Source: Flavivirga sp. 57AJ16 (lineage in GTDB: Bacteria > Bacteroidota > Bacteroidia > Flavobacteriales > Flavobacteriaceae). Taken from it: DNA of 64,000 nt. Below the pieces are notes generated by a model. It did no database searches, was not told where the DNA came from, and worked only from the letters and a program-made list of their open reading frames with translations. The stretch covers positions 62,001-126,000 of the forward strand of contig NZ_JAQZAT010000002.1 in NCBI RefSeq assembly GCF_028736925.1. Direction: 5' to 3'. The position numbers and the translations under genes were made by a program. This document shows, one piece after another, positions 1 to 64,000 of the stretch (position 1 is its first letter; each line of letters opens with the position of its first letter).

Positions 1-456
1 AGTTCATGGACAGATTATGAAGTAAAGTATATCAAAAACCTAAAACAACTGGTTAAGGATTACCCAATAACACATACTGTTTTTGGAGATATTGATATTG
101 AATCGCATCGATCCTGGGAAGAAAAAGTGTCTAATGCCTCAGGTTTAGAGGCTATTTTGCCTTTGTGGCAACAAAATAGAAAACAATTGGTCTTAGATAT
201 GATTTCGGATGGCTTAGAAGCTATTATTGTATCTTGTAATAACGATTTGGGATCCGACTTTTTAGGAAGAACTATTGATGTATCCATTATTGAAACCTTT
301 GAATCTATGGGTATTGATGCTTGTGGAGAAAATGGAGAATACCACACACTGGTTACCAACGCCCCTTTTTTTAAGAATAGGATTGATGTGGAAGTTATTA
401 AAAAGGCGGTTTCCAGTAATTATAATTTTGCTGAATTAGTGCTTATTGAGGATTGA
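1..456 (+). CDS. Dph6-like ATP pyrophosphatase (diphthine-ammonia ligase family), C-terminal part
   Basis: The reading frame is open from the first base of the window and stops at 454-456, so about 151 C-terminal residues are present and the N-terminal PP-loop (SGGKDS-type) lies outside. The visible part holds the family signature CGENGEYHT near the C-terminus and an upstream stretch LPLWQQNRKQLV that matches the W..R region of Dph6-type enzymes. Archaeal and eukaryotic Dph6 amidate diphthine on elongation factor 2. Bacteria lack diphthamide, so the bacterial substrate is unknown. A second member of the family lies at 7506-8219, on the other side of the B12 genes. That placement suggests, as inference only, a role linked to cobalamin or corrinoid amide chemistry. 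Family assignment is firm; function is not. Confidence 0.8.
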   Translation, partial: SSWTDYEVKYIKNLKQLVKDYPITHTVFGDIDIESHRSWEEKVSNASGLEAILPLWQQNRKQLVLDMISDGLEAIIVSCNNDLGSDFLGRTIDVSIIETFESMGIDACGENGEYHTLVTNAPFFKNRIDVEVIKKAVSSNYNFAELVLIED

Positions 457-486
457 TTTTGGAAGATTATTGTTTTCGGTATACGT

Positions 487-514
487 GTGGATTCCTGCCT
501 CCGCAGGAATGACA
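487..514. repeat. Palindromic repeat, leftmost copy bordering the GIY-YIG array
   Basis: This 28-bp sequence begins GTGGATTCCTGCCTCCGCAG and ends AATGACA. It contains an internal palindrome, ATTCCTGC and GCAGGAAT around a short centre. It is the exact reverse complement of the copies at 597-624 and 1100-1127. Confidence 0.85.
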
Positions 515-596
515 AGTTTTAGCAATAAGGAATAATGACACAATAACACTGTTTAATATTTAACCTTCTTTTTACGAAGCTCAAAATTTTGAGTTT

Positions 597-624
597 TGTC
601 ATTCCTGCGGAGGCAGGAATCCAC
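597..624. repeat. Palindromic inverted repeat upstream of GIY-YIG copy 1
   Basis: This 28-bp repeat begins TGTCATTCCTGCGGAGGCAG and pairs as a perfect inverted repeat with 990-1017, so the nuclease gene at 643-954 sits between two facing copies. Read through in frame it would encode VIPAEAGIH, a peptide typical of non-coding repeats mistaken for protein. For that reason I do not start the gene upstream of 643. Confidence 0.85.
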
Positions 625-642
625 TGGTTTAATAAATATTTT

Positions 643-954
643 ATGTATAAAACAATTCACCAATACTACCTTTACATTTTAACAAATAAAACTTGTGGGA
701 CTTTGTATATCGGGGTAACAAATGATTTGGAACGCCGTATGTTTGAACACAAAAATAAATTGGTCAAGGGCTTTACACAGAAATATGGCTTATACAAATT
801 GTTGTATTTTGAAACTTATCAATATGTTGATGATGCTATTAAAAGGGAAAAGAACATGAAGAAATGGAAGCGTCAATGGAAAATAGATTTAATAGAAAAA
901 GAGAATCCAAATTGGAAAGACCTGTCTAAGGATCGGACTTATTTGATTGAATGA
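643..954 (+). CDS. GIY-YIG nuclease family protein, intact copy 1
   Basis: A 103-residue single-domain protein of the short GIY-YIG group (UPF0213/YhbQ-like). It shows the GIY half-motif as YLYIL near residue 10, the YIG half-motif as LYIGVTNDLERR near residues 23-34 with the conserved Arg, and the downstream Glu in AIKREKNMKKW. All core catalytic positions are therefore present. The start at 643 (MYKTIHQ) is chosen because the longer frame back to 589 would use TTG and translate the palindromic repeat. It is the only intact gene of three tandem copies. Inverted repeats at 597-624 and 990-1017 flank it. The family nicks or cleaves DNA, but the cellular role of these short bacterial members is mostly unknown. 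Confidence 0.85.
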   Translation: MYKTIHQYYLYILTNKTCGTLYIGVTNDLERRMFEHKNKLVKGFTQKYGLYKLLYFETYQYVDDAIKREKNMKKWKRQWKIDLIEKENPNWKDLSKDRTYLIE

Positions 955-989
955 CAAATAAAGGAAATATTATTGTTTTCGGTATACGA

Positions 990-1017
990 GTGGATTCCTG
1001 CCTCCGCAGGAATGACA
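990..1017. repeat. Palindromic inverted repeat downstream of GIY-YIG copy 1
   Basis: A perfect reverse complement of the 28-bp repeat at 597-624. It closes the 421-bp unit formed by repeat, nuclease gene and repeat. Confidence 0.85.
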
Positions 1018-1099
1018 AGTTTTAGCAATAAGGAATAATGACACAATAACACTGTTTAATATTTAACCTTCTTTTTACGAAGCTCAAAATTTTGAGTTT

Positions 1100-1127
1100 T
1101 GTCATTCCTGCGGAGGCAGGAATCCAC
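1100..1127. repeat. Palindromic inverted repeat upstream of GIY-YIG copy 2
   Basis: Identical to 597-624, 503 bp further on. An 82-bp spacer conserved between units (1018-1099) separates it from the previous repeat. That spacer contains the 14-bp palindrome CTCAAAATTTTGAG. Confidence 0.85.
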
Positions 1128-1145
1128 TGGTTTAATAAATATTTT

Positions 1146-1457
1146 ATGTATAAAACAATTCACCAATACTACCTTTACATTTTAACAAATAAAACTTGTG
1201 GGACTTTGTATATCGGGGTAACAAATGATTTGGAACGCCGTATGTTTGAACACAAAAATAAATTGGTCAAGGGCTTTACACAGAAATATGGCTTATACAA
1301 ATTGTTGTATTTTGAAACTTATTAATATGTTGATGATGCTATTAAAAGGGAAAAGAACATGAAGAAATGGAAACGTCAATGGAAAATAGATTTAATAGAA
1401 AAGGACAATCCAAATTGGAAAGATCTGTCTAAGGATTGGACTTATTTGATTGAATGA
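1146..1457 (+). pseudogene. GIY-YIG nuclease copy 2, nonsense-truncated
   Basis: Near-identical to copy 1 over its whole length, but the Gln codon CAA after FETY has become TAA at 1323-1325. Translation would stop after about 59 residues and lose the REKNMKKW segment with the conserved Glu. The downstream codons remain recognisable in frame to the original TGA at 1455-1457, with a few substitutions such as Glu to Asp in the KENPN region. The truncation looks recent and the product should be inactive. It belongs to the tandem array with period 503-508 bp. Confidence 0.85.
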
Positions 1458-1492
1458 CAAATAAAGGAAATATTAATGTTTTTGGTATGCGA

Positions 1493-1520
1493 GTGGATTC
1501 CTGCTTCCGCAGGAATGACA
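1493..1520. repeat. Palindromic inverted repeat downstream of GIY-YIG copy 2
   Basis: The same 28-bp repeat as 990-1017 with one change, CCTCCG to CTTCCG. The palindrome still folds. Its 3' flank also carries a short insertion (AAGTGTTGTTTTGGC against AAGTTTTAGC), shared with the copy at 2001-2028. Confidence 0.8.
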
Positions 1521-1607
1521 AGTGTTGTTTTGGCAATAAGGAATAATAACACAATAACACTGTTTAATCTTTAACCTTCTTTTTACGAAGCTCAAAATTT
1601 TGAGTTT

Positions 1608-1635
1608 TGTCATTCCTGCGGAGGCAGGAATCCAC
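1608..1635. repeat. Palindromic inverted repeat upstream of GIY-YIG copy 3
   Basis: Identical to 597-624 and 1100-1127. The spacing to copy 2 is 508 bp rather than 503 because of the small insertion in the spacer. Confidence 0.85.
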
Positions 1636-1653
1636 TGGTTTAATAAATATTTT

Positions 1654-1965
1654 ATGTATAAGACAATTCACCAATACTTCCTTTACATTTTAACAAATAA
1701 AACTTGTGGGACTTTGTACATCGGGGTAACAAATGATTTGGAACGCCGTATGTTTGAACACAAAAATAAATTGGTCAAGGGCTTTACACAGAAATATGGC
1801 TTATACAAATTGTTGTATTTTGAAACTTATCAATATGTTGATGATGCTATTAAAAGGGAAAAGAACATGAAGAAATGGAAGCGTCAATGGAAAATAGATT
1901 TAATAGAAAAAGAGAATCCAAATTAGAAAGACCTGTCTAAGGATTGGACTTATTTGATTGAATGA
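1654..1965 (+). pseudogene. GIY-YIG nuclease copy 3, C-terminally truncated by a nonsense codon
   Basis: Near-identical to copy 1, with Tyr to Phe in the GIY strand (YFLYIL). The Trp codon TGG of PNWKD has become TAG at 1924-1926, which removes the last 13 residues. All catalytic motifs, including the conserved Glu, lie before the stop, so unlike copy 2 this product of about 90 residues might still fold. The original stop frame is preserved to 1963-1965. I call it a pseudogene with less certainty than copy 2. Confidence 0.7.
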
Positions 1966-2000
1966 AAAATAAAGGAAATATTAATGTTTTTGGTATGCGA

Positions 2001-2028
2001 GTGGATTCCTGCTTCCGCAGGAATGACA
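2001..2028. repeat. Palindromic inverted repeat closing the GIY-YIG array
   Basis: Matches 1493-1520, including the CTTCCG variant. The homologous spacer continues to about 2060 and then breaks off before the cob operon, which marks the right edge of the array. Confidence 0.8.
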
Positions 2029-2112
2029 AGTGTTGTTTTAGCAATAAGGAATAATAACAAAATAACTTTAAAGCAAATCATATCAGCAAATAAAATATAA
2101 CTTATACCTGAT

Positions 2113-2682
2113 TCAGGCTCGTTCAATTTCAGAAAGAAGCTCCCAGGATGTCCCTGCTTTTTTAAGATGAAAAATAGCACCGTATTGAATTTTAATGCTA
2201 AATGATTTTTCTAAAGGCACGTCTAAAATAGACGAAAGAAAAGCTCTTATTGGACCGGCATGGGTTACAATTATTAGATTTTGTTCATTATGTGAATTTA
2301 TGATTTCTTCAAAAAAAGCAGTTACCCTGGACGCCAGTTCAATATAGGACTCGCCATTGGGCACTCTAACATTAACAAAGTCTTTCATCCATGGACTTAA
2401 TGTTTCTTCAGGGATCATATGCCATGGTTTCATTTCCCAGTCTCCAAAATCAAGTTCTTTTAAACGGTCGTCAAAAGAAACATCAGATCCTATATAATCT
2501 GCAAATAATGCACATCGTTTTAATGGACTACTCTTTATACGATATGCTTTATTGCTAGGGATTTGTTGTTTGATCTTTTTAAATTCTTCGAGATAGGTAT
2601 CTGTTAAGTTCAAATTGGTTTGTCCATAGCAAATTCCTTTTTCAATGCCGGGAGTTGTGTGTCTAATTATATAAATTTCCAT
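2113..2682 (-). CDS. cobC: Alpha-ribazole phosphatase / histidine phosphatase family
   Basis: A 189-residue histidine phosphatase. The catalytic RHT motif is at residues 6-8 (MEIYIIRHTTPG), the second half carries THAGPIRA with the other conserved His, and LKELDFGDWE contains the acidic residue. CobC-type enzymes remove phosphate from alpha-ribazole 5'-phosphate or from adenosylcobalamin 5'-phosphate, the last step of nucleotide loop assembly. The start at 2682 gives the canonical N-terminus; a longer frame to 2766 would run deep into cobS and add an unrelated leader. It overlaps the end of cobS by 16 bp, which supports translational coupling in a cobU-cobT-cobS-cobC operon transcribed leftward. 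Phosphoglycerate-mutase-like members have other substrates, but the operon makes the B12 role likely. Confidence 0.88.
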   Translation of the reverse strand: MEIYIIRHTTPGIEKGICYGQTNLNLTDTYLEEFKKIKQQIPSNKAYRIKSSPLKRCALFADYIGSDVSFDDRLKELDFGDWEMKPWHMIPEETLSPWMKDFVNVRVPNGESYIELASRVTAFFEEIINSHNEQNLIIVTHAGPIRAFLSSILDVPLEKSFSIKIQYGAIFHLKKAGTSWELLSEIERA

Positions 2683-3428
2683 AAAGCTATAACGCTTAAA
2701 TAAAATACAACCTCGCATAATTGTTGAACAGCCCCGGCACAATCGCCTGTTTGTCCTCCTAACCATTTTTTAAATTTAGTACCTAGATAGACTTTTGCTA
2801 AATAACATGGAATAATGCTTATAAACATTAAAGGTTTATTAAAAAATAGTATGGGAGCTATTCCAAAAACAGCACTAATAAGAAGCATGCCTGTGGTTAT
2901 GCTTTTGGCCGCTGGTTTAGCTTTACTGTCTTTGGTATCTCGAACATAAGGGTGTGTGTAAATTAATGTGGTCGCTATAAATCTACTTAGGCTGTGACCT
3001 ACAATGATCGTTATTGGAATAAAGGGAAGCGGCATGTCTCTTAATGCAAAAAACTTAACGGTAAGTATTAAAATCAAGCCTATGACACCGTAGGTACCTA
3101 AGCGGGAATCCTTCATGATAAGAAGGATTTTTTCTTTAGTCCATCCACCTCCAAACCCATCGCAAACATCTGCGAAACCATCTTCATGAAATGCGCCTGT
3201 TGTGTATATGCTTGCTACCATACTTAATAAAAGTGCTATTTCGGTAGAAAGAATAAAAGAAAAACCATAAAATACTGCAGCACTTACACCACCAACAATA
3301 ATACCAACTAACGAAAAGTATTTAGCACTTTTTGAAAGGTATTCGGGGTTATGGTCTACCCATTTGGGACAAGGGATTCTTGTGAAAAACAGGATGGCCG
3401 TTAAGAAAATTTGGAGTTCTTTTCGCAT
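2667..3428 (-). CDS. cobS: Adenosylcobinamide-GDP ribazoletransferase
   Basis: A 253-residue integral membrane protein that joins adenosylcobinamide-GDP to alpha-ribazole (or its phosphate), producing cobalamin. The early segment FTRIPCPKW and the acidic motif GAFHEDGFADVCDGFGGGW around residues 80-100 are hallmarks of CobS and provide metal-binding aspartates. Several hydrophobic segments follow (for example ILILTVKFFAL and SRFIATTLIYTHPYVRD). Length is normal for the family. The gene lies 2 bp after cobT and overlaps cobC, as expected for one transcript. It acts in the inner membrane. Confidence 0.95.
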   Translation of the reverse strand: MRKELQIFLTAILFFTRIPCPKWVDHNPEYLSKSAKYFSLVGIIVGGVSAAVFYGFSFILSTEIALLLSMVASIYTTGAFHEDGFADVCDGFGGGWTKEKILLIMKDSRLGTYGVIGLILILTVKFFALRDMPLPFIPITIIVGHSLSRFIATTLIYTHPYVRDTKDSKAKPAAKSITTGMLLISAVFGIAPILFFNKPLMFISIIPCYLAKVYLGTKFKKWLGGQTGDCAGAVQQLCEVVFYLSVIALWKFI

Positions 3429-3430
3429 TT

Positions 3431-4477
3431 CTAAATAGTTTTGGTTTCCTCGCTTACCCCAGCAGTATCAAAACTTGCCATGTTATTTAAAAAATTCACT
3501 GATGCTTGTACTAGCGGTATTGCTAATGCAGCTCCCGTACCTTCGCCTAACCTTAATCCTAAGGACAGTAGTGGTTTTGCTTTTAGAAACCCTAACATTT
3601 TTATGTGTCCCTTTTCATTTGAATTATGGGCAAATACACAATAATCCAAAACGTTTCTGTTTATTGCCTGTGCAGCCAAAAGGGCAGCAGTTACTATAAA
3701 ACCATCTATAATTATGATCATTTTTAATTCTGCTGCTTTTAAAATAGCACCACAGAGCATGGCTATTTCAAAACCGCCAAAAATAGACATGGCTTCTAAT
3801 GCATTTTTAGGATGGTATTTTTTAAAAACCTCAGATAAGATTTGTTGTTTCTTACGGATCCCTTCTTTATTTAGCCCTGTACCGGCACCTACACATTCAG
3901 AAATTGGTATTTCTGTAAAATAGGCCATAAGTAGAGCTGCCGACGAGGTGTTACCAATCCCCATTTCACCAAAACCAATAGTATTTGTGCCTTCATTTTT
4001 AAGTTTAGAAATAATGTCGCCACTTTTTTTAAAAGCCTTTTCACACTGTGTTAATGTCATGGCCGGTGCTTCCTGATAATTGTTCGTGCCAAAATCAATT
4101 TTAGCATTAATAATATCAAGTGCTTCAGGAAACGTATGGTTCACTCCAGCGTCAACTATTTTTAAGTTTAGCTTGTTGGTGTTGCTAAAAATATTTATGG
4201 CAGCGCCACCATTCACAAAATTATAAACCATTTGAGCCGTTACTTCTTGTGGAAAGGGATTCACTTCCCCTTTAGTCGCAATGCCATGATCGCCTGCAAA
4301 TACAACAATAGAGGGGCTTGATATTTTTGGATTTAAAGTATTTTGGATGCAGCCAATTTTAGTGGCTAAATGTTCCAGAATACCTAAAGCGCCCATAGGT
4401 TTTGTTTTAAGGTCAATTTTCTTTTGAAGTTCCAGTTTTAATTCAGAATTGTTTATAGGTACTGTGGTATGTGTCAT
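3431..4477 (-). CDS. cobT: Nicotinate-nucleotide-dimethylbenzimidazole phosphoribosyltransferase
   Basis: A 348-residue cytosolic enzyme that transfers the phosphoribosyl group of nicotinate mononucleotide to the lower-ligand base, giving alpha-ribazole phosphate for CobS. The sequence shows KPMGALGILE near residue 27, FAGDHGIATKGEVNPFPQEV near residues 60-80 and GEMGIGNTSSAA near residue 170. The C-terminal SLGLRLGEGTGAALA segment carries the catalytic Glu. Length is typical. Its start codon overlaps the cobU stop by one base, and cobS follows after 2 bp, so the operon is tightly coupled. The window shows no lower-ligand synthesis gene, so the base may be salvaged. Confidence 0.96.
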   Translation of the reverse strand: MTHTTVPINNSELKLELQKKIDLKTKPMGALGILEHLATKIGCIQNTLNPKISSPSIVVFAGDHGIATKGEVNPFPQEVTAQMVYNFVNGGAAINIFSNTNKLNLKIVDAGVNHTFPEALDIINAKIDFGTNNYQEAPAMTLTQCEKAFKKSGDIISKLKNEGTNTIGFGEMGIGNTSSAALLMAYFTEIPISECVGAGTGLNKEGIRKKQQILSEVFKKYHPKNALEAMSIFGGFEIAMLCGAILKAAELKMIIIIDGFIVTAALLAAQAINRNVLDYCVFAHNSNEKGHIKMLGFLKAKPLLSLGLRLGEGTGAALAIPLVQASVNFLNNMASFDTAGVSEETKTI

Positions 4478-4980
4478 TATTTTAGAGTTAAAGGGATTCC
4501 TGATACCATCATAGTTGCCTTATCGGCATGTTTAGCTATATGCTGATTCATCCAACCTTGAAGTTCGGTGAATTTTCTACCTATTTCTGTTTGGGCATGT
4601 ACGCCCATACCAATTTCATTGGAAATTATAATGATGGTCGCATCTATGCCAAGTAATTTATCAAATTCAGTTTTAGCTAATTCTAGACTTTTTTCGATAT
4701 CATTTTTTGTGTCGACATAGAAATTCGTGAGCCACAGTGTTACACAATCAATAACGACCACATCTTTCGGGTCTATCATTTTGGAGAGGACCTTTTCTTC
4801 CTCAACAGATGTCCACCTTTCATCTCTATCGGCAATATGTCTATCAATTCGTTTTCTATGGTCATCACCCCAAATACGCGATGTTGCAATGTATTTAGGT
4901 GTATTTGAAAGGGACAGAGCCAAGTTTTGTGCATAGCTGCTTTTACCTGAGCGTTCACCTCCGGTTATATAAAAAATCAT
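4477..4980 (-). CDS. cobU: Bifunctional adenosylcobinamide kinase / adenosylcobinamide-phosphate guanylyltransferase
   Basis: A 167-residue protein starting with the P-loop GGERSGKSSYA at residues 7-17. RWTSVEEE and VIDCVTLWLTNF, typical of CobU/CobP, follow. The enzyme phosphorylates adenosylcobinamide and then attaches GMP to give adenosylcobinamide-GDP, the substrate of CobS. It is the first gene of the leftward operon. Its start lies about 100 bp from the rightward riboswitch, so cobU and btuB are divergent. I saw no second riboswitch on the minus strand, so the cob operon itself may not be under direct B12 control. Confidence 0.95.
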   Translation of the reverse strand: MIFYITGGERSGKSSYAQNLALSLSNTPKYIATSRIWGDDHRKRIDRHIADRDERWTSVEEEKVLSKMIDPKDVVVIDCVTLWLTNFYVDTKNDIEKSLELAKTEFDKLLGIDATIIIISNEIGMGVHAQTEIGRKFTELQGWMNQHIAKHADKATMMVSGIPLTLK

Positions 4981-5069
4981 ATCAAGGAATTATTTTAATG
5001 CTTTTGCAAAGATTAAATATTTTATATGAATAAAGCCTAAAGGGTGTTCTTAAATTCTAAAATTGATAG

Positions 5070-5077
5070 TATATTTG
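5070..5077 (+). promoter_or_regulatory. Promoter -7 box for the B12 riboswitch transcript
   Basis: TATATTTG fits the Bacteroidota -7 consensus TAnnTTTG and lies just before the start of the riboswitch aptamer. The matching -33 TTG is poor (GTTCT at the expected distance), so the assignment is moderate. Confidence 0.5.
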
Positions 5078-5084
5078 CAGCGAA

Positions 5085-5352
5085 TTTTGGTTCTGTTCAG
5101 TTTTAATTGAACGGATTAAAAGGGAATCAGGTGAAGCGATTGACGATTGTCGATTGATGGTTTACGAATTTTTAAATTCTAAGATCAAAAGTCCAAAATC
5201 TAAAATCTCCAGTCCTGAGCTGTTCCCGCAACTGTAAGTTTATGCTGAATTCTTTTCAGCACCTCTAATAGGATGTTATTAACTTCATAACCACTGGCTT
5301 TATTGCTGGGAAGGTATAGTAACATAAAACAAGTCAGGAGACCTGCCATTTT
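5085..5352 (+). ncRNA. Cobalamin riboswitch upstream of btuB, with an expanded variable arm
   Basis: The conserved blocks of the cobalamin aptamer occur in order: GGTTCTGTTCAG near 5089, AAGGGAATCAGGTG near 5119-5133, GAGCTGTTCCCGCAACTGTAA near 5217-5237, CCACTGGCTTTATTGCTGGGAAGG near 5290, and the B12 box GTCAGGAGACCTGCC near 5333-5347. Two small hairpins (AAACTTT/AAAGTTT and GTATG/CATAC) follow before the btuB start and may form the expression platform. Between the second and third blocks lies about 80 nt made of 7-bp-period repeats (5137-5213), which makes the variable arm unusually long. The riboswitch should turn btuB off when B12 is plentiful. Confidence 0.92.
5137..5213. repeat. Heptanucleotide-period repeat inside the riboswitch
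   Basis: Cut into sevens from 5137 the sequence reads CGATTGA, CGATTGT, CGATTGA, TGGTTTA, CGAATTT, TTAAATT, CTAAGAT, CAAAAGT, CCAAAAT, CTAAAAT, CTCCAGT. Phase is kept for eleven units although the units drift. Confidence 0.7.
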
Positions 5353-5430
5353 CAAAACAAATAAGTTAAACTTTCGGGATAAAAGTTTGCGTATGACATC
5401 CATACGACTCTCGATTAATTAGTCATTAAA

Positions 5431-7287
5431 ATGAACAAAAAGATGAATGTTTTTGGTATTCTATGTTTTGGGGTATCATTAATCGGTTTTGCACAACAAG
5501 AGCAAGATTCAACCAAATTAAAAACGCTGGATGAAGTTGTCGTTACAGATTCGCGTTTTAGATTAAAGCGTGAAAATTCAGGGAAATCCATTATTAAAAT
5601 ATCGAAGGTCGATATTGAAAGAAATCAAGGAAGAACGGTTTCAGAATTAATAAATGCACAGTCCGGTATCGAAATTAATGGTAGTAGGAGCAATGCAGGT
5701 CAGAATTTAGGGGTATATGTCCGTGGGGGGAATAATCGCCAGGTTTTGGTTTTAATTGATGGTATTCAGGTAAGTGATCCGTCCCAGATTAATATTGAGT
5801 ATGATTTTAGGCTTCTAAATTTAAGTCAAATTGAGTCTATTGAAATAATCAAAGGGGCTACGAGTACTTTGTATGGTAGCGGAGCTGCATCGGCAGTTGT
5901 TAATATTACCACTAAAAAAGCGGACACTAAAAAAGTAAGTGCCGTTTTTACATCAATTTTAGGAACCAATCAATCTGAGTCGGATCAAAATTACAATATT
6001 GCCGATTTTAATAATAGTGCTGCTGTTAGTGGAACCTTAAATAAGTTTACGTACCGTGCAGCGTTTAGTAATCAATTTTCTGATGGACTTTCTGCGGCTA
6101 TAAGTGATACTAACGAGAAAGACGCCTATTCAAAATATGATGTTGATGTTAATTTAGGGTACAAGTTTAGCCATGCTTTTTCTTTGAATGTTTATGGGAA
6201 CCTTACTAATACAAAATCCGATATTGACGGGTATGATGCCAACTTTAATTTAGTTGACACATTTGATGAATTTAATAGCGAACAGTCTAGGGCTGGGCTC
6301 TCTTCAAAATACAAATATAAAAACGGAAGTGTTAATGTAAATGCTGCTTTTAGTGAATACGACAGGGAATTTATTTCTAGTTCAACATTCAAGTCAAAAA
6401 ACTATGTGTTGGATGCTTATAATAAATATGTATTTAATAAAATGTTTTATACCATTGTTGGATTGAATGTTATAGAAAATAAAGCTTATTTTTCTGAAAA
6501 AGTATCATTTACAAACATAGATCCTTATGCAAACTTTGTTTATGTATCAGATTTCGGATTAAATGTTAATGCTGGAGGAAGATTAAATAATCACAGTGAA
6601 TATGGGTCTCATTTTATATATAATTTAAACCCATCTTTTACTATTAAATCCAATGATAATGGTTATACAAAAGTTTTTGGATCTTTTAGTACATCTTTTA
6701 TTACGCCTTCATTATCACAGTTGTTTGGTTCTTTTGGCCCTAATCCAGATCTAGAACCAGAAGAGAATAGAACTATAGAGGCTGGTGTGGAGTTTAAATT
6801 GAATAATAATTTTAGAATGACGGGACTTTTCTTTAATAGGGAAGAAAAAAATACCGTATTATGGATAAACGGAGGGTATCTAAACGCAACAGATAAATTG
6901 AATGCAAGAGGTGTTGAAGTTGAAGTTAGCACAACACCGTTAGAAAAACTATCTATTACAGCCAATTATGCATTTACAGAATACAAAGAAAGCTTGGCCC
7001 GTAGAATCCCTAAGCATAAAGGGAATTTACAATTAGGTTATGATTTTTCTAAAAAGACTTTTGCTTCTTTGTCGTACCAGTATACACACGATAGGTTTGA
7101 AAGTAGTTTTGTGCCTCTTTTGGATAGTTTCAGCTTATTTAATTTATATGTTAGCCATATCACCTTAAAAAACAAAATAAAACTCTTTGGAGGTATCGAT
7201 AATATTTTAAATGAAGATTACCAGGACGTCCCAGGGTATGTATCTAAAGGAAGAAATGTTAGATTAGGATTTCAATTGAACTTGTAA
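5431..7287 (+). CDS. btuB: TonB-dependent vitamin B12 / corrinoid receptor
   Basis: A 618-residue outer-membrane receptor. A signal peptide (ending near GFAQQ, residue 23) precedes the region LDEVVVTDSRFR. The plug domain runs roughly over residues 40-160, with VRGGNNRQVLVLIDGIQ and IEIIKGATSTLYGSGAASAV, and a 22-strand-type barrel follows, ending in NVRLGFQLNL with the expected aromatic and hydrophobic terminus. It imports corrinoids across the outer membrane using TonB energy. The cobalamin riboswitch immediately upstream and the divergent cob operon identify the substrate. Length is normal for BtuB. There is no STN or carboxypeptidase-like N-terminal extension, so control is by the riboswitch rather than by an anti-sigma factor. 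Confidence 0.93.
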   Translation: MNKKMNVFGILCFGVSLIGFAQQEQDSTKLKTLDEVVVTDSRFRLKRENSGKSIIKISKVDIERNQGRTVSELINAQSGIEINGSRSNAGQNLGVYVRGGNNRQVLVLIDGIQVSDPSQINIEYDFRLLNLSQIESIEIIKGATSTLYGSGAASAVVNITTKKADTKKVSAVFTSILGTNQSESDQNYNIADFNNSAAVSGTLNKFTYRAAFSNQFSDGLSAAISDTNEKDAYSKYDVDVNLGYKFSHAFSLNVYGNLTNTKSDIDGYDANFNLVDTFDEFNSEQSRAGLSSKYKYKNGSVNVNAAFSEYDREFISSSTFKSKNYVLDAYNKYVFNKMFYTIVGLNVIENKAYFSEKVSFTNIDPYANFVYVSDFGLNVNAGGRLNNHSEYGSHFIYNLNPSFTIKSNDNGYTKVFGSFSTSFITPSLSQLFGSFGPNPDLEPEENRTIEAGVEFKLNNNFRMTGLFFNREEKNTVLWINGGYLNATDKLNARGVEVEVSTTPLEKLSITANYAFTEYKESLARRIPKHKGNLQLGYDFSKKTFASLSYQYTHDRFESSFVPLLDSFSLFNLYVSHITLKNKIKLFGGIDNILNEDYQDVPGYVSKGRNVRLGFQLNL

Positions 7288-7350
7288 AAAGTGTTGTCAT
7301 TGTTCTATTAAGTACCACTATTTTGGTTATTTGGAGGACACCTTTAAAAA

Positions 7351-7498
7351 GGACACGAGTTACACGAATTTACACGAATCCACTGCCTTATTTTTACGTG
7401 GTATTGGGCTGAATATAAGCTTGAATCACTAAACTTTAGCAGGGTTGAAATCTGTCTATCGACAGATAGATTAGTGAAAATTCGTGTCATTCGTGTCC
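7351..7498. repeat. Inverted-repeat element, core related to MITE family A
   Basis: The ends GGACACGAGTTACACGAATT and AATTCGTGTCATTCGTGTCC face each other and are imperfect inverted repeats. An internal hairpin ATCTGTC/GACAGAT sits near 7450-7470. The GGACACGAAT/ATTCGTGTCC arms also occur inside the elements at 24051-24258 and 63212-63419, but the outer CTAC ends of those are missing here. It fills the gap between btuB and the convergent gene at 7506. Confidence 0.65.
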
Positions 7499-7505
7499 GA
7501 TTTTT

Positions 7506-8219
7506 TTATGGTATTAAATCGCAATACCAAACCCCATACTTATCAGCTTTACAAATAGAATCATCTGTTTTTGGTGTATTGTATTCTCGATACACTTTTT
7601 CGCCTATGGTAAACGGAATAGGTTTGTTAAAGATGGGGCCCTCAAAACAAAACGTATGAAACTCCCCATTTTCACCACACGGATCTACACCTTCAGGCAA
7701 ATTATCAATAAAATGTTTATCTATAACGGTACCAACAAAGTCCTCTCCGAAATATTTGGAATTGGCACAAACAATAATCGTTTTAAAGCCTAAGTCTAAA
7801 AATTCGTATATCAGTTCTCTAGTGTCTCGCTTCCAAATAGGGAATAGGGCTTTTAAGTCTACTTCAGCTAATTGGTTTTCACGATAATTTTTTAAATCTT
7901 CAAGAAAAATATCACCAAAGGCGCTATGTGTAAAACCATCTTCTTTTAATCGAGTGACAACTTCTGTCATTTTTTGCTCATAGATTTCCATACTTGGCAT
8001 TTCGGGCAATTCAATAAGGCTCGATTTTATATTTAAAGCTTTCGTTTGTGCTAACAATAGCTCTTTTCTAAGGCCATGCATGGAGACTCGATTGTAATGA
8101 CTATTAACTGTGGTAATAAGTTCTTCTACAGTATAACGTTCGTCTTGCAATAAATGATAAAGCGCCAGTGCAGAGTCCTTACCAGAGCTCCAATTAAAAT
8201 AGGTTTTGGTTTTATTCAA
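7506..8219 (-). CDS. Dph6-like ATP pyrophosphatase (diphthine-ammonia ligase family)
   Basis: A 237-residue protein with the PP-loop SSGKDSALALYHLL near residues 11-24, SMHGLR near residue 47, the central FGDIFLEDLKNYRE, LFPIWKRDTRELI, and the CGENGEFHTF signature near residue 180. The family adenylates a carboxylate and transfers ammonia. The bacterial substrate is unknown, since diphthamide is absent. Paralogue of the gene cut by the left edge (CGENGEYHT there). It lies 1 bp downstream of the S41 peptidase gene on the same strand, so the two are probably co-transcribed, and it converges with btuB. Its place beside the B12 genes suggests a corrinoid link but does not prove it. Confidence 0.85.
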   Translation of the reverse strand: MNKTKTYFNWSSGKDSALALYHLLQDERYTVEELITTVNSHYNRVSMHGLRKELLLAQTKALNIKSSLIELPEMPSMEIYEQKMTEVVTRLKEDGFTHSAFGDIFLEDLKNYRENQLAEVDLKALFPIWKRDTRELIYEFLDLGFKTIIVCANSKYFGEDFVGTVIDKHFIDNLPEGVDPCGENGEFHTFCFEGPIFNKPIPFTIGEKVYREYNTPKTDDSICKADKYGVWYCDLIP

Positions 8220-8220
8220 A

Positions 8221-9690
8221 TTATAATCCGGTTGGTAGTTTTTTGTTTGTGTACATACCTTTAGAAAAAGGAATTAAATCTTTACTATCCCCTATAAAAT
8301 CTACAGATGTGGCCTTTTCATTAATAGATCGCCCAGTACCTGTAATTTTGGCAATTGCGGCGGCAAGAAGCGGTTCATTTATATCGCCCAAAACGCCTAA
8401 ATTATTTATGCTTTCCGATAATACATTTCCGGTTTCGGGAGAAAGTCCATCAAAATAATCGGTTACACCATTAGCATTTAAAGATTTAAATATTAATGGT
8501 TGCATGGCATATGTATGGCCAGGGTTCGCTCCGCTACGTCTAAAATTAGGAGAATCATATAATGTTGTCGACGCTTGATATTTACCAGTTGTTGTTGTTC
8601 CAATTTGTACAACATCAATGTACGGTTTTAATGAATTAATAACCAATTCGCTGGCAGAAGCACTACTGCTAGTAGTTAACACGTAGACTCTACTTAGATT
8701 TAAACTATTTAAAGGTGTCCCCTCATTATTATTTACAAATCGATTGATCAGTAACTCGGGGTCCTCATTTTGAAAAGCCTGTTGTAATTCGCTATTCCAT
8801 TGTTCTGTGCTAAAAACATCTCCATCAAACTGTCCAGTAACCAAACTAGATAACATGATAGCAGTATTGACAGATCCTCCAGGGTTGTAACGTAAATCAA
8901 GAACTAATTCTGTGGCATTAGCATTTTTAAATGTTCCAAAAGTATCATTTAATTCAGCATTAAATTGTTCAGTTCCTGTAAAACTATTGTACATTAAATA
9001 AGCAATTTTAGTTCCCGCCACATCTAATATAGAATTAATAAAAATAGGATTTTCTGTGTATTGGGATTTAGATAACGGAGTGCTCTGAGGGCTTTGAGTT
9101 ATAAAATCATCGTTAGAATCGTTTGGGGTATTATTATCATTATAACTACCTAGATTAATGGTGTAGTTTTTTTGGCTTAAAAGAGATACATAGTTATTAA
9201 TAGTAAGTTGTGTTTCATCAATCCCATAAAAGATATCTCCTCGTTTAACACCTTTTGAAGCCGCATCAGAATTAGGTAAAACATGCGTTACAAAACCATA
9301 AATATCAGTATCTGTTGAAGAAAACCGGAATATTTTAAACTCCATGCCGTTACTTGTCGTTATACCGCTAAAAAGTTGTTCTAGTGCAATATAGTCGTCA
9401 ACGATCCAACTAAATCTATCCACGGTTTCCCTTTCATAAATTAAACTTTCAAATAAATCTTCAGGTTTGGAAAAACTATTTAAATAATCAGCATAATCTT
9501 GGTTGCTGGAAAACCTGTCATTAGCAAGATTAGGAATGTTCTCTTTATACAAGTAAAAGGCGTTCATGCCTTTCCAAACAAAATCATTTATTTCACTTGC
9601 GGTAACCACAATGTCATCACCATCTTCAAAACAACTAGTAGTTAAAAAGGTAAGCGTAAGCAATAGAATTAGGGATTTAAAATATTTCAT
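8221..9690 (-). CDS. S41 family peptidase lipoprotein
   Basis: A 489-residue protein with an N-terminal signal and lipobox (LTFLTTSC, Cys near residue 20), so it is probably anchored in a membrane facing the periplasm. A degenerate PDZ-like segment (GFVTHVLPNSDAASKGVKRGDIFYGID) precedes the tail-specific protease fold. LVLDLRYNPGGSVNTA near residue 265 and TTSSSASASELVINSL near residue 345 match the S41 core, the latter holding the candidate catalytic Ser. C-terminal-processing proteases trim or degrade periplasmic proteins; the target here is unknown. It precedes the Dph6-like gene by one base on the same strand. I see no direct tie to B12. Confidence 0.85.
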   Translation of the reverse strand: MKYFKSLILLLTLTFLTTSCFEDGDDIVVTASEINDFVWKGMNAFYLYKENIPNLANDRFSSNQDYADYLNSFSKPEDLFESLIYERETVDRFSWIVDDYIALEQLFSGITTSNGMEFKIFRFSSTDTDIYGFVTHVLPNSDAASKGVKRGDIFYGIDETQLTINNYVSLLSQKNYTINLGSYNDNNTPNDSNDDFITQSPQSTPLSKSQYTENPIFINSILDVAGTKIAYLMYNSFTGTEQFNAELNDTFGTFKNANATELVLDLRYNPGGSVNTAIMLSSLVTGQFDGDVFSTEQWNSELQQAFQNEDPELLINRFVNNNEGTPLNSLNLSRVYVLTTSSSASASELVINSLKPYIDVVQIGTTTTGKYQASTTLYDSPNFRRSGANPGHTYAMQPLIFKSLNANGVTDYFDGLSPETGNVLSESINNLGVLGDINEPLLAAAIAKITGTGRSINEKATSVDFIGDSKDLIPFSKGMYTNKKLPTGL

Positions 9691-9708
9691 AGCTATTTTT
9701 TTATAAAC

Positions 9709-9782
9709 GAACTGGTTTAAACTTTTTTAAATTGGCGACAAAATGATATTTTTCACTTCAATCAAAAAAATGAAGCCAGTCC
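9709..9782. repeat. Short inverted-repeat element, family E-like
   Basis: ACTGGTTTAAACTTTTTT faces AAAAAAATGAAGCCAGT with CACTTCAATC before the right arm. The arms resemble those of the larger element at 14760-14942. The rest of 9691-10066 is AT-rich DNA containing the promoter regions of the divergent genes at 9690 and 10067, with no further gene visible. Confidence 0.5.
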
Positions 9783-10066
9783 AACGTTTAGTCTTTAAAA
9801 CCCTAAATTTACTTACATTATTATATAATTAAAAAAATAATAAGTACTTAAATTTTTAAATTTTAAGTTTCGATTGAATTTGTCAGGCTCTTAAAAGAGG
9901 TAACCTATTGAAAATAGAAGCCTTTTAAAAAGGTAACTTAACAAATTTTATTTTCGATGTAACAAAATACATTATAGGTCGTCGTAATATCAAATAGCAA
10001 CAATAAAGCAATTTTCCCTAGGGAAATGTTTGGAAAAACAAAGGGGCTAACTAAACCGAACCACCA

Positions 10067-10576
10067 ATGACTCAAGCAGAGTTTTTAAATATTGTCATGC
10101 CTTTTAAAGATAAAGTCTTTCGTTTGGCAAAACGATTACTTGTATCTACCGAGGAAGCCGAAGATGCAACGCAAGAGGTTTTGTTGAAATTGTGGAACAA
10201 TAAAAAGAAGATCCAGGAATATAAAAATGTAGAAGCCTTTTCTATGACCATGACCAAGAATTTTTGTTTTGATAAATTGAAATCCAAACAAGCCCAAAAT
10301 TTAAAAATTGTGCATAGCAATTATGAAGACGGAAATACACCATTACAAAAGCAAATTGAATTAAATGATAGTGTAGATTGGGTTTCAAAAATTATAGAAG
10401 GATTGCCCGAACAACAAAGAATGATCATTCAATTACGGGATATAGAAGAATACGATTTTGATGAGATTGCAAAAATGCTGGATATGAATAATACGGCAGT
10501 ACGTGTAAATTTATCGAGAGCAAGAAAAACAATAAGGGAAAAATTAACTAATACACATAGCTATGGTATTAAATAA
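10067..10576 (+). CDS. ECF-type RNA polymerase sigma factor
   Basis: A 169-residue group IV sigma factor. Region 2 covers roughly residues 5-75 (RLAKRLLVSTEEAEDATQEVLLKLW) and region 4 roughly residues 110-160, with the helix-turn-helix segment YDFDEIAKMLDMNNTAVRVNLSRARK. No other domains are present. The next gene overlaps it by 14 bp and encodes a small membrane protein in the usual position of the cognate anti-sigma factor; two DUF4252 proteins follow. The set is a recurring Bacteroidota arrangement whose stimulus is not known. The ATG start is preceded by about 370 bp of non-coding DNA, where an autoregulated promoter would be expected. Confidence 0.92.
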   Translation: MTQAEFLNIVMPFKDKVFRLAKRLLVSTEEAEDATQEVLLKLWNNKKKIQEYKNVEAFSMTMTKNFCFDKLKSKQAQNLKIVHSNYEDGNTPLQKQIELNDSVDWVSKIIEGLPEQQRMIIQLRDIEEYDFDEIAKMLDMNNTAVRVNLSRARKTIREKLTNTHSYGIK

Positions 10577-11045
10577 TATAGAAAGATTACTGGAAAAGTA
10601 TGAAAACGGTGAAACAACACTAAAGGAAGAGCAGCAGTTAAAACACTATTTTTCGCAAGAGACTGTAGCGCCACATTTAGAAATGTACAAACCCATGTTT
10701 GCGTATTTTTTGGTAAACCAACAAGAACAATTTACTAAAGACATACCATTAAAAAGGAAGCGTACTAATTACAAATGGATTTATGTTGCTGCAGTTGCCG
10801 TTCTTATGTTAGGATTTTATTTTGAAGCCCCAATAGTTAATTCTTATGAAGAATATGCATATGGGACTTATAGTAACCCTGAAAAAGCTCTTGACGAAGT
10901 AACCAAGTCGTTGGCCATGATTTCAGACCATTTTAATAAAGGAACCTCTACTGTTAATTATCTAAACGAAGTAAATAAAGGAACGGCTACATTGGGTTAC
11001 CTTAATGAGATTGAAAATACAACAAGTATAATTTTTAAAAATTAA
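10563..11045 (+). CDS. Small membrane protein, probable anti-sigma factor of the ECF operon
   Basis: A 160-residue protein with a soluble N-terminus of about 75 residues (LLEKYENGETTLKEEQQLKHYF), one transmembrane segment near residues 76-95 (WIYVAAVAVLMLGFYFEA), and a short outer tail with two similar stretches (STVNYLNEVNKGTATLGYLNEI). The N-terminal pattern of a short helix followed by ETTLEEE-type acidic residues is common in Bacteroidota proteins next to ECF sigma genes. Its overlap with the sigma gene argues for coupled translation. No zinc-binding His/Cys motif is visible, so it is not a ZAS-type anti-sigma. Role is inferred from position. Confidence 0.7.
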   Translation: MVLNNIERLLEKYENGETTLKEEQQLKHYFSQETVAPHLEMYKPMFAYFLVNQQEQFTKDIPLKRKRTNYKWIYVAAVAVLMLGFYFEAPIVNSYEEYAYGTYSNPEKALDEVTKSLAMISDHFNKGTSTVNYLNEVNKGTATLGYLNEIENTTSIIFKN

Positions 11046-11056
11046 AAAAGGAAAAA

Positions 11057-11644
11057 ATGAAGACAATAATAAATAAAGAAAAGATGAGTAAGAAAGTATT
11101 TACATTTATATTGGCAATGGTACTATTACCATTAACAGGAATGGCCCAGAGCATTTTTGATAAGTATAGTGATAACTCGGATGTTACATATGTATCCATA
11201 AAGCCTAAAATGTTTCAAATGATAGCTAAAATGGGGATCAATGTAGAAGATCCAGAGGCTAAAGCTTATATGGACATGGTAAAAAGTATTACTAGTTTTA
11301 AAACCATTGTAACAGATAATAAGGTTATTTCTGGAGACATCAAAAAATGGGTGAAATCCCATTCAAGTTCTTTAGAGGAATTAATGGAAGTTAAAGATGA
11401 TGGTACCGAAGTAAAGTTTTATGTAAAAGAAGGTAAAGATGCAGACCATGTAAAAGAACTTTTAATTTTTGTAAATGGTATCGATAAGGCTATGAAGGGG
11501 CAGGGTGTTGAAATTAATGGTGAAAACAGAAAAATTGAAACAGTCATAGTAGCACTTACGGGAGATATAGATCTAAATGAAATCTCTAAGCTTACTGATA
11601 AAATGAACATTCCAGGTGGTAAACATTTGGAAAAAAAGAATTAA
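11057..11644 (+). CDS. DUF4252 domain-containing secreted protein
   Basis: A protein of up to 195 residues with a signal peptide (KKVFTFILAMVLLPLTGMAQS). A second ATG at 11084 (MSKKVF) would give a more standard signal sequence and may be the true start. The mature part (residues about 32-185) matches DUF4252: the early FDKYSDNSDVTYVSIKPKMFQM and the later VIVALTGDIDLNEISKLTDKM. The family has no known function and is typically found downstream of ECF sigma operons in Bacteroidota. It is the third gene of the operon starting at 10067, and a terminator-like hairpin follows at 11678. Confidence 0.85.
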   Translation: MKTIINKEKMSKKVFTFILAMVLLPLTGMAQSIFDKYSDNSDVTYVSIKPKMFQMIAKMGINVEDPEAKAYMDMVKSITSFKTIVTDNKVISGDIKKWVKSHSSSLEELMEVKDDGTEVKFYVKEGKDADHVKELLIFVNGIDKAMKGQGVEINGENRKIETVIVALTGDIDLNEISKLTDKMNIPGGKHLEKKN

Positions 11645-11677
11645 AAACAATTCATCAATCATGATAATAGTCTTTCT

Positions 11678-11706
11678 AAAAACCTCGATAAATATTGAGG
11701 TTTTTA
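11678..11706 (+). terminator. Hairpin between the two DUF4252 genes
   Basis: AAAAACCTC pairs with GAGGTTTTT across a short AT loop and runs into T residues. It may end or attenuate the sigma operon before the second DUF4252 gene. Confidence 0.75.
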
Positions 11707-11769
11707 GATAGGCAAATTGCATCTGTCGGGATGAGTCCGACCTCAAACAACAAACTAAATAGAAACTAG

Positions 11770-12312
11770 ATGAAACGAACAGTCAAACATATTTTATATA
11801 CTTTATTTGTAACAGTTATTTTAGTAAGCTGTGCTACTAATACCAGTTTACAAACCTATTTTGTAGATAACCAAGAAGCGTCAAATTTTATTTCGCAAGA
11901 TCTGCCTTTATCCATGGTCAAATTAGATCAAACGGCTTTTTCTAAAGAACAAAAAGAGGCTTATAATTCAGTAAATAAATTGAATTTCTTAGGATATAAA
12001 GCTAATGAAAATAACGCCGAAGCGTTAAAGGAAGAGTTAAAAATAGTAAAAGCTATTTTAAAGGACTCTAAGTATAAGGATTTAGTGGAATTTAACGATA
12101 AAGGAAGAAAAATTATTGTAAAGTATGTTGGTACTGATGATAATGCGGATGAAGTGGTTGTTTTTGGACATGCTAAAGAACTCGGTTTTGCAATTATTCG
12201 CGTATTGGGAGATGATATGAGTCCAGATAAAATGGTAACTCTAATGACTGCTTTACAAAAGGCTAACGTTGATGAAAATCAACTACAAGATATTGTGAAT
12301 TTCTTTAAATAA
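11770..12312 (+). CDS. DUF4252 domain-containing lipoprotein
   Basis: A 180-residue protein with a lipobox (VTVILVSCATN, Cys near residue 21), so likely a lipoprotein. The mature region resembles the DUF4252 protein before it: SFISQDLPLSMVKL-type start, KIIVKYVGTDDNADEVVVFGHA in the middle and a C-terminal VTLMTALQKANVDENQ. It lies on the same strand, 125 bp after the previous gene with a hairpin between, so it may be expressed at a lower level from the same promoter or separately. Function unknown; tied to the sigma operon by position and family. Confidence 0.8.
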   Translation: MKRTVKHILYTLFVTVILVSCATNTSLQTYFVDNQEASNFISQDLPLSMVKLDQTAFSKEQKEAYNSVNKLNFLGYKANENNAEALKEELKIVKAILKDSKYKDLVEFNDKGRKIIVKYVGTDDNADEVVVFGHAKELGFAIIRVLGDDMSPDKMVTLMTALQKANVDENQLQDIVNFFK

Positions 12313-12380
12313 TTTATAGTAATGTTATTTAAATCAGAACCGGTATCTTAAAGATTTTTACTCTTGCTAAGCGAGGAACA

Positions 12381-12415
12381 AAAAAGGCCTGTCAATATTT
12401 TGACAGGCCTTTTTA
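12381..12415. terminator. Bidirectional terminator between convergent genes
   Basis: A perfect 14-bp stem (AAAAAGGCCTGTCA and its complement) around a 6-nt loop, with A and T tracts at both ends. It serves the DUF4252 gene on the plus strand and the small gene at 12413 on the minus strand. The short stretch before it, near 12336-12352, resembles the right end of the element at 52445-52747. Confidence 0.9.
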
Positions 12416-12613
12416 TTTTGGATCATCATTTTTATTTTCTGCATCCTCGTTCGGATTCAGCTTTGAATACACCAGATTAGCAATAATTGTTAAAAATATA
12501 ATGGTAAGGAACGTTAAAACAATAAAGTTATTCAAGATATCCAAAATTCCGGTAACAAAAATACCACAGACCATAAGGCCGCAAAGTAATAAAGATTGTT
12601 TGTCATTTAACAT
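12413..12613 (-). CDS. Small two-helix membrane protein, unknown function
   Basis: A 66-residue protein with two predicted membrane segments (LLLCGLMVCGIFVTGILDIL and FIVLTFLTIIFLTIIANLVY) joined by a short loop, and a charged C-terminal tail rich in Asn, Glu, Asp and Lys. No family recognised. It starts 11 bp after the end of purB on the same strand, so it probably shares the purB transcript. The terminator at 12381-12415 overlaps its 3' end. Confidence 0.65.
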   Translation of the reverse strand: MLNDKQSLLLCGLMVCGIFVTGILDILNNFIVLTFLTIIFLTIIANLVYSKLNPNEDAENKNDDPK

Positions 12614-12624
12614 CTGCCTAATTC

Positions 12625-13968
12625 TTAGATTCCTGTATAGTTACTAGGTGTAATACGTTTTAATTCTTCTTTTATTGTGTCTGAGACCTCTAATGTATCA
12701 ATAAAATTAGAAATAGAATCTTGGTTAATTTTAGCATTGGTTCTTGTTAAGCCTTTTAAAGCTTCGTAAGGATTTGGATATGCTTCACGACGTAGAATGG
12801 TTTGAATGGCTTCGGCAACTACAGCCCAATTATTATCTAAGTCTTCAGCAAATTTAGATTCATTTAAAAGCAACTTATCAAGCCCCTTTAAAGTGGATTT
12901 AAATCCAATAAGTGTATGTCCAAAAGGAACCCCTATATTACGTAAAACAGTACTGTCTGTTAAATCTCGCTGTAATCTGGAAATAGGAAGTTTTGCCGAT
13001 AAATGTTCGAAAAGGGCATTGGCAATACCTAAATTCCCTTCGCTGTTTTCAAAATCAATCGGATTTACTTTATGGGGCATAGCAGAACTTCCAACTTCTC
13101 CTGCTTTAATTTTTTGCTTGAAATAATCCATGGAAACATAGGTCCAAATATCTCGATCTAAATCAATTAAAATTGTGTTTATACGTTTTAAGGTATCAAA
13201 CAATGCAGCCATGTGGTCGTAATGTTCAATTTGAGTAGTTGGAAATGAATGTTGTAAGCCTAGTTTCTCTTGTACAAATTTGGAACCAAATGCTTTCCAA
13301 TCGATATTTGGATATGCTACATGATGCGCATTAAAATTACCAGTGGCACCTCCAAATTTAGCGGCGCCTGGGATGTCATTTAATAAATTAAATTGTTCTT
13401 CTAAACGATTTACAAAAACTTCAATTTCTTTTCCTAAACGCGTAGGGGAAGCAGGTTGCCCATGTGTTCTTGCAAGCATGGGAACTGAGGCCCAATCGTT
13501 GGTTAGTTCTTTTAATCTATTTAAAACATGATAGTACTCAGGAACATATACATCGTTCATTGCTTCCTTAATGCTTAAAGGAATAGCTGTATTATTAATG
13601 TCTTGCGAAGTTAATCCGAAGTGAATAAATTCTTTATACTGTGATAGATTTAAAGCATCAAATTTTTCTTTTATAAAATATTCAACAGCTTTAACATCAT
13701 GGTTTGTAACACTTTCAATTTTCTTGATAGCTAAAGCATCATCTGTAGAGAAACCCTTATAAATTTTTCTTAGATCATCAAAAATGGCAATATCAATATT
13801 TTTAAGCTGTGGTAATGGAATTTCACAAAGCGCAATGAAATATTCGATTTCTACTAAAACCCGATATTTTATAAGTGCTTCTTCAGAAAAATAAGGTCCT
13901 AGTTCGTTAACTTTACTCCTATATCTCCCATCAATAGGAGAGATGGCATTTAATGATGATAATGACAT
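12625..13968 (-). CDS. purB: Adenylosuccinate lyase
   Basis: A 447-residue enzyme of the fumarase/aspartase superfamily. The family signature SSAMPHKVNPIDFENSEG lies near residues 294-311 and contains the catalytic Ser of the flexible loop. MLARTHGQPASPTRLG near residue 165 and FGLTSQDINNTA near residue 118 supply the catalytic His and substrate contacts. PurB cleaves SAICAR to AICAR and adenylosuccinate to AMP, so it acts twice in purine synthesis. The N-terminus LNAISPIDGRYRS is canonical and fixes the start. Its length is close to the long E. coli-like form. Confidence 0.97.
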   Translation of the reverse strand: MSLSSLNAISPIDGRYRSKVNELGPYFSEEALIKYRVLVEIEYFIALCEIPLPQLKNIDIAIFDDLRKIYKGFSTDDALAIKKIESVTNHDVKAVEYFIKEKFDALNLSQYKEFIHFGLTSQDINNTAIPLSIKEAMNDVYVPEYYHVLNRLKELTNDWASVPMLARTHGQPASPTRLGKEIEVFVNRLEEQFNLLNDIPGAAKFGGATGNFNAHHVAYPNIDWKAFGSKFVQEKLGLQHSFPTTQIEHYDHMAALFDTLKRINTILIDLDRDIWTYVSMDYFKQKIKAGEVGSSAMPHKVNPIDFENSEGNLGIANALFEHLSAKLPISRLQRDLTDSTVLRNIGVPFGHTLIGFKSTLKGLDKLLLNESKFAEDLDNNWAVVAEAIQTILRREAYPNPYEALKGLTRTNAKINQDSISNFIDTLEVSDTIKEELKRITPSNYTGI

Positions 13969-14005
13969 TCGTATGTGTTTTTTGAAGATGCAAAGATACG
14001 TTTTT

Positions 14006-14040
14006 GATTTGCGTTTTCAGGTATCTGATTTACGATTTTT
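14006..14040. repeat. Heptanucleotide-period repeat upstream of purB
   Basis: Reads GATTTGC, GTTTTCA, GGTATCT, GATTTAC, GATTTTT in a constant 7-bp phase, between purB and the gene at 14040. Degenerate and short, so support is weaker than at the other loci. Confidence 0.5.
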
Positions 14041-14615
14041 TAGGAAGCCTTGCTTTTCTTTATTTTAAGCAACGTGCGTTTGGCCCGTGCTTTAAAAGCA
14101 GCACTTTGTTTTTGGAAATCTTGCTCTAAAATCTGTGTTAATTCGGAATAAATCCAATCATTATCAGTTCCATAAAGAAATAAAGACTCCATAGCATATA
14201 CTTTTGGTGCTACTTTTTGGTCACTGATCATCCAATCAAAGCAGGCTTCAATAATACGCTCTTTATGTACTGGATTTAATGTGTTTTTTATCGTATTGGG
14301 ATTTTTAGAATAGTATGCCTTGGTAATATATTCACAAACTTTAGACACGGGGCGTACAGACGAGTCTAAATGAATTTTATGAATGTTTTTGGTAAATGTA
14401 TCTAAATATGGTACAACAGCATAAATATACTTTTCGCAAACAAACTCAAAAACCCAAGCTGCACGGGACGATACTTTGTCATCGACCATAAATAAAATGT
14501 CCATGAGTTTAGGGAATAAGCTCATATCGTTTAAAACCATATGGGCATATTTCAATCGATTTTCGCGAGAAGCATTTATGTAGCTTAATTCTTTATAGAA
14601 TTCTTCAAAAGACAT
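14040..14615 (-). CDS. HEAT-like helical protein next to purB
   Basis: A 191-residue protein of helical character with segments reminiscent of HEAT-type repeats (DDKVSSRAAWVFEFVCEKY, PKVYAMESLFLYGTDNDWI) and a basic C-terminus (AFKARAKRTLLKIKKSKAS). Homologues beside purB in Flavobacteriaceae are often mislabelled adenylosuccinate lyase, but this sequence has none of the lyase signatures. It lies 71 bp upstream of purB on the same strand and may share its transcript. Function unknown. No signal peptide or membrane segment, so cytosolic. Confidence 0.75.
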   Translation of the reverse strand: MSFEEFYKELSYINASRENRLKYAHMVLNDMSLFPKLMDILFMVDDKVSSRAAWVFEFVCEKYIYAVVPYLDTFTKNIHKIHLDSSVRPVSKVCEYITKAYYSKNPNTIKNTLNPVHKERIIEACFDWMISDQKVAPKVYAMESLFLYGTDNDWIYSELTQILEQDFQKQSAAFKARAKRTLLKIKKSKAS

Positions 14616-14759
14616 AAGATAATTTTATCTATTTTAGATACCTAAAATACCCATAATGAAATAAGCATTGCATAGGACTCCATATTAATAAAAATTTTAA
14701 TAAGAGCGCGAAGCGGTTGCATACGTTCTCAACTTTTTAATTAATGTATTATCAAAAAA

Positions 14760-14942
14760 TGAAGTGATTTAAACTTTTTTCAATTGGCTGCAACCTGCCT
14801 GCCGGCAGGCAGGAATGTTCCTTTTCATCCTTTTTTTCGTCTTTTTATTACTTCGTAACGCTGCTATGAAGTGCAAAAAAGGCTTCAAAACAAATAAAAA
14901 TTAACTATTTTTCGCTTCAATCAAAAAAGTTTAATCACTTCA
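14760..14942. mobile_element. MITE-like element, family E
   Basis: The left end TGAAGTGATTTAAACTTTTT and the right end AAAAAAGTTTAATCACTTCA are inverted repeats with one gap. No open reading frame fits the 183 bp between them. Inside is a perfect 20-bp palindrome, CCTGCCTGCCGGCAGGCAGG (14794-14813), probably a second repeat. The element lies between divergent genes (14615 leftward, 14962 rightward). No clear target duplication. A shorter relative is at 9709-9782. Confidence 0.6.
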
Positions 14943-14961
14943 ATTACAAAAATTTAAACGC

Positions 14962-15435
14962 ATGAAAATAATAAAAAAAATATTCTTACTGTTATTGATT
15001 GTATTTATTATCGCTCAATTTTTCAATCCAGAAAAGAATGAGGGTGATATAGCATCTATAGAAGCTTTTTTTAATGAAACAAATCCGCCGGAAAAGGTTA
15101 AGATTATTTTAAAGGAGAGTTGTTTTGATTGTCATAGTGATGTTACAAGGTATCCTTGGTACAATCATATCACACCTGTGAATTATTGGCTGGCAGATCA
15201 TATAAAACATGGAAAAAAACATTTTAATGTATCCGATTGGGAGGGGAATTCCGTAAAGCGAAAAGATCATAAATTTGAAGAACTTATAGAAATGGTTGAG
15301 GATAAAAGCATGCCTCTTAACTCATATACCTGGACGCATACAGAAGCTAAGCTTACGGACGAACAAATAACCGCTGTTATTGATTGGGCAAAACAAGTAC
15401 GTTTTAAGTATAGCTTGGTGCCTAAGCCAGAGTAA
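14962..15435 (+). CDS. Heme-binding domain protein (c-type, single CxxCH)
   Basis: A 157-residue protein with an uncleaved or cleaved N-terminal hydrophobic segment (IFLLLLIVFIIAQFF, residues about 6-20). The rest matches the Haem-bd family of Bacteroidota: the heme-attachment motif CFDCH near residues 53-57, followed by TRYPWYNHITPVNYWLADHI and the SMPLNSYTW segment whose Met could be the second axial ligand. It should face the periplasm and carry electrons or sense redox; the partner is unknown. Stand-alone gene between a MITE-like element and a heptamer repeat. Confidence 0.88.
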   Translation: MKIIKKIFLLLLIVFIIAQFFNPEKNEGDIASIEAFFNETNPPEKVKIILKESCFDCHSDVTRYPWYNHITPVNYWLADHIKHGKKHFNVSDWEGNSVKRKDHKFEELIEMVEDKSMPLNSYTWTHTEAKLTDEQITAVIDWAKQVRFKYSLVPKPE

Positions 15436-15436
15436 A

Positions 15437-15478
15437 ATAGGTATTAGGCAATAGGTATGAGGTGTTAGGTGTGGGTGG
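15437..15478. repeat. Heptanucleotide-period repeat
   Basis: Reads ATAGGTA, TTAGGCA, ATAGGTA, TGAGGTG, TTAGGTG, TGGGTGG: six units in strict 7-bp phase between the heme-binding gene and the glycosyltransferase gene. Confidence 0.75.
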
Positions 15479-15490
15479 TTTAATTAAAAC

Positions 15491-16735
15491 ATGTTTGAAT
15501 TTGTGGTAAAAAAGCTTTTAATTATTGGTTTTGTTTGGCCAGAGCCCAAAAGTTCTGCAGCGGGCAGTAGAATGATGCAGCTTATTCGGTTTTTTCAGGC
15601 TCAGAATTATAAAATAATATTTTCCAGTCCCTGTGCTAAAAGTGATCGTGCTTTTGATTTAACCAGTATAGGAATTGATCAAATTGCCATTGAATTAAAC
15701 AATCCCAGTTTTAATGTTTTTATCAAAGAACTCAGTCCTGATATCGTTTTATTCGATCGTTTTATGATGGAGGAGCAGTTTGGTTGGCGTGTAGCAGAAC
15801 AATGTCCTAATACATTGAGAATTTTAGATACCGAAGACTTGCATTGCTTACGAAGAGGAAGGCAGCAGGCTTTTAAAGAAGGTAAAGGTTTTAATAAAAC
15901 TTATTTATTCAACGATATAGCAAAACGGGAAATAGCGAGTATTTACAGAAGTGATTTAAGTTTGATTATTTCAGAGGTTGAAATGAAAATTCTTAAAAAT
16001 GAATTTAAGGTGGATGTTGCTTTATTGCATTATTTGCCTTTTATGTTAGACGAAGTGTTGGAGGCAACTATTGAAAAACTTCCAAATTTTCAAGCACGTC
16101 AACATTTTATAACCATTGGTAATTTTTTGCACGAACCTAACTACAATGCGGTATTGTATCTAAAAGAAACTATTTGGCCGTTCATTAAAAATCAATTACC
16201 AAGGGCAGAATTACATATCTATGGCGCCTATGCATCTCAAAAAGTAAATCAACTTCATAATGATAAAGAACGGTTTTTAATTAAAGGCTTTGCCCATGAT
16301 GTTAATGAAGTTATGCAGCAAGCCCGGGTCTCTTTAGCGCCTATAAGGTTTGGGGCAGGTTTAAAAGGAAAATTGATAGATGCCATGCAAAATGGAACGC
16401 CTTGTGTTACCACGGCCGTTGGGGCAGAAGGGATGTATGGAGATTTAAAGCCTAATGGGTTTATAGAGGATGCCCCGGAAATATTTGCGAAGAAAGCTGT
16501 TGAATTATATACCAATGAAAACCTTTGGAAAGAGAAACAGCAAAAGGGGGTTCAAATTGTAAACGGACGCTTTAATAAAGAAGCTTTTCAGGAAGAACTA
16601 TCTGATAAAATAGAACAAATGGCAGAAGAGCTCAGTAAAAACCGATTTAACAACTTCACAGGTCAAATGTTACAACATCATAACATGCAAAGTACTAAGT
16701 TTATGAGCAAGTGGATAGAAGAGAAGAACAAATAA
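15491..16735 (+). CDS. Glycosyltransferase family 4-like protein
   Basis: A 414-residue protein with a two-domain GT-B pattern. The N-terminal domain starts KKLLIIGFVWPEPKSSAAGSRMMQLI, an acceptor-domain loop typical of GT4. The C-terminal domain shows ITIGNFLHEPNYNAVLYLKE, LHIYGAYAS, FAHDVNEVMQQARVSLAPIRFGAGLKGKLIDAM and the donor-site region PCVTTAVGAEGMYGD. The EX7E motif is not clear-cut. Donor and acceptor cannot be read from sequence. No other cell-surface polysaccharide genes are near, so it is an orphan. The first six residues (MFEFVV) are weakly supported, but no better start is available. Confidence 0.85.
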   Translation: MFEFVVKKLLIIGFVWPEPKSSAAGSRMMQLIRFFQAQNYKIIFSSPCAKSDRAFDLTSIGIDQIAIELNNPSFNVFIKELSPDIVLFDRFMMEEQFGWRVAEQCPNTLRILDTEDLHCLRRGRQQAFKEGKGFNKTYLFNDIAKREIASIYRSDLSLIISEVEMKILKNEFKVDVALLHYLPFMLDEVLEATIEKLPNFQARQHFITIGNFLHEPNYNAVLYLKETIWPFIKNQLPRAELHIYGAYASQKVNQLHNDKERFLIKGFAHDVNEVMQQARVSLAPIRFGAGLKGKLIDAMQNGTPCVTTAVGAEGMYGDLKPNGFIEDAPEIFAKKAVELYTNENLWKEKQQKGVQIVNGRFNKEAFQEELSDKIEQMAEELSKNRFNNFTGQMLQHHNMQSTKFMSKWIEEKNK

Positions 16736-16750
16736 AATAATTAATTGAAA

Positions 16751-17170
16751 ATGAATAGAATACTTTTTATTTTAAGCTTAGTACTAGTATTATCATCTTG
16801 TAAAGCCAGTAAAATAAAAAAAATTGAAGTTGTCAAGTTAATCGAAACTACTAAAAGTTGGAATGGAGACAAACTTCCAAATTACCCAGAAGGAAACCCC
16901 AAAATTACGGTTTTAAGAATAACCATTCCGCCCAAAATGACATTACATAAACATTACCACCCGGTTATTAATTCGGGTATTCTGCTAAAAGGTGAGTTGA
17001 CCGTTGTGGATAAGGATAAAAAGGTTTTAGAACTTAAAGCGGGAGATGTTATTGTGGAACTTGTAAACAAAATACATTACGGTATCAATAAAGGCAATAA
17101 GCCAGCCGAAATTGTGGTATTCTATGCAGGAACAGAAGATTTGCCCATTACTGTTGTTGAAAAGGATTAG
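16751..17170 (+). CDS. Cupin domain lipoprotein
   Basis: A 139-residue protein starting at ATG 16751; an in-frame TTG six bases earlier is less likely. Signal and lipobox (LVLVLSSCKAS, Cys near residue 18) point to a periplasm-facing lipoprotein. The mature part is a single cupin barrel with TLHKHYHPVINSGILLKGEL as motif 1, whose His residues and Glu suit metal binding, and DVIVELVNKIHYGINKG as motif 2 with the last His. The substrate is unknown. Located 16 bp after the glycosyltransferase gene, so possibly co-transcribed. Confidence 0.85.
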   Translation: MNRILFILSLVLVLSSCKASKIKKIEVVKLIETTKSWNGDKLPNYPEGNPKITVLRITIPPKMTLHKHYHPVINSGILLKGELTVVDKDKKVLELKAGDVIVELVNKIHYGINKGNKPAEIVVFYAGTEDLPITVVEKD

Positions 17171-17227
17171 TTTATTGTTTAATTCTAAATGATTCCCCGA
17201 AGGCTCTGCCTCGGGCCTGCCGGCGAG

Positions 17228-17569
17228 CTACGGTGTACCCACAAATATTAATGAATAGACAAACTTAAAAAATAATGAGATATAAAAAGGCACATATTAA
17301 TTTCAAGAACTTTCCTTATCGACGAGTCTACCAAGCCAAAGGTTTGACAGGTTTCAAGCCTGTATAGGCTTAATACAGACTGAAAGTCTGATTCGTGTTT
17401 TGTTGGGCAGACCTCAACCCAAGAGGCTCTATTCGTGTAAATTTGTGCCATTCGTGTCTTAACTATTGTTTGATGCTCAGGGTTTAGTTTGCAGTCGTTG
17501 TTTATATAGATTAAATTCCATAAAGCCGATAAGAAAAAATAACTTAAAAAAGATGCGGGTACACCGTAG
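17228..17569. mobile_element. MITE-like element, family A variant, inserted in a palindromic repeat
   Basis: Ends are perfect inverted repeats, CTACGGTGTACCC at the left and GGGTACACCGTAG at the right. Immediately outside both ends stands the 11-bp direct repeat CTGCCGGCGAG (17217-17227 and 17570-17580), a good target-duplication candidate. Joining the flanks restores a GC-rich palindromic repeat, so the element hit an older repeat. The 342-bp interior contains AATTTGTGCCATTCGTGTC near 17437-17458, as in family A elsewhere. The whole gap 17171-17746 holds no gene. The flanks are remnants of a dispersed repeat ending GTTTCAAGAATTTTTTTAT. Confidence 0.7.
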
Positions 17570-17746
17570 CTGCCGGCGAGGCAGGGATTGGGTATGAAAC
17601 AGCCGAAATACCTCTATGACTCTGCCTCGAGCCTGTCTGCCGACTAGGTAGGGATAGTCTGTTTCAAGAATTTTTTTATTTACCATCAAAGTGATTCCCT
17701 AAAATTAATCTTGACTATTTGTAAAAGACCATAAATGAATCTCTTA

Positions 17747-18433
17747 TCAATTATTGTTATTCAGTGTATTCAAGATTTTTGAGACTCCAATCGTAGCCCG
17801 TTCTGCAATAACAGTTAGATTTTCCTTACTGCTAATATTTGGCTTAGGATCTATAAAATAAGTGGGTGTGTTATGGGGAACATAGTGTATCAAGCCCGCA
17901 GCAGGGTATACTTGCATAGATGTGCCGATAACGAGTAGGATATCGGCAGTTTCACAAATAGAAACCGCTTTTTCGATCATAGGCACATCTTCACCAAACC
18001 AAACAATATGTGGTCGTAGTTGGTAGCCTTTTTGACAGGTGTCTCCTAAAACCAAATCGGTTTGCCAGGCTTGTACATCGCTTTCATTACCGGTGCTTCT
18101 TACTTTTAAAAGTTCACCGTGTAGATGAATCACGTTGTTACTTCCGGCTCGTTCATGTAGATCATCCACATTTTGTGTTATAATAGTAACATTAAAGTTG
18201 TTTTCAAGTTTAGCTAAATCATAATGAGCTGCATTAGGTGCCACTTCGAAAAGTTGTTTACGACGTTGATTATAAAAGTCTAAAACCAATTCAGGGTTCG
18301 CCTCAAAGCCTTCAGGTGTCGCCACTTCCATAACATCATGACCTTCCCATAAGCCATCAGCATCCCTAAAGGTTTTAATGCCGCTTTCGGCACTCATTCC
18401 AGCTCCTGTAAGTACCACTAAATGTTTTTTCAT
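17747..18433 (-). CDS. Sir2-family NAD-dependent protein deacylase
   Basis: A 228-residue sirtuin. The NAD-binding GAGMSAESGIKTFRDADGLW is near residues 10-29, TQNVDDLHERAG with the catalytic-region residues near 96-107, and the catalytic His in HLHGEL near 113-118. FYNQRRKQL near residues 64-72 carries the Tyr and Arg that mark class III (SIRT5/CobB-type) enzymes preferring acidic acyl groups such as succinyl-lysine. The structural zinc site looks lost: only one Cys (DTCQKG) remains where four are usual, and the first pair is replaced by VRSTGNESD. Stand-alone gene. It is not part of B12 synthesis despite the name cobB used for E. coli homologues. Confidence 0.92.
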   Translation of the reverse strand: MKKHLVVLTGAGMSAESGIKTFRDADGLWEGHDVMEVATPEGFEANPELVLDFYNQRRKQLFEVAPNAAHYDLAKLENNFNVTIITQNVDDLHERAGSNNVIHLHGELLKVRSTGNESDVQAWQTDLVLGDTCQKGYQLRPHIVWFGEDVPMIEKAVSICETADILLVIGTSMQVYPAAGLIHYVPHNTPTYFIDPKPNISSKENLTVIAERATIGVSKILNTLNNNN

Positions 18434-18531
18434 ATCGTAAAAATAGCTATTATTTGTTATTCTTGCCCTTCGTTTTGTGTCAAGATAAACTATAGCTGAA
18501 ATCCATACTTTTTTATTAAATTCGGGAATTA

Positions 18532-18740
18532 TACCAAATGAATTTTAAAATGATTGGTAATAAATTTGAATTATATTTTTTTTAGATGAGATAAAAAACA
18601 TAAGCATAGTCTAGTTATGGTTATGTTTTTTATTGAAATATAAAGGAAATAGTAATCGAAGATTCATGAACTCCTTATTATAAAAATAAATGATAGTGAG
18701 CTAAACGGATTTAACCAGTTGTTTTGAAGTTTATTTGGTA
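18532..18740. mobile_element. MITE-like element, family C, copy 1
   Basis: A 209-bp element from TACCAAATGAATTTTAAAAT to a right end of AAGTTTATTTGGTA, imperfect inverted repeats of about 27 bp. TTA stands directly outside both ends (18529-18531 and 18741-18743), a 3-bp target-duplication candidate. The interior has the shared core CATAGTCTAGTTATGG and the motif GAAGATTCATGAACTCC. It has no reading frame. It fills the gap between the divergent sirtuin and trmH genes, so its right end borders the trmH start region. Confidence 0.75.
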
Positions 18741-18753
18741 TTAGCAAAAAGAC

Positions 18754-19410
18754 ATGATTGATTTAAAACTTTTAGAACATTTAGAAACCTACCTTACAGA
18801 AAACCGCAAAGTACGTTTTGATCGTGTTTTATCGCAACGTACCAAACACTTTACTGTGGCAACCGAAGATGTTTATCAATTGCACAATACAAGTGCGGTA
18901 ATACGTAGTTGTGATGTGTTTGGCATACAGGAAGTACACATTGTTGAAGAACGAAATTCAAAACGCATTGATAGGGAGATAGCAATGGGTGCTCAAAAAT
19001 GGGTGGATTTAAATAGGTACAGCACAGTAAGCGATTGTATTTTAGATTTAAAAGAAAAAAAATATCAAATAGTGGCTACTACGCCTCATACAAATGATTG
19101 TGAGTTGCATGAGTTCGATATCACTAAGAAATCATGCTTTTTCTTTGGAAGAGAAACGGAAGGGTTATCTCAAGAGGTGATGGATGCCGCCGATTGTTAT
19201 TTAAAAATACCCATGGTTGGTTTTACGGAAAGTTTAAATATTTCGGTATCTGCAGCAATCATTTTACAACATGTTACCACCAAATTAAGACAAACGACTA
19301 TTAACTGGCAATTAACTGAAGAAGAGTTGTTGGAAAAACGTTTAGATTGGATTACAAAAACCATTAAAAGTTATGATGAGATCGTAGAACGTTTTTATAA
19401 TCAACAATAA
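18754..19410 (+). CDS. trmH: tRNA/rRNA 2'-O-ribose methyltransferase, TrmH type
   Basis: A 218-residue SPOUT methyltransferase with no extra N-terminal rRNA-binding domain, which fits TrmH (tRNA guanosine-18 2'-O-methyltransferase). Motif 1 is TSAVIRSCDVFGIQEVHIVE near residues 49-68, motif 2 is FFFGRETEGLSQEVMDAAD near 129-147, and motif 3 is IPMVGFTESLNISVSAAI near 152-169, together forming the deep-knot cofactor site. The C-terminal part is basic and helical. It acts in the cytosol on tRNA. A family C element lies immediately upstream. Confidence 0.9.
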   Translation: MIDLKLLEHLETYLTENRKVRFDRVLSQRTKHFTVATEDVYQLHNTSAVIRSCDVFGIQEVHIVEERNSKRIDREIAMGAQKWVDLNRYSTVSDCILDLKEKKYQIVATTPHTNDCELHEFDITKKSCFFFGRETEGLSQEVMDAADCYLKIPMVGFTESLNISVSAAIILQHVTTKLRQTTINWQLTEEELLEKRLDWITKTIKSYDEIVERFYNQQ

Positions 19411-19451
19411 TTTTTGTAATTTTAAATCACTAATTACACTAACCTGTCATC

Positions 19452-19979
19452 ATGTATATTGTTCTTTATCTTCTCCTTGCATTTATTGGTCTGTTCTTTC
19501 TTTTGGTGCTTATAGCTCCTAAAAAGTATCAGGTGAATCGAAGTATTATTATTAATAAACCGCTTCCAGAAGTATTTCAATATTTAAAGCATATAAAAAA
19601 TCAAGATGATTGGTCGCCCTGGAAAAAGAAAGATCCAAATATGAAACAAGAATTTGTTGGTAATGATGGTGAAATTGGGTTTGTAGCCAAATGGGACGGC
19701 AATAAGGATGTTGGTCTGGGAGAACAGGAAATTACGAATATTGTTGAGAATGACCGTGTGGAGACTAGATTACGATTTTTTAGACCATGGAAATCTGAGT
19801 CGGATGCTATTATTAGCGTTGAAGATGTTGGTAGAGCAAAAACGAAAGTAACTTGGGGGTTTTCAGGGAAAAATAAAGTGCCTACAAATATTTTTATGCT
19901 ACTTTACAATGTTGATAAGCATGTGGGGAAAGATTTTGAAGAAGGCTTAACAAGTTTAAAAACGATTTTAGAAAAATAG
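19452..19979 (+). CDS. SRPBCC / polyketide cyclase-like protein with membrane anchor
   Basis: A 175-residue protein with an N-terminal transmembrane segment (IVLYLLLAFIGLFFLLVLIAP) followed by a START-like helix-grip domain: VNRSIIINKPLPEVFQYLKHIKNQDDWSPW at its start and GKDFEEGLTSLKTILEK as the closing C-terminal helix. Such proteins bind small hydrophobic ligands; the ligand is unknown. Its reading frame ends 5 bp before the ATG of the VOC remnant, so those two genes were probably once an operon. Confidence 0.85.
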   Translation: MYIVLYLLLAFIGLFFLLVLIAPKKYQVNRSIIINKPLPEVFQYLKHIKNQDDWSPWKKKDPNMKQEFVGNDGEIGFVAKWDGNKDVGLGEQEITNIVENDRVETRLRFFRPWKSESDAIISVEDVGRAKTKVTWGFSGKNKVPTNIFMLLYNVDKHVGKDFEEGLTSLKTILEK

Positions 19980-19984
19980 AAATC

Positions 19985-20277
19985 ATGGAAAATAATGTGG
20001 TAGGTTGGTTTGAGATTCCTGTCATTGATATGGATCGTGCCATCGTTTTTTATAATATAGCTAAGTCGCTATAAAATGGCATAGAATATTTAGAAATAAA
20101 AAATTGAAGTTCAAGGCAAAAAGCGTAGGCATAGCCTAGTTACGGCGAGTATTTTTAACGAAGAAATTCGGTTTTTTACTCTGAAGGTTCATGTTATTTT
20201 ATATTGATTTAGCTATACAATATTCAGAATAAAAATACAAGTACAGGATTTATATCCTTTTGCTTCTGCCTCGACTT
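19985..20277 (+). pseudogene. VOC (glyoxalase-like) gene remnant, interrupted and truncated
   Basis: The first 24 codons read MENNVVGWFEIPVIDMDRAI and then VFYN, the usual start of a VOC-superfamily protein of about 125 residues. An inserted element (20058-20215) breaks the frame straight after, giving a stop within it. Removing the element and one TA restores FYN-TIFRIKIQVQ, which fits the next VOC strand. After that the frame runs into the antisense end of the gene at 20250, so the remaining roughly 90 residues are missing. The gene is dead twice, by insertion and by deletion. VOC identity rests on a short stretch. Confidence 0.6.
20058..20215. mobile_element. MITE-like element, family F, inserted in the VOC remnant
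   Basis: A 158-bp element. The left end TAGCTAAGTCGCTATAAAAT faces a right end reading ATTTTATATTGATTTAGCTA, as imperfect inverted repeats. A TA dinucleotide stands outside each end (20056-20057 and 20216-20217) and removal of the element plus one TA restores the interrupted reading frame. The interior has CATAGCCTAGTTACGG, the core seen in family C. No reading frame. Confidence 0.7.
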
Positions 20278-21026
20278 AGTAATTTGTATTCTTCATAACA
20301 CTCACTAATAGCATCCAGTATTTGTAAGTCGTTGGCGGTTTGTATAAAACCTTTTGAGTAGTCACATTGACTTACGATCTCATCCAGATCAACACGGTCT
20401 ACCTGTAATAAAACGGTAAGCATTTCCCTGTCAAACCGTGATGCCAATAAGTTCCTGATTTCATCATCTTCCTTCATCTTTTTCAGCTTCCGTAATTCGT
20501 TTGGTTTCTTGCCAAACATACGATGTAAAAAATCGGCAGGATTAAAAATGGATCCAATAATTTTGGTTATAGCTCCTTTAGAGCCAGCTTCGTAACCTGT
20601 ACTTGGTAATCCGGAAATGCTGTAACGATAATTATTATTGATTGCGGGCAGTTGTTTTATATCAACTTCTAAATACCCCGTAAGCTTTAGTTGGTTAACG
20701 ACCACCTCCTCAAGAGCTAAAGCTAATTCTGTTAATTCGATTTTAGAGCTTCCAAACTTTAGCCAGTCATTGGTAACTCTAACTTTTATAGATTTAAAAC
20801 CTAAATATGAAAAATGTAGTGTATCGTTTGCTTTGGCAGAAATTTCAAATGCCCCTTTTTTATTAGTTGTTGTACCAACTACTTGATTAAGATTAACTAT
20901 GTTAACGTTTTCGAGGGGAGAATCATTTGATGAATTAATAACAACACCCATAACCTTATCAGCTTCTTGTCCCATGCAAATAGCAGAAGTAAATATAAAA
21001 GCAAAAAGAAGCAGGTAGTTTTTCAT
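20250..21026 (-). CDS. Carboxypeptidase-like regulatory domain protein
   Basis: A 258-residue secreted protein with a signal peptide (YLLLFAFIFTSAICMGQ, residues about 3-19) and a CarboxypepD_reg-like beta-sandwich (residues about 25-105: VMGVVINSSNDSPLENVNIV, GAFEISAKANDTLHFSYLGFKSI). The C-terminal half is alpha-helical and basic (FGKKPNELRKLKKMKEDDEIRNLLAS) and has no recognised domain. The first domain is the same fold that precedes plug domains in SusC-like receptors, but there is no receptor here. Function unknown. Divergent from hsp20. Confidence 0.82.
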   Translation of the reverse strand: MKNYLLLFAFIFTSAICMGQEADKVMGVVINSSNDSPLENVNIVNLNQVVGTTTNKKGAFEISAKANDTLHFSYLGFKSIKVRVTNDWLKFGSSKIELTELALALEEVVVNQLKLTGYLEVDIKQLPAINNNYRYSISGLPSTGYEAGSKGAITKIIGSIFNPADFLHRMFGKKPNELRKLKKMKEDDEIRNLLASRFDREMLTVLLQVDRVDLDEIVSQCDYSKGFIQTANDLQILDAISECYEEYKLLSRGRSKRI

Positions 21027-21209
21027 TGGTAACGATTCATTTCATTTGTTAAAATCCAATAGCTAAAATACTAAACAAATTGGCAAAAAGAGCGAGTTAA
21101 CTTGTAATTTGACTAAAAATTAACAAAAAAGTTTAATCTTAAACATGAATTTAAACTTTTTACGAAGATTGGTCATGTATTCTTTTTTTCTTAAAATGTT
21201 TCATGGACA

Positions 21210-21258
21210 CATGACATTAAGTCATTAAAATATTTTAAAAAAATGACTTAATGTCATG
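21210..21258. promoter_or_regulatory. Perfect 17-bp inverted repeat upstream of hsp20
   Basis: CATGACATTAAGTCATT (21210-21226) and its exact complement (21242-21258) flank a 15-nt AT loop. Each arm is itself nearly palindromic (TGAC-ATTAA-GTCA). It lies in the shared region between the divergent genes at 21026 and 21331, about 70 bp before the hsp20 start. That suits an operator for the heat-shock gene, but it is not the CIRCE sequence. A structural repeat is possible. The rest of the gap 21027-21330 shows nothing else. Confidence 0.5.
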
Positions 21259-21330
21259 AATTTAACCTTGGTATTTATTTTGTTTATAAGTTAATGAAAA
21301 TTAAATGTTTAACTTAAAAAAATAATTATT

Positions 21331-21768
21331 ATGACACTTGTAAGATATCAAAACCAATTACCAAGTTTATTTGATAGATTGTTTAGTAATGATTTTGAAG
21401 GCTGGAATAGAAATAATTTTTCGGATACAAATACAACACTTCCCTCTGTAAATATAAAGGAAGATGCAGATGCTTATTTTGTTGAAATGGCTGCGCCTGG
21501 ATTTGAGAAGTCAGATTTTAATATTGAGCTCAATAATGATTTATTAACAATATCTTCAGAAAAAAAGATAACTAATGAGGTTAAAGATGATGAACGTATT
21601 TCTAAACAAGAGTTTAGTTACCAATCATTTAAACGCTCATTTACACTTCCTGAGTTGGTTGAGGACGAAAAAATTTCGGCTAAATATGAAAACGGAATCT
21701 TGTCTATAGCTATCCCTAAAAAGGAAGAGGCTAAACCTAAGCCAGTAAAACAAATTAAGATTAAATAA
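21331..21768 (+). CDS. Hsp20 / alpha-crystallin family small heat-shock protein
   Basis: A 145-residue small heat-shock protein. A variable N-terminus (SLFDRLFSNDFEGWNRNN) precedes the alpha-crystallin domain at about residues 35-130, which starts LPSVNIKEDADAYFVEMAAPG and ends with the conserved loop motif YENGILSIAIPK. The C-terminal KQIKIK resembles the IxI tail that docks subunits. Such proteins hold unfolding clients for refolding by DnaK-type chaperones. A cbpA-type DnaJ gene follows two genes downstream, so this is a small chaperone cluster. The inverted repeat at 21210-21258 may control it. Confidence 0.93.
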   Translation: MTLVRYQNQLPSLFDRLFSNDFEGWNRNNFSDTNTTLPSVNIKEDADAYFVEMAAPGFEKSDFNIELNNDLLTISSEKKITNEVKDDERISKQEFSYQSFKRSFTLPELVEDEKISAKYENGILSIAIPKKEEAKPKPVKQIKIK

Positions 21769-21848
21769 GAGGTTAAAAAGAGTTAGTTGGTGCGTATTGC
21801 ACCAACTAACTTTAATCGTATGCTTTATAACTAGTAAATTTTAATAAT

Positions 21849-22328
21849 ATGAAAAATTTAATAATAACCTTCATATCTTTATTAATGTTGAGCAGTTGTA
21901 ATGCTCAAACGGATAAAAAAACAAATAAAGAAATAGAAACAAAACAGGATACCATTAAGCCTAAAGTAGATTATAAGGTAGATAAGGAATATGACGAAGA
22001 TGGAAATTTGATTAAATATGATTCTACTTACACCTACTATTATTCAAATATAGATAAGAACATGATGAGGAATGATAGTGTTTTTAAAAGGCTTAATGAG
22101 CATCTTCACATGAAAAGTCTTTTGGGTAATGACATTTTTTTTGATGACTTTTTTACTAAGGAAAGTTTCTCGGAAGATCATTTTTTTAGTGAAGATTTTT
22201 TTAGAAGTCATTTAGAAAGAAACCAAGACATAATGAATAAAATGTTTTCGAGAATGGATTCTATTAAAAACGAGTTTTTCTTAAAAGAGTACCCGATAAA
22301 AGAAAGCGAAAAAGAAAAGACAGATTGA
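21849..22328 (+). CDS. Hypothetical lipoprotein in the chaperone cluster
   Basis: A 159-residue protein with a lipobox (FISLLMLSSCNAQ, Cys near residue 18). The mature part is highly charged and begins with Lys/Thr-rich repeats (KKTNKEIETKQD). A central stretch is unusually rich in Phe and acidic residues (DIFFDDFFTKESFSEDHFFS) with an imperfect repeated FF-DE pattern. No domain recognised. It lies 80 bp after hsp20 on the same strand and may share its promoter, so a stress-related envelope role is possible but unproven. Confidence 0.7.
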   Translation: MKNLIITFISLLMLSSCNAQTDKKTNKEIETKQDTIKPKVDYKVDKEYDEDGNLIKYDSTYTYYYSNIDKNMMRNDSVFKRLNEHLHMKSLLGNDIFFDDFFTKESFSEDHFFSEDFFRSHLERNQDIMNKMFSRMDSIKNEFFLKEYPIKESEKEKTD

Positions 22329-22352
22329 TTAAGTGGTTTTTCAACCATTCTG

Positions 22353-22564
22353 AAAATGAGGGTGTCTAAAAAGTCTTTATAATTTGATCTGTCACATTGA
22401 GTACTTCGATAAACTCAGCACAGGTTCTGTCGAAACCTATTGTTGATTATCAGTGATTTAAAACATTTCGACTTTAGTTTATGCTGAGCGCCCGCCTGCC
22501 GGACAGGCAGGGAGCCGAAGTACTCAATGTGACATAGCCTTTACTTTTTAGACATCCTCATTTT
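22353..22564. mobile_element. MITE-like element, family B, copy 1
   Basis: The left end ATGAGGGTGTCTAAAAAGT faces ACTTTTTAGACATCCTCAT, 22 bp with one mismatch when extended. A second, inner inverted repeat (CACATTGAGTACTTCG and CGAAGTACTCAATGTG) lies inside, and a GC-rich CGCCTGCCGGACAGGCAGG patch lies off centre. The 212-bp interior is almost identical to the copy at 29529-29734. It has no reading frame. It fills the gap 22329-22606 and could also act as a terminator for the upstream gene. Confidence 0.75.
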
Positions 22565-22606
22565 TTTTGAATTTCAATGACCCATTTTTTAAATAGTATA
22601 CATTTT

Positions 22607-23503
22607 ATGGAATACATAGATTATTATAAAATATTAGGGGTTAATAAAAACGCTACCGAAGACGATATAAAAAAAGCTTATAGAAAGTTAGCCCGTAAAT
22701 ACCACCCAGATGTTAACCCGAGCAATAAGGAAGCCGAAAAAAAATTTAAAGAAATTAATGAGGCCAATGAAGTGTTGGGGCATCCCGAAAACAGAAAGAA
22801 ATATGATCAATATGGTAAAGACTGGCAACATGCAGAAGCGTTTGAAAGAGCAAAAGAACAACAGTATTACCAAAAGCCCAACAATAACAGGGATCATGCT
22901 TACGCTCATTTTAATGAAGATGATTTTTCTGATTTTTTTAATGCTATGTTTGGTGGTGCTTTTCAAGGTCAGGGCAGAAAAAGCCCCCAGTTTAAAGGAA
23001 GGGATTACCATGCCGAATTACAGCTTAACCTAACAGATATTTTAACAAGCAAGAAGCATACACTTACGGTAAACAATAAAAATATTCGTTTAAGTATTCC
23101 TGCAGGCGTAAAGAATGGTCAGGTTATAAAAATTAAAAACCATGGAGAAAAAGTTGGCAAAGAAGCTATAAATGGGGATTTGTATATAAAATTTAACATT
23201 ATAAATAATACAGCTTTTAAGAGAGATGGAAATGATCTGTACATCACACAGGATTTAGATTTGTACCATGCTGTATTAGGCGGAGATTTAATTATAGATA
23301 CCATTGATAGAAAAAAGGTAAAGCTAAAGGTGAAACCGGGCACCCAGAATGAAACCAAAATAAAGTTAAAAGGAAAAGGAATGCCTATTTATAAAAAAGT
23401 AGGGTATTATGGGGATTTATACGTTACCTATAAAATTAAAATTCCAACAAACTTAAATGCAAAAGAAATAGCATTATTTAAAGAATTATCAAAAATTAAA
23501 TAG
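22607..23503 (+). CDS. cbpA: DnaJ-class co-chaperone, CbpA type
   Basis: A 298-residue J-protein. The J domain covers residues 1-70 ([15 protein letters not shown], with the HPD triad in [17 protein letters not shown]). A Gly/Phe-poor linker (FGGAFQGQG) and two C-terminal substrate-binding beta domains follow ([40 protein letters not shown]). There is no CxxCxGxG zinc finger, so it is CbpA-like rather than DnaJ. The start at 22607 is chosen because [11 protein letters not shown] is the standard J-domain start; ten additional upstream residues have no family support. It delivers substrates to DnaK. The gene for its modulator CbpM follows after 3 bp but is broken. Confidence 0.93.
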
Positions 23504-23506
23504 GTT

Positions 23507-24023
23507 ATGAAAATAATTTCAATAGAACAGTTATGTGGTTATTATACCAATTATTATTTGAAATGAGCTATAAATAATTTGAATTATATTTTGATCAGAT
23601 AAGATAGAAAATTCAATCATAGCCTTAGTTATGGTTTTATACCCAGTCGAGCTGAGCACATGTTTTATATTGAAATATGAGCGAAATTGAAATCGAAGAT
23701 TCATGAACTCCTATTTTTAAAATGAAAGATAGTGAACTAAACAAATTATATGGGTTGTTTTGAGTAATAATTGGTATTATAATATCCCTCAGTCATTTGT
23801 AAATTCATTGTCCCACTTTGATTTGATAGATTTAATTGAACTTGAAAGGGTAAAGTACGTAGAGGTTAAAGAAATTGATAGAATAGAAAAACTTATGAGA
23901 ATTCATTACGATTTAAATGTCAATTTTGAAGGCATAGACATTATTGATAACCTGTTAAACCAAATTAATACTTTACGGGACGATATCATTAACTTAAAAA
24001 ATGAAATTGATTTTTATAAATAA
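23507..24023 (+). pseudogene. cbpM: cbpM (CbpA modulator) split by a MITE-like insertion
   Basis: The ATG at 23507 starts MKIISIEQLCGYY, then the frame enters an inserted element and stops at TGA after YTNYYLK. The rest of the gene resumes after the element as NIPQSFVNSLSHFDLIDLIE and continues to 24021-24023, ending DDIINLKNEIDFYK. Deleting 23545-23776 and one TTA copy restores a 93-residue protein with the MerR-like helix and C-terminal coiled coil of CbpM. CbpM binds the J domain of CbpA and inhibits it. The gene lies 3 bp after cbpA, as usual. A TTG at 23760 could in theory start an N-truncated product of 87 residues. I judge CbpM function lost or altered. Confidence 0.82.
23545..23776. 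mobile_element. MITE-like element, family C, copy 2, inside cbpM
   Basis: A 232-bp element from TACCAATTATTATTTGAAAT to a right end TTTTGAGTAATAATTGGTA, with TTA directly outside both ends (23542-23544, 23777-23779). The interior matches family C: CATAGCCTTAGTTATGG and CGAAGATTCATGAACTCC. A short extra piece (CCCAGTCGAGCTGAGCACATG near 23643-23663) is absent from the other copies and may be a scar of another repeat. The outer arms have diverged from copy 1 (ACCAATT against ACCAAAT), as if shaped by the insertion site. Confidence 0.8.
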
Positions 24024-24050
24024 ATTTACGCCATACGCCTCTACTAGCAA

Positions 24051-24258
24051 CGACTGTGAGTACACAAATAATGCACAAAAAAAAGATTGGACACGAATGG
24101 CACAAATTTTCACAAATTATTCAGACTATTGACAGGATATCAAGCCTATATAGTCTAGGGATTCATATTCATACTGAGTCCAATCTATACCATAAAGTAT
24201 TGGATTCGTGTGAATTTGTGCCATTCGTGTCTTTTTTAAAGATGTGTACACACGGTAG
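24051..24258. mobile_element. MITE-like element, family A, copy with 9-bp target duplication
   Basis: A 208-bp element. The left end CGACTGTGAGTACACA and the right end TGTGTACACACGGTAG are inverted repeats with few mismatches. TACTAGCAA stands directly outside both ends (24042-24050 and 24259-24267), a clean 9-bp target duplication. Inside, GACACGAATGGCACAAATT and its complement form a second inverted repeat. Nearly the same sequence occurs at 63212-63419. A 75-codon frame across it is a by-product of the repeat and not a gene. Confidence 0.82.
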
Positions 24259-24316
24259 TACTAGCAAGGAATGGCCAAACTAGTTTAGGAGTATAGAGTA
24301 GAAATATCAATACGAG

Positions 24317-26119
24317 CTATCGTCTTGAGCGTCTAGGTTTAAAAGCATTGGAATTACCAGAATCAGAACGTCTTGGTTTGGATGCCCCTTCAGAATGTCG
24401 TCTTTCGCTTCTATTGCCAGAGCTGGATTTTCTGCCATCGCGTCTGCCGCCTCCTTTTCTATCGTCGCGTCTTCTGCCTCGATTTCTGTCGTTACGTCTT
24501 CCTCCACCACGGTTTTCAGATACTTCAACATTTACAAAACGGCCTTCGTGTTTAAAGTCCGTGAAAAATGCTAATACTTTTTCTTTTAACTCATTTTCAG
24601 TATTAAAAAATGAAAAGCTATCTTTTACTTCAACTTTAAAGACGTCGTCTCTTCCAAGCTGTAGCTGTTCTTTTAAGAAGTCCTTAAGCTTCATCCAATC
24701 GAAACCATCCTTGCTGCCAACATTAATAAAGTAGCGTGTAGAATCGGAATTGCCTCCAAAATCACGACCACTATCACGATCACGACTGCCATCATAAGAA
24801 ACATTTAGATTTTTAGCTTTTTGATAATAGTTATAGAAGCGTGTAAACTCTACAGAGAAGAACTTTTTGATCAGTTCATCTTTATCTGTATCTTCAAACA
24901 ATTCGTTAATATTTGATAAATGTTTATCAATTTCGTGATTAACTTCGGTGTTATGTATTTTATTAGCAAGAGACATTAACTGTACTTCGCAAATCTCTGC
25001 TCCATCAGGAATATCCTTTTTCTCAAACTGACGTTTAATAATGCGCTCAATACTTTTTATTTTACGTACTTCACTTTTCGAAACGATCACCATAGAAACT
25101 CCTGTTTTCCCGGCACGTCCAGTTCTACCAGAACGGTGGGTATATGTTTCAATTTCATCTGGTAATTGGTAGTTTATTACATGGGTAATATCGTCTACAT
25201 CAATACCACGAGCAGCAACATCTGTAGCTACCAGTGTTTGTATCTGTTTATTTCGAAACGATTTCATCACTAGATCACGTTGGTTCTGACTTAAATCACC
25301 GTGCAATGCACCGGCACTATACCCATCTTCAATAAGTTGTTCGGCTACTTTCTGTGTATCTCGTTTGGTTCTACAGAATACTACCGAGAAAATATCAGGA
25401 TTTGCATCCGATAGGCGTTTTAAAGCCTGGTAACGATCTCTGGCATTTACTAAATAGTATTCGTGTGATACATTACTTGTACTTTCATTTTTATTTCCTA
25501 CAGTAATTTCCTGGGGATTGTTCATAAAGTTTTTAGCAATGGATGCCACTTCTCTTGGCATTGTTGCAGAAAACAACCAAGTATTTTTATCTTCGGGCGT
25601 ATGCGAAAGTATATCGGTAATATCCTCTTTAAAGCCCATATTCAACATCTCATCGGCTTCATCTAAGACAGAATATTGAATTTTAGAAATGTCGACCATG
25701 CGTCTGCTAATCATATCCTTCATACGACCTGGAGTGGCCACAATAATTTGTGCGCCTCTTTTCACCTCTCTGGCTTGATCTGTAATACTGGATCCACCAT
25801 AAATAGCAACGACGTTAAGGCCTTTACAGTACTTGCCGTACTGTTTCATTTCATTGGTAATCTGTAAACAAAGTTCTCTTGTAGGCGATAAAATTAAGCC
25901 TTGTGTTGTTCTACTGCCAACATCAATTTTTTCAAGCATTGGAAAACCGAAAGCTGCTGTTTTACCAGTTCCCGTTTGGGCCAATGCAACCAAATCTGTT
26001 TCAGACTCTAATAAAATAGGGATGGCTTTTTCTTGTACTTCACTTGGTTTAATAAAACCTAAATCTGTAATAGCGTGTAATAGGTCATCATTAAGACCCA
26101 ATTCTTGGAATGTGCTCAT
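24317..26119 (-). CDS. DEAD-box ATP-dependent RNA helicase with DbpA-type RNA-binding domain
   Basis: A 600-residue helicase. Motif I is AQTGTGKTAAF near residues 42-52, then PTRELC, TPGRM, the DEAD box in VLDEADEML near 150, SAT near 185, and HRSGRTGRAG near 330. A DbpA/CsdA-type RNA-binding domain follows at about residues 440-520 (RYFINVGSKDGFDWMKLKDF, VNVEVSENRGGGRR). The C-terminal 80 residues are Arg/Gly/Ser-rich, typical of RNA-annealing tails in cold-adapted helicases. It probably helps ribosome assembly or mRNA unwinding at low temperature. The ATG at 26119 gives the canonical start. The long upstream gap suggests a regulated 5' UTR. Confidence 0.93.
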   Translation of the reverse strand: MSTFQELGLNDDLLHAITDLGFIKPSEVQEKAIPILLESETDLVALAQTGTGKTAAFGFPMLEKIDVGSRTTQGLILSPTRELCLQITNEMKQYGKYCKGLNVVAIYGGSSITDQAREVKRGAQIIVATPGRMKDMISRRMVDISKIQYSVLDEADEMLNMGFKEDITDILSHTPEDKNTWLFSATMPREVASIAKNFMNNPQEITVGNKNESTSNVSHEYYLVNARDRYQALKRLSDANPDIFSVVFCRTKRDTQKVAEQLIEDGYSAGALHGDLSQNQRDLVMKSFRNKQIQTLVATDVAARGIDVDDITHVINYQLPDEIETYTHRSGRTGRAGKTGVSMVIVSKSEVRKIKSIERIIKRQFEKKDIPDGAEICEVQLMSLANKIHNTEVNHEIDKHLSNINELFEDTDKDELIKKFFSVEFTRFYNYYQKAKNLNVSYDGSRDRDSGRDFGGNSDSTRYFINVGSKDGFDWMKLKDFLKEQLQLGRDDVFKVEVKDSFSFFNTENELKEKVLAFFTDFKHEGRFVNVEVSENRGGGRRNDRNRGRRRDDRKGGGRRDGRKSSSGNRSERRHSEGASKPRRSDSGNSNAFKPRRSRR

Positions 26120-26248
26120 TCTTGTATTATGTATGCGATTATGTTATGTAGTGTTACATAAAGAAGCGAATCGACATACTTAACCTTAAACTTCTAGTAA
26201 CACATCCTCTCTCTGAGGAATTTAACTCATTTTCTGAGTTTCAAGCGG

Positions 26249-26280
26249 CAAAGATACACTAATATTTGTTATTCCCTCAA
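26249..26280 (-). promoter_or_regulatory. Promoter of the DEAD-box helicase gene
   Basis: On the minus strand TATCTTTG (26249-26256) matches the -7 box TAnnTTTG, with TTG at 26278-26280, 21 bp upstream. The transcript would carry a 5' UTR of about 125 nt with two small hairpins (CCTC/GAGG and ACTCA/TGAGT near 26204-26240), as often seen in cold-shock mRNAs. Confidence 0.6.
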
Positions 26281-26307
26281 AAGAGAGCATCTTTTTAAAT
26301 TTTGACT

Positions 26308-26332
26308 TGTCATTCCTGCGAAGGCAGGAATC
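26308..26332. repeat. Solo copy of the GIY-YIG-associated palindromic repeat
   Basis: TGTCATTCCTGCGAAGGCAG followed by GAATC: the same repeat as 597-624 with one base changed in the loop, no nuclease gene nearby. The rest of the gap 26120-26485 holds the helicase promoter and no gene. Confidence 0.75.
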
Positions 26333-26485
26333 TCGTAAATGGAAGTTCTAATGATGATTTTATGTACTTGAATAATACTCTTGTGCTATTGTGTTTATCG
26401 CATGGGTGAGCCGCAATATAGAGATAAATAAAATCAGATTTTAAAGCAAGGGTTCTTTAGGCAAACCGATAGCACATTACTAAGT

Positions 26486-27718
26486 TTACTTCCTTAAATT
26501 CCTAATCCGTTCCAATAAAGTAGGATGCGAATAATGCATAAATACATAAGCGGGATGCGGTGTTAAATTGCTCAAACTATTTTTGGAAAGTTTCTTAAGC
26601 GATGTAATTAAAGGTTCGCCTTTGTATGTGCTTTTGGCATAGTCATCTGCTTGGTATTCAAATTTTCTGGAAAATACATTCATGATTAAACCAGTAATTT
26701 CAGAAATAGGTGAGTATAATAATCCAAAAGCAATGAGCCCGATGTGGAAACTAGGTATTTCTACGCCTAAAGCATTTGATAATAAAGGATTTGAAATGAA
26801 AAGGGACAGAATAAAAAGTGTTAATCCTGTTAATAAAATGGAAGCAAACAAATTAAAAATAATATGTTTCTTTTTATAATGGCCAACTTCGTGTGCCAGT
26901 ACAGCTACTATTTCTTCCTCGTCTAGATCATTAATTAAAGTGTCGTAGAGTGTCACACGTTTTTCATTACCAAACCCAGAAAAATAAGCATTGGCTTTGG
27001 TGCTACGTTTAGAGCCATCTATCACGAATATTTTATCAAGCTTAAAACCAACGGTTTGTGCGTATTCAGAAATTTTATCCCGTAAGCTTCCACCTTCCAA
27101 GGGCGTTTGTTTATTAAACAAAGGCACGATAAGTTTTGAGTAAAACATATTCATAAACAAAGTAAACACTGCAACCAAACCCCAGGCATACAGCCAAAAA
27201 TGACTTCCGGTAACTTGATAGAACCAAATAATAAGCGCCAAAATACCGCCACCAACAATGATCATCATTAACCAACCTTTAATTTTATCCAGAATGAATG
27301 TTTTGATGGTTGTTTTGTTAAACCCGAATTTTTCTTCAATGACAAAGGTGCTGTAATAAGAGAATGGCGTAGAGACAAGATCGCTACCAACCATAATAAT
27401 ACCAAAGAAAATAAGTGCAATAATAATGGGATGGTCGCTGTAGCTCCTTGCTATATTGTCTACAAACTCAAAACCATCCAAAAGTAAAAAAACTAATGTT
27501 AAAAGAAGGGAGAATGTTGAAGTCAAAACCCCAAATTTATAATTAGTTGCTTTGTAGTTTTGTGATTTTTTATATTCGGTATCATCATAAACATCCTGTA
27601 AATCTTCGGGAAGCGCATCGTTATAATGCTTTGCGTTTAAAGCATCTAGGATTTTATCGACTAAGAAGTTGATAATCAATATAGCGATGATGATGTAAAA
27701 TAAAGTTGTTGATGTCAT
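26486..27718 (-). CDS. M48 family metallopeptidase, Ste24/CAAX-protease type
   Basis: A 410-residue multi-span membrane protease. The zinc site is VAVLAHEVGHYKKKH near residue 278, giving HExxH, and the third ligand lies in KFEYQADDYAKST near residue 355. At least six hydrophobic segments surround it (for example SLLLTLVFLLLDGF, GWLMMIIVGGGILALIIWFY, ILLTGLTLFILSLFI), as in Ste24p. In bacteria this group degrades or processes membrane proteins; prenylated substrates are not expected. Domain order and length match the family. Stand-alone gene. Confidence 0.92.
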   Translation of the reverse strand: MTSTTLFYIIIAILIINFLVDKILDALNAKHYNDALPEDLQDVYDDTEYKKSQNYKATNYKFGVLTSTFSLLLTLVFLLLDGFEFVDNIARSYSDHPIIIALIFFGIIMVGSDLVSTPFSYYSTFVIEEKFGFNKTTIKTFILDKIKGWLMMIIVGGGILALIIWFYQVTGSHFWLYAWGLVAVFTLFMNMFYSKLIVPLFNKQTPLEGGSLRDKISEYAQTVGFKLDKIFVIDGSKRSTKANAYFSGFGNEKRVTLYDTLINDLDEEEIVAVLAHEVGHYKKKHIIFNLFASILLTGLTLFILSLFISNPLLSNALGVEIPSFHIGLIAFGLLYSPISEITGLIMNVFSRKFEYQADDYAKSTYKGEPLITSLKKLSKNSLSNLTPHPAYVFMHYSHPTLLERIRNLRK

Positions 27719-27832
27719 ATAATTATATTATTGTCATTGCGAGGCGCTTATTTGAGCAACGTGGCAACCTGTTTATTGATAACTTTTTTTAAAGATTGCC
27801 GAACGCCATGCATTACGTTCGCAAATAGCGTT

Positions 27833-28627
27833 TTATAAAAAACCTCGTTGTCTTTTGGCCTCAAAAATAAGAATTCCAGCGGCAACGGACACATTCATAG
27901 AGTCTATTTCACCTTGCATGGGGATAATAATGTTTTGAGTCGAACTTTTAAGCCATTCATTACTCAGTCCAGTTGCTTCGGTACCGACAATAATAGCTGT
28001 AGATTTGTTAAAATCTTGTGTGTCGTAATTTACAGATGCTTGCAAGGCGGCACAGTAGATATTGATGTTCTTTTCTTTTAAAAAATCAATAATTTCGGAC
28101 GTGCTACCCGTAGCCATTTGATTAGTAAACACACAACCCACACTAGAACGAATAATATTGGGGTTGTAAAAATCTGTTTTTGGGTTTGCAATAATAACGG
28201 CATCTACATGAGCAGCATCGGCAGTTCTTAAAATAGCACCAATATTACCGGGCTTTTCTGGAGCCTCCGCAACTAAAACCAGAGGGTGTTTTGTTTTGAA
28301 TTTTAAATTAGTTATGTCGTGATTTTTGCTTTTTGCAACGGCTAAAATACCTTCGGTTGTCTCACGATAGGCCAGTTTTTGGTATACCTCTTTTGATACT
28401 TCAATTCGGTTTATTTGTTGATTTGTTAATTCGTTTAGCTGTTCTACAGAAAATAAATCCGGATAAAATATAATGGTTTCTACTTCATAATCGCCTTTTA
28501 GGGCTAATGAGATTTCCCGGACGCCTTCAATTAAAAACAAGCCTGTTTTTCTACGTTCACGTGACTTATCCTTTAAATGGGTAAGTTGTTTTATGTATGA
28601 GTTTTGAATACTTGTTATTTCCTTCAT
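27833..28627 (-). CDS. SPOUT RNA 2'-O-methyltransferase (RlmB/TsnR-like)
   Basis: A 264-residue enzyme with an N-terminal L30e-like substrate-binding region (ITSIQNSYIKQLTHLKDKSRERRKTGLFLIEG, residues about 4-95) and a C-terminal knot domain. Motif 1 is APEKPGNIGAILRTADAAHV, motif 2 is IIVGTEATGLSNEWL and motif 3 is IPMQGEIDSMNVSVAAGIL. The start at 28627 is preferred, since MKEITSIQN is the common beginning and the longer version to 28684 adds a hydrophobic non-family leader. It methylates a ribose in rRNA or tRNA; the exact site cannot be read from sequence. A second, shorter family member is trmH at 18754. Confidence 0.9.
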   Translation of the reverse strand: MKEITSIQNSYIKQLTHLKDKSRERRKTGLFLIEGVREISLALKGDYEVETIIFYPDLFSVEQLNELTNQQINRIEVSKEVYQKLAYRETTEGILAVAKSKNHDITNLKFKTKHPLVLVAEAPEKPGNIGAILRTADAAHVDAVIIANPKTDFYNPNIIRSSVGCVFTNQMATGSTSEIIDFLKEKNINIYCAALQASVNYDTQDFNKSTAIIVGTEATGLSNEWLKSSTQNIIIPMQGEIDSMNVSVAAGILIFEAKRQRGFL

Positions 28628-28708
28628 AAAAATAAAAACAAAAGTAATTGTTTTTGTGTAATTTATATTGAATAACTTCGTCAAAGCAATAAAATCAGAA
28701 AAACTTAA

Positions 28709-29500
28709 ATGAAAAATATACTTTTTTTAGCAACTATCATTTTACTTGTTTCCTGTAAGAACAAAGCAAAAGAAGCTGTAAGCTATTCCAAAGAAAACAT
28801 AAATGTTACTACAAGTGCCTACCCAGAAAAAATATCAAGAGTATTTAAAGCGCATGGCGGTATAGATGCGTGGAACACTATGCAATCTTTAACGTTTACG
28901 ATGGTAAAGCCAAACGGAGAGGAAGTGACAACAACCGATTTAAAAAGTAGAAAGTCACTTATTGAAATGCCAAAGCATACTATAGGTTTTAATGGTAAGG
29001 ATATTTGGTTACATGCTAAGGATACAACGGCCTATAAAGGCAATGCCAAGTTTTACTATAATTTAATGTTCTACTTTTACGCGATGCCTTTTGTATTGGC
29101 AGATGATGGTATTATTTATAAAGAAGCAGAACCTTTGGAATTTGAAGGCAAATCATATCCCGGTATTAAGATTTCTTATGAAAGTGGGGTAGGGGAATCT
29201 CCAGAAGATGAGTATGTTTTGTACTATGATCCTGAAACCAATCAAATGGCATGGTTAAGTTATACGGTGACTTATTTTTCAAAAGAAAAAAGTAAAAAGT
29301 TTAAATTTATAAAATATAGCGATTGGCAAACCGTGGAAGGTCTGTTGTTACCTAAAACTTTAACTTGGTATCATTACGAAAATAATTTACCAACCACAAG
29401 GCATGATGATGATGTGACATTTATGAATATCAAGCTCTCAAGAGAGAAACCTGCCCCTATTTTATTTGAAATGCCAGAAGGTGCCAAAATAATTGAATAG
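28709..29500 (+). CDS. DUF6503-type lipoprotein
   Basis: A 263-residue protein with a lipobox (ATIILLVSCKNKA, Cys near residue 16). The mature part begins with KISRVFKAHGGIDAWNTMQSL, the conserved start of the DUF6503 group common in Bacteroidota, and continues with beta-strand-rich sequence typical of an LolA/LolB-like fold (MVKPNGEEVTTTDLKSRKSL, DEYVLYYDPETNQMAWLSY). It may bind lipids or act in outer-membrane traffic, which is inference. Divergent from the methyltransferase gene and convergent with the amidohydrolase, with a family B element between. Confidence 0.78.
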   Translation: MKNILFLATIILLVSCKNKAKEAVSYSKENINVTTSAYPEKISRVFKAHGGIDAWNTMQSLTFTMVKPNGEEVTTTDLKSRKSLIEMPKHTIGFNGKDIWLHAKDTTAYKGNAKFYYNLMFYFYAMPFVLADDGIIYKEAEPLEFEGKSYPGIKISYESGVGESPEDEYVLYYDPETNQMAWLSYTVTYFSKEKSKKFKFIKYSDWQTVEGLLLPKTLTWYHYENNLPTTRHDDDVTFMNIKLSREKPAPILFEMPEGAKIIE

Positions 29501-29528
29501 CGTAAGCATAATGTTTATTGTAAAATAA

Positions 29529-29734
29529 AAAGAGGGTGTCTAAAAAGTCTTTGATTTCCCTTGTCTGGTTGAGTACTTCGATAAACTCAGCACAGGCTCT
29601 GTCGAAACCTATTATTGATTATCAGTGATTTAAAACATTTCGACTTTAGTTTATGCTGAGCGCCCGCCTGCCGGACGAGCAGGGAGCCGAAGTACTCAAT
29701 GTGACATTACCTTTACTTTTTAGACACCCTCTTT
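29529..29734. mobile_element. MITE-like element, family B, copy 2
   Basis: Perfect 20-bp terminal inverted repeats, AAAGAGGGTGTCTAAAAAGT at the left and its complement at the right. The 206-bp interior is nearly the same as 22353-22564, with the inner GAGTACTTCG/CGAAGTACTC pair. It lies between two convergent genes and ends 4 bp before the amidohydrolase stop, so it may also serve as a bidirectional terminator. Confidence 0.8.
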
Positions 29735-29738
29735 GTTA

Positions 29739-31043
29739 TTATGGGTGCTTATATTTTTCAGAATACCGTTTCCAGAGCTCAGTTTGGTGGGTTTCTAAAC
29801 TTATTTCCCGTCCATCTATAAAGGCATGGGTTAGTTTATTGGTTCGCATATCCATGGCATCACCTTCGCTAATAAACAGCGTAGCACTCTTGCCCTTTTC
29901 TAAACTACCATATAAATGATCTATTCCTAAGATTTTAGCAGGGTTTAGGGTGATTAATTGCAGGGCTTGTTCTTTTGTTAAACCATGAGTGACAGTAGTT
30001 CCGGCATAAAAAGGAAGATTTCTGGTGTTCATACGTTCCATTTGTCCACTGGTTTCTAAGGCAACCAATACGTCTTGATCTACTAATAGCTTTGCCGTTT
30101 TGTAGGGCAAATCGTAATCGTCGTCCTCGTTGTTTGGTGTAGAATGTACGCGTTGTAATATGACGGGAACCTCATTTTTGTTTAATAGATCTGCGACTTT
30201 GTATGCTTCGCGACCGCCAACAACAATCATATTTTTTATATTGTTTTGCTCAGCAAAATTCATGGCATCTATGATCCCTTTTTCGTCATTAACATGTATG
30301 TATAATTTTTTTGCCCCATCAAAAATACCTTGCACCGCTTCAAATGGTAAATGTATTTTAGTCTTATTGCCACTATTATAAGCTTTACATTCATTAAAAT
30401 AATCTTTTAATTGGCGTATCTGTTTGTTGTAATTTTTATTAGGCTGCAAACCAGCTTCACCTAGCCAATGGTTCCCTCTGGAAAAACTACCAGGCCAGTT
30501 TAAGTGTAGGCCTTCATCTGTTTTTATAACAGCATCTTCCCAGTTCCACGCATCAAATTGTACGACAGATGAAGTCCCGGAAAGGCGTCCGCCTCTTGGA
30601 GTTATTTGGCCTAACAGGACACCATTTGGCCGCATGGTTTCAATAACCTTCGATTCAGCATTGTAGGCAATTAAACTTCTTATGTGTGGATTTAACGATC
30701 CCATTTCGGCATTATCATCCGAAGCTTTTACGGCATCGATTTCTATTAAGCCCAAAGTTGAATTGGGAACTATAAAACCTGGATAGATATGCTTTCCCTT
30801 GGCATTAATGGTTTCAATGGCATTCAGATCTATTATGGATTTCTCAGCATCACCAATTAAATCTATTTTTCCGTTTTTAATAACTATAATGCTATTTTTA
30901 ATTATAGTGCCATTACCAATATGGGCCGTAGCACCAATAATAGCAATATCGTTAGTTTGCTTTGGCGCGGGTGTTTGTTGTGCCGTAATAATAGAGGCAC
31001 ATAACATGATAATTAGTAAGAACGCTGTTTTTAAATTTTTCAT
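29739..31043 (-). CDS. Amidohydrolase-family protein, second of a pair, with a degenerate metal site
   Basis: A 434-residue secreted protein. The start at 31043 gives a clean signal peptide (MKNLKTAFLLIIMLCASII, cut near TAQQ); a longer frame to 31127 is not supported. It has the composite beta domain of amidohydrolases (IIKNSIIVIKNGKIDLIGDA) and the C-terminal ITLNPAKILGIDHLYGSLEKG. The usual HxH after the first strand is replaced by YPGFIVPNSTLG, so the catalytic metal site looks incomplete. It follows the large amidohydrolase by about 120 bp on the same strand. The two may work as a heteromer, with this one partly structural. Confidence 0.85.
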   Translation of the reverse strand: MKNLKTAFLLIIMLCASIITAQQTPAPKQTNDIAIIGATAHIGNGTIIKNSIIVIKNGKIDLIGDAEKSIIDLNAIETINAKGKHIYPGFIVPNSTLGLIEIDAVKASDDNAEMGSLNPHIRSLIAYNAESKVIETMRPNGVLLGQITPRGGRLSGTSSVVQFDAWNWEDAVIKTDEGLHLNWPGSFSRGNHWLGEAGLQPNKNYNKQIRQLKDYFNECKAYNSGNKTKIHLPFEAVQGIFDGAKKLYIHVNDEKGIIDAMNFAEQNNIKNMIVVGGREAYKVADLLNKNEVPVILQRVHSTPNNEDDDYDLPYKTAKLLVDQDVLVALETSGQMERMNTRNLPFYAGTTVTHGLTKEQALQLITLNPAKILGIDHLYGSLEKGKSATLFISEGDAMDMRTNKLTHAFIDGREISLETHQTELWKRYSEKYKHP

Positions 31044-31103
31044 CTGTATTATTTTTTTCGCCACAAATACACGAATATTTATTTTTAAACTATCTAGAAT
31101 TAA

Positions 31104-31166
31104 GACTCTCAACTGAACACTGAACACTGTTCACTGAATACTGCCCACTGAATACTGAACACTAAA
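31104..31166. repeat. Heptanucleotide-period repeat between the amidohydrolase genes
   Basis: Reads GACTCTC, AACTGAA, CACTGAA, CACTGTT, CACTGAA, TACTGCC, CACTGAA, TACTGAA, CACTAAA: nine units in strict 7-bp phase. The last unit overlaps the TAG stop of the 31162-34137 gene. Confidence 0.85.
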
Positions 31167-34137
31167 GATGCTCATTATCAATAGAATCGCAGTGTAAATA
31201 TTCTTTTTCTTTCTTTTTTATAGGCTGCGTTTTTAAGCCTTTGTTTTTGGCTTGCATCATCATATTGATAAGTTCACTTTTCTCTTCTTTTATTCTAGCA
31301 CGTATTTTTTTATCCGTTTCTAAATCGAAATAGGTAACACCTTCAATAATCGTTTTTTCTGCTTTGGCATAAACAGAAAGTGGATGATCGGTCCATAAGA
31401 CAACATCGGCATCCTTGCCAACCTTAATACTGCCAACCCTATGATCGATATGTAACAATTTTGCAGGGTTAAGGGTTACGAACTTTAAAGCATCTTCTTC
31501 ACTAACGTTTCCATATTTAACAGACTTGGCAGCTTCTTGATTTAGTCTACGGGACATTTCGGCATCGTCACTATTAATGGCTACCGTAACGCCTTCGTTA
31601 TGCATAATAGAAGCATTGTATGGAATGGCATCGTTCACTTCGTATTTATAGGCCCACCAATCGCTAAATGTAGAACCACCAACACCATGCATTTTCATTT
31701 TATCGGCAACCTTATAACCTTCAAGAATATGAGTAAATGTATTGATGTTGAAGTTGAAATTTTCGGCAACTTTCATAAGCATATTAATCTCACTTTGAAC
31801 ATAAGAATGACAAGAGATAAAACGCTCTTTATTTAAAATTTCCGCTAAAGTTTCTAATTCAATATCTCTACGGTATGGTTTTCCGCTTTTCTTTAGGGCA
31901 TCATATGCTTTTGCCCGAGTAAAATAATCGATATAAACCTGTTCTACGCCCATTCGTGTTTGTGGAAAGCGAACTCCGTTGTTATAACGTGATTGTTTAA
32001 CATTTTCACCCAAGGCAAACTTTATAAATTTAGGACTGTTATTGTAAATAAGGTTGTTTGCAGATGCTCCCCATTTTAATTTAATAATAGCGGAACGTCC
32101 ACCAATAGGGTTTGCCGATCCATGCAGAATTTGAATGGATGTGACACCTCCCGCCAAATTCCTGTAAATGCTAATATCCGTTTCGTTAATCACATCCTCT
32201 ATGGTCACTTCGGCAGAGGAATTTTGCCCCCCTTCATTAATTGAAGCAGCTGCAATGTGTGAATGTTCATCGATAATGCCTGCGGTTAAGTGCTTACCTT
32301 TGGCATCAATTAGTTTGGCATTTTTACTTGAAAGGTTTTCCCCGATTTTAGAAATTTTCCCATCTTTTATTAATACATCGGTGTTTTTTAAGATCCCTTC
32401 TTTTTCGTTGGTCCAAACTGTGGCGTTCTTAAATAAAAGCGTTTCGGTTTTTGGCAATTCTGTAAAGCCATAACCATTATTGGGAAAGGTTACAGGAAAC
32501 ATTTTTGTTACTTTTATGTCCGCTTCCTTCTCATCTTTTGGAGCTTCATCATGATCTTCTTTAGAATATGTTGCCGAAAATGGAAGCGCGGTTCCATCAG
32601 ATATAATCGCTTTTCCCTTAAGATCTTTATTAGGGGTTACATGAGCGGTAATTCTAATAAATTCCTGTTTTGTTGAGTCTTTTGTTTTTAACGATATATG
32701 TACCCAATCCTTATTATACGATATTTTGGACCCGTAAGTATCCGTATTTGTTTTAATTTCCGATTTTAATTTTGATAGTTCCCCTTTTAAAGACATTTGA
32801 TAGGAGGTTCCTGCTAAAGAAAAATGGTAATCACCTCTAATATCTATAGTGTTCATATCTTTAATGATATTCTGTCGACCTTGAACCCAGTTTTCAAAAA
32901 GTATGGTTTTTTTATTAAAAATATCTCCAGAAGTAATTAAAAAATTAGCGTAAGCACCATTTTCAAGAGAGCCAATAACATGAGATTTTCCCAATAGTTG
33001 AGCAGGAATGGTTGTTAATGCTTCTAATGCTTTTTCTTTAGATAAACCATGCTTAATAGCATTTAGCAAATTGGTTTTAAAATCTGCTGGAGATTTTAAA
33101 CCATGCATCGTCAGTGTAAAAGGGATGCCATGTTCGGCTAGTAACTTTGGATTTGAAGGTTTTTGGTTCCATGCCCTCATATCATGTAATGAAAGCGATG
33201 ACACCAAAAATGTGTTCTCAACATCGTAGGCCTTGGGGAAATTAATGGGGATAATTAGTGGGGCATTCGTAGCCTTTATGTCAGCGATACGTTCATATTC
33301 ATCACCACCTCCAAGAATAACATATTGAATACCGTTTTCATCACCTATTTTATCGACCCTTAAAACATTGGCTCTACTTCCTGCTTCTATAATCTGAACA
33401 AGGTTTTTGTTGTTATTTAATGCTTCAAGCGATAAGTCTTTTGTTTTGCTATAACCTTTTGCGTACCAATCTGCATCTAAATACATTTGACGAAGTAAAG
33501 CCAAAGACCCCATTAGGGAATTTGGATAAGATTGTCTGGAGGTCACACTTTTTTTACTAGATAAATATTGACCGGATTTTTCGGCAATGACCCTGGTTTC
33601 GTTACCACTGTGATTATTTAAGGCCACCAAAGTACCACTCCCTCTAACTATACCATCATGAATATGTGTATTTACAACACCAAAACCAGCTTTAATAAGT
33701 TCGTCTGCTTTTTTAGAATCATAATTAAACTTGCTTATAGCTTTGTTTTCGGGCATAATATGGTCGTTCCAATAATAGCCTGTTCTGCTTGCTTCGTATT
33801 GCGGTGTTTGGCTTCTGGGCGCTGATTGCGGTTTTTTAATTCCAAAATCTGAATATATATCAATAAAAGAAGGATAGATGCTTTTTCCCGAAGCATCCAT
33901 AGTATTTGTGTTTTTTGGGAGGACTACAGAAACTCCTGTGCTTACAACTTTACCATCTTTTATTAACAAGGTGCCATTTTCAATAACTTGCGTAGGCGTA
34001 ATAAAAATTTTAGCATTGGTTATGGCCGTATAATTTGTATTATCTGTACTTACACCACTATTTTTCGGAAAATAATCTTGTGCGTAAAAAGATATGCTGC
34101 ACAAAAAAGTGAGTATGGCGAGATATATTTTATTCAT
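31162..34137 (-). CDS. Large two-module amidohydrolase
   Basis: A 991-residue secreted protein (signal peptide AILTFLCSISFYAQD, residues about 5-20) holding two amidohydrolase modules. Module 1 (about 30-430) has the beta domain GTLLIKDGKVVSTG and the late ALEALTTIPAQLLG, but its metal site reads YPSFIDIYSDFG without HxH. Module 2 (about 580-960) has HLTAGIIDEHSHIAAASI with the HSH pair, ERFISCHSYVQSEI, FTHILEGYKVADKM and AINSDDAEMSRRLNQEAA, which look complete. The middle links them. Imidazolonepropionase-like and D-aminoacylase-type relatives hydrolyse cyclic amides or peptide-like compounds; the substrate is unknown. Module 2 is probably the active one. Confidence 0.87.
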   Translation of the reverse strand: MNKIYLAILTFLCSISFYAQDYFPKNSGVSTDNTNYTAITNAKIFITPTQVIENGTLLIKDGKVVSTGVSVVLPKNTNTMDASGKSIYPSFIDIYSDFGIKKPQSAPRSQTPQYEASRTGYYWNDHIMPENKAISKFNYDSKKADELIKAGFGVVNTHIHDGIVRGSGTLVALNNHSGNETRVIAEKSGQYLSSKKSVTSRQSYPNSLMGSLALLRQMYLDADWYAKGYSKTKDLSLEALNNNKNLVQIIEAGSRANVLRVDKIGDENGIQYVILGGGDEYERIADIKATNAPLIIPINFPKAYDVENTFLVSSLSLHDMRAWNQKPSNPKLLAEHGIPFTLTMHGLKSPADFKTNLLNAIKHGLSKEKALEALTTIPAQLLGKSHVIGSLENGAYANFLITSGDIFNKKTILFENWVQGRQNIIKDMNTIDIRGDYHFSLAGTSYQMSLKGELSKLKSEIKTNTDTYGSKISYNKDWVHISLKTKDSTKQEFIRITAHVTPNKDLKGKAIISDGTALPFSATYSKEDHDEAPKDEKEADIKVTKMFPVTFPNNGYGFTELPKTETLLFKNATVWTNEKEGILKNTDVLIKDGKISKIGENLSSKNAKLIDAKGKHLTAGIIDEHSHIAAASINEGGQNSSAEVTIEDVINETDISIYRNLAGGVTSIQILHGSANPIGGRSAIIKLKWGASANNLIYNNSPKFIKFALGENVKQSRYNNGVRFPQTRMGVEQVYIDYFTRAKAYDALKKSGKPYRRDIELETLAEILNKERFISCHSYVQSEINMLMKVAENFNFNINTFTHILEGYKVADKMKMHGVGGSTFSDWWAYKYEVNDAIPYNASIMHNEGVTVAINSDDAEMSRRLNQEAAKSVKYGNVSEEDALKFVTLNPAKLLHIDHRVGSIKVGKDADVVLWTDHPLSVYAKAEKTIIEGVTYFDLETDKKIRARIKEEKSELINMMMQAKNKGLKTQPIKKKEKEYLHCDSIDNEHL

Positions 34138-34237
34138 TTAGAGCAGTTAATTAAGAAATTAGAGGGCTAAAGATATAAATATTGTAGGCAGATGTTATTT
34201 ATTAAGAATTTTTTAACACAGTAAAAAGGCGTTAATT

Positions 34238-35311
34238 TTAATTGGTAAATGGTTTGGCCTCAAAATAGTTGACCAATAGGGCGACTACGTAACTATAACT
34301 TTCCATACCTTTATTTTGTTTGTTGGCCTTTAAAAAGTTACCGTAGAATAATTTGAATAAAGGCTCGGTAGGGTTTTCATGTGCTTCCCAGAATTCACGG
34401 ACTTCTTTATAGTTTTTTAAGATACCTTTGTTAACATCTGCAACCATATCTTCAAATAAACAGGGGTCACGTCTGTAAATCTCATTCAGGCAAAAGCGTA
34501 AACCAAAGGTGTAACCTGTGTACCTAAAATAGATATCATCATGGTTTATGGCGGCCATGCATCCAATAAAGTTGGCCTCATTTTCGGCCGCGTAACCCAA
34601 TTGATGGGCAATTTCGTGAGAAGCCGTTGTAGGTACTTTATAAATAGGAATTAATCCATCTACCTGAGCTTCGTTGGTAAAGGGGTTTAAATAGCCGCTA
34701 AACCCCATATAGGTTAAAGGATAGCTATATAATGATTTTTTTATACTTTTTGGATGGTATTCTAAATGAGGGAATACCTGTTTTAGATTTTCATAACCCA
34801 TAGGAGCCATTTTTAGCACCTCACTTTTACTATATGGTAAATGGGCTTTAATGGTATCATTGTTAGCGACTTTTAAATGAAGGGCGTTCGATTTTTTAAT
34901 CAACCTTTCGGTCACCGAAATTAGTTGTTCCGTAGTATAATCATTAGCTATATTTAAGCTTTTGTGCAATGGCAACCGGTAATAGTTAAACCCCCAAAAT
35001 AGATGAAATGCAAAGTACATGATCGCAAATGCAGAAAGCACATCAATAAACCATTGCTTTGTGTTTTTTCTCAGTTTTTTTCTGTTTTTATAAAACCACC
35101 GAATTATATAAATGATAAAAAGCGTGTAAACTAAATCTCCAAACGAAAAGGGTAACCAGCCTAAGGTATATCTGAAGATTTTTGAAATAAAAGGGTACAT
35201 GCCATGACTATAAAACCGTTCTATAAACTCAGGATGGTCAGATAGCACTGCAATTAATAAATATTGTGGAATGAGCGACAAAGCCAATAAGGTTTTTTTC
35301 TTTTTCAGCAT
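34238..35311 (-). CDS. DUF3810 family membrane protein with HExxH motif
   Basis: A 357-residue protein with three or so N-terminal hydrophobic segments (TLLALSLIPQYLLIAVL, FGDLVYTLFIIYIIRWFY, VLSAFAIMYFAFHLFWGFNYY) and a soluble C-terminal domain. The latter contains TTASHEIAHQLGYAAENEANF near residues 230-250, that is HExxH with a Glu further on as in gluzincin peptidases. The family is Bacteroidota-specific, annotated DUF3810, and is a probable zinc metallopeptidase; this remains unproven. Divergent from pepD, with a heptamer repeat array in the shared upstream region. Confidence 0.82.
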   Translation of the reverse strand: MLKKKKTLLALSLIPQYLLIAVLSDHPEFIERFYSHGMYPFISKIFRYTLGWLPFSFGDLVYTLFIIYIIRWFYKNRKKLRKNTKQWFIDVLSAFAIMYFAFHLFWGFNYYRLPLHKSLNIANDYTTEQLISVTERLIKKSNALHLKVANNDTIKAHLPYSKSEVLKMAPMGYENLKQVFPHLEYHPKSIKKSLYSYPLTYMGFSGYLNPFTNEAQVDGLIPIYKVPTTASHEIAHQLGYAAENEANFIGCMAAINHDDIYFRYTGYTFGLRFCLNEIYRRDPCLFEDMVADVNKGILKNYKEVREFWEAHENPTEPLFKLFYGNFLKANKQNKGMESYSYVVALLVNYFEAKPFTN

Positions 35312-35400
35312 GGATCAAAAATAATAAAAATTAACACCGAATGGTAGTTGTTTATTATCAAGTTAAAGGATAAAACCCTGTAATTTATTTCAGTTACTTT

Positions 35401-35484
35401 TTCAGTCTTCCGTCTTCCGTCTTCCGTCTTCCGTCTTCTGACTTCCAACTTCCGTTTTCCGTCTTCCAACTTCCAACTTCCAGC
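35401..35484. repeat. Heptanucleotide tandem array (TTCCGTC type)
   Basis: Twelve 7-bp units in phase: TTCAGTC, then TTCCGTC four times, TTCTGAC, TTCCAAC, TTCCGTT, TTCCGTC, TTCCAAC twice and TTCCAGC. It is the least degenerate of the heptamer arrays here and lies in the divergent region between 35311 and 35623. The rest of the gap carries the promoter of pepD. Confidence 0.92.
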
Positions 35485-35593
35485 CAATGTTCATTCAAAC
35501 TGTAAATATTTAATACAGAAGATAATTAGTCTGTTTTTTCAGGAAAAATGATGTTCCAATTAGAAGTGGTGGTTAATGTCAAATCAATTTTGC

Positions 35594-35601
35594 TACCTTT
35601 G
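35594..35601 (+). promoter_or_regulatory. Promoter -7 box of pepD
   Basis: TACCTTTG fits TAnnTTTG and lies 21 bp before the chosen ATG at 35623. No good -33 TTG at 19-21 bp, so moderate support. Confidence 0.5.
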
Positions 35602-35622
35602 CACAACTTTATAAATAATGCT

Positions 35623-37083
35623 ATGAGTACAGAAATAAGACAACTTCAACCACAACAGCTTTGGAATAGATTTGCAGATTTAAACGCTGTACCTAGAGGA
35701 TCAAAAAAAGAAGAACGCGTGATTGCGTTCATGAAGGATTTTGGTGAAAATCTAGGTTTAGAAACCATGGAGGATGAAGTTGGAAATGTTATTATAAAGA
35801 AACCTGCGACTCCAGGAATGGAAAATAGAACGACTATAGTCATGCAATCACATTTGGACATGGTACACCAGAAAAATGGTCATACCAATTTTGATTTTGA
35901 TACTCAAGGGATCGATATGTATGTAGACGGTGACTGGGTACGTGCAAAAGGGACCACTTTAGGAGCAGACAATGGTCTAGGAGTCGCTACTATTATGGCT
36001 ATTTTAGAAAGTACGGAGATTGAGCATCCAGCTATCGAAGCTTTGTTTACTATTGATGAAGAAACTGGTATGACGGGAGCCATGGGCTTAAAAGGCGGGT
36101 TGCTTTCTGGTGGTATTCTTTTAAACTTAGATACTGAGGAAGACGATGAAATTGGCGTAGGTTGTGCGGGAGGTGTGGATGTTACAGCAACGAGAACTTA
36201 CAACGAAGAAGAAACACCAGAGTTTAAAATAGGCTATAAGATTACTGTTAAAGGGTTACAAGGTGGGCATTCAGGGATGCAAATTCATGAAGGTTTAGGG
36301 AATGCCAATAAACTTATGAACCGTGTGTTGTTCGATGGTTTTGAAAACTTCGGGTTACGAATTTCTGAAATTGATGGCGGTAGCTTGCGTAATGCTATTC
36401 CCCGTGAGAGCCATGCCATTGTTGCTATTGATGCACTACATGAAGATGCTTTTTTATTAGAAATCGCTTTGGTTTCTAATATGATTAAAAAGGAACTTAA
36501 AACGATGGAACCGGATTTAGAAATTATAATTTCTAAGACGGAAACACCAAAAAGGATTATGGATTTAGGCGTTCAAGAAGGGTTGACCAGAGCTTTATAC
36601 GCAGCTCATAATGGTGTGTACAGAATGAGTGCCGATATTCCAGAATTAGTTGAAACGTCAAATAATATCGCTAAGGTTGTGGTTAAAGATGGAAATATCC
36701 ATATAGGTTGCTTAACGCGTTCATCTGTTGAAAGCTCTAAAATGGATCTAACAAATACTTTGCGTGCCACATTTGAGCTAACAGGTTGTGAAGTCGAGCT
36801 TTCTGGAGATTATCCAGGATGGACACCAAATATGGATTCTGCTATTTTAAAAGTAGTGGAAAAATTATATGAAGATTTAAACGGGGAAAAGCCCCATGTA
36901 GCTGCATGCCATGCAGGATTAGAATGTGGTATTCTAGGAACAAACTATCCAGATATGGATATGATCAGCTTTGGACCAAATATAAAAGGTGCACACTCGC
37001 CGGATGAACGTGCTCAAATTTCTTCAGTACAAAAATACTGGAGGCTTGTATTGGAGATTTTGAAGCATATTCCGGTCAAATAA
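35623..37083 (+). CDS. pepD: Aminoacyl-histidine dipeptidase (M20 family)
   Basis: A 486-residue zinc dipeptidase. TIVMQSHLDMVHQK near residues 70-83 carries the first metal His and the catalytic Asp, TLGADNGLGVA near 113-123 the bridging Asp, and FTIDEETGMTGAMG near 145-158 the catalytic Glu with the next ligand. GGHSGMQIHEG begins the lid domain and FGPNIKGAHSPDE near residue 457 holds the last His. PepD cleaves Xaa-His dipeptides such as carnosine. The ATG at 35623 gives the usual start MSTEIRQLQPQQLWNRF; the longer frame to 35548 includes the promoter box and is rejected. Confidence 0.94.
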   Translation: MSTEIRQLQPQQLWNRFADLNAVPRGSKKEERVIAFMKDFGENLGLETMEDEVGNVIIKKPATPGMENRTTIVMQSHLDMVHQKNGHTNFDFDTQGIDMYVDGDWVRAKGTTLGADNGLGVATIMAILESTEIEHPAIEALFTIDEETGMTGAMGLKGGLLSGGILLNLDTEEDDEIGVGCAGGVDVTATRTYNEEETPEFKIGYKITVKGLQGGHSGMQIHEGLGNANKLMNRVLFDGFENFGLRISEIDGGSLRNAIPRESHAIVAIDALHEDAFLLEIALVSNMIKKELKTMEPDLEIIISKTETPKRIMDLGVQEGLTRALYAAHNGVYRMSADIPELVETSNNIAKVVVKDGNIHIGCLTRSSVESSKMDLTNTLRATFELTGCEVELSGDYPGWTPNMDSAILKVVEKLYEDLNGEKPHVAACHAGLECGILGTNYPDMDMISFGPNIKGAHSPDERAQISSVQKYWRLVLEILKHIPVK

Positions 37084-37532
37084 TGGAATTATCCTCACTT
37101 TTTATCCAATAAGTTCTTTATGTAAACTTTTTTTGCAAATGATTCTATTGAAAAGAATTAATTAATCACCTGAAAACAGTTATTTGCCATGTCGACACCT
37201 GCCTGGCCGGCAGGTAGGGAGAGAAGGATAAGCGACGAGGCATCTCAATATGATGAGATTCCCTGCCTTTGCCGGCTCCTTGCTATAGGATACGGAATGA
37301 CAAGGTTTCTTTGTTAAAATATTTTAAATACCTGATTACCAATTTGTAATATATCGAACAGACGTTAACTTAATGACATTGGGTTTGCACTGGGGGTTAA
37401 TACCTTTTATTCAAGGCAATTAACAATAAGTTGTTGGTAAATTGTTAATTAATTAATGAATTTTATTAAATTTGGTAACGCTATTTGTTGAATAGCTTCT
37501 AGACGTAGTATTAATTTTGTTCTTATTTGAAT

Positions 37533-38096
37533 ATGATGACTAGCATAAACGACAAAGAATTCATTAGTTTATTAAATGAAGGGGACGTTGCTGCTTTTGA
37601 AATCTTGTTCAAATTATATCGTTCAAAACTATTATACATTGCCTCCCAATATATTTCGAGCAGAGAAGATGCCGAGGAAATAATACAGAACGTATTCCTT
37701 AAAGTATGGACAAAAAAAAATATTCAATCGAATATTAATGGCTACCTATATAGAGTTACACGAAATGCATGTTTGGATTACTTAAGATCTAAAAAACAGC
37801 TATTAAATATTGAAAATAATTTATCGCAATTAGAAGCTTCCATAAATTATGACGCATTTTCTGATGATGCCGCTTCTTTGGTTATTGAAAAAGAATTATA
37901 CCAGGCTGTTTTAAAATCCATAGACCTGCTTCCACCAAAATGTAAGGATGTTTTTGTGAAAAGCCGTATTGAGGGACTAAACCATAAAGAGATTTCCGAA
38001 AAAATGGATATTTCCAAAAAAACGATCGAAACACATATTACAAAGGCTCTTAAGCATCTGCGTGTATCCCTTCGCGAATTCCTTTCTCTTTTATAA
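37533..38096 (+). CDS. FecI-like ECF sigma factor of the SusCD locus
   Basis: A 187-residue group IV sigma factor. Region 2 spans about residues 15-85 (FEILFKLYRSKLLYIASQYI, AEEIIQNVFLKVWTKKN) and region 4 about 120-175 (LPPKCKDVFVKSRIEGLNHK, EISEKMDISKKTIETHITKALKHLR). Two ATGs at 37533 and 37536 are equally likely starts; a TTG two codons before the first is less likely. The FecR-like anti-sigma gene follows after 140 bp, then SusC with an STN domain and SusD. By the known scheme, ligand binding at SusC frees this sigma factor to switch on susCD. Confidence 0.93.
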   Translation: MMTSINDKEFISLLNEGDVAAFEILFKLYRSKLLYIASQYISSREDAEEIIQNVFLKVWTKKNIQSNINGYLYRVTRNACLDYLRSKKQLLNIENNLSQLEASINYDAFSDDAASLVIEKELYQAVLKSIDLLPPKCKDVFVKSRIEGLNHKEISEKMDISKKTIETHITKALKHLRVSLREFLSLL

Positions 38097-38236
38097 ACTC
38101 TTTTTGATTCAAAAGAATTCCTTGGCTCCGCTGCCTTTAGAGAATAGCTGTTTCAAGAAATTTTTTATTAAAATCACTTTTTAGCTAAGGGGTGTTCCTA
38201 ATTAAATACGTCATATATATAACAGGTTAATTTATA

Positions 38237-39220
38237 ATGAATAAAAAACAACTATTAAAATACCTTAAGAACGATTTGGATTCTGTCGAAAAAAGAAAAA
38301 CGATAGAATGGGTAAGAAAAAGCCCCGAAAATCAAAAAATGTATAATGCCTTAAAGGCCGAATACATTGCTTCTACCTTTCAGGATGTTCCCAATGTTAA
38401 TAGCGATTTCTTTTTTGAAAGATTTAAAAACAGCATTAAAAAGAGAAGATTAGATAAATTTTCTTACATTGCTGTTTCAATAATTATCATAGCCATATTT
38501 ATATTTAATTACAAAGGTATGGATAGTTTGAATAATATACTTTCCCAAGAATCTACTCAAATTGGTCAACCTGCTTCAAATGATCATTTTAGTTTTATTA
38601 CCGCTAGGGGAGACAAAAAAGAAGTATATCTTCCAGACGGTTCTAAAATAGTATTAAATGCAGATAGTGAGTTAACTTACCCCAAGGAGTTTAATGATAG
38701 TATTAGGGAAGTAACACTTGTTGGAGAAGCTTTTTTCGATATTAAAAGAGATGAAAACAAGCCTTTTATCGTTAACACAAATAGTATTAAAATTCGAGTT
38801 TTAGGAACATCGTTTAATGTGAAGTCCTATGCTAAAGATACAAAAGTTGAGACTACCTTGGTTACAGGAAAAGTAGAATTAATAAAAGATGAAGAAACCC
38901 CTATTGTTTTAGCGCCTTCTCAAAAGGCTGTCTTCCATAAAAAAGAAAATAAGTTAGAAATTGAAGAAGTGAAATCACTGGATGTGGTGGCATGGAAAGA
39001 TGGAACGCTAATATTTAACAAAACACCCTTACGTGAAGTTGTCATTGATTTGGAAAGAAAATATAATATAGAAATTAATATTAATTCACTAAAACTATTA
39101 AACTATGAGTATACAGGCACATTTGACAATTTAAGTATTCATGAGGTACTTAAGCTATTAAGCATTTCTTCTCCAATTAAGTACACCATTGAAGGCGATC
39201 ATATAACTCTGGAGCAATAA
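38237..39220 (+). CDS. FecR-like anti-sigma factor
   Basis: A 327-residue protein. The N-terminal 75 residues (LLKYLKNDLDSVEKRKTIEWV) would bind the sigma factor in the cytosol. One transmembrane segment follows near residues 76-94 (FSYIAVSIIIIAIFIFNY), then the periplasmic FecR domain (FITARGDKKEVYLPDGSKIVL, REVTLVGEAFFDIKRDENKP, IKIRVLGTSFNVKSYAKDT) and a DUF4974 STN-like C-terminus (LREVVIDLERKYNIEININS, TGTFDNLSIHEVLKLLSI). The C-terminal part docks onto the STN domain of the partner receptor. It sits in the standard order between FecI and SusC. Confidence 0.95.
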   Translation: MNKKQLLKYLKNDLDSVEKRKTIEWVRKSPENQKMYNALKAEYIASTFQDVPNVNSDFFFERFKNSIKKRRLDKFSYIAVSIIIIAIFIFNYKGMDSLNNILSQESTQIGQPASNDHFSFITARGDKKEVYLPDGSKIVLNADSELTYPKEFNDSIREVTLVGEAFFDIKRDENKPFIVNTNSIKIRVLGTSFNVKSYAKDTKVETTLVTGKVELIKDEETPIVLAPSQKAVFHKKENKLEIEEVKSLDVVAWKDGTLIFNKTPLREVVIDLERKYNIEININSLKLLNYEYTGTFDNLSIHEVLKLLSISSPIKYTIEGDHITLEQ

Positions 39221-39228
39221 TAAACATA

Positions 39229-39357
39229 TAAGAGGTAGCTGTAAATACCCTCTTTTCGATTAAAATTATAACTCTAAAAATAATGAATAACTATTTAAAC
39301 TATACCGACTATGATAAAAAACGACCCTTGATTTTTCCCAAAAAGGCAATTTAAGGT
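39229..39357 (+). pseudogene. Duplicated susC leader and start, remnant
   Basis: Sequence from the hairpin at 39230-39254 through CCTCTTTTCGATTAAAATTA, AATAACTATTTAAACTAT and an ATG at 39311 matches the real susC leader and start at 39442-39570 in the same order. The remnant ATG is followed by MIKNDP and a stop, against MKKNDT in susC; later bases still resemble the susC codons (KKILS region). It looks like the 5' end of a former or duplicated susC copy. The gap 39221-39524 holds this and the real leader, nothing else. Confidence 0.65.
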
Positions 39358-39443
39358 AGTAATGGGTCACTAAAACCATTATTTCTTTTCCTTGTTGGCT
39401 TTTTTAATTCTTTTAAAATAAATCACTCTGAAATAATAAACGA

Positions 39444-39473
39444 GAAAAGAGAATGCTGTAACATCCTCTTTTC
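39444..39473 (+). promoter_or_regulatory. Hairpin in the susC leader, conserved in the duplicate
   Basis: GAAAAGAG pairs with CTCTTTTC around an inner ATG/CAT pair and the loop CTGTAA. The duplicate at 39230-39254 folds the same way with AAGAG/CTCTT, inner GTA/TAC and the same loop, so the inner stem has changed on both sides. It could be a terminator of fecIR, an attenuator or a protein/RNA target controlling susC. Confidence 0.5.
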
Positions 39474-39524
39474 GATTAAAATTATTACTTCAGAAAGTAA
39501 TAACTATTTAAACTATGCAAAATT

Positions 39525-42500
39525 ATGAAAAAAAATGACACTAAATTTTTGTCAAAAAAAATTCTTTCACGAATTATGAAAATTTATACCCTCTTACTTT
39601 TTGTTACCATGGCTAAGCTATTTGCGGTTGATGCCAACGGGCAAAATGTAACTATTAATGTCAATAATAAAGAACTTAGAACTGTTTTTAATAAAATAGA
39701 GAAGATCACTAAATTTAATTTCTTCTATAACAACAGTTTGGTCGACGTTACCAAGAAGGTCTCTTTAAAGGCTAAAAATCAAGATTTAAATCAGGTTCTT
39801 GCCAGTTTATTTGAGAGCACGGATATAGATTATAGATTTCTAAAAAATCAAATCATACTATTTCCTAAGAATGACAAATCTGTTATTAAGGTCATTGAGG
39901 GTTTAATTAATAATGAGAATTTAGATAAGGAAATAGCAACCATTATTACAGATGTTCTTCAGAATGAAATAAAAGGAAAAGTAGTAGATGCAAAAGGCGT
40001 TCCACTAGTTGGTGTAAATATTATTATTCAAGGAACTTCCACAGGGGCACAGTCAAATTTTGATGGTGAGTATCGTATTCAAGCTAATAATGGTGCCGCT
40101 TTAGTGTTTTCTTATATAGGTTTTAAAACACAAACTATTACTGTTGGTGATTCTAATACTATTAATGTGACTATGGAAGAGGATGCCAGTCAATTGGACG
40201 AGATTGTTGTAACAGCCTTAGGTATTAAAAAAACAAGAAAGTCTTTAACTTATGCTGCTCAGGATATTGATGCAGATGAATTAAACAAGGCAAAACAGAC
40301 GAACCCAATTAATAGTTTATCTGGTAAGGTTTCTGGTGTATCTATAACCAGAAGTGCTTCTGGTGTTGGAGGGTCTGTTAAAGTAACTTTAAGAGGTAAT
40401 TCATCTATAGGAAATAACCAGCCCTTATATGTGGTAGATGGCATCCCGTTATCTAATCCGTCTGGAGGAGGACCACCGAGCCGTGATGGAAACAATAATG
40501 GAGGAAACAGTGGACAGCCTGGTGATACTTTTGGAGATCTTAGTGGAGGAAATAGAGATGGTGGAGATGCTTTGGCATTAATAAACCCTGACGATATTGA
40601 GTCCTTAACTGTATTAAAAGGAGCATCTGCCTCTGCATTATATGGTAGTGCAGGTTTAAATGGCGTTATTTTAATAACAACTAAAAAAGGACGCGCAGGA
40701 AGCTTTAAGGTTGATTTCTCTTCAAACCTAACGGTAGATAGTGCGGCTTATTCTATGGATTTTAATGGTGAGGCACAAGGTAACATTGATGATTTTTTAG
40801 AAACGGGTGTTACAAACATTAACTCGTTGTCTGTTTCAGGTGGTACCGAAAAAGCACAAACCTATTTTTCTTATAGTAATACATTTGCCAGTGGGGTGTT
40901 GCCAACAAATAGGTTAAAACAACATACCTTTAATGTAAGGGAAACTGCAAAGCTCTTTGATGACAGGTTAAATGTTAGTGCCAGTGTGATGGCATCGTCC
41001 CAAAATGTAAAGAACAAACCGGTTTCTGGATTGTATTTTAATCCGTTGGTGGGAGCTTATGCTTTTGAATCGGATACTGAAAAGCTGTCCGATTATGCTA
41101 ATTTTGAAACATTTGATGAATCAAGGTTTATAATGGCCCAAAGATGGTTTAGAGGAACGTCGGATATTGAGCAAAACCCATATTGGATCATCAATAGAAA
41201 TGTTTCAGAGGATCGTAACAATAAATTAGTGGCATCCTTAAGTTTGGACTTTAAGATCAATGATTGGTTGTCGATTCAAACCAGGGGAACTTATGATAAA
41301 TCCCTATTGGAATATGAAAAGAAAATATATGCTACTACCGAGGCTACTTTGGCACCGCTAAACGGAAGGTATATCGTATTTGAAAATGATTTCACACAAT
41401 ATTATGGTGATGTTATTGCGAATATTAACACACAGATTGACGAAAGTATTTCGATCACTGCCATTGTAGGGACCAGTACAACACGAAATACTACGGAATC
41501 CTTTTTTGCCGATTCTGGAACCAACGGTGGTTTACAGTTCGCAAATGTGTTTTCGTTCCAAAATTTTAACGGTAACCCTTCAGTGAATTTTACGCAAAAT
41601 TCATTGGAGACGAGGGTTAATTCGGTGTTTTCCAGTGCCACGATCGGGTTTGAAGATAAAATTTTCGTGGACTTGACAGCAAGAAACGACTGGTCCTCTA
41701 CATTACCAGCATCTAATAATTCATTCTTTTACCCGTCCATTGGGGTTACTGGTATTTTAAGTGAATTATTGGATTTGCCAGTATCCTTTGCAAAAATAAG
41801 AGCCTCTTATGCCGAGGTAGGTAATGGTTTTGCACCCGACCGAATAGCGCCCAACAAGACTATTATTTTTGGTGGCGGAGGTGTAAGCCCAACAGATCCT
41901 ATTAAGCCTTTCCCTGGGTCGACACCAAAACCGGAAAGACAAAAATCTTTTGAGATCGGTACCGAATGGAAATTCAGTAATAACAGATATGGTATAGATT
42001 TAGGGTATTATGCAACTAAAACTGTAGACCAGTATTATCCGTTCTCAACATCTGTCTCTATTATTGGAGCACCACAGGCATACCTAAATTCAGGAGAGAT
42101 TTCAAATAAAGGTTTTGAGGCCTCTGTGTTTGCCATTCCAATCCAAAGGGATAATTTAAGATGGACGACTACAGTGAACTTTGCGGCTAATAAGAATAAG
42201 ATTGAAAAAATCTATAATGGTCAGGTATTGGAAGGCTTAATCGAACCTGAGTTCTTTACACTTTCAGGTAAAGGCGTCAATACTTTTGGATCGTATTTGG
42301 TCGAAGGCGGCTCTTTTGGAGATATCTATGCACAGGTGGTGAGACGAAACGAAAACGGGTTACCTATTATAGAATCTGATGCCGTAGTCATGAACGATGA
42401 TAATACAGTGGATGGTTTAACCAAGGTGGGGAATGCCAATCCAGATTTTACCTTAGGTTGGAACAACTCTTTCGAGTTTAAAAACTTTACTGTAGATTTC

Positions 42501-42938
42501 TTGATCGATGGGAAATTTGGCGGTGAAACCATGAGCATGACAGAAGCCATTGTAGAAGGGTTCAGTAATAATTCAGCTAGAGAGACCGCTAATGGTCTGG
42601 TAAGTGTTCAGGTAGATGGATCGGAAACCACCATGCCAGCTCAAGAGTATTATGGTAAAGTAGGCGGAAGAAATGGTTTTACAGGTGAGTATATTTATAG
42701 TGCTACTAATGTTAGATTGGCAGAATTTGCAATAGGTTATAATTTTAATCTGGCCGAAAATTCATTCTTCTCAAGGGTGAAAGCTTCAGTGGTAGGAAAT
42801 AATTTGCTTTTCTTCTATAAAGATGCGCCACACGACCCTAATGTATCCCTTAGTACGGGGAATGCATTACAAGGGGTAGATGCATTAGGACTTCCTTCTA
42901 CAAGAAGCATAGGGCTAAATCTTAATTTAACATTCTAA
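39525..42938 (+). CDS. susC: SusC-like TonB-dependent receptor with STN domain
   Basis: A 1137-residue outer-membrane receptor. A signal sequence (IYTLLLFVTMAKLFAVDANGQ, residues about 20-40) precedes the STN domain (about 41-110: NVTINVNNKELRTVFNKIEKI), then a carboxypeptidase-like domain (about 148-220: IKGKVVDAKGVPLVGVNIII), the plug with ISRSASGVGGSVKVTLRGNSSIGN-type motif and LYVVDGIPL near residue 300, ESLTVLKGASASALYGSAG near 360, and the barrel to LGLPSTRSIGLNLNLTF. A Gly/Asn-rich insert (GGGPPSRDGNNNGG) sits in the plug loop. The STN domain fits signalling to the FecR upstream. It imports a ligand captured by SusD. No degradative enzyme lies beside it, so the substrate is open. Confidence 0.95.
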   Translation: MKKNDTKFLSKKILSRIMKIYTLLLFVTMAKLFAVDANGQNVTINVNNKELRTVFNKIEKITKFNFFYNNSLVDVTKKVSLKAKNQDLNQVLASLFESTDIDYRFLKNQIILFPKNDKSVIKVIEGLINNENLDKEIATIITDVLQNEIKGKVVDAKGVPLVGVNIIIQGTSTGAQSNFDGEYRIQANNGAALVFSYIGFKTQTITVGDSNTINVTMEEDASQLDEIVVTALGIKKTRKSLTYAAQDIDADELNKAKQTNPINSLSGKVSGVSITRSASGVGGSVKVTLRGNSSIGNNQPLYVVDGIPLSNPSGGGPPSRDGNNNGGNSGQPGDTFGDLSGGNRDGGDALALINPDDIESLTVLKGASASALYGSAGLNGVILITTKKGRAGSFKVDFSSNLTVDSAAYSMDFNGEAQGNIDDFLETGVTNINSLSVSGGTEKAQTYFSYSNTFASGVLPTNRLKQHTFNVRETAKLFDDRLNVSASVMASSQNVKNKPVSGLYFNPLVGAYAFESDTEKLSDYANFETFDESRFIMAQRWFRGTSDIEQNPYWIINRNVSEDRNNKLVASLSLDFKINDWLSIQTRGTYDKSLLEYEKKIYATTEATLAPLNGRYIVFENDFTQYYGDVIANINTQIDESISITAIVGTSTTRNTTESFFADSGTNGGLQFANVFSFQNFNGNPSVNFTQNSLETRVNSVFSSATIGFEDKIFVDLTARNDWSSTLPASNNSFFYPSIGVTGILSELLDLPVSFAKIRASYAEVGNGFAPDRIAPNKTIIFGGGGVSPTDPIKPFPGSTPKPERQKSFEIGTEWKFSNNRYGIDLGYYATKTVDQYYPFSTSVSIIGAPQAYLNSGEISNKGFEASVFAIPIQRDNLRWTTTVNFAANKNKIEKIYNGQVLEGLIEPEFFTLSGKGVNTFGSYLVEGGSFGDIYAQVVRRNENGLPIIESDAVVMNDDNTVDGLTKVGNANPDFTLGWNNSFEFKNFTVDFLIDGKFGGETMSMTEAIVEGFSNNSARETANGLVSVQVDGSETTMPAQEYYGKVGGRNGFTGEYIYSATNVRLAEFAIGYNFNLAENSFFSRVKASVVGNNLLFFYKDAPHDPNVSLSTGNALQGVDALGLPSTRSIGLNLNLTF

Positions 42939-42951
42939 AAAAAATAAAATA

Positions 42952-44562
42952 ATGAAACATATAAGTAAAATATTAGCGTGTTTGATTGTATTGGGGCTGA
43001 TTGGTACATCCTGTAGTGATTTAGAACAATTCAATGTAAATGAAAGAAATATAACAGAGGAGCAGTTAATAGTGGATTTTCAACATGTTGGCTCAAAGTA
43101 TAAGCCTATTTTTGAAAGTATCTACCAATATACGCCAGCCTGGTCTTACCAGTTGCAACAAAATTTAAATGCCGATGTGTACTCAGGGTATTTAACAAAC
43201 CCAAGGCCTTTTGTTGCCGGAGCTAACAATACGACCTATAGTTTGGTAAGTGGGTGGAATAATTTTATTTGGTCTGTACCTTATTCTAATGTCATGAATA
43301 ATGTTGATGCCATTAAGGAATTGACGGAAACGGACTTTCCTACATTATATGCGATAGCACTTATTTTAAAAGTAGAAGCGATGCATAGGGTGTCGGATGT
43401 TTTTGGACCTATAGTATATACAAACTTTGGGGATTTAGCGAATGCAGGGGTTTATGACTCTCAACAAGAAGCTTATAATGCATTTTTTGCAGATTTGGAT
43501 ACTGCAGTAGCCAACCTGATGGCAGATATAGATAGTCAAAAATTTGCAGCTTTCGATTTGTCGTACGGAGGGAACTATACGAACTGGGTGAAACTAGCAA
43601 ACTCTTTAAGATTGCGTTTGGCCATGCGTATTTCTAAGGTAGATCCTGCAAAAGCAAAGTCTGAAGGAGAAAAAGCGTTATCCCAGTCTTTAGGACTTAT
43701 GGAAGCAAATACAGATGGATTTTTTGTGGAAAGTGCATTGGATCATCCACTTTTCACTATAGATAACTCTTGGGGAGATATAAGAATGAATGCCTCTATG
43801 GAATCTATCCTATCTGGATATAATGATGCCCGGATTGATGCCTTTTTCCTTGAAAAAAACCCCAATGATAATGTAGCGGTACCGGTGGTTCCGGGCACTT
43901 TAAAAGGTGTTCGCGCTGGGTTGCCCTTATTAGCAGGTTATGCCGATGAGCTCGAACAAAAAGCAGACTATATTAATTTTGCTGTAATCAATGACGATAT
44001 CCACACATCGACCGTTCAATTAATGACCGCTGCCGAAGTTTATTTCTTAAAAGCAGAGGCGTCCCTAAGAGGTTGGAGCGGTGCAGGCGATGCCCAAGCT
44101 AATTACGAGACTGGTATTTCCATGTCATTTGCTCAACATGGAGCTGGTGGAGCTGCTGCCTATATTGCGGATAATACTTCCACGCCTTCAGATTATGTAG
44201 ACCCTGTGAATGCTGCTAATAATATTACTGCAATGACCGATATTACTATAGCCTGGGATGCCGGAGGTACAAATGAAGAAAATTTAGAACGTATTATTAC
44301 CCAGAAATGGATAGCTATGTTTCCTGAAGGACAAGAAGCTTGGAGCGAATACAGAAGAACAGGATATCCGAAAATTTTCCCTGTGGTTAGTAACCAAAGC
44401 GGAGGAAAGATAGATACAGATATTCAAATTAGAAGAATCCCCTTTGTAGATAGCGAACTCTCAACAAATCCAGAAGGCGTTGCCGCAGCCATTAATTTAC
44501 TAGGGGGTGAAGATAATGGAGGTACCCGCTTATGGTGGGATACCGGTGGACCTAATTTTTGA
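42952..44562 (+). CDS. susD: SusD/RagB-like surface lipoprotein
   Basis: A 536-residue lipoprotein with lipobox GLIGTSCSDLEQ (Cys near residue 21) followed by acidic and Asp/Glu residues, as in surface-exposed lipoproteins of Bacteroidota. It belongs to the SusD-like_2 group: TPAWSYQLQQNLNADVYSGYL near residue 64, KVEAMHRVSDVFGPIVYTN near 142, LANSLRLRLAMRIS near 220, LMTAAEVYFLKAEASLRGW near 362, ITQKWIAMFPEGQEAWSEYRRTGYP near 450. The tetratricopeptide-like helices bind ligand and lid the SusC barrel. It starts 13 bp after susC, so the two are co-transcribed. The terminator at 44586 ends the unit. Confidence 0.95.
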   Translation: MKHISKILACLIVLGLIGTSCSDLEQFNVNERNITEEQLIVDFQHVGSKYKPIFESIYQYTPAWSYQLQQNLNADVYSGYLTNPRPFVAGANNTTYSLVSGWNNFIWSVPYSNVMNNVDAIKELTETDFPTLYAIALILKVEAMHRVSDVFGPIVYTNFGDLANAGVYDSQQEAYNAFFADLDTAVANLMADIDSQKFAAFDLSYGGNYTNWVKLANSLRLRLAMRISKVDPAKAKSEGEKALSQSLGLMEANTDGFFVESALDHPLFTIDNSWGDIRMNASMESILSGYNDARIDAFFLEKNPNDNVAVPVVPGTLKGVRAGLPLLAGYADELEQKADYINFAVINDDIHTSTVQLMTAAEVYFLKAEASLRGWSGAGDAQANYETGISMSFAQHGAGGAAAYIADNTSTPSDYVDPVNAANNITAMTDITIAWDAGGTNEENLERIITQKWIAMFPEGQEAWSEYRRTGYPKIFPVVSNQSGGKIDTDIQIRRIPFVDSELSTNPEGVAAAINLLGGEDNGGTRLWWDTGGPNF

Positions 44563-44585
44563 TTCTTTTTAGTTTATTTTTAAGT

Positions 44586-44642
44586 TAAAAGAGGCTGTTT
44601 AAAAAGTATTGGAACTAAATGCTTTTTAAACAGCCTCTTTTT
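44586..44642. terminator. Strong terminator after susD, related to family B ends
   Basis: AAAAGAGGCTGTTTAAAAAG pairs perfectly over 20 bp with its complement at 44621-44640 and runs into T residues. The arm differs from the family B terminal repeat (AAAGAGGGTGTCTAAAAAGT) at only a few positions. The remainder of the gap to 45061 holds a palindromic repeat remnant and the yidD duplication. Confidence 0.88.
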
Positions 44643-44867
44643 TGATTTTATATAATCCTATAGTTGAATCAAGATAAAAATATCTGAATGTCCGTAATCA
44701 TACATAATGATTTTTTTGTCATTCAGAACGAAGTGGGTAATCTGTTGGTAATCAATGAGATCCCTCGTTGCCTCGGGATGACAAAATCAATATATTTTAA
44801 GATTTATGACATATTACGGACAATCAATAAAAATATCATAAATTTTTAGACCTGTCCGGTTTTTAAA

Positions 44868-45098
44868 AAGAAAATGTACGGTGTACATTTTTAGGGAACA
44901 GGTGAGCTGGCGCGTAGGGAGTTTTTAGTTGCCATCCTTTTTAAGGAACAGGGTCGTAACCAGAACCTCCCCAAGGCGATGGACCGTTAAGAAAATGTAC
45001 GGTGTACATTTTTAGGGAACAGGCGAGCAGGCGCGTAGGGAGTTTTTAGTTGCCATCCTTTTTAAGGAACAGGATCGTAACCAGAACCTCCCCAAGGA
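44868..45098. repeat. Tandem duplication including the 3' end of yidD
   Basis: Two copies with a 121-bp period (44868-44977 and 44989-45098). Each holds AAAATGTAC-GGT-GTACATTTT, a 9-bp hairpin, and ends with GGAACAGGRTCGTAACCAG plus AACCTCCCCAAGG. The second copy is the last part of the live yidD gene, encoding GGSGYDPVP; the first is a detached copy of that 3' end. The copies differ at a few bases. Confidence 0.85.
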
Positions 45099-45283
45099 TG
45101 ACAACTAAAAACCCGCCTTATAGCCAGTTTACCACCTTTAAATAGCCCATGTTTTTGCAGTGCTTCTTTAGTGTAGTGAGAGCATGTTGGTTGAAATCTA
45201 CAGGTTGCAGGTGTTAAAGGAGATATCAATGTTTGATACACTTTTATTAAAAACAAAAACGGTGCAATGAGTATTTTTTTCAT
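45062..45283 (-). CDS. yidD: Membrane protein insertion efficiency factor YidD
   Basis: A 73-residue protein with the complete YidD signature: [40 protein letters not shown], and the C-terminal [14 protein letters not shown]. Three cysteines are conserved and an amphipathic N-terminal helix ([13 protein letters not shown]) should lie on the inner membrane. YidD assists YidC in inserting membrane proteins. The usual neighbours (rnpA, rpmH, yidC) are not in the window. Its 3' end is tandemly duplicated just downstream (44868-44977). Confidence 0.95.
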
Positions 45284-45448
45284 CTCTCATTCCCTCGTAG
45301 GAGGGAATCTTTTTAATTATGGTTCCAATGTATCATATAAATCACTTCAACCAAACTTAAACAGGTTTCAGGTTAAACGCCGTAAATAGTACTCGAAACA
45401 TGAGATTCCTGCCATAGTTTATCTTGAGCGAAGACGAAAGGCAGGAAT

Positions 45449-46930
45449 TTAGTTAGTCGTAAACGTCGTCCCGTCTTTACCATCTTTAAGTTGAATACCA
45501 ACTTCTGCGAGTTCATCCCGGATTTTATCAGATAGGGCAAAGTCTTTATTTGCTCTGGCCTCTTGCCTTAATTTAATCAATATATCTACAGCTCCAGATA
45601 ATTTATGGGTTCCAGAGTCACTTTTACTAGCATTTTCAAGACCTAAAACATCAAAAACAAAGTGATTAATGGTCGTCTTAAAAGCGTTTAAGTCTTCGGT
45701 AGATAACGTTTCAGAACCTTTTTTAATTTGATTAATATGTTTAGCAGCTTCAAATAAATGGGCAATCAAAATAGGTGAGTTGAAATCATCGTTCATGGCA
45801 TCATAGCATGCCTGTTTCCATGCATTTATATCAATTGTAGAAGCCTCGGAAGGTTTTAAATCATCTAAAAGATCAATAGCATCCATCAATCTATAAAAGC
45901 CTTTTTCGCTTGCTAACAAGCCATCATCAGTTAAATCTAAAACACTTCGGTACGACGATTGTGCATTAAAAAAACGAATAACACTAGGGCTATAGGCTTT
46001 GCTAAAGAATTTATTGTTTCCAGATAATAACTCATCAGGGTTAACGGTATTTCCTGTGGTTTTGGACATACGTTGTCCGTTAAGTTGCAGCATGTTAGCG
46101 TGCATCCAATAATTAACGGGAGATGTCCCTTTAGCAGCTTCGTTTTGAGCAATTTCACATTCGTGGTGCGGGAATTTTAGATCCATACCGCCACCATGAA
46201 TATCAAATTGTTCTCCCAAATATTTAGTGCTCATGGCTGTACACTCCAAATGCCACCCTGGGAAACCATCGCTCCAAGGGGAAGGCCAACGCATAATGTG
46301 CTGTGGCTCCGCTTTTTTCCAAAGTGCAAAATCTTGTGGGTTCTTTTTATCGCTTTGCCCATCAAGTTCGCGTGTGTTATGAATTAAATCTTCAAGTTTA
46401 CGCTTGCTTAATTTTCCATAATCGTTGGTTTCATTGAATTTATGGACATCAAAATAAACAGAACCATTTACCTCGTATGCAAACCCATTATCGATAATAT
46501 TCTTTATCAGTTCGATTTGCTCAATAATATGCCCTGTAGCGGTAGGCTCAATACTAGGAGGCAAAAAATTGAATGTATTAAGAATGTTATGAAAATCAAC
46601 GGTATAACGCTGCACAACTTCCATAGGTTCGATTTGCTCTAAACGCGCTTTTTTAGTGATTTTATCCTCACCTGTATCAGCATCGTTTTCTAAATGACCT
46701 GCATCGGTAATATTTCTAACATAACGTACTTTGTATCCCAGATGTTTGAGGTATCTAAACACCATATCAAAAGACATAAAAGTTCTTACATTGCCTAAGT
46801 GTACATGACTGTATACGGTTGGCCCACAAACATACATCCCTATATAGCCTTCGTTAATTGGTTTGAATGTTTCTTTTTTACCGGTAAGTGAATTGTATAG
46901 TTTTATTTGTTGATGCTTAAAAAGTTGCAT
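45449..46930 (-). CDS. cysS: Cysteinyl-tRNA synthetase
   Basis: A 493-residue class I synthetase. The HIGH-type motif lies in [19 protein letters not shown] near residues 28-46, whose Cys is also a zinc ligand, with other ligands in WHLECTAMS and [11 protein letters not shown] near 225-255. The KMSKS-type motif is [10 protein letters not shown] near 282-291. The DALR-type anticodon region and the C-terminal [25 protein letters not shown] helix close the protein. It charges tRNA-Cys in the cytosol. Length normal. FolE is encoded 37 bp upstream on the same strand. Confidence 0.97.
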
Positions 46931-46967
46931 GTTATTATATGGTGATTTGGTTATGGTTAAAAATAAA

Positions 46968-47645
46968 TTAAAACTTAGTATCTAATTTTATGTAATCTAA
47001 AAATTCTCTACGTGTTGCTTCTTCTTTAAATTTCCCCCCAAATTCCGAAGTTACTGTGCTGCTTTCAATATCCCTAATACCCCTTGAATTTACACATAAG
47101 TGTTTGGCATCTATAACGCAAGCCACATCTTGGGTTTTTAAAACCTCTTGAAGTTCTTTAACGACTTGAATGGTAAGGCGCTCCTGGACTTGCGGACGTT
47201 TTGCAAAATAGTCTACAATACGATTCATTTTGGACAAGCCAACAACGGTTCCGTTAGAAATATAGGCAATATGCGCTTTTCCAACTATAGGTAGTAAATG
47301 ATGCTCGCAGGTTGAATAAACGGTAATGTTTTTTTCAACCAGCATTTCCCCATACTTATACTTGTTTTCAAATGTGGAAGCACTTGGTTTTTTCTTTGGG
47401 TCTAACCCTCCAAAAATTTCCTTAACAAACATTTTAGCAACACGGTTAGGCGTACCATTTAAGCTATCATCGGTTAAGTCAAGACCTAAAGTTTCCATAA
47501 TATGTCGCACATCATCTTTAATAATGTCTATTTTTTCTTCATTGGAAAGTTTAAAGGCGTCGTTTCGTAATGGTGTGTTTGAAGAAGTTCCAATATGGTT
47601 ATCCCCTAAAGATTCGAATTGTTCTATGTTGTTTTCAATTTTCAT
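46968..47645 (-). CDS. folE: GTP cyclohydrolase I
   Basis: A 225-residue enzyme of type IA, first in tetrahydrofolate synthesis, converting GTP to dihydroneopterin triphosphate. [19 protein letters not shown] near residues 109-127 holds zinc ligands (Cys and His) and the catalytic His. [24 protein letters not shown] follows, and the third zinc Cys is in [13 protein letters not shown] near 180-192. The first 40 residues are a variable leader. No FolE2 features. It lies upstream of cysS on the same strand, spaced by 37 bp. Confidence 0.97.
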
Positions 47646-47780
47646 TAGCTAAAAAAGTGATGTTTTTAGTCTGCAAAGATAAGTAAAACACTTTTGTTAT
47701 GTTTTGTCTTAACAAATTATTATATATGGGTGTTTGTCTCTCATTAGGCTTATAAACTACATTTAAAATCATTAGTGTCC

Positions 47781-47829
47781 GACTAAAGACGTAAGACCGC
47801 TTCGCTATTAGAACCAAGAACAAAGACTT
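47781..47829. repeat. Degenerate heptanucleotide-period repeat
   Basis: Reads GACTAAA, GACGTAA, GACCGCT, TCGCTAT, TAGAACC, AAGAACA, AAGACTT in 7-bp phase. Weak individual similarity, same style as the other arrays. The remaining gap 47646-48171 holds a terminator near 48015 and a dispersed repeat (GTTTCAAGAAATTTTTTAT near 48088-48106) with no credible gene. Confidence 0.5.
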
Positions 47830-48014
47830 GATTGTAACTAACAGACAAACAGAGACACCACTATTGTATTACATCCAGAAACCTAACTATTTTTTGATAG
47901 TTTTACTGGTATTAAAAGCAAGGTGTCTAATCTGTAATGCTTTTACTTGTACTATTATAGATAGGCTTCAAATAAAAGTCAATAGTTTTAAGCGGTCAAC
48001 AATAATTAAAATTT

Positions 48015-48047
48015 AAAAAGCCTGAACTTTTATAGTTCAAGCTTTTT
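48015..48047. terminator. Hairpin terminator downstream of the OmpP1 gene
   Basis: AAAAAGC-TGAAC pairs with GTTCA-GCTTTTT across a 7-nt loop, with one mismatch, flanked by A and T tracts. Confidence 0.75.
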
Positions 48048-48171
48048 AACAGTATTTTTAATCTAAAGAATTGCTCGAGGATAGTCGGTTTCAAGAAATT
48101 TTTTATTCCCTAATCCCTAATCTCTCAAGATTTTCAGAACCCAAGGCCTGTCCTAGAGGTTCAGGTATCTT

Positions 48172-49710
48172 TTAAATATTGAAACTTAAAGATAGCGTTA
48201 TATTAGAGTTTGTTCGGTCTATATTAGCAGTATCTATTAATCCAACATTGTATAAAGGTGTTTCCAAAGAACGCTCAGATCGATCGTAAGTAATGTCTAA
48301 TTTAGTATTTCCAAAATTATAGCCAATTCCTAAAGAGTAGCCATTTAGATCACCCATAGTGAAACCATCTACATAGGGGCTTTCTTCAAAACGGTAACCA
48401 CCTCTAAAACTAAATTGTTTGTATTTGTACTCGCCACCAAGCCTATAGGTAGCGGCATCGGTTAATATATTGCTCATAATATCGTTCTGATCGGCAAAAA
48501 AGGCATCTGAAGTTGGTTTAAACTTCGTTTGGCTATAATCTTTACGGGAATAGTCAAAACTAATGAGCCCTTGGTTTCCAAAAACATATGCCAAGCTTCC
48601 TGTTAATTTTGCAGGCGTTTGTAATTTGTATTGCGGATAAACATTAAGGACATTGGGGTTTATAACTTGTGTCACGTTAGAACCTGCATCATCCCTTACG
48701 GTGGCTAGGTATTGTGTCGTTTCTTCTTCAATGGTATACCAGGTAGGGGAATCATAAGTAACACCAACTCTAAACTCATTTGATAGTTTTAATATACCTC
48801 CCAGTTGAAAAGAGAAACCAGTTCCAGTAGTAGACAAATTATTTTCAAATTCTATGCTATTAACGATGGATCCTGCATTTGAATTATCTTCAAACAACAG
48901 ACTGGATCTTTGGTAATCAATAAAATGAGAGTTTAGGTTTAATCCTAGATATAAATTGTCTTCGTATTGAGTGGCTATGTTAAATGTTAATTTACCATTA
49001 TACCCTGTTGCTAAATAAGAATAATCATGGTCGAAATTCCCAGGGCTTACGTTAGAAGAATATATTGTATTGGCATCGTTATTGACATCATCCGGTTCAA
49101 GAATAAATGATTCAAAACCTAAAAAAGCCTGTTGGTTCGCAAACCCATAAACGGCTCCAATGTCCTGATAAGCATCGCTTAATGATTCACCTGGCAAAGC
49201 AGAAATCTCATCTAATCTTTTGCCGTCAGCAAAATCATAAAAATAACTAGCAATCGAGTTGCTAAAATTGCCATCGTCATTTGTGTTTAAACCACTTGCT
49301 CTCCAATTAGAATCGTGATCATTAGTCCTTTCATAGGCAATCCCGATAGTGAATTTTCGCCAAGGGGAACTATTGTTACTAGCAAATACAAAAACGGCAC
49401 CACCTTGATTGATATCAAAATTGGAATCGTTAGAATGAGTGACACCATTAAAATATCGGGTATTGTTTTCGGTATCTATATTTGATACGGTAAAAGAAGC
49501 ATGGCTTCTACTAAAAACAGCAGAACCAGCTGGGTTCAAGCTAACAGCACTCATATCGCCTCCCAATGCTCCAAAAGCACCGCTTAATGCTCTAAAGCGC
49601 GCTGTTCCTTGTATTTCATCTTGAGAAAACCTTATAGCATCACTAATGTCTTGAGCGTACATTGTGGACATAGATAGGATACCTATGAATAGTAAACATA
49701 ACTTTTTCAT
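48172..49710 (-). CDS. OmpP1/FadL/TodX-type outer-membrane transport protein
   Basis: A 512-residue beta-barrel. The ATG at 49710 gives a clean signal peptide (KKLCLLFIGILSMSTMYAQ, about 19 residues); the frame extends a further 61 codons upstream but that part is the antisense of the SR-rich gene and is not credible. The mature start DISDAIRFSQDEIQGTARFRALSGAFGALGGDMSAVSLNPAG is the strong FadL-family hallmark, and the last residues NSNITLSLSFNI end in an aromatic-containing strand. FadL relatives pass hydrophobic molecules such as fatty acids through the outer membrane. It follows the SR-rich lipoprotein gene by 31 bp on the same strand. Confidence 0.92.
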   Translation of the reverse strand: MKKLCLLFIGILSMSTMYAQDISDAIRFSQDEIQGTARFRALSGAFGALGGDMSAVSLNPAGSAVFSRSHASFTVSNIDTENNTRYFNGVTHSNDSNFDINQGGAVFVFASNNSSPWRKFTIGIAYERTNDHDSNWRASGLNTNDDGNFSNSIASYFYDFADGKRLDEISALPGESLSDAYQDIGAVYGFANQQAFLGFESFILEPDDVNNDANTIYSSNVSPGNFDHDYSYLATGYNGKLTFNIATQYEDNLYLGLNLNSHFIDYQRSSLLFEDNSNAGSIVNSIEFENNLSTTGTGFSFQLGGILKLSNEFRVGVTYDSPTWYTIEEETTQYLATVRDDAGSNVTQVINPNVLNVYPQYKLQTPAKLTGSLAYVFGNQGLISFDYSRKDYSQTKFKPTSDAFFADQNDIMSNILTDAATYRLGGEYKYKQFSFRGGYRFEESPYVDGFTMGDLNGYSLGIGYNFGNTKLDITYDRSERSLETPLYNVGLIDTANIDRTNSNITLSLSFNI

Positions 49711-49741
49711 ATGATTGTATTTTTTTTTCTTTTTTAAAATT

Positions 49742-50866
49742 TTAACGACGTCTTCCTCCTGAAGATCCGGAACTTCTGCTTCCTGAGCTACGACTACTAG
49801 ACGAAGATCTAGAAACATTGCCAGAACTAGATCTGGAACTTCTACTTGGTGTGTAACTTGAACTTCTGGAAGACGAAGATCTTCTAGAAACATTATTGCC
49901 AGATGCCCCTCTGCTAGTCGTGGTAGGTCTATAAACAGTACTTGAATTTCTTCTTACTGCTGAAGATGAAGACCTTTTTACTGAATTTGCAGATGGTGTT
50001 CTGGAAGCAACTGTTCTTCTTTGAGTATTGGTAGTATATCTACGGGTTCCATTAGAATTGTAGTCTCTTGTATTATTTGACCTTGCTATAGTACCAGTAC
50101 TGCTTCTTCTTGACGTATTGTATTTTGAAGTGGTCGTACGTCTGTTTAGATTACTTTCTGAGCTACGACGTGTGGTCGAACTCATATTATTTCTATTTAG
50201 ACCTCTTGAGTTGTTCGCGTAGTAACTACCTCGTCTACTGGCACTGTATGCCATATTTCTTCTGCTGTAATATCTGTTATTTCCATAGTAGCCATAATAT
50301 CTATAAGGGCGATAGTAGCTATTATATGCCCAATAGCTTCCGTAGAACCCACCTCCATAATAAGGAGAATACCAAAAAGGATCATAATATCCCCAGTAGT
50401 TCCATCTATTCCAACCCCAGTTGTTCCATCCCCAGCCAAATCCTGTATTCCAACCCCAGTTGTTCCATCCGTTGTCTACGTAGTTTATGGTAACACTATT
50501 GCTGTTTTGTCCCCAACCAGCATAACCTTGATAGTCATTGGCCAAGGTATCATTTTCAACATAGTTGTTTCCTTCATAAGAATCAATATCAGTAAAAATG
50601 GCGTCGTCGGAAAACATGTTGTCAGCTTCTATAGCTTTATTTCTAAAATGATTTTGATAGTAATTGCTTTTAGAATTGTTTGGCACTTCAACAACTGTTC
50701 TGCCTGGTGAAGGTGTTTCAATAGTTACTTGTCTTTGTGTATTGCCATAAATGCCATCATCATCCACACCAACATATTGATAAGAACCGCATGATGCTAA
50801 AACAAATAGTAAACCAAGAATGGCTACAAATGACACTTTTTCTTTTATGTAGTTATTAAATTGCAT
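49742..50866 (-). CDS. Lipoprotein with Trp/Asn/Tyr/Gly-rich and Ser/Arg-rich low-complexity tail
   Basis: A 374-residue protein with lipobox FVLASCGSYQ (Cys near residue 26). Residues about 27-120 are ordinary. Residues about 120-205 are very rich in Trp, Asn, Gly and Tyr (WNNWGWNTGFGWGWNNWGW, YYRPYRYYGYYGNNRYYSRR). The last 160 residues are almost only Ser, Arg, Thr, Asn and Gly (RRSSSSRSSSYTPSRSSRSS). The tail is strongly basic and probably disordered, an odd feature for a periplasmic or surface lipoprotein; it could bind peptidoglycan, LPS or DNA. Family not recognised. It is divergent from proS and upstream of the FadL-like gene. Confidence 0.8.
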   Translation of the reverse strand: MQFNNYIKEKVSFVAILGLLFVLASCGSYQYVGVDDDGIYGNTQRQVTIETPSPGRTVVEVPNNSKSNYYQNHFRNKAIEADNMFSDDAIFTDIDSYEGNNYVENDTLANDYQGYAGWGQNSNSVTINYVDNGWNNWGWNTGFGWGWNNWGWNRWNYWGYYDPFWYSPYYGGGFYGSYWAYNSYYRPYRYYGYYGNNRYYSRRNMAYSASRRGSYYANNSRGLNRNNMSSTTRRSSESNLNRRTTTSKYNTSRRSSTGTIARSNNTRDYNSNGTRRYTTNTQRRTVASRTPSANSVKRSSSSAVRRNSSTVYRPTTTSRGASGNNVSRRSSSSRSSSYTPSRSSRSSSGNVSRSSSSSRSSGSRSSGSSGGRRR

Positions 50867-50965
50867 ATCTCTAGAATTTAATTGTTGAACGTAACAAAAA
50901 TAGTTAGTTTTGCTAAACTATTCTTTTATTTAACAGAGTCACAATATTTGTGCCAAAAAATTGAT

Positions 50966-52444
50966 ATGAGCAAAAAACTTACTAGTAGAGCAGAAGATTA
51001 TTCAAAATGGTATAATGAATTGGTTGTAAAAGCTGATCTGGCTGAAAATTCGGCAGTTAGAGGATGTATGGTCATCAAACCCTATGGTTATGCTATTTGG
51101 GAAAAAATGCAAGCAGAGTTAGACAGAATGTTTAAAGAAACAGGGCATCAAAATGCTTATTTCCCATTATTTGTGCCTAAAAGTTTATTTGAAGCAGAAG
51201 AAAAAAATGCTGAAGGATTTGCAAAAGAATGTGCGATCGTAACACATTATAGGTTGCAAAATGATCCTGATAAGAAAGGAAAACTACGGGTTGACCCTGA
51301 AGCGAAATTAGAAGAAGAGTTGATTGTACGACCAACAAGTGAGGCTATTATATGGAACACCTATAGAGGATGGATTCAATCTTATAGAGATTTACCACTT
51401 TTAATAAATCAATGGGCCAATGTTGTGCGTTGGGAAATGCGTACACGTTTATTTTTACGTACAGCAGAGTTTTTATGGCAAGAAGGACACACCGCACATG
51501 AAACAAAAAAAGAGGCTTTAACGGAGGCTAAATTAATGAATAATGTATATGCCACATTTGCCGAAAATTTCATGGCTATACCTGTAATACAAGGAGTGAA
51601 AACAGAAAGCGAACGTTTTGCTGGAGCAGAAGAAACTTATTGTATTGAAGCTTTAATGCAAGATGGAAAAGCACTTCAGGCCGGGACTTCTCATTTTCTT
51701 GGTCAGAATTTCGCAAAAGCTTTTGATGTTAAGTATGCTAATAAAGAAGGGAAGCAAGATTATGTTTGGGCGACATCCTGGGGTGTTTCAACACGATTGA
51801 TGGGTGCATTAATTATGACGCATAGTGATGATAACGGATTGGTCTTACCACCAAACTTAGCTCCAAATCAAGTTGTTATCGTGCCTATTTATAAGAGTGA
51901 AGAAGATTTAAATGCTATCACTGAAGTTGCAAACGGTATTTTAAGCAATTTAAGAGGCAAAAATATATCTGTAAAATTCGATAATAGAACAACTAGAAGA
52001 CCTGGAGCAAAATTTGCACAACATGAATTACAAGGCGTTCCATTACGTGTTGCTATCGGGCCTAAGGATTTAGAGAACGGCACTGTGGAAATTGCCCGTA
52101 GAGATACATTGACAAAACAAATTGTTAATTTAGAAGATTTAACAGAGACCGTTGAGAGCCTATTAGGAGAAATTCAAAAGGCTTTATTTAATAAAGCTTT
52201 AGATTTTAGAAACACCCACATTACGGAAGTGGATACTTTTGAGGAGTTTAAAGAGGTTTTAGAAACCAAAACAGGATTTGTTGCTGCACACTGGGATGGC
52301 ACAAGTGAGACAGAAGAAAAAATAAAAGAACTAACAAAAGCAACTATTCGCTGTATTCCATTAGATATGAAGGCCGTAGAAGGCACCTGTGTGTATTCTG
52401 GAAATCCTTCTAAAGGTAGAGTGTTGTTTGCAAAAGCATACTAA
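50966..52444 (+). CDS. proS: Prolyl-tRNA synthetase, archaeal/eukaryotic type
   Basis: A 492-residue class II synthetase of the short type without an editing insertion domain. Motif 1 region [23 protein letters not shown] near residues 32-54, motif 2 [19 protein letters not shown] near 118-136 and [20 protein letters not shown] near 150-170, motif 3 [20 protein letters not shown] near 274-293. The anticodon-binding domain and a C-terminal zinc-like segment end in GRVLFAKAY. Type 3 ProS is normal for Bacteroidota. The start at 50966 ([20 protein letters not shown]) is canonical; 28 further residues upstream have no family support. Divergent from the SR-rich lipoprotein. Confidence 0.96.
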
Positions 52445-52747
52445 TACCATTTCTAACTTAAATTCACTCAATAAAACGGCTTTTTTTTTGCCTAATATTT
52501 CAAAATGAAATACAACCATAGCCCAGCTCAATGTCATTAAGTTAAGGAAATTTGTTCTTTATTTGTCACATTGAGCGCAGTCGAAATGCTAATAAAAACT
52601 AGAACTCCAATTGGTCTTCGACTGCGCTCAGACTGACATTACGGCCTTAACTTAATGACATTGAGCCCAGCTATGTATGTATTTTCTTTTTCATCTAAGT
52701 CAAAAATCCACTACTTTTTTTATGAGTAAATTTAAATCAGAACTGGT
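52445..52747. mobile_element. MITE-like element, family C-prime, interrupted by a second element
   Basis: Left arm TACCATTTCTAACTTAAATT-CACTCA and right arm TGAGTAAATTTAAATCAGAA-CTGGTG are imperfect inverted repeats of about 28 bp. The core reads ACCATAGCCCAGCT, then 52526-52666 is inserted, then ATGTATGTATTTTC. Joined, it gives CATAGCCCAGCTATG, close to the family C core CATAGCCTAGTTATGG. No reading frame. Confidence 0.65.
52526..52666. mobile_element. MITE-like element, family D, nested in a family C-prime element
   Basis: Perfect 22-bp terminal inverted repeats, beginning GCTCAATGTCATTAAGTTAA at the left. An inner pair (ATTGAGCGCAGTCGAA and TTCGACTGCGCTCA) lies inside. The sequence AGCCCAGCT appears at 52520-52528 and 52664-52672, a 5-9 bp target duplication whose exact length is blurred because it overlaps the repeats. 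141 bp with no reading frame. Confidence 0.75.
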
Positions 52748-52784
52748 GTAATTCAAATTTTTTTCAAAAAAAATCATCTAGCTA

Positions 52785-52814
52785 TTGTGACATTTAAAAA
52801 TAGTTGTATTTTTG
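52785..52814 (+). promoter_or_regulatory. Promoter P1 upstream of tRNA-Glu
   Basis: TTG at 52785-52787, 19 bp, TATTTTTG at 52807-52814: an exact match to the Bacteroidota TTG-N19-TAnnTTTG promoter. Confidence 0.75.
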
Positions 52815-52851
52815 CATCCGCAATGGAGACATTGTTGGTTATTTGAAAGTA

Positions 52852-52881
52852 TTGCAAGTTTAAATTTTATGTTTATATTTG
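52852..52881 (+). promoter_or_regulatory. Promoter P2 of tRNA-Glu and rpsT
   Basis: TTG at 52852-52854, 19 bp, TATATTTG at 52874-52881. The start of transcription would fall about 10-13 bp before the tRNA. Two exact promoters in tandem fit a heavily expressed tRNA gene. Confidence 0.8.
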
Positions 52882-52899
52882 CGCACTCAAAAAACAAAT

Positions 52900-52971
52900 G
52901 GCCCGTTCGTCTATCGGCTAGGACGCCAGGTTTTCATCCTGGTAAGAGGGGTTCGATTCCCCTACGGGCTA
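52900..52971 (+). tRNA. tRNA-Glu (anticodon TTC)
   Basis: Cloverleaf visible: acceptor GGCCCGT pairs with ACGGGCT (first pair G-T), anticodon stem CCAGG/CCTGG around the loop TTTTCAT with anticodon TTC, T arm GAGGGGTTCGATTCCCCT. An encoded CA follows the discriminator A. Two promoters precede it and rpsT follows after 26 bp, probably on the same transcript. Confidence 0.97.
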
Positions 52972-52997
52972 CAATATTTTAATAATAAAAAGAACAG

Positions 52998-53249
52998 ATG
53001 GCAAATCATAAGTCAGCGTTAAAAAGAATTAGAAGTAACGAATCTAAGCGTTTATTAAACAAGTACCAGCATAAAACGACTCGTGGTGCTATTAAAAAGT
53101 TACGTGAGTTAACTGATAAGAAAGAAGCTGAGGCTTTATTTCCTTCGGTAGTTTCTATGTTAGATAAATTAGCTAAGAAAAATGTTATTCATGCTAACAA
53201 AGCTGCAAACCTAAAGTCAGGTTTAGCTAAACATGTTGCTGCACTTTAA
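52998..53249 (+). CDS. rpsT: 30S ribosomal protein S20
   Basis: An 83-residue, Lys/Arg/Ala-rich, all-helical protein starting [20 protein letters not shown], the standard S20 beginning, and ending [12 protein letters not shown]. It binds 16S rRNA in the small subunit. Located 26 bp after tRNA-Glu, with a Rho-independent terminator beginning about 30 bp after its stop. Confidence 0.97.
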
Positions 53250-53280
53250 TTAGATTTTAAAGCTTTAAAATATTTTGAAA

Positions 53281-53307
53281 GCTTCTCAGGACTGAGAGGC
53301 TTTTTTT
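53281..53307 (+). terminator. Terminator after rpsT
   Basis: GCTTCTCA pairs with TGAGAGGC (one G-T) and is followed by seven T. The rest of the gap to 53689 is AT-rich with a weak inverted GATTCATGAATTC motif near 53605, no gene seen. Confidence 0.88.
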
Positions 53308-53689
53308 GTGATTTTATTATACTGTTTTTTAACGTGAGAGAAATTATTAAAAGGGGGCAATTTTAATAAACAAAATCTTAAAAAGTATTCGTATTTGATT
53401 TCTAAAAATATAAATTTGCACTCACAACTCATCTAGACTTTTTTTAAGTGGAAGGTCATGCTTTCATGGATAGGTATGTAGGTGTTTCTGGATATTGTCT
53501 TTTTTGTGTATCATGCATAGAATGACAAAATATGGAAATAAAATACCTGTCCTGTAGCGAGACGAGTTTAATAGAAAAGATTGTCATTCCCGTGAAATCG
53601 TAAGATTCATGAATTCGTTGATATAAAATAGAAAACAATGAATAAAACGGGAATCTAAATAAATAATTCAACAATATAATCTTAACCCT

Positions 53690-54052
53690 TTGGAAAACAA
53701 AAAAGCAATTGAACTAATCGATAAAATCCTGGGAAATCTTGACAAAACAGGTATCAATACAGAGACATTAATAGACGACATTAAAGAATTAAGATCTTAT
53801 GCATTAGAAGAACAGATTCCATTAGTCGTAAAGGTTCTTAGGTATACCTATGAGCACATAGAAAAATATAATTCATTTCTTATCCCTATTCTAGATGATG
53901 AACCTGTGGATGAAGATGGTTATATTGAGGAAAAAGAAGATGTTTCTCCTGTCGAAAGTCTTAAGTATTTAATAGCGCTTATAAAGAACCTCAATAACAA
54001 AGTAAATATATCCGACTTAAAAGAATATAGGGACCTTTTAATGAGGTATTAG
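53690..54052 (+). CDS. Hypothetical helical protein
   Basis: A 120-residue protein with no signal or membrane segment. It is mostly charged helix (KKAIELIDKILGNLDKTGIN, TLIDDIKELRSYALEEQIPL, LKYLIALIKNLNNKVNISDL) with an acidic linker (DDEPVDEDGYIEEKEDVS). No family recognised. The only start in a good position is TTG at 53690, so the true start is uncertain, though the sequence after it looks like coding DNA to the stop. A bidirectional terminator follows. Isolated between rpsT and the glutamine synthetase gene. Confidence 0.6.
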   Translation: MENKKAIELIDKILGNLDKTGINTETLIDDIKELRSYALEEQIPLVVKVLRYTYEHIEKYNSFLIPILDDEPVDEDGYIEEKEDVSPVESLKYLIALIKNLNNKVNISDLKEYRDLLMRY

Positions 54053-54130
54053 TTATTAAGATAAAACGATACTTTTTTGAAATGATCTAAAAACTGTTAG
54101 TGAAGATAGTTTTTTGCATTCTTTTGAAGT

Positions 54131-54172
54131 AAAAAAAGGTCATCTAAAAATTATATTAGATGACCTTTTTTA
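54131..54172. terminator. Bidirectional terminator between convergent genes
   Basis: AAAAAAGGTCATCTAA pairs with TTAGATGACCTTTTTT around a short AT loop, between the hypothetical gene (plus) and glutamine synthetase (minus). Confidence 0.9.
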
Positions 54173-54194
54173 TTATGAACAAAATAGGCATTAT

Positions 54195-55211
54195 TTAGAT
54201 CTCAACGGATTTAATAGTCTTAATGATTCTACCAGCAATTTTGTATGGATCTCCGTTTGAAGCAGGTCTTCTGTCTTCTAACCATCCTTTCCATCCTTTT
54301 TCTACAGTAATAATAGGAATACGAATAGAGGCTCCTCTGTCTGATACACCATAAGAAAAATCGGTAATAGCAGCTGTTTCGTGTAAGCCTGTTAAACGTT
54401 GGTCGTTAAATTCACCATACACGGCAATATGTTCTTTAGTTACAGGTCTAAATGCTTCACATATTTTCTCGTAAACTTCTTGCGAACCACAAGTTCTCAA
54501 AGTGGTATTAGAGAAGTTAGCGTGCATCCCTGAACCATTCCAGTCACCTTTTACTGGTTTTGGATGGTATTCAATATAGTACCCGTATTTTTCAGTTAAT
54601 CTGTCTAGTAAATATCTAGCAACCCAAATTTCATCGCCAGCTTTTTTGGCACCTTTGGCAAATAATTGGAATTCCCATTGTCCACTGGCAACTTCTTGGT
54701 TGATCCCTTCAAAATTTAAACCAGCCTCAATACATAGATCAGCATGCTCTTCTACAAAATCCCTACCATGTGTGTTTTTTCCACCAACAGAGCAGTAGTA
54801 CATCCCTTGTGGTCCAGGATATCCTCCAATTGGAAACCCTAAAGGCAGTTGTGTATGTGAATCCATGATAAAATATTCTTGCTCAAATCCAAACCAGTAA
54901 TCATTGTTATCATCATCAATAAGAGCTCTTCCGTTAGATTCATGTGGTGTTCCATCGGCATTTAAAACTTCAGTCATTACTAAATATCCATTAGTACGGG
55001 CAGGATCTGGGTATATTGCAACAGGTTTTAATAAACAGTCTGAAGATCCTCCTTCAGCTTGTTGCGTCGACGAACCATCAAAAGACCAGTTACCTATTTC
55101 TTCTAATGTTCCTTTAAAGTTTTCATGCTCTTCTACCTTGGTTTTACTTCTTAAATTTTGTGTGGGCTTATAACCATCTAACCAAAGGTATTCTAATTTA
55201 ATTTTTGCCAT
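54195..55211 (-). CDS. Glutamine synthetase, type II (eukaryote-like)
   Basis: A 338-residue enzyme of the short GSII class. The beta-grasp domain comes first (IKLEYLWLDGYKPTQNLRSK), with NWSFDGSSTQQAEGGSSDCLL near residues 42-62. The catalytic domain has FGFEQEYFIMD near residue 107, GINQEVASGQWEFQ near 168, GSGMHANFSNTTLR near 230 and SVRI-type SYGVSDRGASIRIPI near 288. There is no adenylylation Tyr loop as in GSI. It makes glutamine from glutamate and ammonia. Divergent from a GSIII gene at 55488, so the two share a 276-bp control region. Confidence 0.95.
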   Translation of the reverse strand: MAKIKLEYLWLDGYKPTQNLRSKTKVEEHENFKGTLEEIGNWSFDGSSTQQAEGGSSDCLLKPVAIYPDPARTNGYLVMTEVLNADGTPHESNGRALIDDDNNDYWFGFEQEYFIMDSHTQLPLGFPIGGYPGPQGMYYCSVGGKNTHGRDFVEEHADLCIEAGLNFEGINQEVASGQWEFQLFAKGAKKAGDEIWVARYLLDRLTEKYGYYIEYHPKPVKGDWNGSGMHANFSNTTLRTCGSQEVYEKICEAFRPVTKEHIAVYGEFNDQRLTGLHETAAITDFSYGVSDRGASIRIPIITVEKGWKGWLEDRRPASNGDPYKIAGRIIKTIKSVEI

Positions 55212-55248
55212 AATGAATATTTTATGAGTGAAATTTTAATAATATGCA

Positions 55249-55256
55249 CAAATATA
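55249..55256 (-). promoter_or_regulatory. Promoter -7 box for the type II glutamine synthetase
   Basis: TATATTTG on the minus strand fits TAnnTTTG, 38 bp before the start codon. No matching TTG at 19-21 bp was found. Confidence 0.45.
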
Positions 55257-55436
55257 AATTATTATATAAATACATCATATTTATAGGGGAGCTTTTAATA
55301 AAAGTATTTGTTATTTTTATTTATCCCCCATTATTTTAGGGTTTATTTTAAAAAAAGAATATTTTTTTATATAAAAATTGCAAAAATGCTAACAATAAAT
55401 TTTTGTATTTTCATGTTTTTATTGCTTCTTACTAGT

Positions 55437-55444
55437 TATTTTTG
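55437..55444 (+). promoter_or_regulatory. Promoter -7 box for the type III glutamine synthetase
   Basis: TATTTTTG fits TAnnTTTG, 43 bp before the glnN start. The -33 position is weak. Confidence 0.45.
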
Positions 55445-55487
55445 TAATTAAAATATAATCATTGTCAACTTAATTAAGTTTCTAAAA

Positions 55488-57674
55488 ATGTCAACATTAA
55501 GATTTCACGCTATTAAAGAATCACAGTCTTATAAACCTGTTATTGTAGAAGAGAAAGAACGTCGATCAGACCTGTTTGGAAAGCATGTGTTTAATGAGAA
55601 TACCATGCGTCAATATTTAACAAAAGATGCTTTTGTTGGTGTTATCGATGCTATTCAATATGGTAAAAAAATAGATAGAAGTATAGCAAATCAAGTAGCA
55701 TCTTCTATGAAAGATTGGGCCTTATCAAAAGGAGTTACCCATTATACACATTGGTTTCAGCCATTAACAGGCGCTACGGCAGAAAAGCATGATGCGTTTT
55801 TTGAAACCATTGGGGATGGTATGGCTATTGAAAAATTTGGAGGCGATCAATTAGTACAGCAAGAACCAGACGCTTCCAGTTTTCCAAGTGGAGGTATTAG
55901 AAATACATTTGAAGCTCGTGGCTATACTGCATGGGACCCAACATCGCCTGCATTTATATACGGTACAACACTATGTATTCCAACCATTTTTGTGGCTTAT
56001 ACCGGTGAAGCATTAGACTATAAAACGCCTTTGTTAAGAGCGCTGCATGCGGTGGATGGAGCAGCAACAGCAGTTTGTAGGTATTTTGATAAGAATGTAA
56101 AGAAAGTGTCTTCTTCTTTGGGGTGGGAGCAAGAGTATTTTTTAATAGATAAAATGTTGGCGGCGAGTCGTCCAGATATTTCCTTGACAGGAAGGACGTT
56201 ATTGGGGCATTCTCCTGCAAAAGGACAACAATTGGATGACCATTATTTTGGATCTATTCCCAGTAGGGCGTTGAGTTTTATGCGTGAATTGGAAACAGAA
56301 TGTATGCTTTTGGGTATTCCTGTGAAAACCAGGCATAATGAAGTGGCCCCTAATCAATTTGAGTTAGCCCCCATTTATGAAGAAGCAAATTTGGCAGTAG
56401 ATCATAATTCGCTTTTAATGGATATTATGGCACGTATAGCATCACGTCATAATTTTAAGGTGCTCTTGCATGAAAAGCCATTTGAAGGTATTAATGGTTC
56501 TGGTAAACATAACAATTGGTCTTTGTCTACAGATACGGGCGTTAATTTACTGGGGCCAGGGAAAACCCCAATGAGTAACCTCCGGTTTTTAACATTTTTT
56601 ATTAATACCATTAAAGCGGTTCATGAGCATGAGGCACTTTTAAGAGCAGCGATTGCATCTGCCGGGAATGATCACAGGTTAGGAGCCAATGAAGCACCGC
56701 CAGCCATTATTTCGGTATTTATAGGGAAGCAATTAACCAAAGTTTTAGAGGAGCTGGAAGGTGTGACCAAGGGGAAATTGTCACCTCAGGAAAAAACAGA
56801 ACTTAAACTTAACGTTGTTGGAAAAATACCTGATGTTTTGCTTGATAATACAGATAGAAATAGAACATCTCCTTTTGCGTTCACTGGCAATAAATTTGAA
56901 TTTAGGGCAGTAGGGTCTACGGCGAATTGTGGCAACCCGATGACTATTTTAAATACCATAGTGGCGAAGCAGTTAAGGGATTTTAAAATTGAGGTTGATA
57001 AGTTGATCGATAAGAAAGGCTTGAAGAAAGATGAGGCCATATTTAATGTGCTGAGGGAATATATTAAATCGACAAAAAATATTTTGTTTGAAGGAAATGG
57101 TTATGGTAAGGAGTGGGAAGAAGAAGCTAAGAAAAGAGGTTTGAGCAATAACAAAACGACGCCAGAAGCTTTAAAGGCCAAAATTTCTAAGCAAACCATT
57201 GCATTATTTGAAGAAATGAACGTCATGAGTAGGGTGGAAGCGGAAGCCCGTTATGAAATAGAGATTGAAGCCTATATCATGCATATCCAAATTGAAAGTC
57301 GTGTATTGGGAGATATTGCACGTAACCATATTGTGCCAACGGCTGTTAAGTATCAAAATATTTTAATTGAAAATGTTAGGGGATTAAAGGAAATATTCGA
57401 CAAAAAATTTAATTCAGTTTCTAAAGAGCAGATTAATTTAATTGAAGAGATTTCCAGTCATATTGAAGGTATCAATGCGAATGTTACAAAAATGATAAAC
57501 GAACGTAAAAAAGCGAATGTGTTTGAAGATATAGAAGAAAAGGCACTTGCTTACTGTAATCAGGTAAAACCTTTATTTGATGATATTCGTTACCATTGTG
57601 ATAAGTTGGAATTGTTGGTAGATGATGAGATTTGGCCATTAACAAAGTATCGGGAATTATTATTTACAAGATAG
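55488..57674 (+). CDS. glnN: Glutamine synthetase, type III
   Basis: A 728-residue enzyme of the large GSIII class. GSIII hallmarks are HYTHWFQPLTGATAEKHDAF near residues 85-105, WEQEYFLID near 212, TRHNEVAPNQFELAPIYEEAN near 282 and NGSGKHNNWSLSTDTGVNL near 342. PFAFTGNKFEFRAVGSTANCG near 463 completes the active site. Long helical C-terminal part (VEAEARYEIEIEAYIMHIQ to the end). It forms a dodecamer with opposite ring packing to GSI. Common in Bacteroidota, usually induced under nitrogen limitation. Divergent from GSII. Confidence 0.96.
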   Translation: MSTLRFHAIKESQSYKPVIVEEKERRSDLFGKHVFNENTMRQYLTKDAFVGVIDAIQYGKKIDRSIANQVASSMKDWALSKGVTHYTHWFQPLTGATAEKHDAFFETIGDGMAIEKFGGDQLVQQEPDASSFPSGGIRNTFEARGYTAWDPTSPAFIYGTTLCIPTIFVAYTGEALDYKTPLLRALHAVDGAATAVCRYFDKNVKKVSSSLGWEQEYFLIDKMLAASRPDISLTGRTLLGHSPAKGQQLDDHYFGSIPSRALSFMRELETECMLLGIPVKTRHNEVAPNQFELAPIYEEANLAVDHNSLLMDIMARIASRHNFKVLLHEKPFEGINGSGKHNNWSLSTDTGVNLLGPGKTPMSNLRFLTFFINTIKAVHEHEALLRAAIASAGNDHRLGANEAPPAIISVFIGKQLTKVLEELEGVTKGKLSPQEKTELKLNVVGKIPDVLLDNTDRNRTSPFAFTGNKFEFRAVGSTANCGNPMTILNTIVAKQLRDFKIEVDKLIDKKGLKKDEAIFNVLREYIKSTKNILFEGNGYGKEWEEEAKKRGLSNNKTTPEALKAKISKQTIALFEEMNVMSRVEAEARYEIEIEAYIMHIQIESRVLGDIARNHIVPTAVKYQNILIENVRGLKEIFDKKFNSVSKEQINLIEEISSHIEGINANVTKMINERKKANVFEDIEEKALAYCNQVKPLFDDIRYHCDKLELLVDDEIWPLTKYRELLFTR

Positions 57675-57698
57675 TTTTTTTAACGTTTAAAGCTCTTA

Positions 57699-57906
57699 TA
57701 CCAAATGAATTTTAAAATGATAGGAAATAAATTTGAATTATATTTTCATTAGAAGAGATAAAAAACATAAGCATAGCCTAGTTAAGGATATGTTTTTTAT
57801 TGAAATATAAAGGAAATAGAAATCGAAGATTCAAGAACACCAATTATAAAAATAAAAGATAGTGAACTAAACGGATTTAACCAGTTATTTTGAAGTTTAT
57901 TTGGTA
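57699..57906. mobile_element. MITE-like element, family C, copy 3
   Basis: A 208-bp element from TACCAAATGAATTTTAAAAT to AAGTTTATTTGGTA, nearly the same as 18532-18740, with TTA directly outside both ends (57696-57698 and 57907-57909). The core is CATAGCCTAGTTAAGG and the next motif GAAGATTCAAGAACACC. It lies downstream of glnN and within the 339-bp gap before the PurM-like gene. Confidence 0.78.
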
Positions 57907-57988
57907 TTATAGGTATCTTAATTTTTTAGTAGGAATAAAATGTAGCACATACTTATTGTTAAGGATGGTTAATTTTAAAATATTCCTT

Positions 57989-57996
57989 TACTTTTG
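57989..57996 (+). promoter_or_regulatory. Promoter -7 box for the PurM-like gene
   Basis: TACTTTTG fits TAnnTTTG, 17 bp before the ATG at 58014; the leader would be very short. A -33 TTG at the right distance is absent. Confidence 0.45.
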
Positions 57997-58013
57997 CACC
58001 ACAATAAAATATT

Positions 58014-59192
58014 ATGAGTCAAGAAGTTTCTAAACGATACGCACAACGTGGGGTTTCCGCATCAAAAGAAGATGTACATAATGCTATAAAAAATATAGAT
58101 AAAGGATTGTTTCCAAAAGCATTTTGTAAGATAGTGCCCGATTACCTAACAAATGATGATGATTATTGCTTGATTATGCATGCAGATGGTGCTGGAACAA
58201 AATCATCCTTGGCTTATATGTATTGGAAAGAAACAGGAGATGTTTCGGTTTGGAAAGGGATTGCCCAAGATGCTTTAATAATGAATATTGATGATCTATT
58301 ATGTGTTGGTGCAACCGATAATATTATGTTGTCTTCAACCATTGGAAGAAATAAAAATTTGATTCCGGGTGAGGTGATCTCTGCCATTATCAATGGTACG
58401 GAAGAATTACTTGAGGACTTAAAATCGTATGGTGTAACCATTCATTCTACGGGTGGTGAAACAGCCGATGTTGGGGATTTAGTAAGAACTATTATCGTGG
58501 ATTCTACAGTAACAGCAAGAATGAAACGAGATGATGTTATTGACAATGCAAATATTAAGGCTGGTGATGTCATAGTTGGTTTAGAATCTTTTGGACAAGC
58601 AACTTATGAGAAAGCGTATAACGGAGGGATGGGGAGCAATGGCTTGACCTCTGCCCGACATGATGTTTTTAGTAAGTATCTGGCGGAAAAATATCCTGAA
58701 AGTTTTGATGCATCCGTTCCTGAAGATTTAGTGTATTCTGGAGGTGTGAAATTGACCGATGCTGTTGAGGGCGCTCCAATAGATGCAGGTAAACTGGTCT
58801 TATCTCCAACAAGAACATATGCGCCGATCATTAAAAAAATATTATCAGAATTTAATAGCGAAACTATTCATGGTATGGTTCATTGCAGTGGAGGTGCTCA
58901 AACGAAGGTGCTTCATTTTGTAGATGAGTTTCATATAATAAAGGATCGGATGTTTCCAATGCCACCATTATTTAAACTCATTCAAAAGCAATCTAAAACA
59001 GATTGGAAAGAAATGTACCAAGTGTTTAATTGTGGCCACAGAATGGAATTATATGTAACTCCAGAAGTTGCCGAGACTATTATAGCTATTTCTAAATCGT
59101 TTCATGTCGACGCAAAAATAATTGGTAGGGTGAAAGCTTCAAAAACAAAAAAATTGACGATAAAATCTGAATTTGGCGTCTTTAATTACTAA
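58014..59192 (+). CDS. purM: AIR synthase-like protein (phosphoribosylformylglycinamidine cyclo-ligase)
   Basis: A 392-residue ATP-grasp-independent PurM-family protein. SKRYAQRGVSASKEDVHNAI replaces the usual DYKxAGVD start, then LIMHADGAGTKSSLAYMYW near residue 46 binds the formylglycinamidine side, DLLCVGATDNIMLSSTIGRN near 93, HSTGGETADVGDLVRTIIVD near 142, and VHCSGGAQTKVLHF near 288. The long Bacteroidota form differs from the 345-residue E. coli PurM but is routinely assigned to the same purine step, closing the imidazole ring to AIR. Another family member (PurL-like domain or SelD) is unlikely because the acidic metal site and length fit PurM. Confidence 0.82.
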   Translation: MSQEVSKRYAQRGVSASKEDVHNAIKNIDKGLFPKAFCKIVPDYLTNDDDYCLIMHADGAGTKSSLAYMYWKETGDVSVWKGIAQDALIMNIDDLLCVGATDNIMLSSTIGRNKNLIPGEVISAIINGTEELLEDLKSYGVTIHSTGGETADVGDLVRTIIVDSTVTARMKRDDVIDNANIKAGDVIVGLESFGQATYEKAYNGGMGSNGLTSARHDVFSKYLAEKYPESFDASVPEDLVYSGGVKLTDAVEGAPIDAGKLVLSPTRTYAPIIKKILSEFNSETIHGMVHCSGGAQTKVLHFVDEFHIIKDRMFPMPPLFKLIQKQSKTDWKEMYQVFNCGHRMELYVTPEVAETIIAISKSFHVDAKIIGRVKASKTKKLTIKSEFGVFNY

Positions 59193-59270
59193 ACTTTTTT
59201 GTTCACTATTAAAATGGAATGATTATTGATTGAGAATTTTAATTTGTATAATCAACCTTAGTTATAAAGC

Positions 59271-60245
59271 ATGAAAAACGTATTCTTTGTCTCCCTTTGT
59301 TTCTTTTTTCAATTAATTTCAGCACAACCAGACTCCCTTTTTTTACAAAAGAACACTGAAAAAAAGGCCGAAAAAAAGATGGAACGTCCAGAATGGATTC
59401 AAAAAAATAAAGCTACCGTAGATTTAAGCGAAGTTTCATTTGTTAATTGGAATTCTGGTGGTAGTAATTCAATATCCGGACTCTTCGGCGTGCAATCTTC
59501 TGCAAATTATAAAGACAAATATTTTTCATGGAGAAATGATGTGTCCTTGCGTTATGGGATAAATAAACAGCAAGCCAGAGAACTAAGAAAAACGGATGAT
59601 TTATTTGAGCTTACCTCAAATTTAGGTTATAAGCCAGACGAGAAATCAAACTGGTTTTATTCTGCAAGACTTAATTTTAAAACCCAGCTTACAAATGGTT
59701 ATCACTATCCAAATAAAGATACCCCAATTTCCAGATTATTAGCCCCCGGATATTTGTTCTTTGGTGGTGGAATGGAGTATGGGAAAGATATCGAAGAATT
59801 GTCGTTTTACTTTTCTCCATTAACTTTAAAAGCCACTTTTGTACTGGATGAAGATTTGGCCAATGCCGGTTCTTTTGGAGTTGCTCCTGCGGTTTTGGAT
59901 GCGGATGGAAATGTTATTACGCCAGGAGATCACGTAAGAAAAGAGGTTGGTATTTTGATGACCAATAGTTATGAAATGGAAGTAGCTAATAATGTTAACC
60001 TGAAACATGTTGTGAGTTTATATTCTGATTATGTGAATAATTTTGGAAATGTAGATTTAGATTGGAAGATAGATTTTAATTTTAAAGTAAATAGTTTTAT
60101 AAGGGCTAACTTGGGCTCTCATTTAAAATATGATGATGATGTAAAAACGAAGGAGCCTTCGGATGTTGAAGGGGAGTTTGATGAAGCTGGTGCTAAGGTG
60201 CAGTGGAAACAGATTTTAGGAGTTGGGTTTGCTGTCGATTTTTAA
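59271..60245 (+). CDS. DUF3078 outer-membrane beta-barrel-like protein
   Basis: A 324-residue protein with a signal peptide (MKNVFFVSLCFFFQLISAQ, about 19 residues). The mature part matches DUF3078: KNKATVDLSEVSFVNWNSGGSNSISG near residues 46-70, DVSLRYGINKQQARELRKTDD near 90, and closing strands (KVQWKQILGVGFAVDF) that end in Phe as in outer-membrane barrels. Function unknown; widespread in Bacteroidota as a stand-alone gene. Located between the PurM-like gene and nrdJ on the same strand. Confidence 0.88.
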   Translation: MKNVFFVSLCFFFQLISAQPDSLFLQKNTEKKAEKKMERPEWIQKNKATVDLSEVSFVNWNSGGSNSISGLFGVQSSANYKDKYFSWRNDVSLRYGINKQQARELRKTDDLFELTSNLGYKPDEKSNWFYSARLNFKTQLTNGYHYPNKDTPISRLLAPGYLFFGGGMEYGKDIEELSFYFSPLTLKATFVLDEDLANAGSFGVAPAVLDADGNVITPGDHVRKEVGILMTNSYEMEVANNVNLKHVVSLYSDYVNNFGNVDLDWKIDFNFKVNSFIRANLGSHLKYDDDVKTKEPSDVEGEFDEAGAKVQWKQILGVGFAVDF

Positions 60246-60430
60246 CATAGGTTTATCTTTTTTATTTCAAAAATTTGTTAACTTTTTAATGTTGATAAAT
60301 AATTAAAACACTTATTATCAATTGATTAATACGTTTTACTTGTAAACTTTATGATTTTTGTCATATTTTAAGTTGTATATTTGTGGTTTATTTATGTTTT
60401 AATTAAATAATCCAAAAAAGCAGCTTACCA

Positions 60431-62986
60431 ATGAACGACAATGAGACAATAAAACAGCCAAAAACGTACTCTCAAGATCAAGCCCTTAAAGCCACATTAG
60501 CATATTTTAAAAATGACGATTTAGCCGCACGCGTATGGTTAAATAAATACGCGCTTAAAGATTCTCAAGGAAACATTTATGAGTTAACTCCAAATGATAT
60601 GCATCTTCGAATTGCTAACGAGTTAGCAAGAGTTGAAAAAAAATATGCAAATCCATTATCTGTTGATGCTATTTTTAATCTCATTAAAGATTTTAAATAC
60701 ATAGTGCCACAAGGGAGCCCGATGGCAGGAATAGGGAACCCGTTTCAAATAGCATCCCTTTCAAATTGTTTTGTAATTGGTAATTCAGGAGAATCAGATT
60801 CGTACGGAGGTATCATGAAAATTGACCAAGAGCAAGTGCAGCTTATGAAGCGTAGGGGAGGCGTTGGGCACGATCTGTCCCATATTCGACCAAAAGGCTC
60901 CATGGTTAAAAACTCTGCATTAACATCCACAGGTATCGTTCCTTTTATGGAGCGTTACTCTAATTCCACCAGAGAAGTTGCACAAGATGGTAGACGAGGC
61001 GCCTTGATGCTATCTGTTTCCATCAACCATCCAGATTCAGAAGATTTTATTGATGCCAAGTTGGAGCAGGGCAAAGTTACAGGTGCAAATGTATCGGTTA
61101 GAATAGATAATGATTTTATGGAAGCGGTGAAAACTGGTGCCGATTATGTTCAAAAGTATCCGGTTTTTAGTGCAAACCCTAAAGTTTCCAAAACAATAAA
61201 GGCAAATGATCTATGGAAAAAAATTGTACATAATGCTTGGAGGTCTGCCGAACCAGGCATTCTATTTTGGGATACTATAATAAAGGAGTCTGTTCCGGAT
61301 TGCTATGCCGATTTGGGGTACAAAACAGTATCTACAAATCCATGTGGGGAAATTCCTTTGTGTCCTTATGATTCCTGTAGGCTATTGGCTATAAATTTAT
61401 TTTCTTATGTAGAAAACCCTTTTACAAAACACGCTAAGTTTAATTTCTCTTTATTCAAAAAACATATTAAAGCAGCTCAGCGTATTATGGATGATATCAT
61501 TGATTTGGAGTTAGAAAAAATTGATGCTATTTTACAGAAAATCGATGCAGACCCAGAGTTGAGCGAGGTGAAAATGCCAGAACGTAATTTGTGGATTAAT
61601 ATAAAGCAAAAAGCAGAAGAAGGACGTAGAACAGGTATTGGTATTACGGCAGAAGGGGATATGTTAGCTGCATTAGGTATTCAATACGGGAGTGAAGAAG
61701 GTAATGCTTTTTCATTGGAAATCCATAAAACAATTGCTATAGAAGCATATAGAGCATCGGTGCATTTAGCAAAAGAACGAGGTGCTTTTTCTATTTTTGA
61801 TGCAGCGCGTGAAAAAAATAATCCATTTATCCAACGCTTAAAAGATGCAGATAATAAACTGTATTATGAAATGCTGGAATATGGTAGACGAAATATTGCT
61901 TTACTAACCATAGCTCCAACTGGTACAACAAGTTTAATGACGCAAACAACTTCTGGTATAGAACCTGTATTCTTACCGGTCTATAAGCGAAGAAGAAAGG
62001 TTAATCCAAACGATAAAGAAGCCCGCGTTGATTTTGTTGATGAAGTTGGTGATTCTTGGGAAGAATATGTTGTTTTTCATCACAGATTTAAGCAGTGGAT
62101 GGAAGTCAATGGCATTGATACCTCTAAAAATTTCTCTCAAGATGAGTTAAATGATTTAATAAAGCAGTCTCCATACTATAAAGCGACTTCAAATGATGTG
62201 GATTGGCTAAGTAAAGTAAGTATGCAAGGGGCTATTCAAAAATGGGTAGATCATTCCATAAGCGTTACCATTAATTTGCCTCATGATGTTTCTGAAGATT
62301 TAGTAGGAGAATTATATTTAAAAGCCTGGGAATCTGGTTGTAAAGGGGTTACCGTTTATAGGGATGGTTCTCGTTCTGGCGTATTAATTTCCAATGATAA
62401 TAAAAAAGAGGAGAAAAGCAAAGATTCATTAACGGCATTTCCTGTAAAACGCCCTCAAGTACTGGAGGCCGATGTGGTTCGTTTTCAAAATAATAAAGAG
62501 AAATGGATTGCTTTTATTGGGATCATTGATGAGAAGCCCTATGAGATTTTTACAGGTTTAACAGACGATGAAGATGGTATTTTAATTCCTCGTTGGGTAA
62601 ACAGTGGGTTGATAATAAAGAACAGGAACGATGATGGTACGTCTCGTTACGATTTTCAATATGAAAATAAAAGAGGGTATAAAACGACCATAGAAGGCCT
62701 GTCCCATAAATTTAATCCTGAATATTGGAACTATGCAAAACTTATTTCCAGCACGCTTCGTCATGGGATGCCGATTGATAAAATTGTTGATTTAATTAAT
62801 AGCTTGCAACTGGATACCGAGTCTATTAATACATGGAAAAATGGCGTAGGCCGTGCATTAAAACGTTACGTAGAAGATGGTACGGAGGCTAAAGGGCAGA
62901 AGTGTGATTCCTGTAAATCGGGAAATTTAATCTATCAAGAAGGCTGTTTAACCTGTAAGGATTGCGGGTCTTCAAAATGTGGCTAA
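60431..62986 (+). CDS. nrdJ: Adenosylcobalamin-dependent ribonucleotide reductase (class II)
   Basis: An 851-residue class II enzyme. The three active-site cysteines are in SLSNCFVIG near residue 115, NPCGEIPL near 301 (the thiyl-radical site) and YDSCRLLAINL near 312. RRGGVGHDLSHIRPKGS near 139 and APTGTTSLMTQTTSGIEPV near 497 complete the barrel loops. The C-terminal part has a TSCPD-like region and ends with a zinc-ribbon-like CDSCKSGNL, GCLTCKDCGSSKCG, which supplies the re-reducing cysteines. It makes deoxynucleotides without oxygen, using the cobalamin that the cob/btuB genes at 2113-7287 salvage. No riboswitch precedes it. Confidence 0.95.
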   Translation: MNDNETIKQPKTYSQDQALKATLAYFKNDDLAARVWLNKYALKDSQGNIYELTPNDMHLRIANELARVEKKYANPLSVDAIFNLIKDFKYIVPQGSPMAGIGNPFQIASLSNCFVIGNSGESDSYGGIMKIDQEQVQLMKRRGGVGHDLSHIRPKGSMVKNSALTSTGIVPFMERYSNSTREVAQDGRRGALMLSVSINHPDSEDFIDAKLEQGKVTGANVSVRIDNDFMEAVKTGADYVQKYPVFSANPKVSKTIKANDLWKKIVHNAWRSAEPGILFWDTIIKESVPDCYADLGYKTVSTNPCGEIPLCPYDSCRLLAINLFSYVENPFTKHAKFNFSLFKKHIKAAQRIMDDIIDLELEKIDAILQKIDADPELSEVKMPERNLWINIKQKAEEGRRTGIGITAEGDMLAALGIQYGSEEGNAFSLEIHKTIAIEAYRASVHLAKERGAFSIFDAAREKNNPFIQRLKDADNKLYYEMLEYGRRNIALLTIAPTGTTSLMTQTTSGIEPVFLPVYKRRRKVNPNDKEARVDFVDEVGDSWEEYVVFHHRFKQWMEVNGIDTSKNFSQDELNDLIKQSPYYKATSNDVDWLSKVSMQGAIQKWVDHSISVTINLPHDVSEDLVGELYLKAWESGCKGVTVYRDGSRSGVLISNDNKKEEKSKDSLTAFPVKRPQVLEADVVRFQNNKEKWIAFIGIIDEKPYEIFTGLTDDEDGILIPRWVNSGLIIKNRNDDGTSRYDFQYENKRGYKTTIEGLSHKFNPEYWNYAKLISSTLRHGMPIDKIVDLINSLQLDTESINTWKNGVGRALKRYVEDGTEAKGQKCDSCKSGNLIYQEGCLTCKDCGSSKCG

Positions 62987-63211
62987 TGCCTAGCGTGTAC
63001 AATTAAAAAAAGCTGCCTAAAAGTACATAGTTTTCTGTTCGAGCTCAGTCGAGAACTTTTAATATCTAAATTTGAAAAAAACGTTTTCACTGTACTCGCT
63101 GTGACACTTTTTTAGTTTTGAATAGGTACAACCTGTGTTGATTAAAATGATATCAAAATTAAAAATAGCACTCGAAAATATAAATCAGACGAGCTCCTCC
63201 CTTTTTAGCAA

Positions 63212-63419
63212 CTCCCGTGAGTACACAAATAAAGCACAATAAAAAGATTGGACACGAATGGCACAAATTCACACTAATTATTCAGTCTATTGACAGGTTT
63301 TCAAGCCTATATTGCCTAGGGATTATTATTCATACTATGTCCAATCTATACCATAAAGTATTGGATTCGTGTGAATTTGTGCCATTCGTGTCTTTTTTAA
63401 AGATGTGTACTCACGGTAG
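63212..63419. mobile_element. MITE-like element, family A, copy 2
   Basis: Inverted ends CTCCCGTGAGTACACA and TGTGTACTCACGGTAG, one mismatch, 208 bp, nearly the same interior as 24051-24258 (GACACGAATGGCACAAATT and its complement). The 9 bp outside are TTTTAGCAA and TTTTCAAAA, so any target duplication has decayed. The gap 62987-63439 otherwise has a short repeat with TCGAGCTCAGTCGAGAAC near 63043, no gene. Confidence 0.78.
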
Positions 63420-63439
63420 TTTTCAAAAGGGAGGATAAA

Positions 63440-63727
63440 TCATACAAATTCCTTAAGAAGCAAAAGAAAGGGAATGCTTAAAAATAAATCAATCATAAAT
63501 AATAATGAAAACAACTTGAAAGTAGAAATGCCGATATTTTTGTAAAATACCAGTTTTCGTTTTGCATTTGTTTCATTTATAAAAAACCATAGGAAAAATA
63601 CCAATAATAGTTTAACAATAAGAATGGGAACGATATCATATTTTAGAAATGAAAAAATAATATTTAAACCAAAAGACCAAAAAATAAAAGGCCTGTAAAA
63701 AACGAATATGGAAAATAATTGATTCAT
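63440..63727 (-). CDS. Small three-helix membrane protein, unknown function
   Basis: A 95-residue protein with about three hydrophobic segments (FIFWSFGLNIIFSFL, IVPILIVKLLLVFFLWFFI, LFSLLFMIDLFLSIPFLLLL) and a short basic loop (NETNAKRKLVFYKN). No family recognised. Coding is plausible because the frame is clear over the full AT-rich length and has membrane topology, but AT-rich DNA often gives such frames. It starts divergently from prfA with 119 bp between. Confidence 0.5.
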   Translation of the reverse strand: MNQLFSIFVFYRPFIFWSFGLNIIFSFLKYDIVPILIVKLLLVFFLWFFINETNAKRKLVFYKNIGISTFKLFSLLFMIDLFLSIPFLLLLKEFV

Positions 63728-63818
63728 ATATATGATTAGAAACGTTGGAAGTTACATATTATTCTAATCTAATGATGAATAGATGGGTGTATTCGTACTA
63801 AAAATTCATAAATTATCG

Positions 63819-63826
63819 TATTTTTG
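63819..63826 (+). promoter_or_regulatory. Promoter -7 box of prfA
   Basis: TATTTTTG fits TAnnTTTG, 21 bp before the prfA start. Confidence 0.5.
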
Positions 63827-63846
63827 ATTCCCAATTAAAAAGGTAG

Positions 63847-64000
63847 ATGTTAGAGAAATTACAAATAGTAAAACAGCGTTTTGATGAGGTTAGTGATTTG
63901 ATTATTCAACCCGATATAATCACAGATCAAAAGCGTTATGTAGAACTTAACAGAGAATATAAAGACTTGCGAATCCTTATGGAAAAGCGAGCTTCATATA
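63847..64000 (+). CDS. prfA: Peptide chain release factor 1, N-terminal part
   Basis: The frame from ATG 63847 is open to the window end, giving 51 residues: [20 protein letters not shown], then [20 protein letters not shown] and [11 protein letters not shown]. This is the standard RF1 N-terminal helical hairpin. RF1 reads UAA and UAG stop codons. The PxT codon-recognition loop and GGQ motif lie beyond the window. The promoter box at 63819 supports the start. Many Bacteroidota have RF1 and RF2; RF2 would lack this exact beginning. Confidence 0.9.

Follow-up and report, generated by a model that had tools for sequence, protein, structure and literature searches.

A GIY-YIG nuclease gene between facing CGTC-type hairpins, a probable mobile REP/RAYT-like element recurring in many genera

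The feature at 463-2066 of the window (the whole 64,000-nucleotide stretch of Flavivirga DNA analyzed here) probably belongs to the CGTC-type REP superfamily as an autonomous mobile element that resembles REP/RAYT systems, has a GIY-YIG nuclease as its enzyme, and forms here a tandem array of three units. The combination of this hairpin and a GIY-YIG gene is a recurring unit in many genera. The gene is a candidate for the missing enzyme of the CGTC repeats, and would answer the question with which PMC3733652 (2013) ended, namely which enzyme, if any, moves them. Because the candidate shows class-specific pairing with its hairpins across phyla, a single purified protein of 103 residues and an oligonucleotide of 30 nt would be enough to test it. 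If the reading is true, REP-type selfish repeats would have arisen convergently, with two or more unrelated enzymes, and natural enzyme-hairpin pairs would provide ready data on the choice of single-stranded targets by small nucleases.

The array, its protein and its hairpins

The array is preceded by a gene matching Diphthami_syn_2 (1-456) and followed by genes matching His_Phos_1 (2113-2676), CobS (2667-3428), and DBI_PRT (3431-4477), all according to Pfam. The first-pass annotation had described three tandem units at 503-508 bp, and the spacings are indeed 503 and 508 bp; each unit consists of a hairpin, a 103-codon GIY-YIG nuclease gene, and a facing hairpin. The total number of hairpins is seven, since the tail of a further truncated unit sits at 463-515, and copy 1 is the sole intact gene, since copies 2 and 3 are interrupted by TAA at codon 60 and TAG at codon 91, respectively. 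The features are the following.

463..515, minus strand: tail of the truncated leftmost unit, with minus-oriented hairpin 1 (487-515)
516..595, no strand: inter-unit spacer (repeat families D1 and D4), recurring at 1019-1098, 1522-1606, and partly at 2030-2066
596..625, plus strand: hairpin 2, left end of unit 1; tag TGTC, stem ATTCCTGC/GCAGGAAT, loop GGAG, tail CCA
643..954, plus strand: GIY-YIG nuclease gene copy 1, 103 codons, intact (PF01541, E 6.5e-16; structure model with mean pLDDT 88.5)
989..1018, minus strand: hairpin 3, right end of unit 1 (repeat match and DNA fold)
1099..1128, plus strand: hairpin 4, left end of unit 2
1146..1457, plus strand: GIY-YIG gene copy 2, with the stop TAA at 1323-1325
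1492..1521, minus strand: hairpin 5, right end of unit 2, one loop base different
1607..1636, plus strand: hairpin 6, left end of unit 3
1654..1965, plus strand: GIY-YIG gene copy 3, with the stop TAG at 1924-1926
2000..2029, minus strand: hairpin 7, right end of unit 3
26307..26336, plus strand: solo hairpin of the same class as those of the array; in 11 congeners the orthologous place has it mutated or shifted, or it was not found there

The facing repeats had been reported as perfect over 28 bp. This is true of copy 1 (597-624/990-1017), where the match in fact covers 30 nt (596-625/989-1018), whereas in copies 2 and 3 the right-hand hairpin is off by one loop base. Their palindromic nature was also recognized correctly, as each arm forms a hairpin (-7.7 kcal/mol in single-stranded DNA folding, with z of -3.7 and -4.6 for the two arms of copy 1), and the solo palindrome noted at 26308 is present, but with the loop GAAG and the tail TCT instead of TCC.

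In addition to its PF01541 domain, the copy 1 protein retains the conserved Tyr, Arg, and Glu of the GIY-YIG superfamily, which we take to be the catalytic residues; the invariant positions are Y22, G24, R32, H36, E69, and N88. A comparison with 10 relatives gave dN of 0.02-0.13 versus dS of 1.3 to saturated, which we count in favor of the mobile-element reading. The nearest solved sequences are the UPF0213 proteins (1zg2, 1ywl), which have the domain in common with it, 1zg2 being 26% identical in the Foldseek alignment. There are 21 PF01541 matches in the window's genome (G000, 52 contigs), and of 199 genomes of the family, which represent 198 genera, 89 have homologues of copy 1 at E <= 1e-15. 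Arrays of GIY-YIG genes also occur elsewhere (G019:C20, G200:C1, G271:C86 with 420/418 bp, and G087:C1). Several homologues lie a few hundred bases from contig ends (G292:C66/C60/C27, G453:C38, G298:C21, G038:C40, and G194:C32), as if similar copies were breaking the assemblies.

With up to two mismatches, GTCATTCCTGCNNNNGCAGGAATCC has 46 matches in the window's genome, the seven of the array included, while a reversed control pattern has none there. The CGTC REPs of PMC3733652, as described in its consulted part, have a CGTC or TGTC tag, a stem of 8-9 bp starting with AT, a loop of 4-5, and a CCA-like tail. The window hairpins have this form (TGTC-ATTCCTGC-GGAG-GCAGGAAT-CCA, with an 8-bp stem and a 4-nt loop), and they are likewise dispersed and multicopy and, as far as the individually inspected copies tell, mostly extragenic. 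The hairpins of other phyla include the form GTCATTCCCGCG..GCGGGAATCC.

Some class-A hairpins (the classes are defined below) carry inserts in their loops, namely at the G203 C1 site (L190, 2167), at site 1 of G203 (L188), in the G207 unit (L195, 1881-1928), and in G202 (L180); in G203 and G207 the insert is a class-B-like CTGAAC..TTCAG palindrome, a hairpin nested inside a hairpin loop. At four other loci (L161, L164, L165, L169), GIY-YIG homologues stand beside repeats of other types, e.g. GTCATTCTGAACGAAG.., that fall outside our strict hairpin definition.

Pairing of genes with hairpins

A hairpin was defined as TCA plus seven further stem bases, a loop of 3-9, at least 7 of 8 pairs, and then C, within 150 bp of the gene. 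The family set was drawn from the loci of the window's genome, 30 further loci and 59 stretches among the matches listed, nearly all taken by score order; it held 112 unique gene copies, of which two were left out for short flanks and 110 were counted. ORFs of at least 120 aa from the same loci served as controls. Facing hairpins on both sides were found for 31 of 110 gene copies versus none of 130 control ORFs (Fisher 2e-12). Plus-oriented hairpins upstream and minus-oriented hairpins downstream accompany 43 and 46 of the 110 genes, respectively, while the opposite orientations occur upstream in 4, downstream in 13, and on both sides in 2. By score, facing pairs were found at 11 of 22 genes with at least 130 bits, 9 of 41 with 90-130, 11 of 39 with 70-90, and none of 8 below 70.

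A profile scan of named genomes, of which the best 80 of at least 558 confirmed places were used, gave a similar picture. When these 80 loci were divided by record title, facing pairs flanked 24 of 40 flavobacterial genes versus 1 of 91 control ORFs (Fisher 1e-14) and 21 of 40 other genes versus 1 of 93 (Fisher 2e-12). The record titles of the latter name Omnitrophota, Leptospiraceae, Treponema, Deltaproteobacteria, Nitrospira, Chloroflexota, Polaromonas, Ignavibacteriaceae, and several Patescibacteria, although single assignments may be wrong because many named records are metagenome bins. Pairs that face each other outnumber those that face away by 31 to 2 in the family set and by 45 to 2 among the best 80 named loci. 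The strict definition gives no facing pair for 79 of 110 family genes and 35 of 80 named genes. Palindromes no more frequent near GIY-YIG genes than near other genes would have contradicted the first-pass reading, and the counts went the other way (31/110 versus 0/130, and 45/80 versus 2/184).

These counts also bear on the idea that ordinary small genes have the hairpins as terminators or mRNA-end structures, which would fit the position of the hairpins at gene ends. We find it hardly credible: control ORFs have facing pairs in only 0/130, 1/91, and 1/93 cases, the upstream hairpin is left unexplained, and in the site-1 sequences inspected the hairpins have T runs before them and A runs after them, which is the wrong order for a terminator.

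For A, B, D, and E of the hairpin classes, which were defined after inspection of the hairpins (A, GTCATTCCTGC..GCAGGAATCC; B, GTCATCCTGAACTTGATTCAGGATCC; C, GTCATTCCGCACTTGATGCGGAATCC; D, TTCATTTCCGCGAAGGCGGAAATCT; E, GTCACTGCGCACTTGTTGCGCAGTCG), the class follows the protein clade. Class D hairpins open with TTCA rather than GTCA and therefore fall outside the CGTC tag. Of the 110 copies, four were too short for the tree, 50 of the remaining 106 had no class label, and copies 2 and 3 of the window were dropped, leaving 54 proteins. On this tree, which is built from a short alignment and has many unresolved forks, the six class labels require 13 changes versus a shuffled mean of 31.6, and none of 200 shuffles was as low. 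Classes A, B, D, and E cluster on it; class C does not track it (7 changes versus a shuffled mean of 7.7, as low in 157 of 500 shuffles), nor do the mixed X hairpins.

The distribution over the 199 genomes shows the same preference. Class-A hairpins are present in 54 of 89 gene-positive versus 22 of 110 gene-negative genomes, and class-B hairpins in 43 of 89 versus 10 of 110. In the 11 genomes that carry the window's clade, class A has 3-53 copies (excess p 2e-6, copies beside the gene counted in) and class B is not in excess (p 0.15). Away from the gene, class D occurs in 8 of 9 D-clade versus 21 of 190 other genomes. The outer three stem positions of class B, in a test anchored on the tag, inner stem, and loop only, are paired in 70, 71, and 66 of 71 hairpins with six different fully paired combinations, so that pairing rather than one sequence appears to be kept, some of the loci having been retrieved with the class-B pattern, which favors its own stem. 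Class A is uninformative in this respect because it is nearly invariant (ATT/AAT in 92 of 99).

Alternatively, a RAYT, an insertion sequence, or replication slippage between inverted repeats may spread the hairpins, with the nuclease gene as their cargo. This would agree with the 35 of 89 gene-positive genomes that have no class-A hairpins and with the 22 gene-negative genomes that do, including G096 with 13 hairpins and G131 with 23 (in the latter, weaker GIY-YIG homologues were found by profile). The consulted part of PMC3733652 likewise has the CGTC REPs apparently without a dedicated transposase and leaves mobilization by others open. Class-specific pairing of gene and hairpin over clades and phyla is not expected of cargo, and we regard this explanation as improbable.

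Units that come and go

At the same places in 12 congeners, the window's genome included, units, solo hairpins, and empty sites alternate. For the window's own site (site 1), both flanks provide anchors in G000, G202, G206, G200, G203, and G019, and the right-hand genes alone do so in the other six, the left flank being conserved in 6 of 12. Units are present there in G000 (three), G202, G206 (inverted, with two more hairpins), and G201 (right anchor only). The symmetric solo hairpin TTTGTCATTCC..GGAATGACAAA, which is equivalent to a unit's two outer halves, was found in G200, G203 (with an insert in the loop), and G205 (right anchor only), and at most one ruined hairpin in G207. Neither unit nor hairpin was found at this site in G019 or, by the right anchor only, in G199, G204, and G208.

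Site 2 has units in G207, G200, and G019, with 1096-1305 bp between the anchors, and none in G204, G202, G201, and G208 (16-36 bp), G000 (66), G205 (82), G203 (116), G199 (132), and G206 (344). Site 3, compared in the ten genomes other than G019 and G204, which could not be anchored, has a unit in G203 (869 bp) versus 71-77 bp in G199, G201, G205, and G200; its flanks are 42-51 bp apart in G202, G206, G207, and G208, and G000 has a solo hairpin. A check for presence/absence polymorphism had been proposed with the first-pass annotation, and units are indeed present or absent as units. On the congener tree, the presence of a unit requires two changes at site 2 and four at site 1, where four species bear a unit and gain is indistinguishable from loss. 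No target-site duplication is readable at the join, where the flanks of filled and empty sites are too diverged. The solo hairpin at 26308, intact in G000, carries mutations in G019 and G208 and has been shifted or ruined in G206 and G207; in the remaining seven congeners it was not found.

When units at unrelated loci are compared, their homology stops in most cases at the outer edges of the hairpins. The G203 unit (hairpin outer edges 1658 and 2081) has 11 near-full matches in other genomes; 8 of them start at 1657-1659, one at 1640, and two, both copies of the G000 array, at 1501, while 9 end at 2080-2085 and two earlier. The hairpin edge is not always the limit of homology, since these two array copies share about 150 bp beyond it with G203. 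For the G207 unit (left edge 1502), whose right hairpin is interrupted by an insert, all eight matches at other loci begin at 1501-1502. Within genomes, seven pairs exceed 80% identity, and five of them overrun or fall short of the hairpin edge on at least one side. G292 has three copies on different contigs, 83-92% alike; the homology of L351/L353 and L352/L353 extends 39 bp upstream and 40-46 bp downstream of the gene and so stops at the hairpin edges or close to them, whereas in the third G292 pair and in the pairs of G279, G386, and G397 it extends past them. The G282 pair ends at the upstream hairpin edge and stops downstream at the gene.

Some of the hairpin pairs without a gene are units with an internal deletion. 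When six such pairs of G000 were aligned to the unit, those on C2 and C34 and one of the two on C10 matched both unit ends but lacked the middle of the gene; in the second C10 pair and two of the C45 array, one unit end matched over about 90-100 bp, whereas the match to the opposite end was weak or confined to the hairpin and its immediate surroundings. Four shorter pairs in G000 look REPIN-like, their starts lying about 46-54 bp from each other. The C45 array itself (G000:C45:117176-118585, L055) is gene-less and has a 303-bp period with 3.0 copies and 95% matches. A separate repeat of about 197 bp (L190, 106-303) has ten near-full copies with 86-95% identity elsewhere in G203, further partial copies there, and weaker ones in congeners.

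We propose that the GIY-YIG enzyme would recognize its own hairpin class as folded single-stranded DNA (tag plus stem-loop) and nick at or beside it. Such recognition and cutting are inferred from the association, the class specificity, the presence/absence of units, and what is reported of the Neisseria nuclease Ssn. Repair of a nick or break at the cognate hairpin, or of one arising during replication or DNA uptake, could copy the unit or the hairpin pair; gene-less pairs and solo hairpins would be served in trans and would decay when not renewed. GIY-YIG enzymes hydrolyze DNA, and we know of none with strand-transfer activity; among modes of spread a homing-like copying step is for this reason the most likely, and we put it forward tentatively.

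The nuclease may instead serve its host, cutting incoming single-stranded DNA at the repeats and tuning natural transformation, with the hairpins kept as its sites and moving with recombination, as is said of Ssn. The GIY-YIG fold and the invariant residues listed above speak for such a role, as do the form GTCATTCCCGCG..GCGGGAATCC among the hairpins of other phyla and the equation, in the consulted part of PMC3733652, of the CGTC-1 repeats of Neisseriae with dRS3. Units that come and go, tandem arrays, deleted derivatives, and the decay of a solo hairpin between congeners are more the behavior of mobile DNA than of a maintained host locus. We consider the host-serving role unlikely as the whole explanation, and it is compatible with a mobile element.

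A broader proposal, for which we see about even chances, is that small GIY-YIG nucleases are dedicated CGTC-REP enzymes and constitute a second, independently evolved kind of REPtron in many phyla; unlike with RAYTs, complete units would travel in a homing-like manner into hairpins in either orientation, leaving deleted and solo derivatives, and the enzyme-to-hairpin code would be readable from natural pairs.

Comparison with known systems

Classical insertion sequences or MITE pairs depend on a DDE or HuH transposase, whereas the long ORF of the intact unit encodes a GIY-YIG protein; a transposase inside the unit was excluded, as about 420 bp are too short for an ORF of that size. Free-standing homing endonucleases of the I-TevI type have a DNA-binding extension for which the 103 residues leave no space and, unlike them, the enzyme proposed here would target a multicopy hairpin.

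Ssn of Neisseria (2025) is reportedly a GIY-YIG single-strand nuclease that cuts single-stranded DNA at a repeat of this kind, and is said to have been presented as a transformation modulator, not as a unit-mobile element. By this account, both systems combine a small stand-alone GIY-YIG protein with a multicopy repeat, and differ in that we read the window system as unit-mobile. The statement of the first-pass annotation that it was not aware of a tested case was therefore probably wrong, and the recognition of a repeat by such a nuclease is probably not new; the mobility of units and the link to CGTC REPs may be.

Among the open-licence PMC papers listed, titles and abstract openings gave no link of GIY-YIG genes with REP, CGTC, or dRS3 repeats. 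PMC10928387 and PMC4642659 contain both the word GIY-YIG and a word beginning with RAYT, and the consulted part of PMC1564403 has no mention of flanking repeats.

The CGTC-REP superfamily, including dRS3 of Neisseria, is a close match for the hairpins, going by the consulted part of PMC3733652: the TGTC/CGTC tag, the 8-bp stem beginning with AT, the 4- or 5-nt loop, the CCA tail, and the occurrence of solo and paired copies are shared. That part reports no associated enzyme gene, whereas here a GIY-YIG gene lies between the repeats.

As for anatomy, the likeness to REP/RAYT systems drawn in the first-pass annotation holds well. In the TnpAREP REPtrons and REPINs of PMC8266576 and PMC6006769 (consulted parts), each enzyme has its own REP; the enzyme gene is flanked by inverted copies of its own hairpin type, pairs and solo copies are dispersed, and enzyme and hairpin co-vary, as do clade and class here. 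The enzyme is HuH-Y1 in REPtrons and, by Pfam, GIY-YIG here, and the tag is GTAG in the former and TGTC in the window. The likeness understates mobility: for tnpAREP the consulted part of PMC8266576 gives no evidence of it, whereas the GIY-YIG units differ between congeners in their presence and often occur in several copies.
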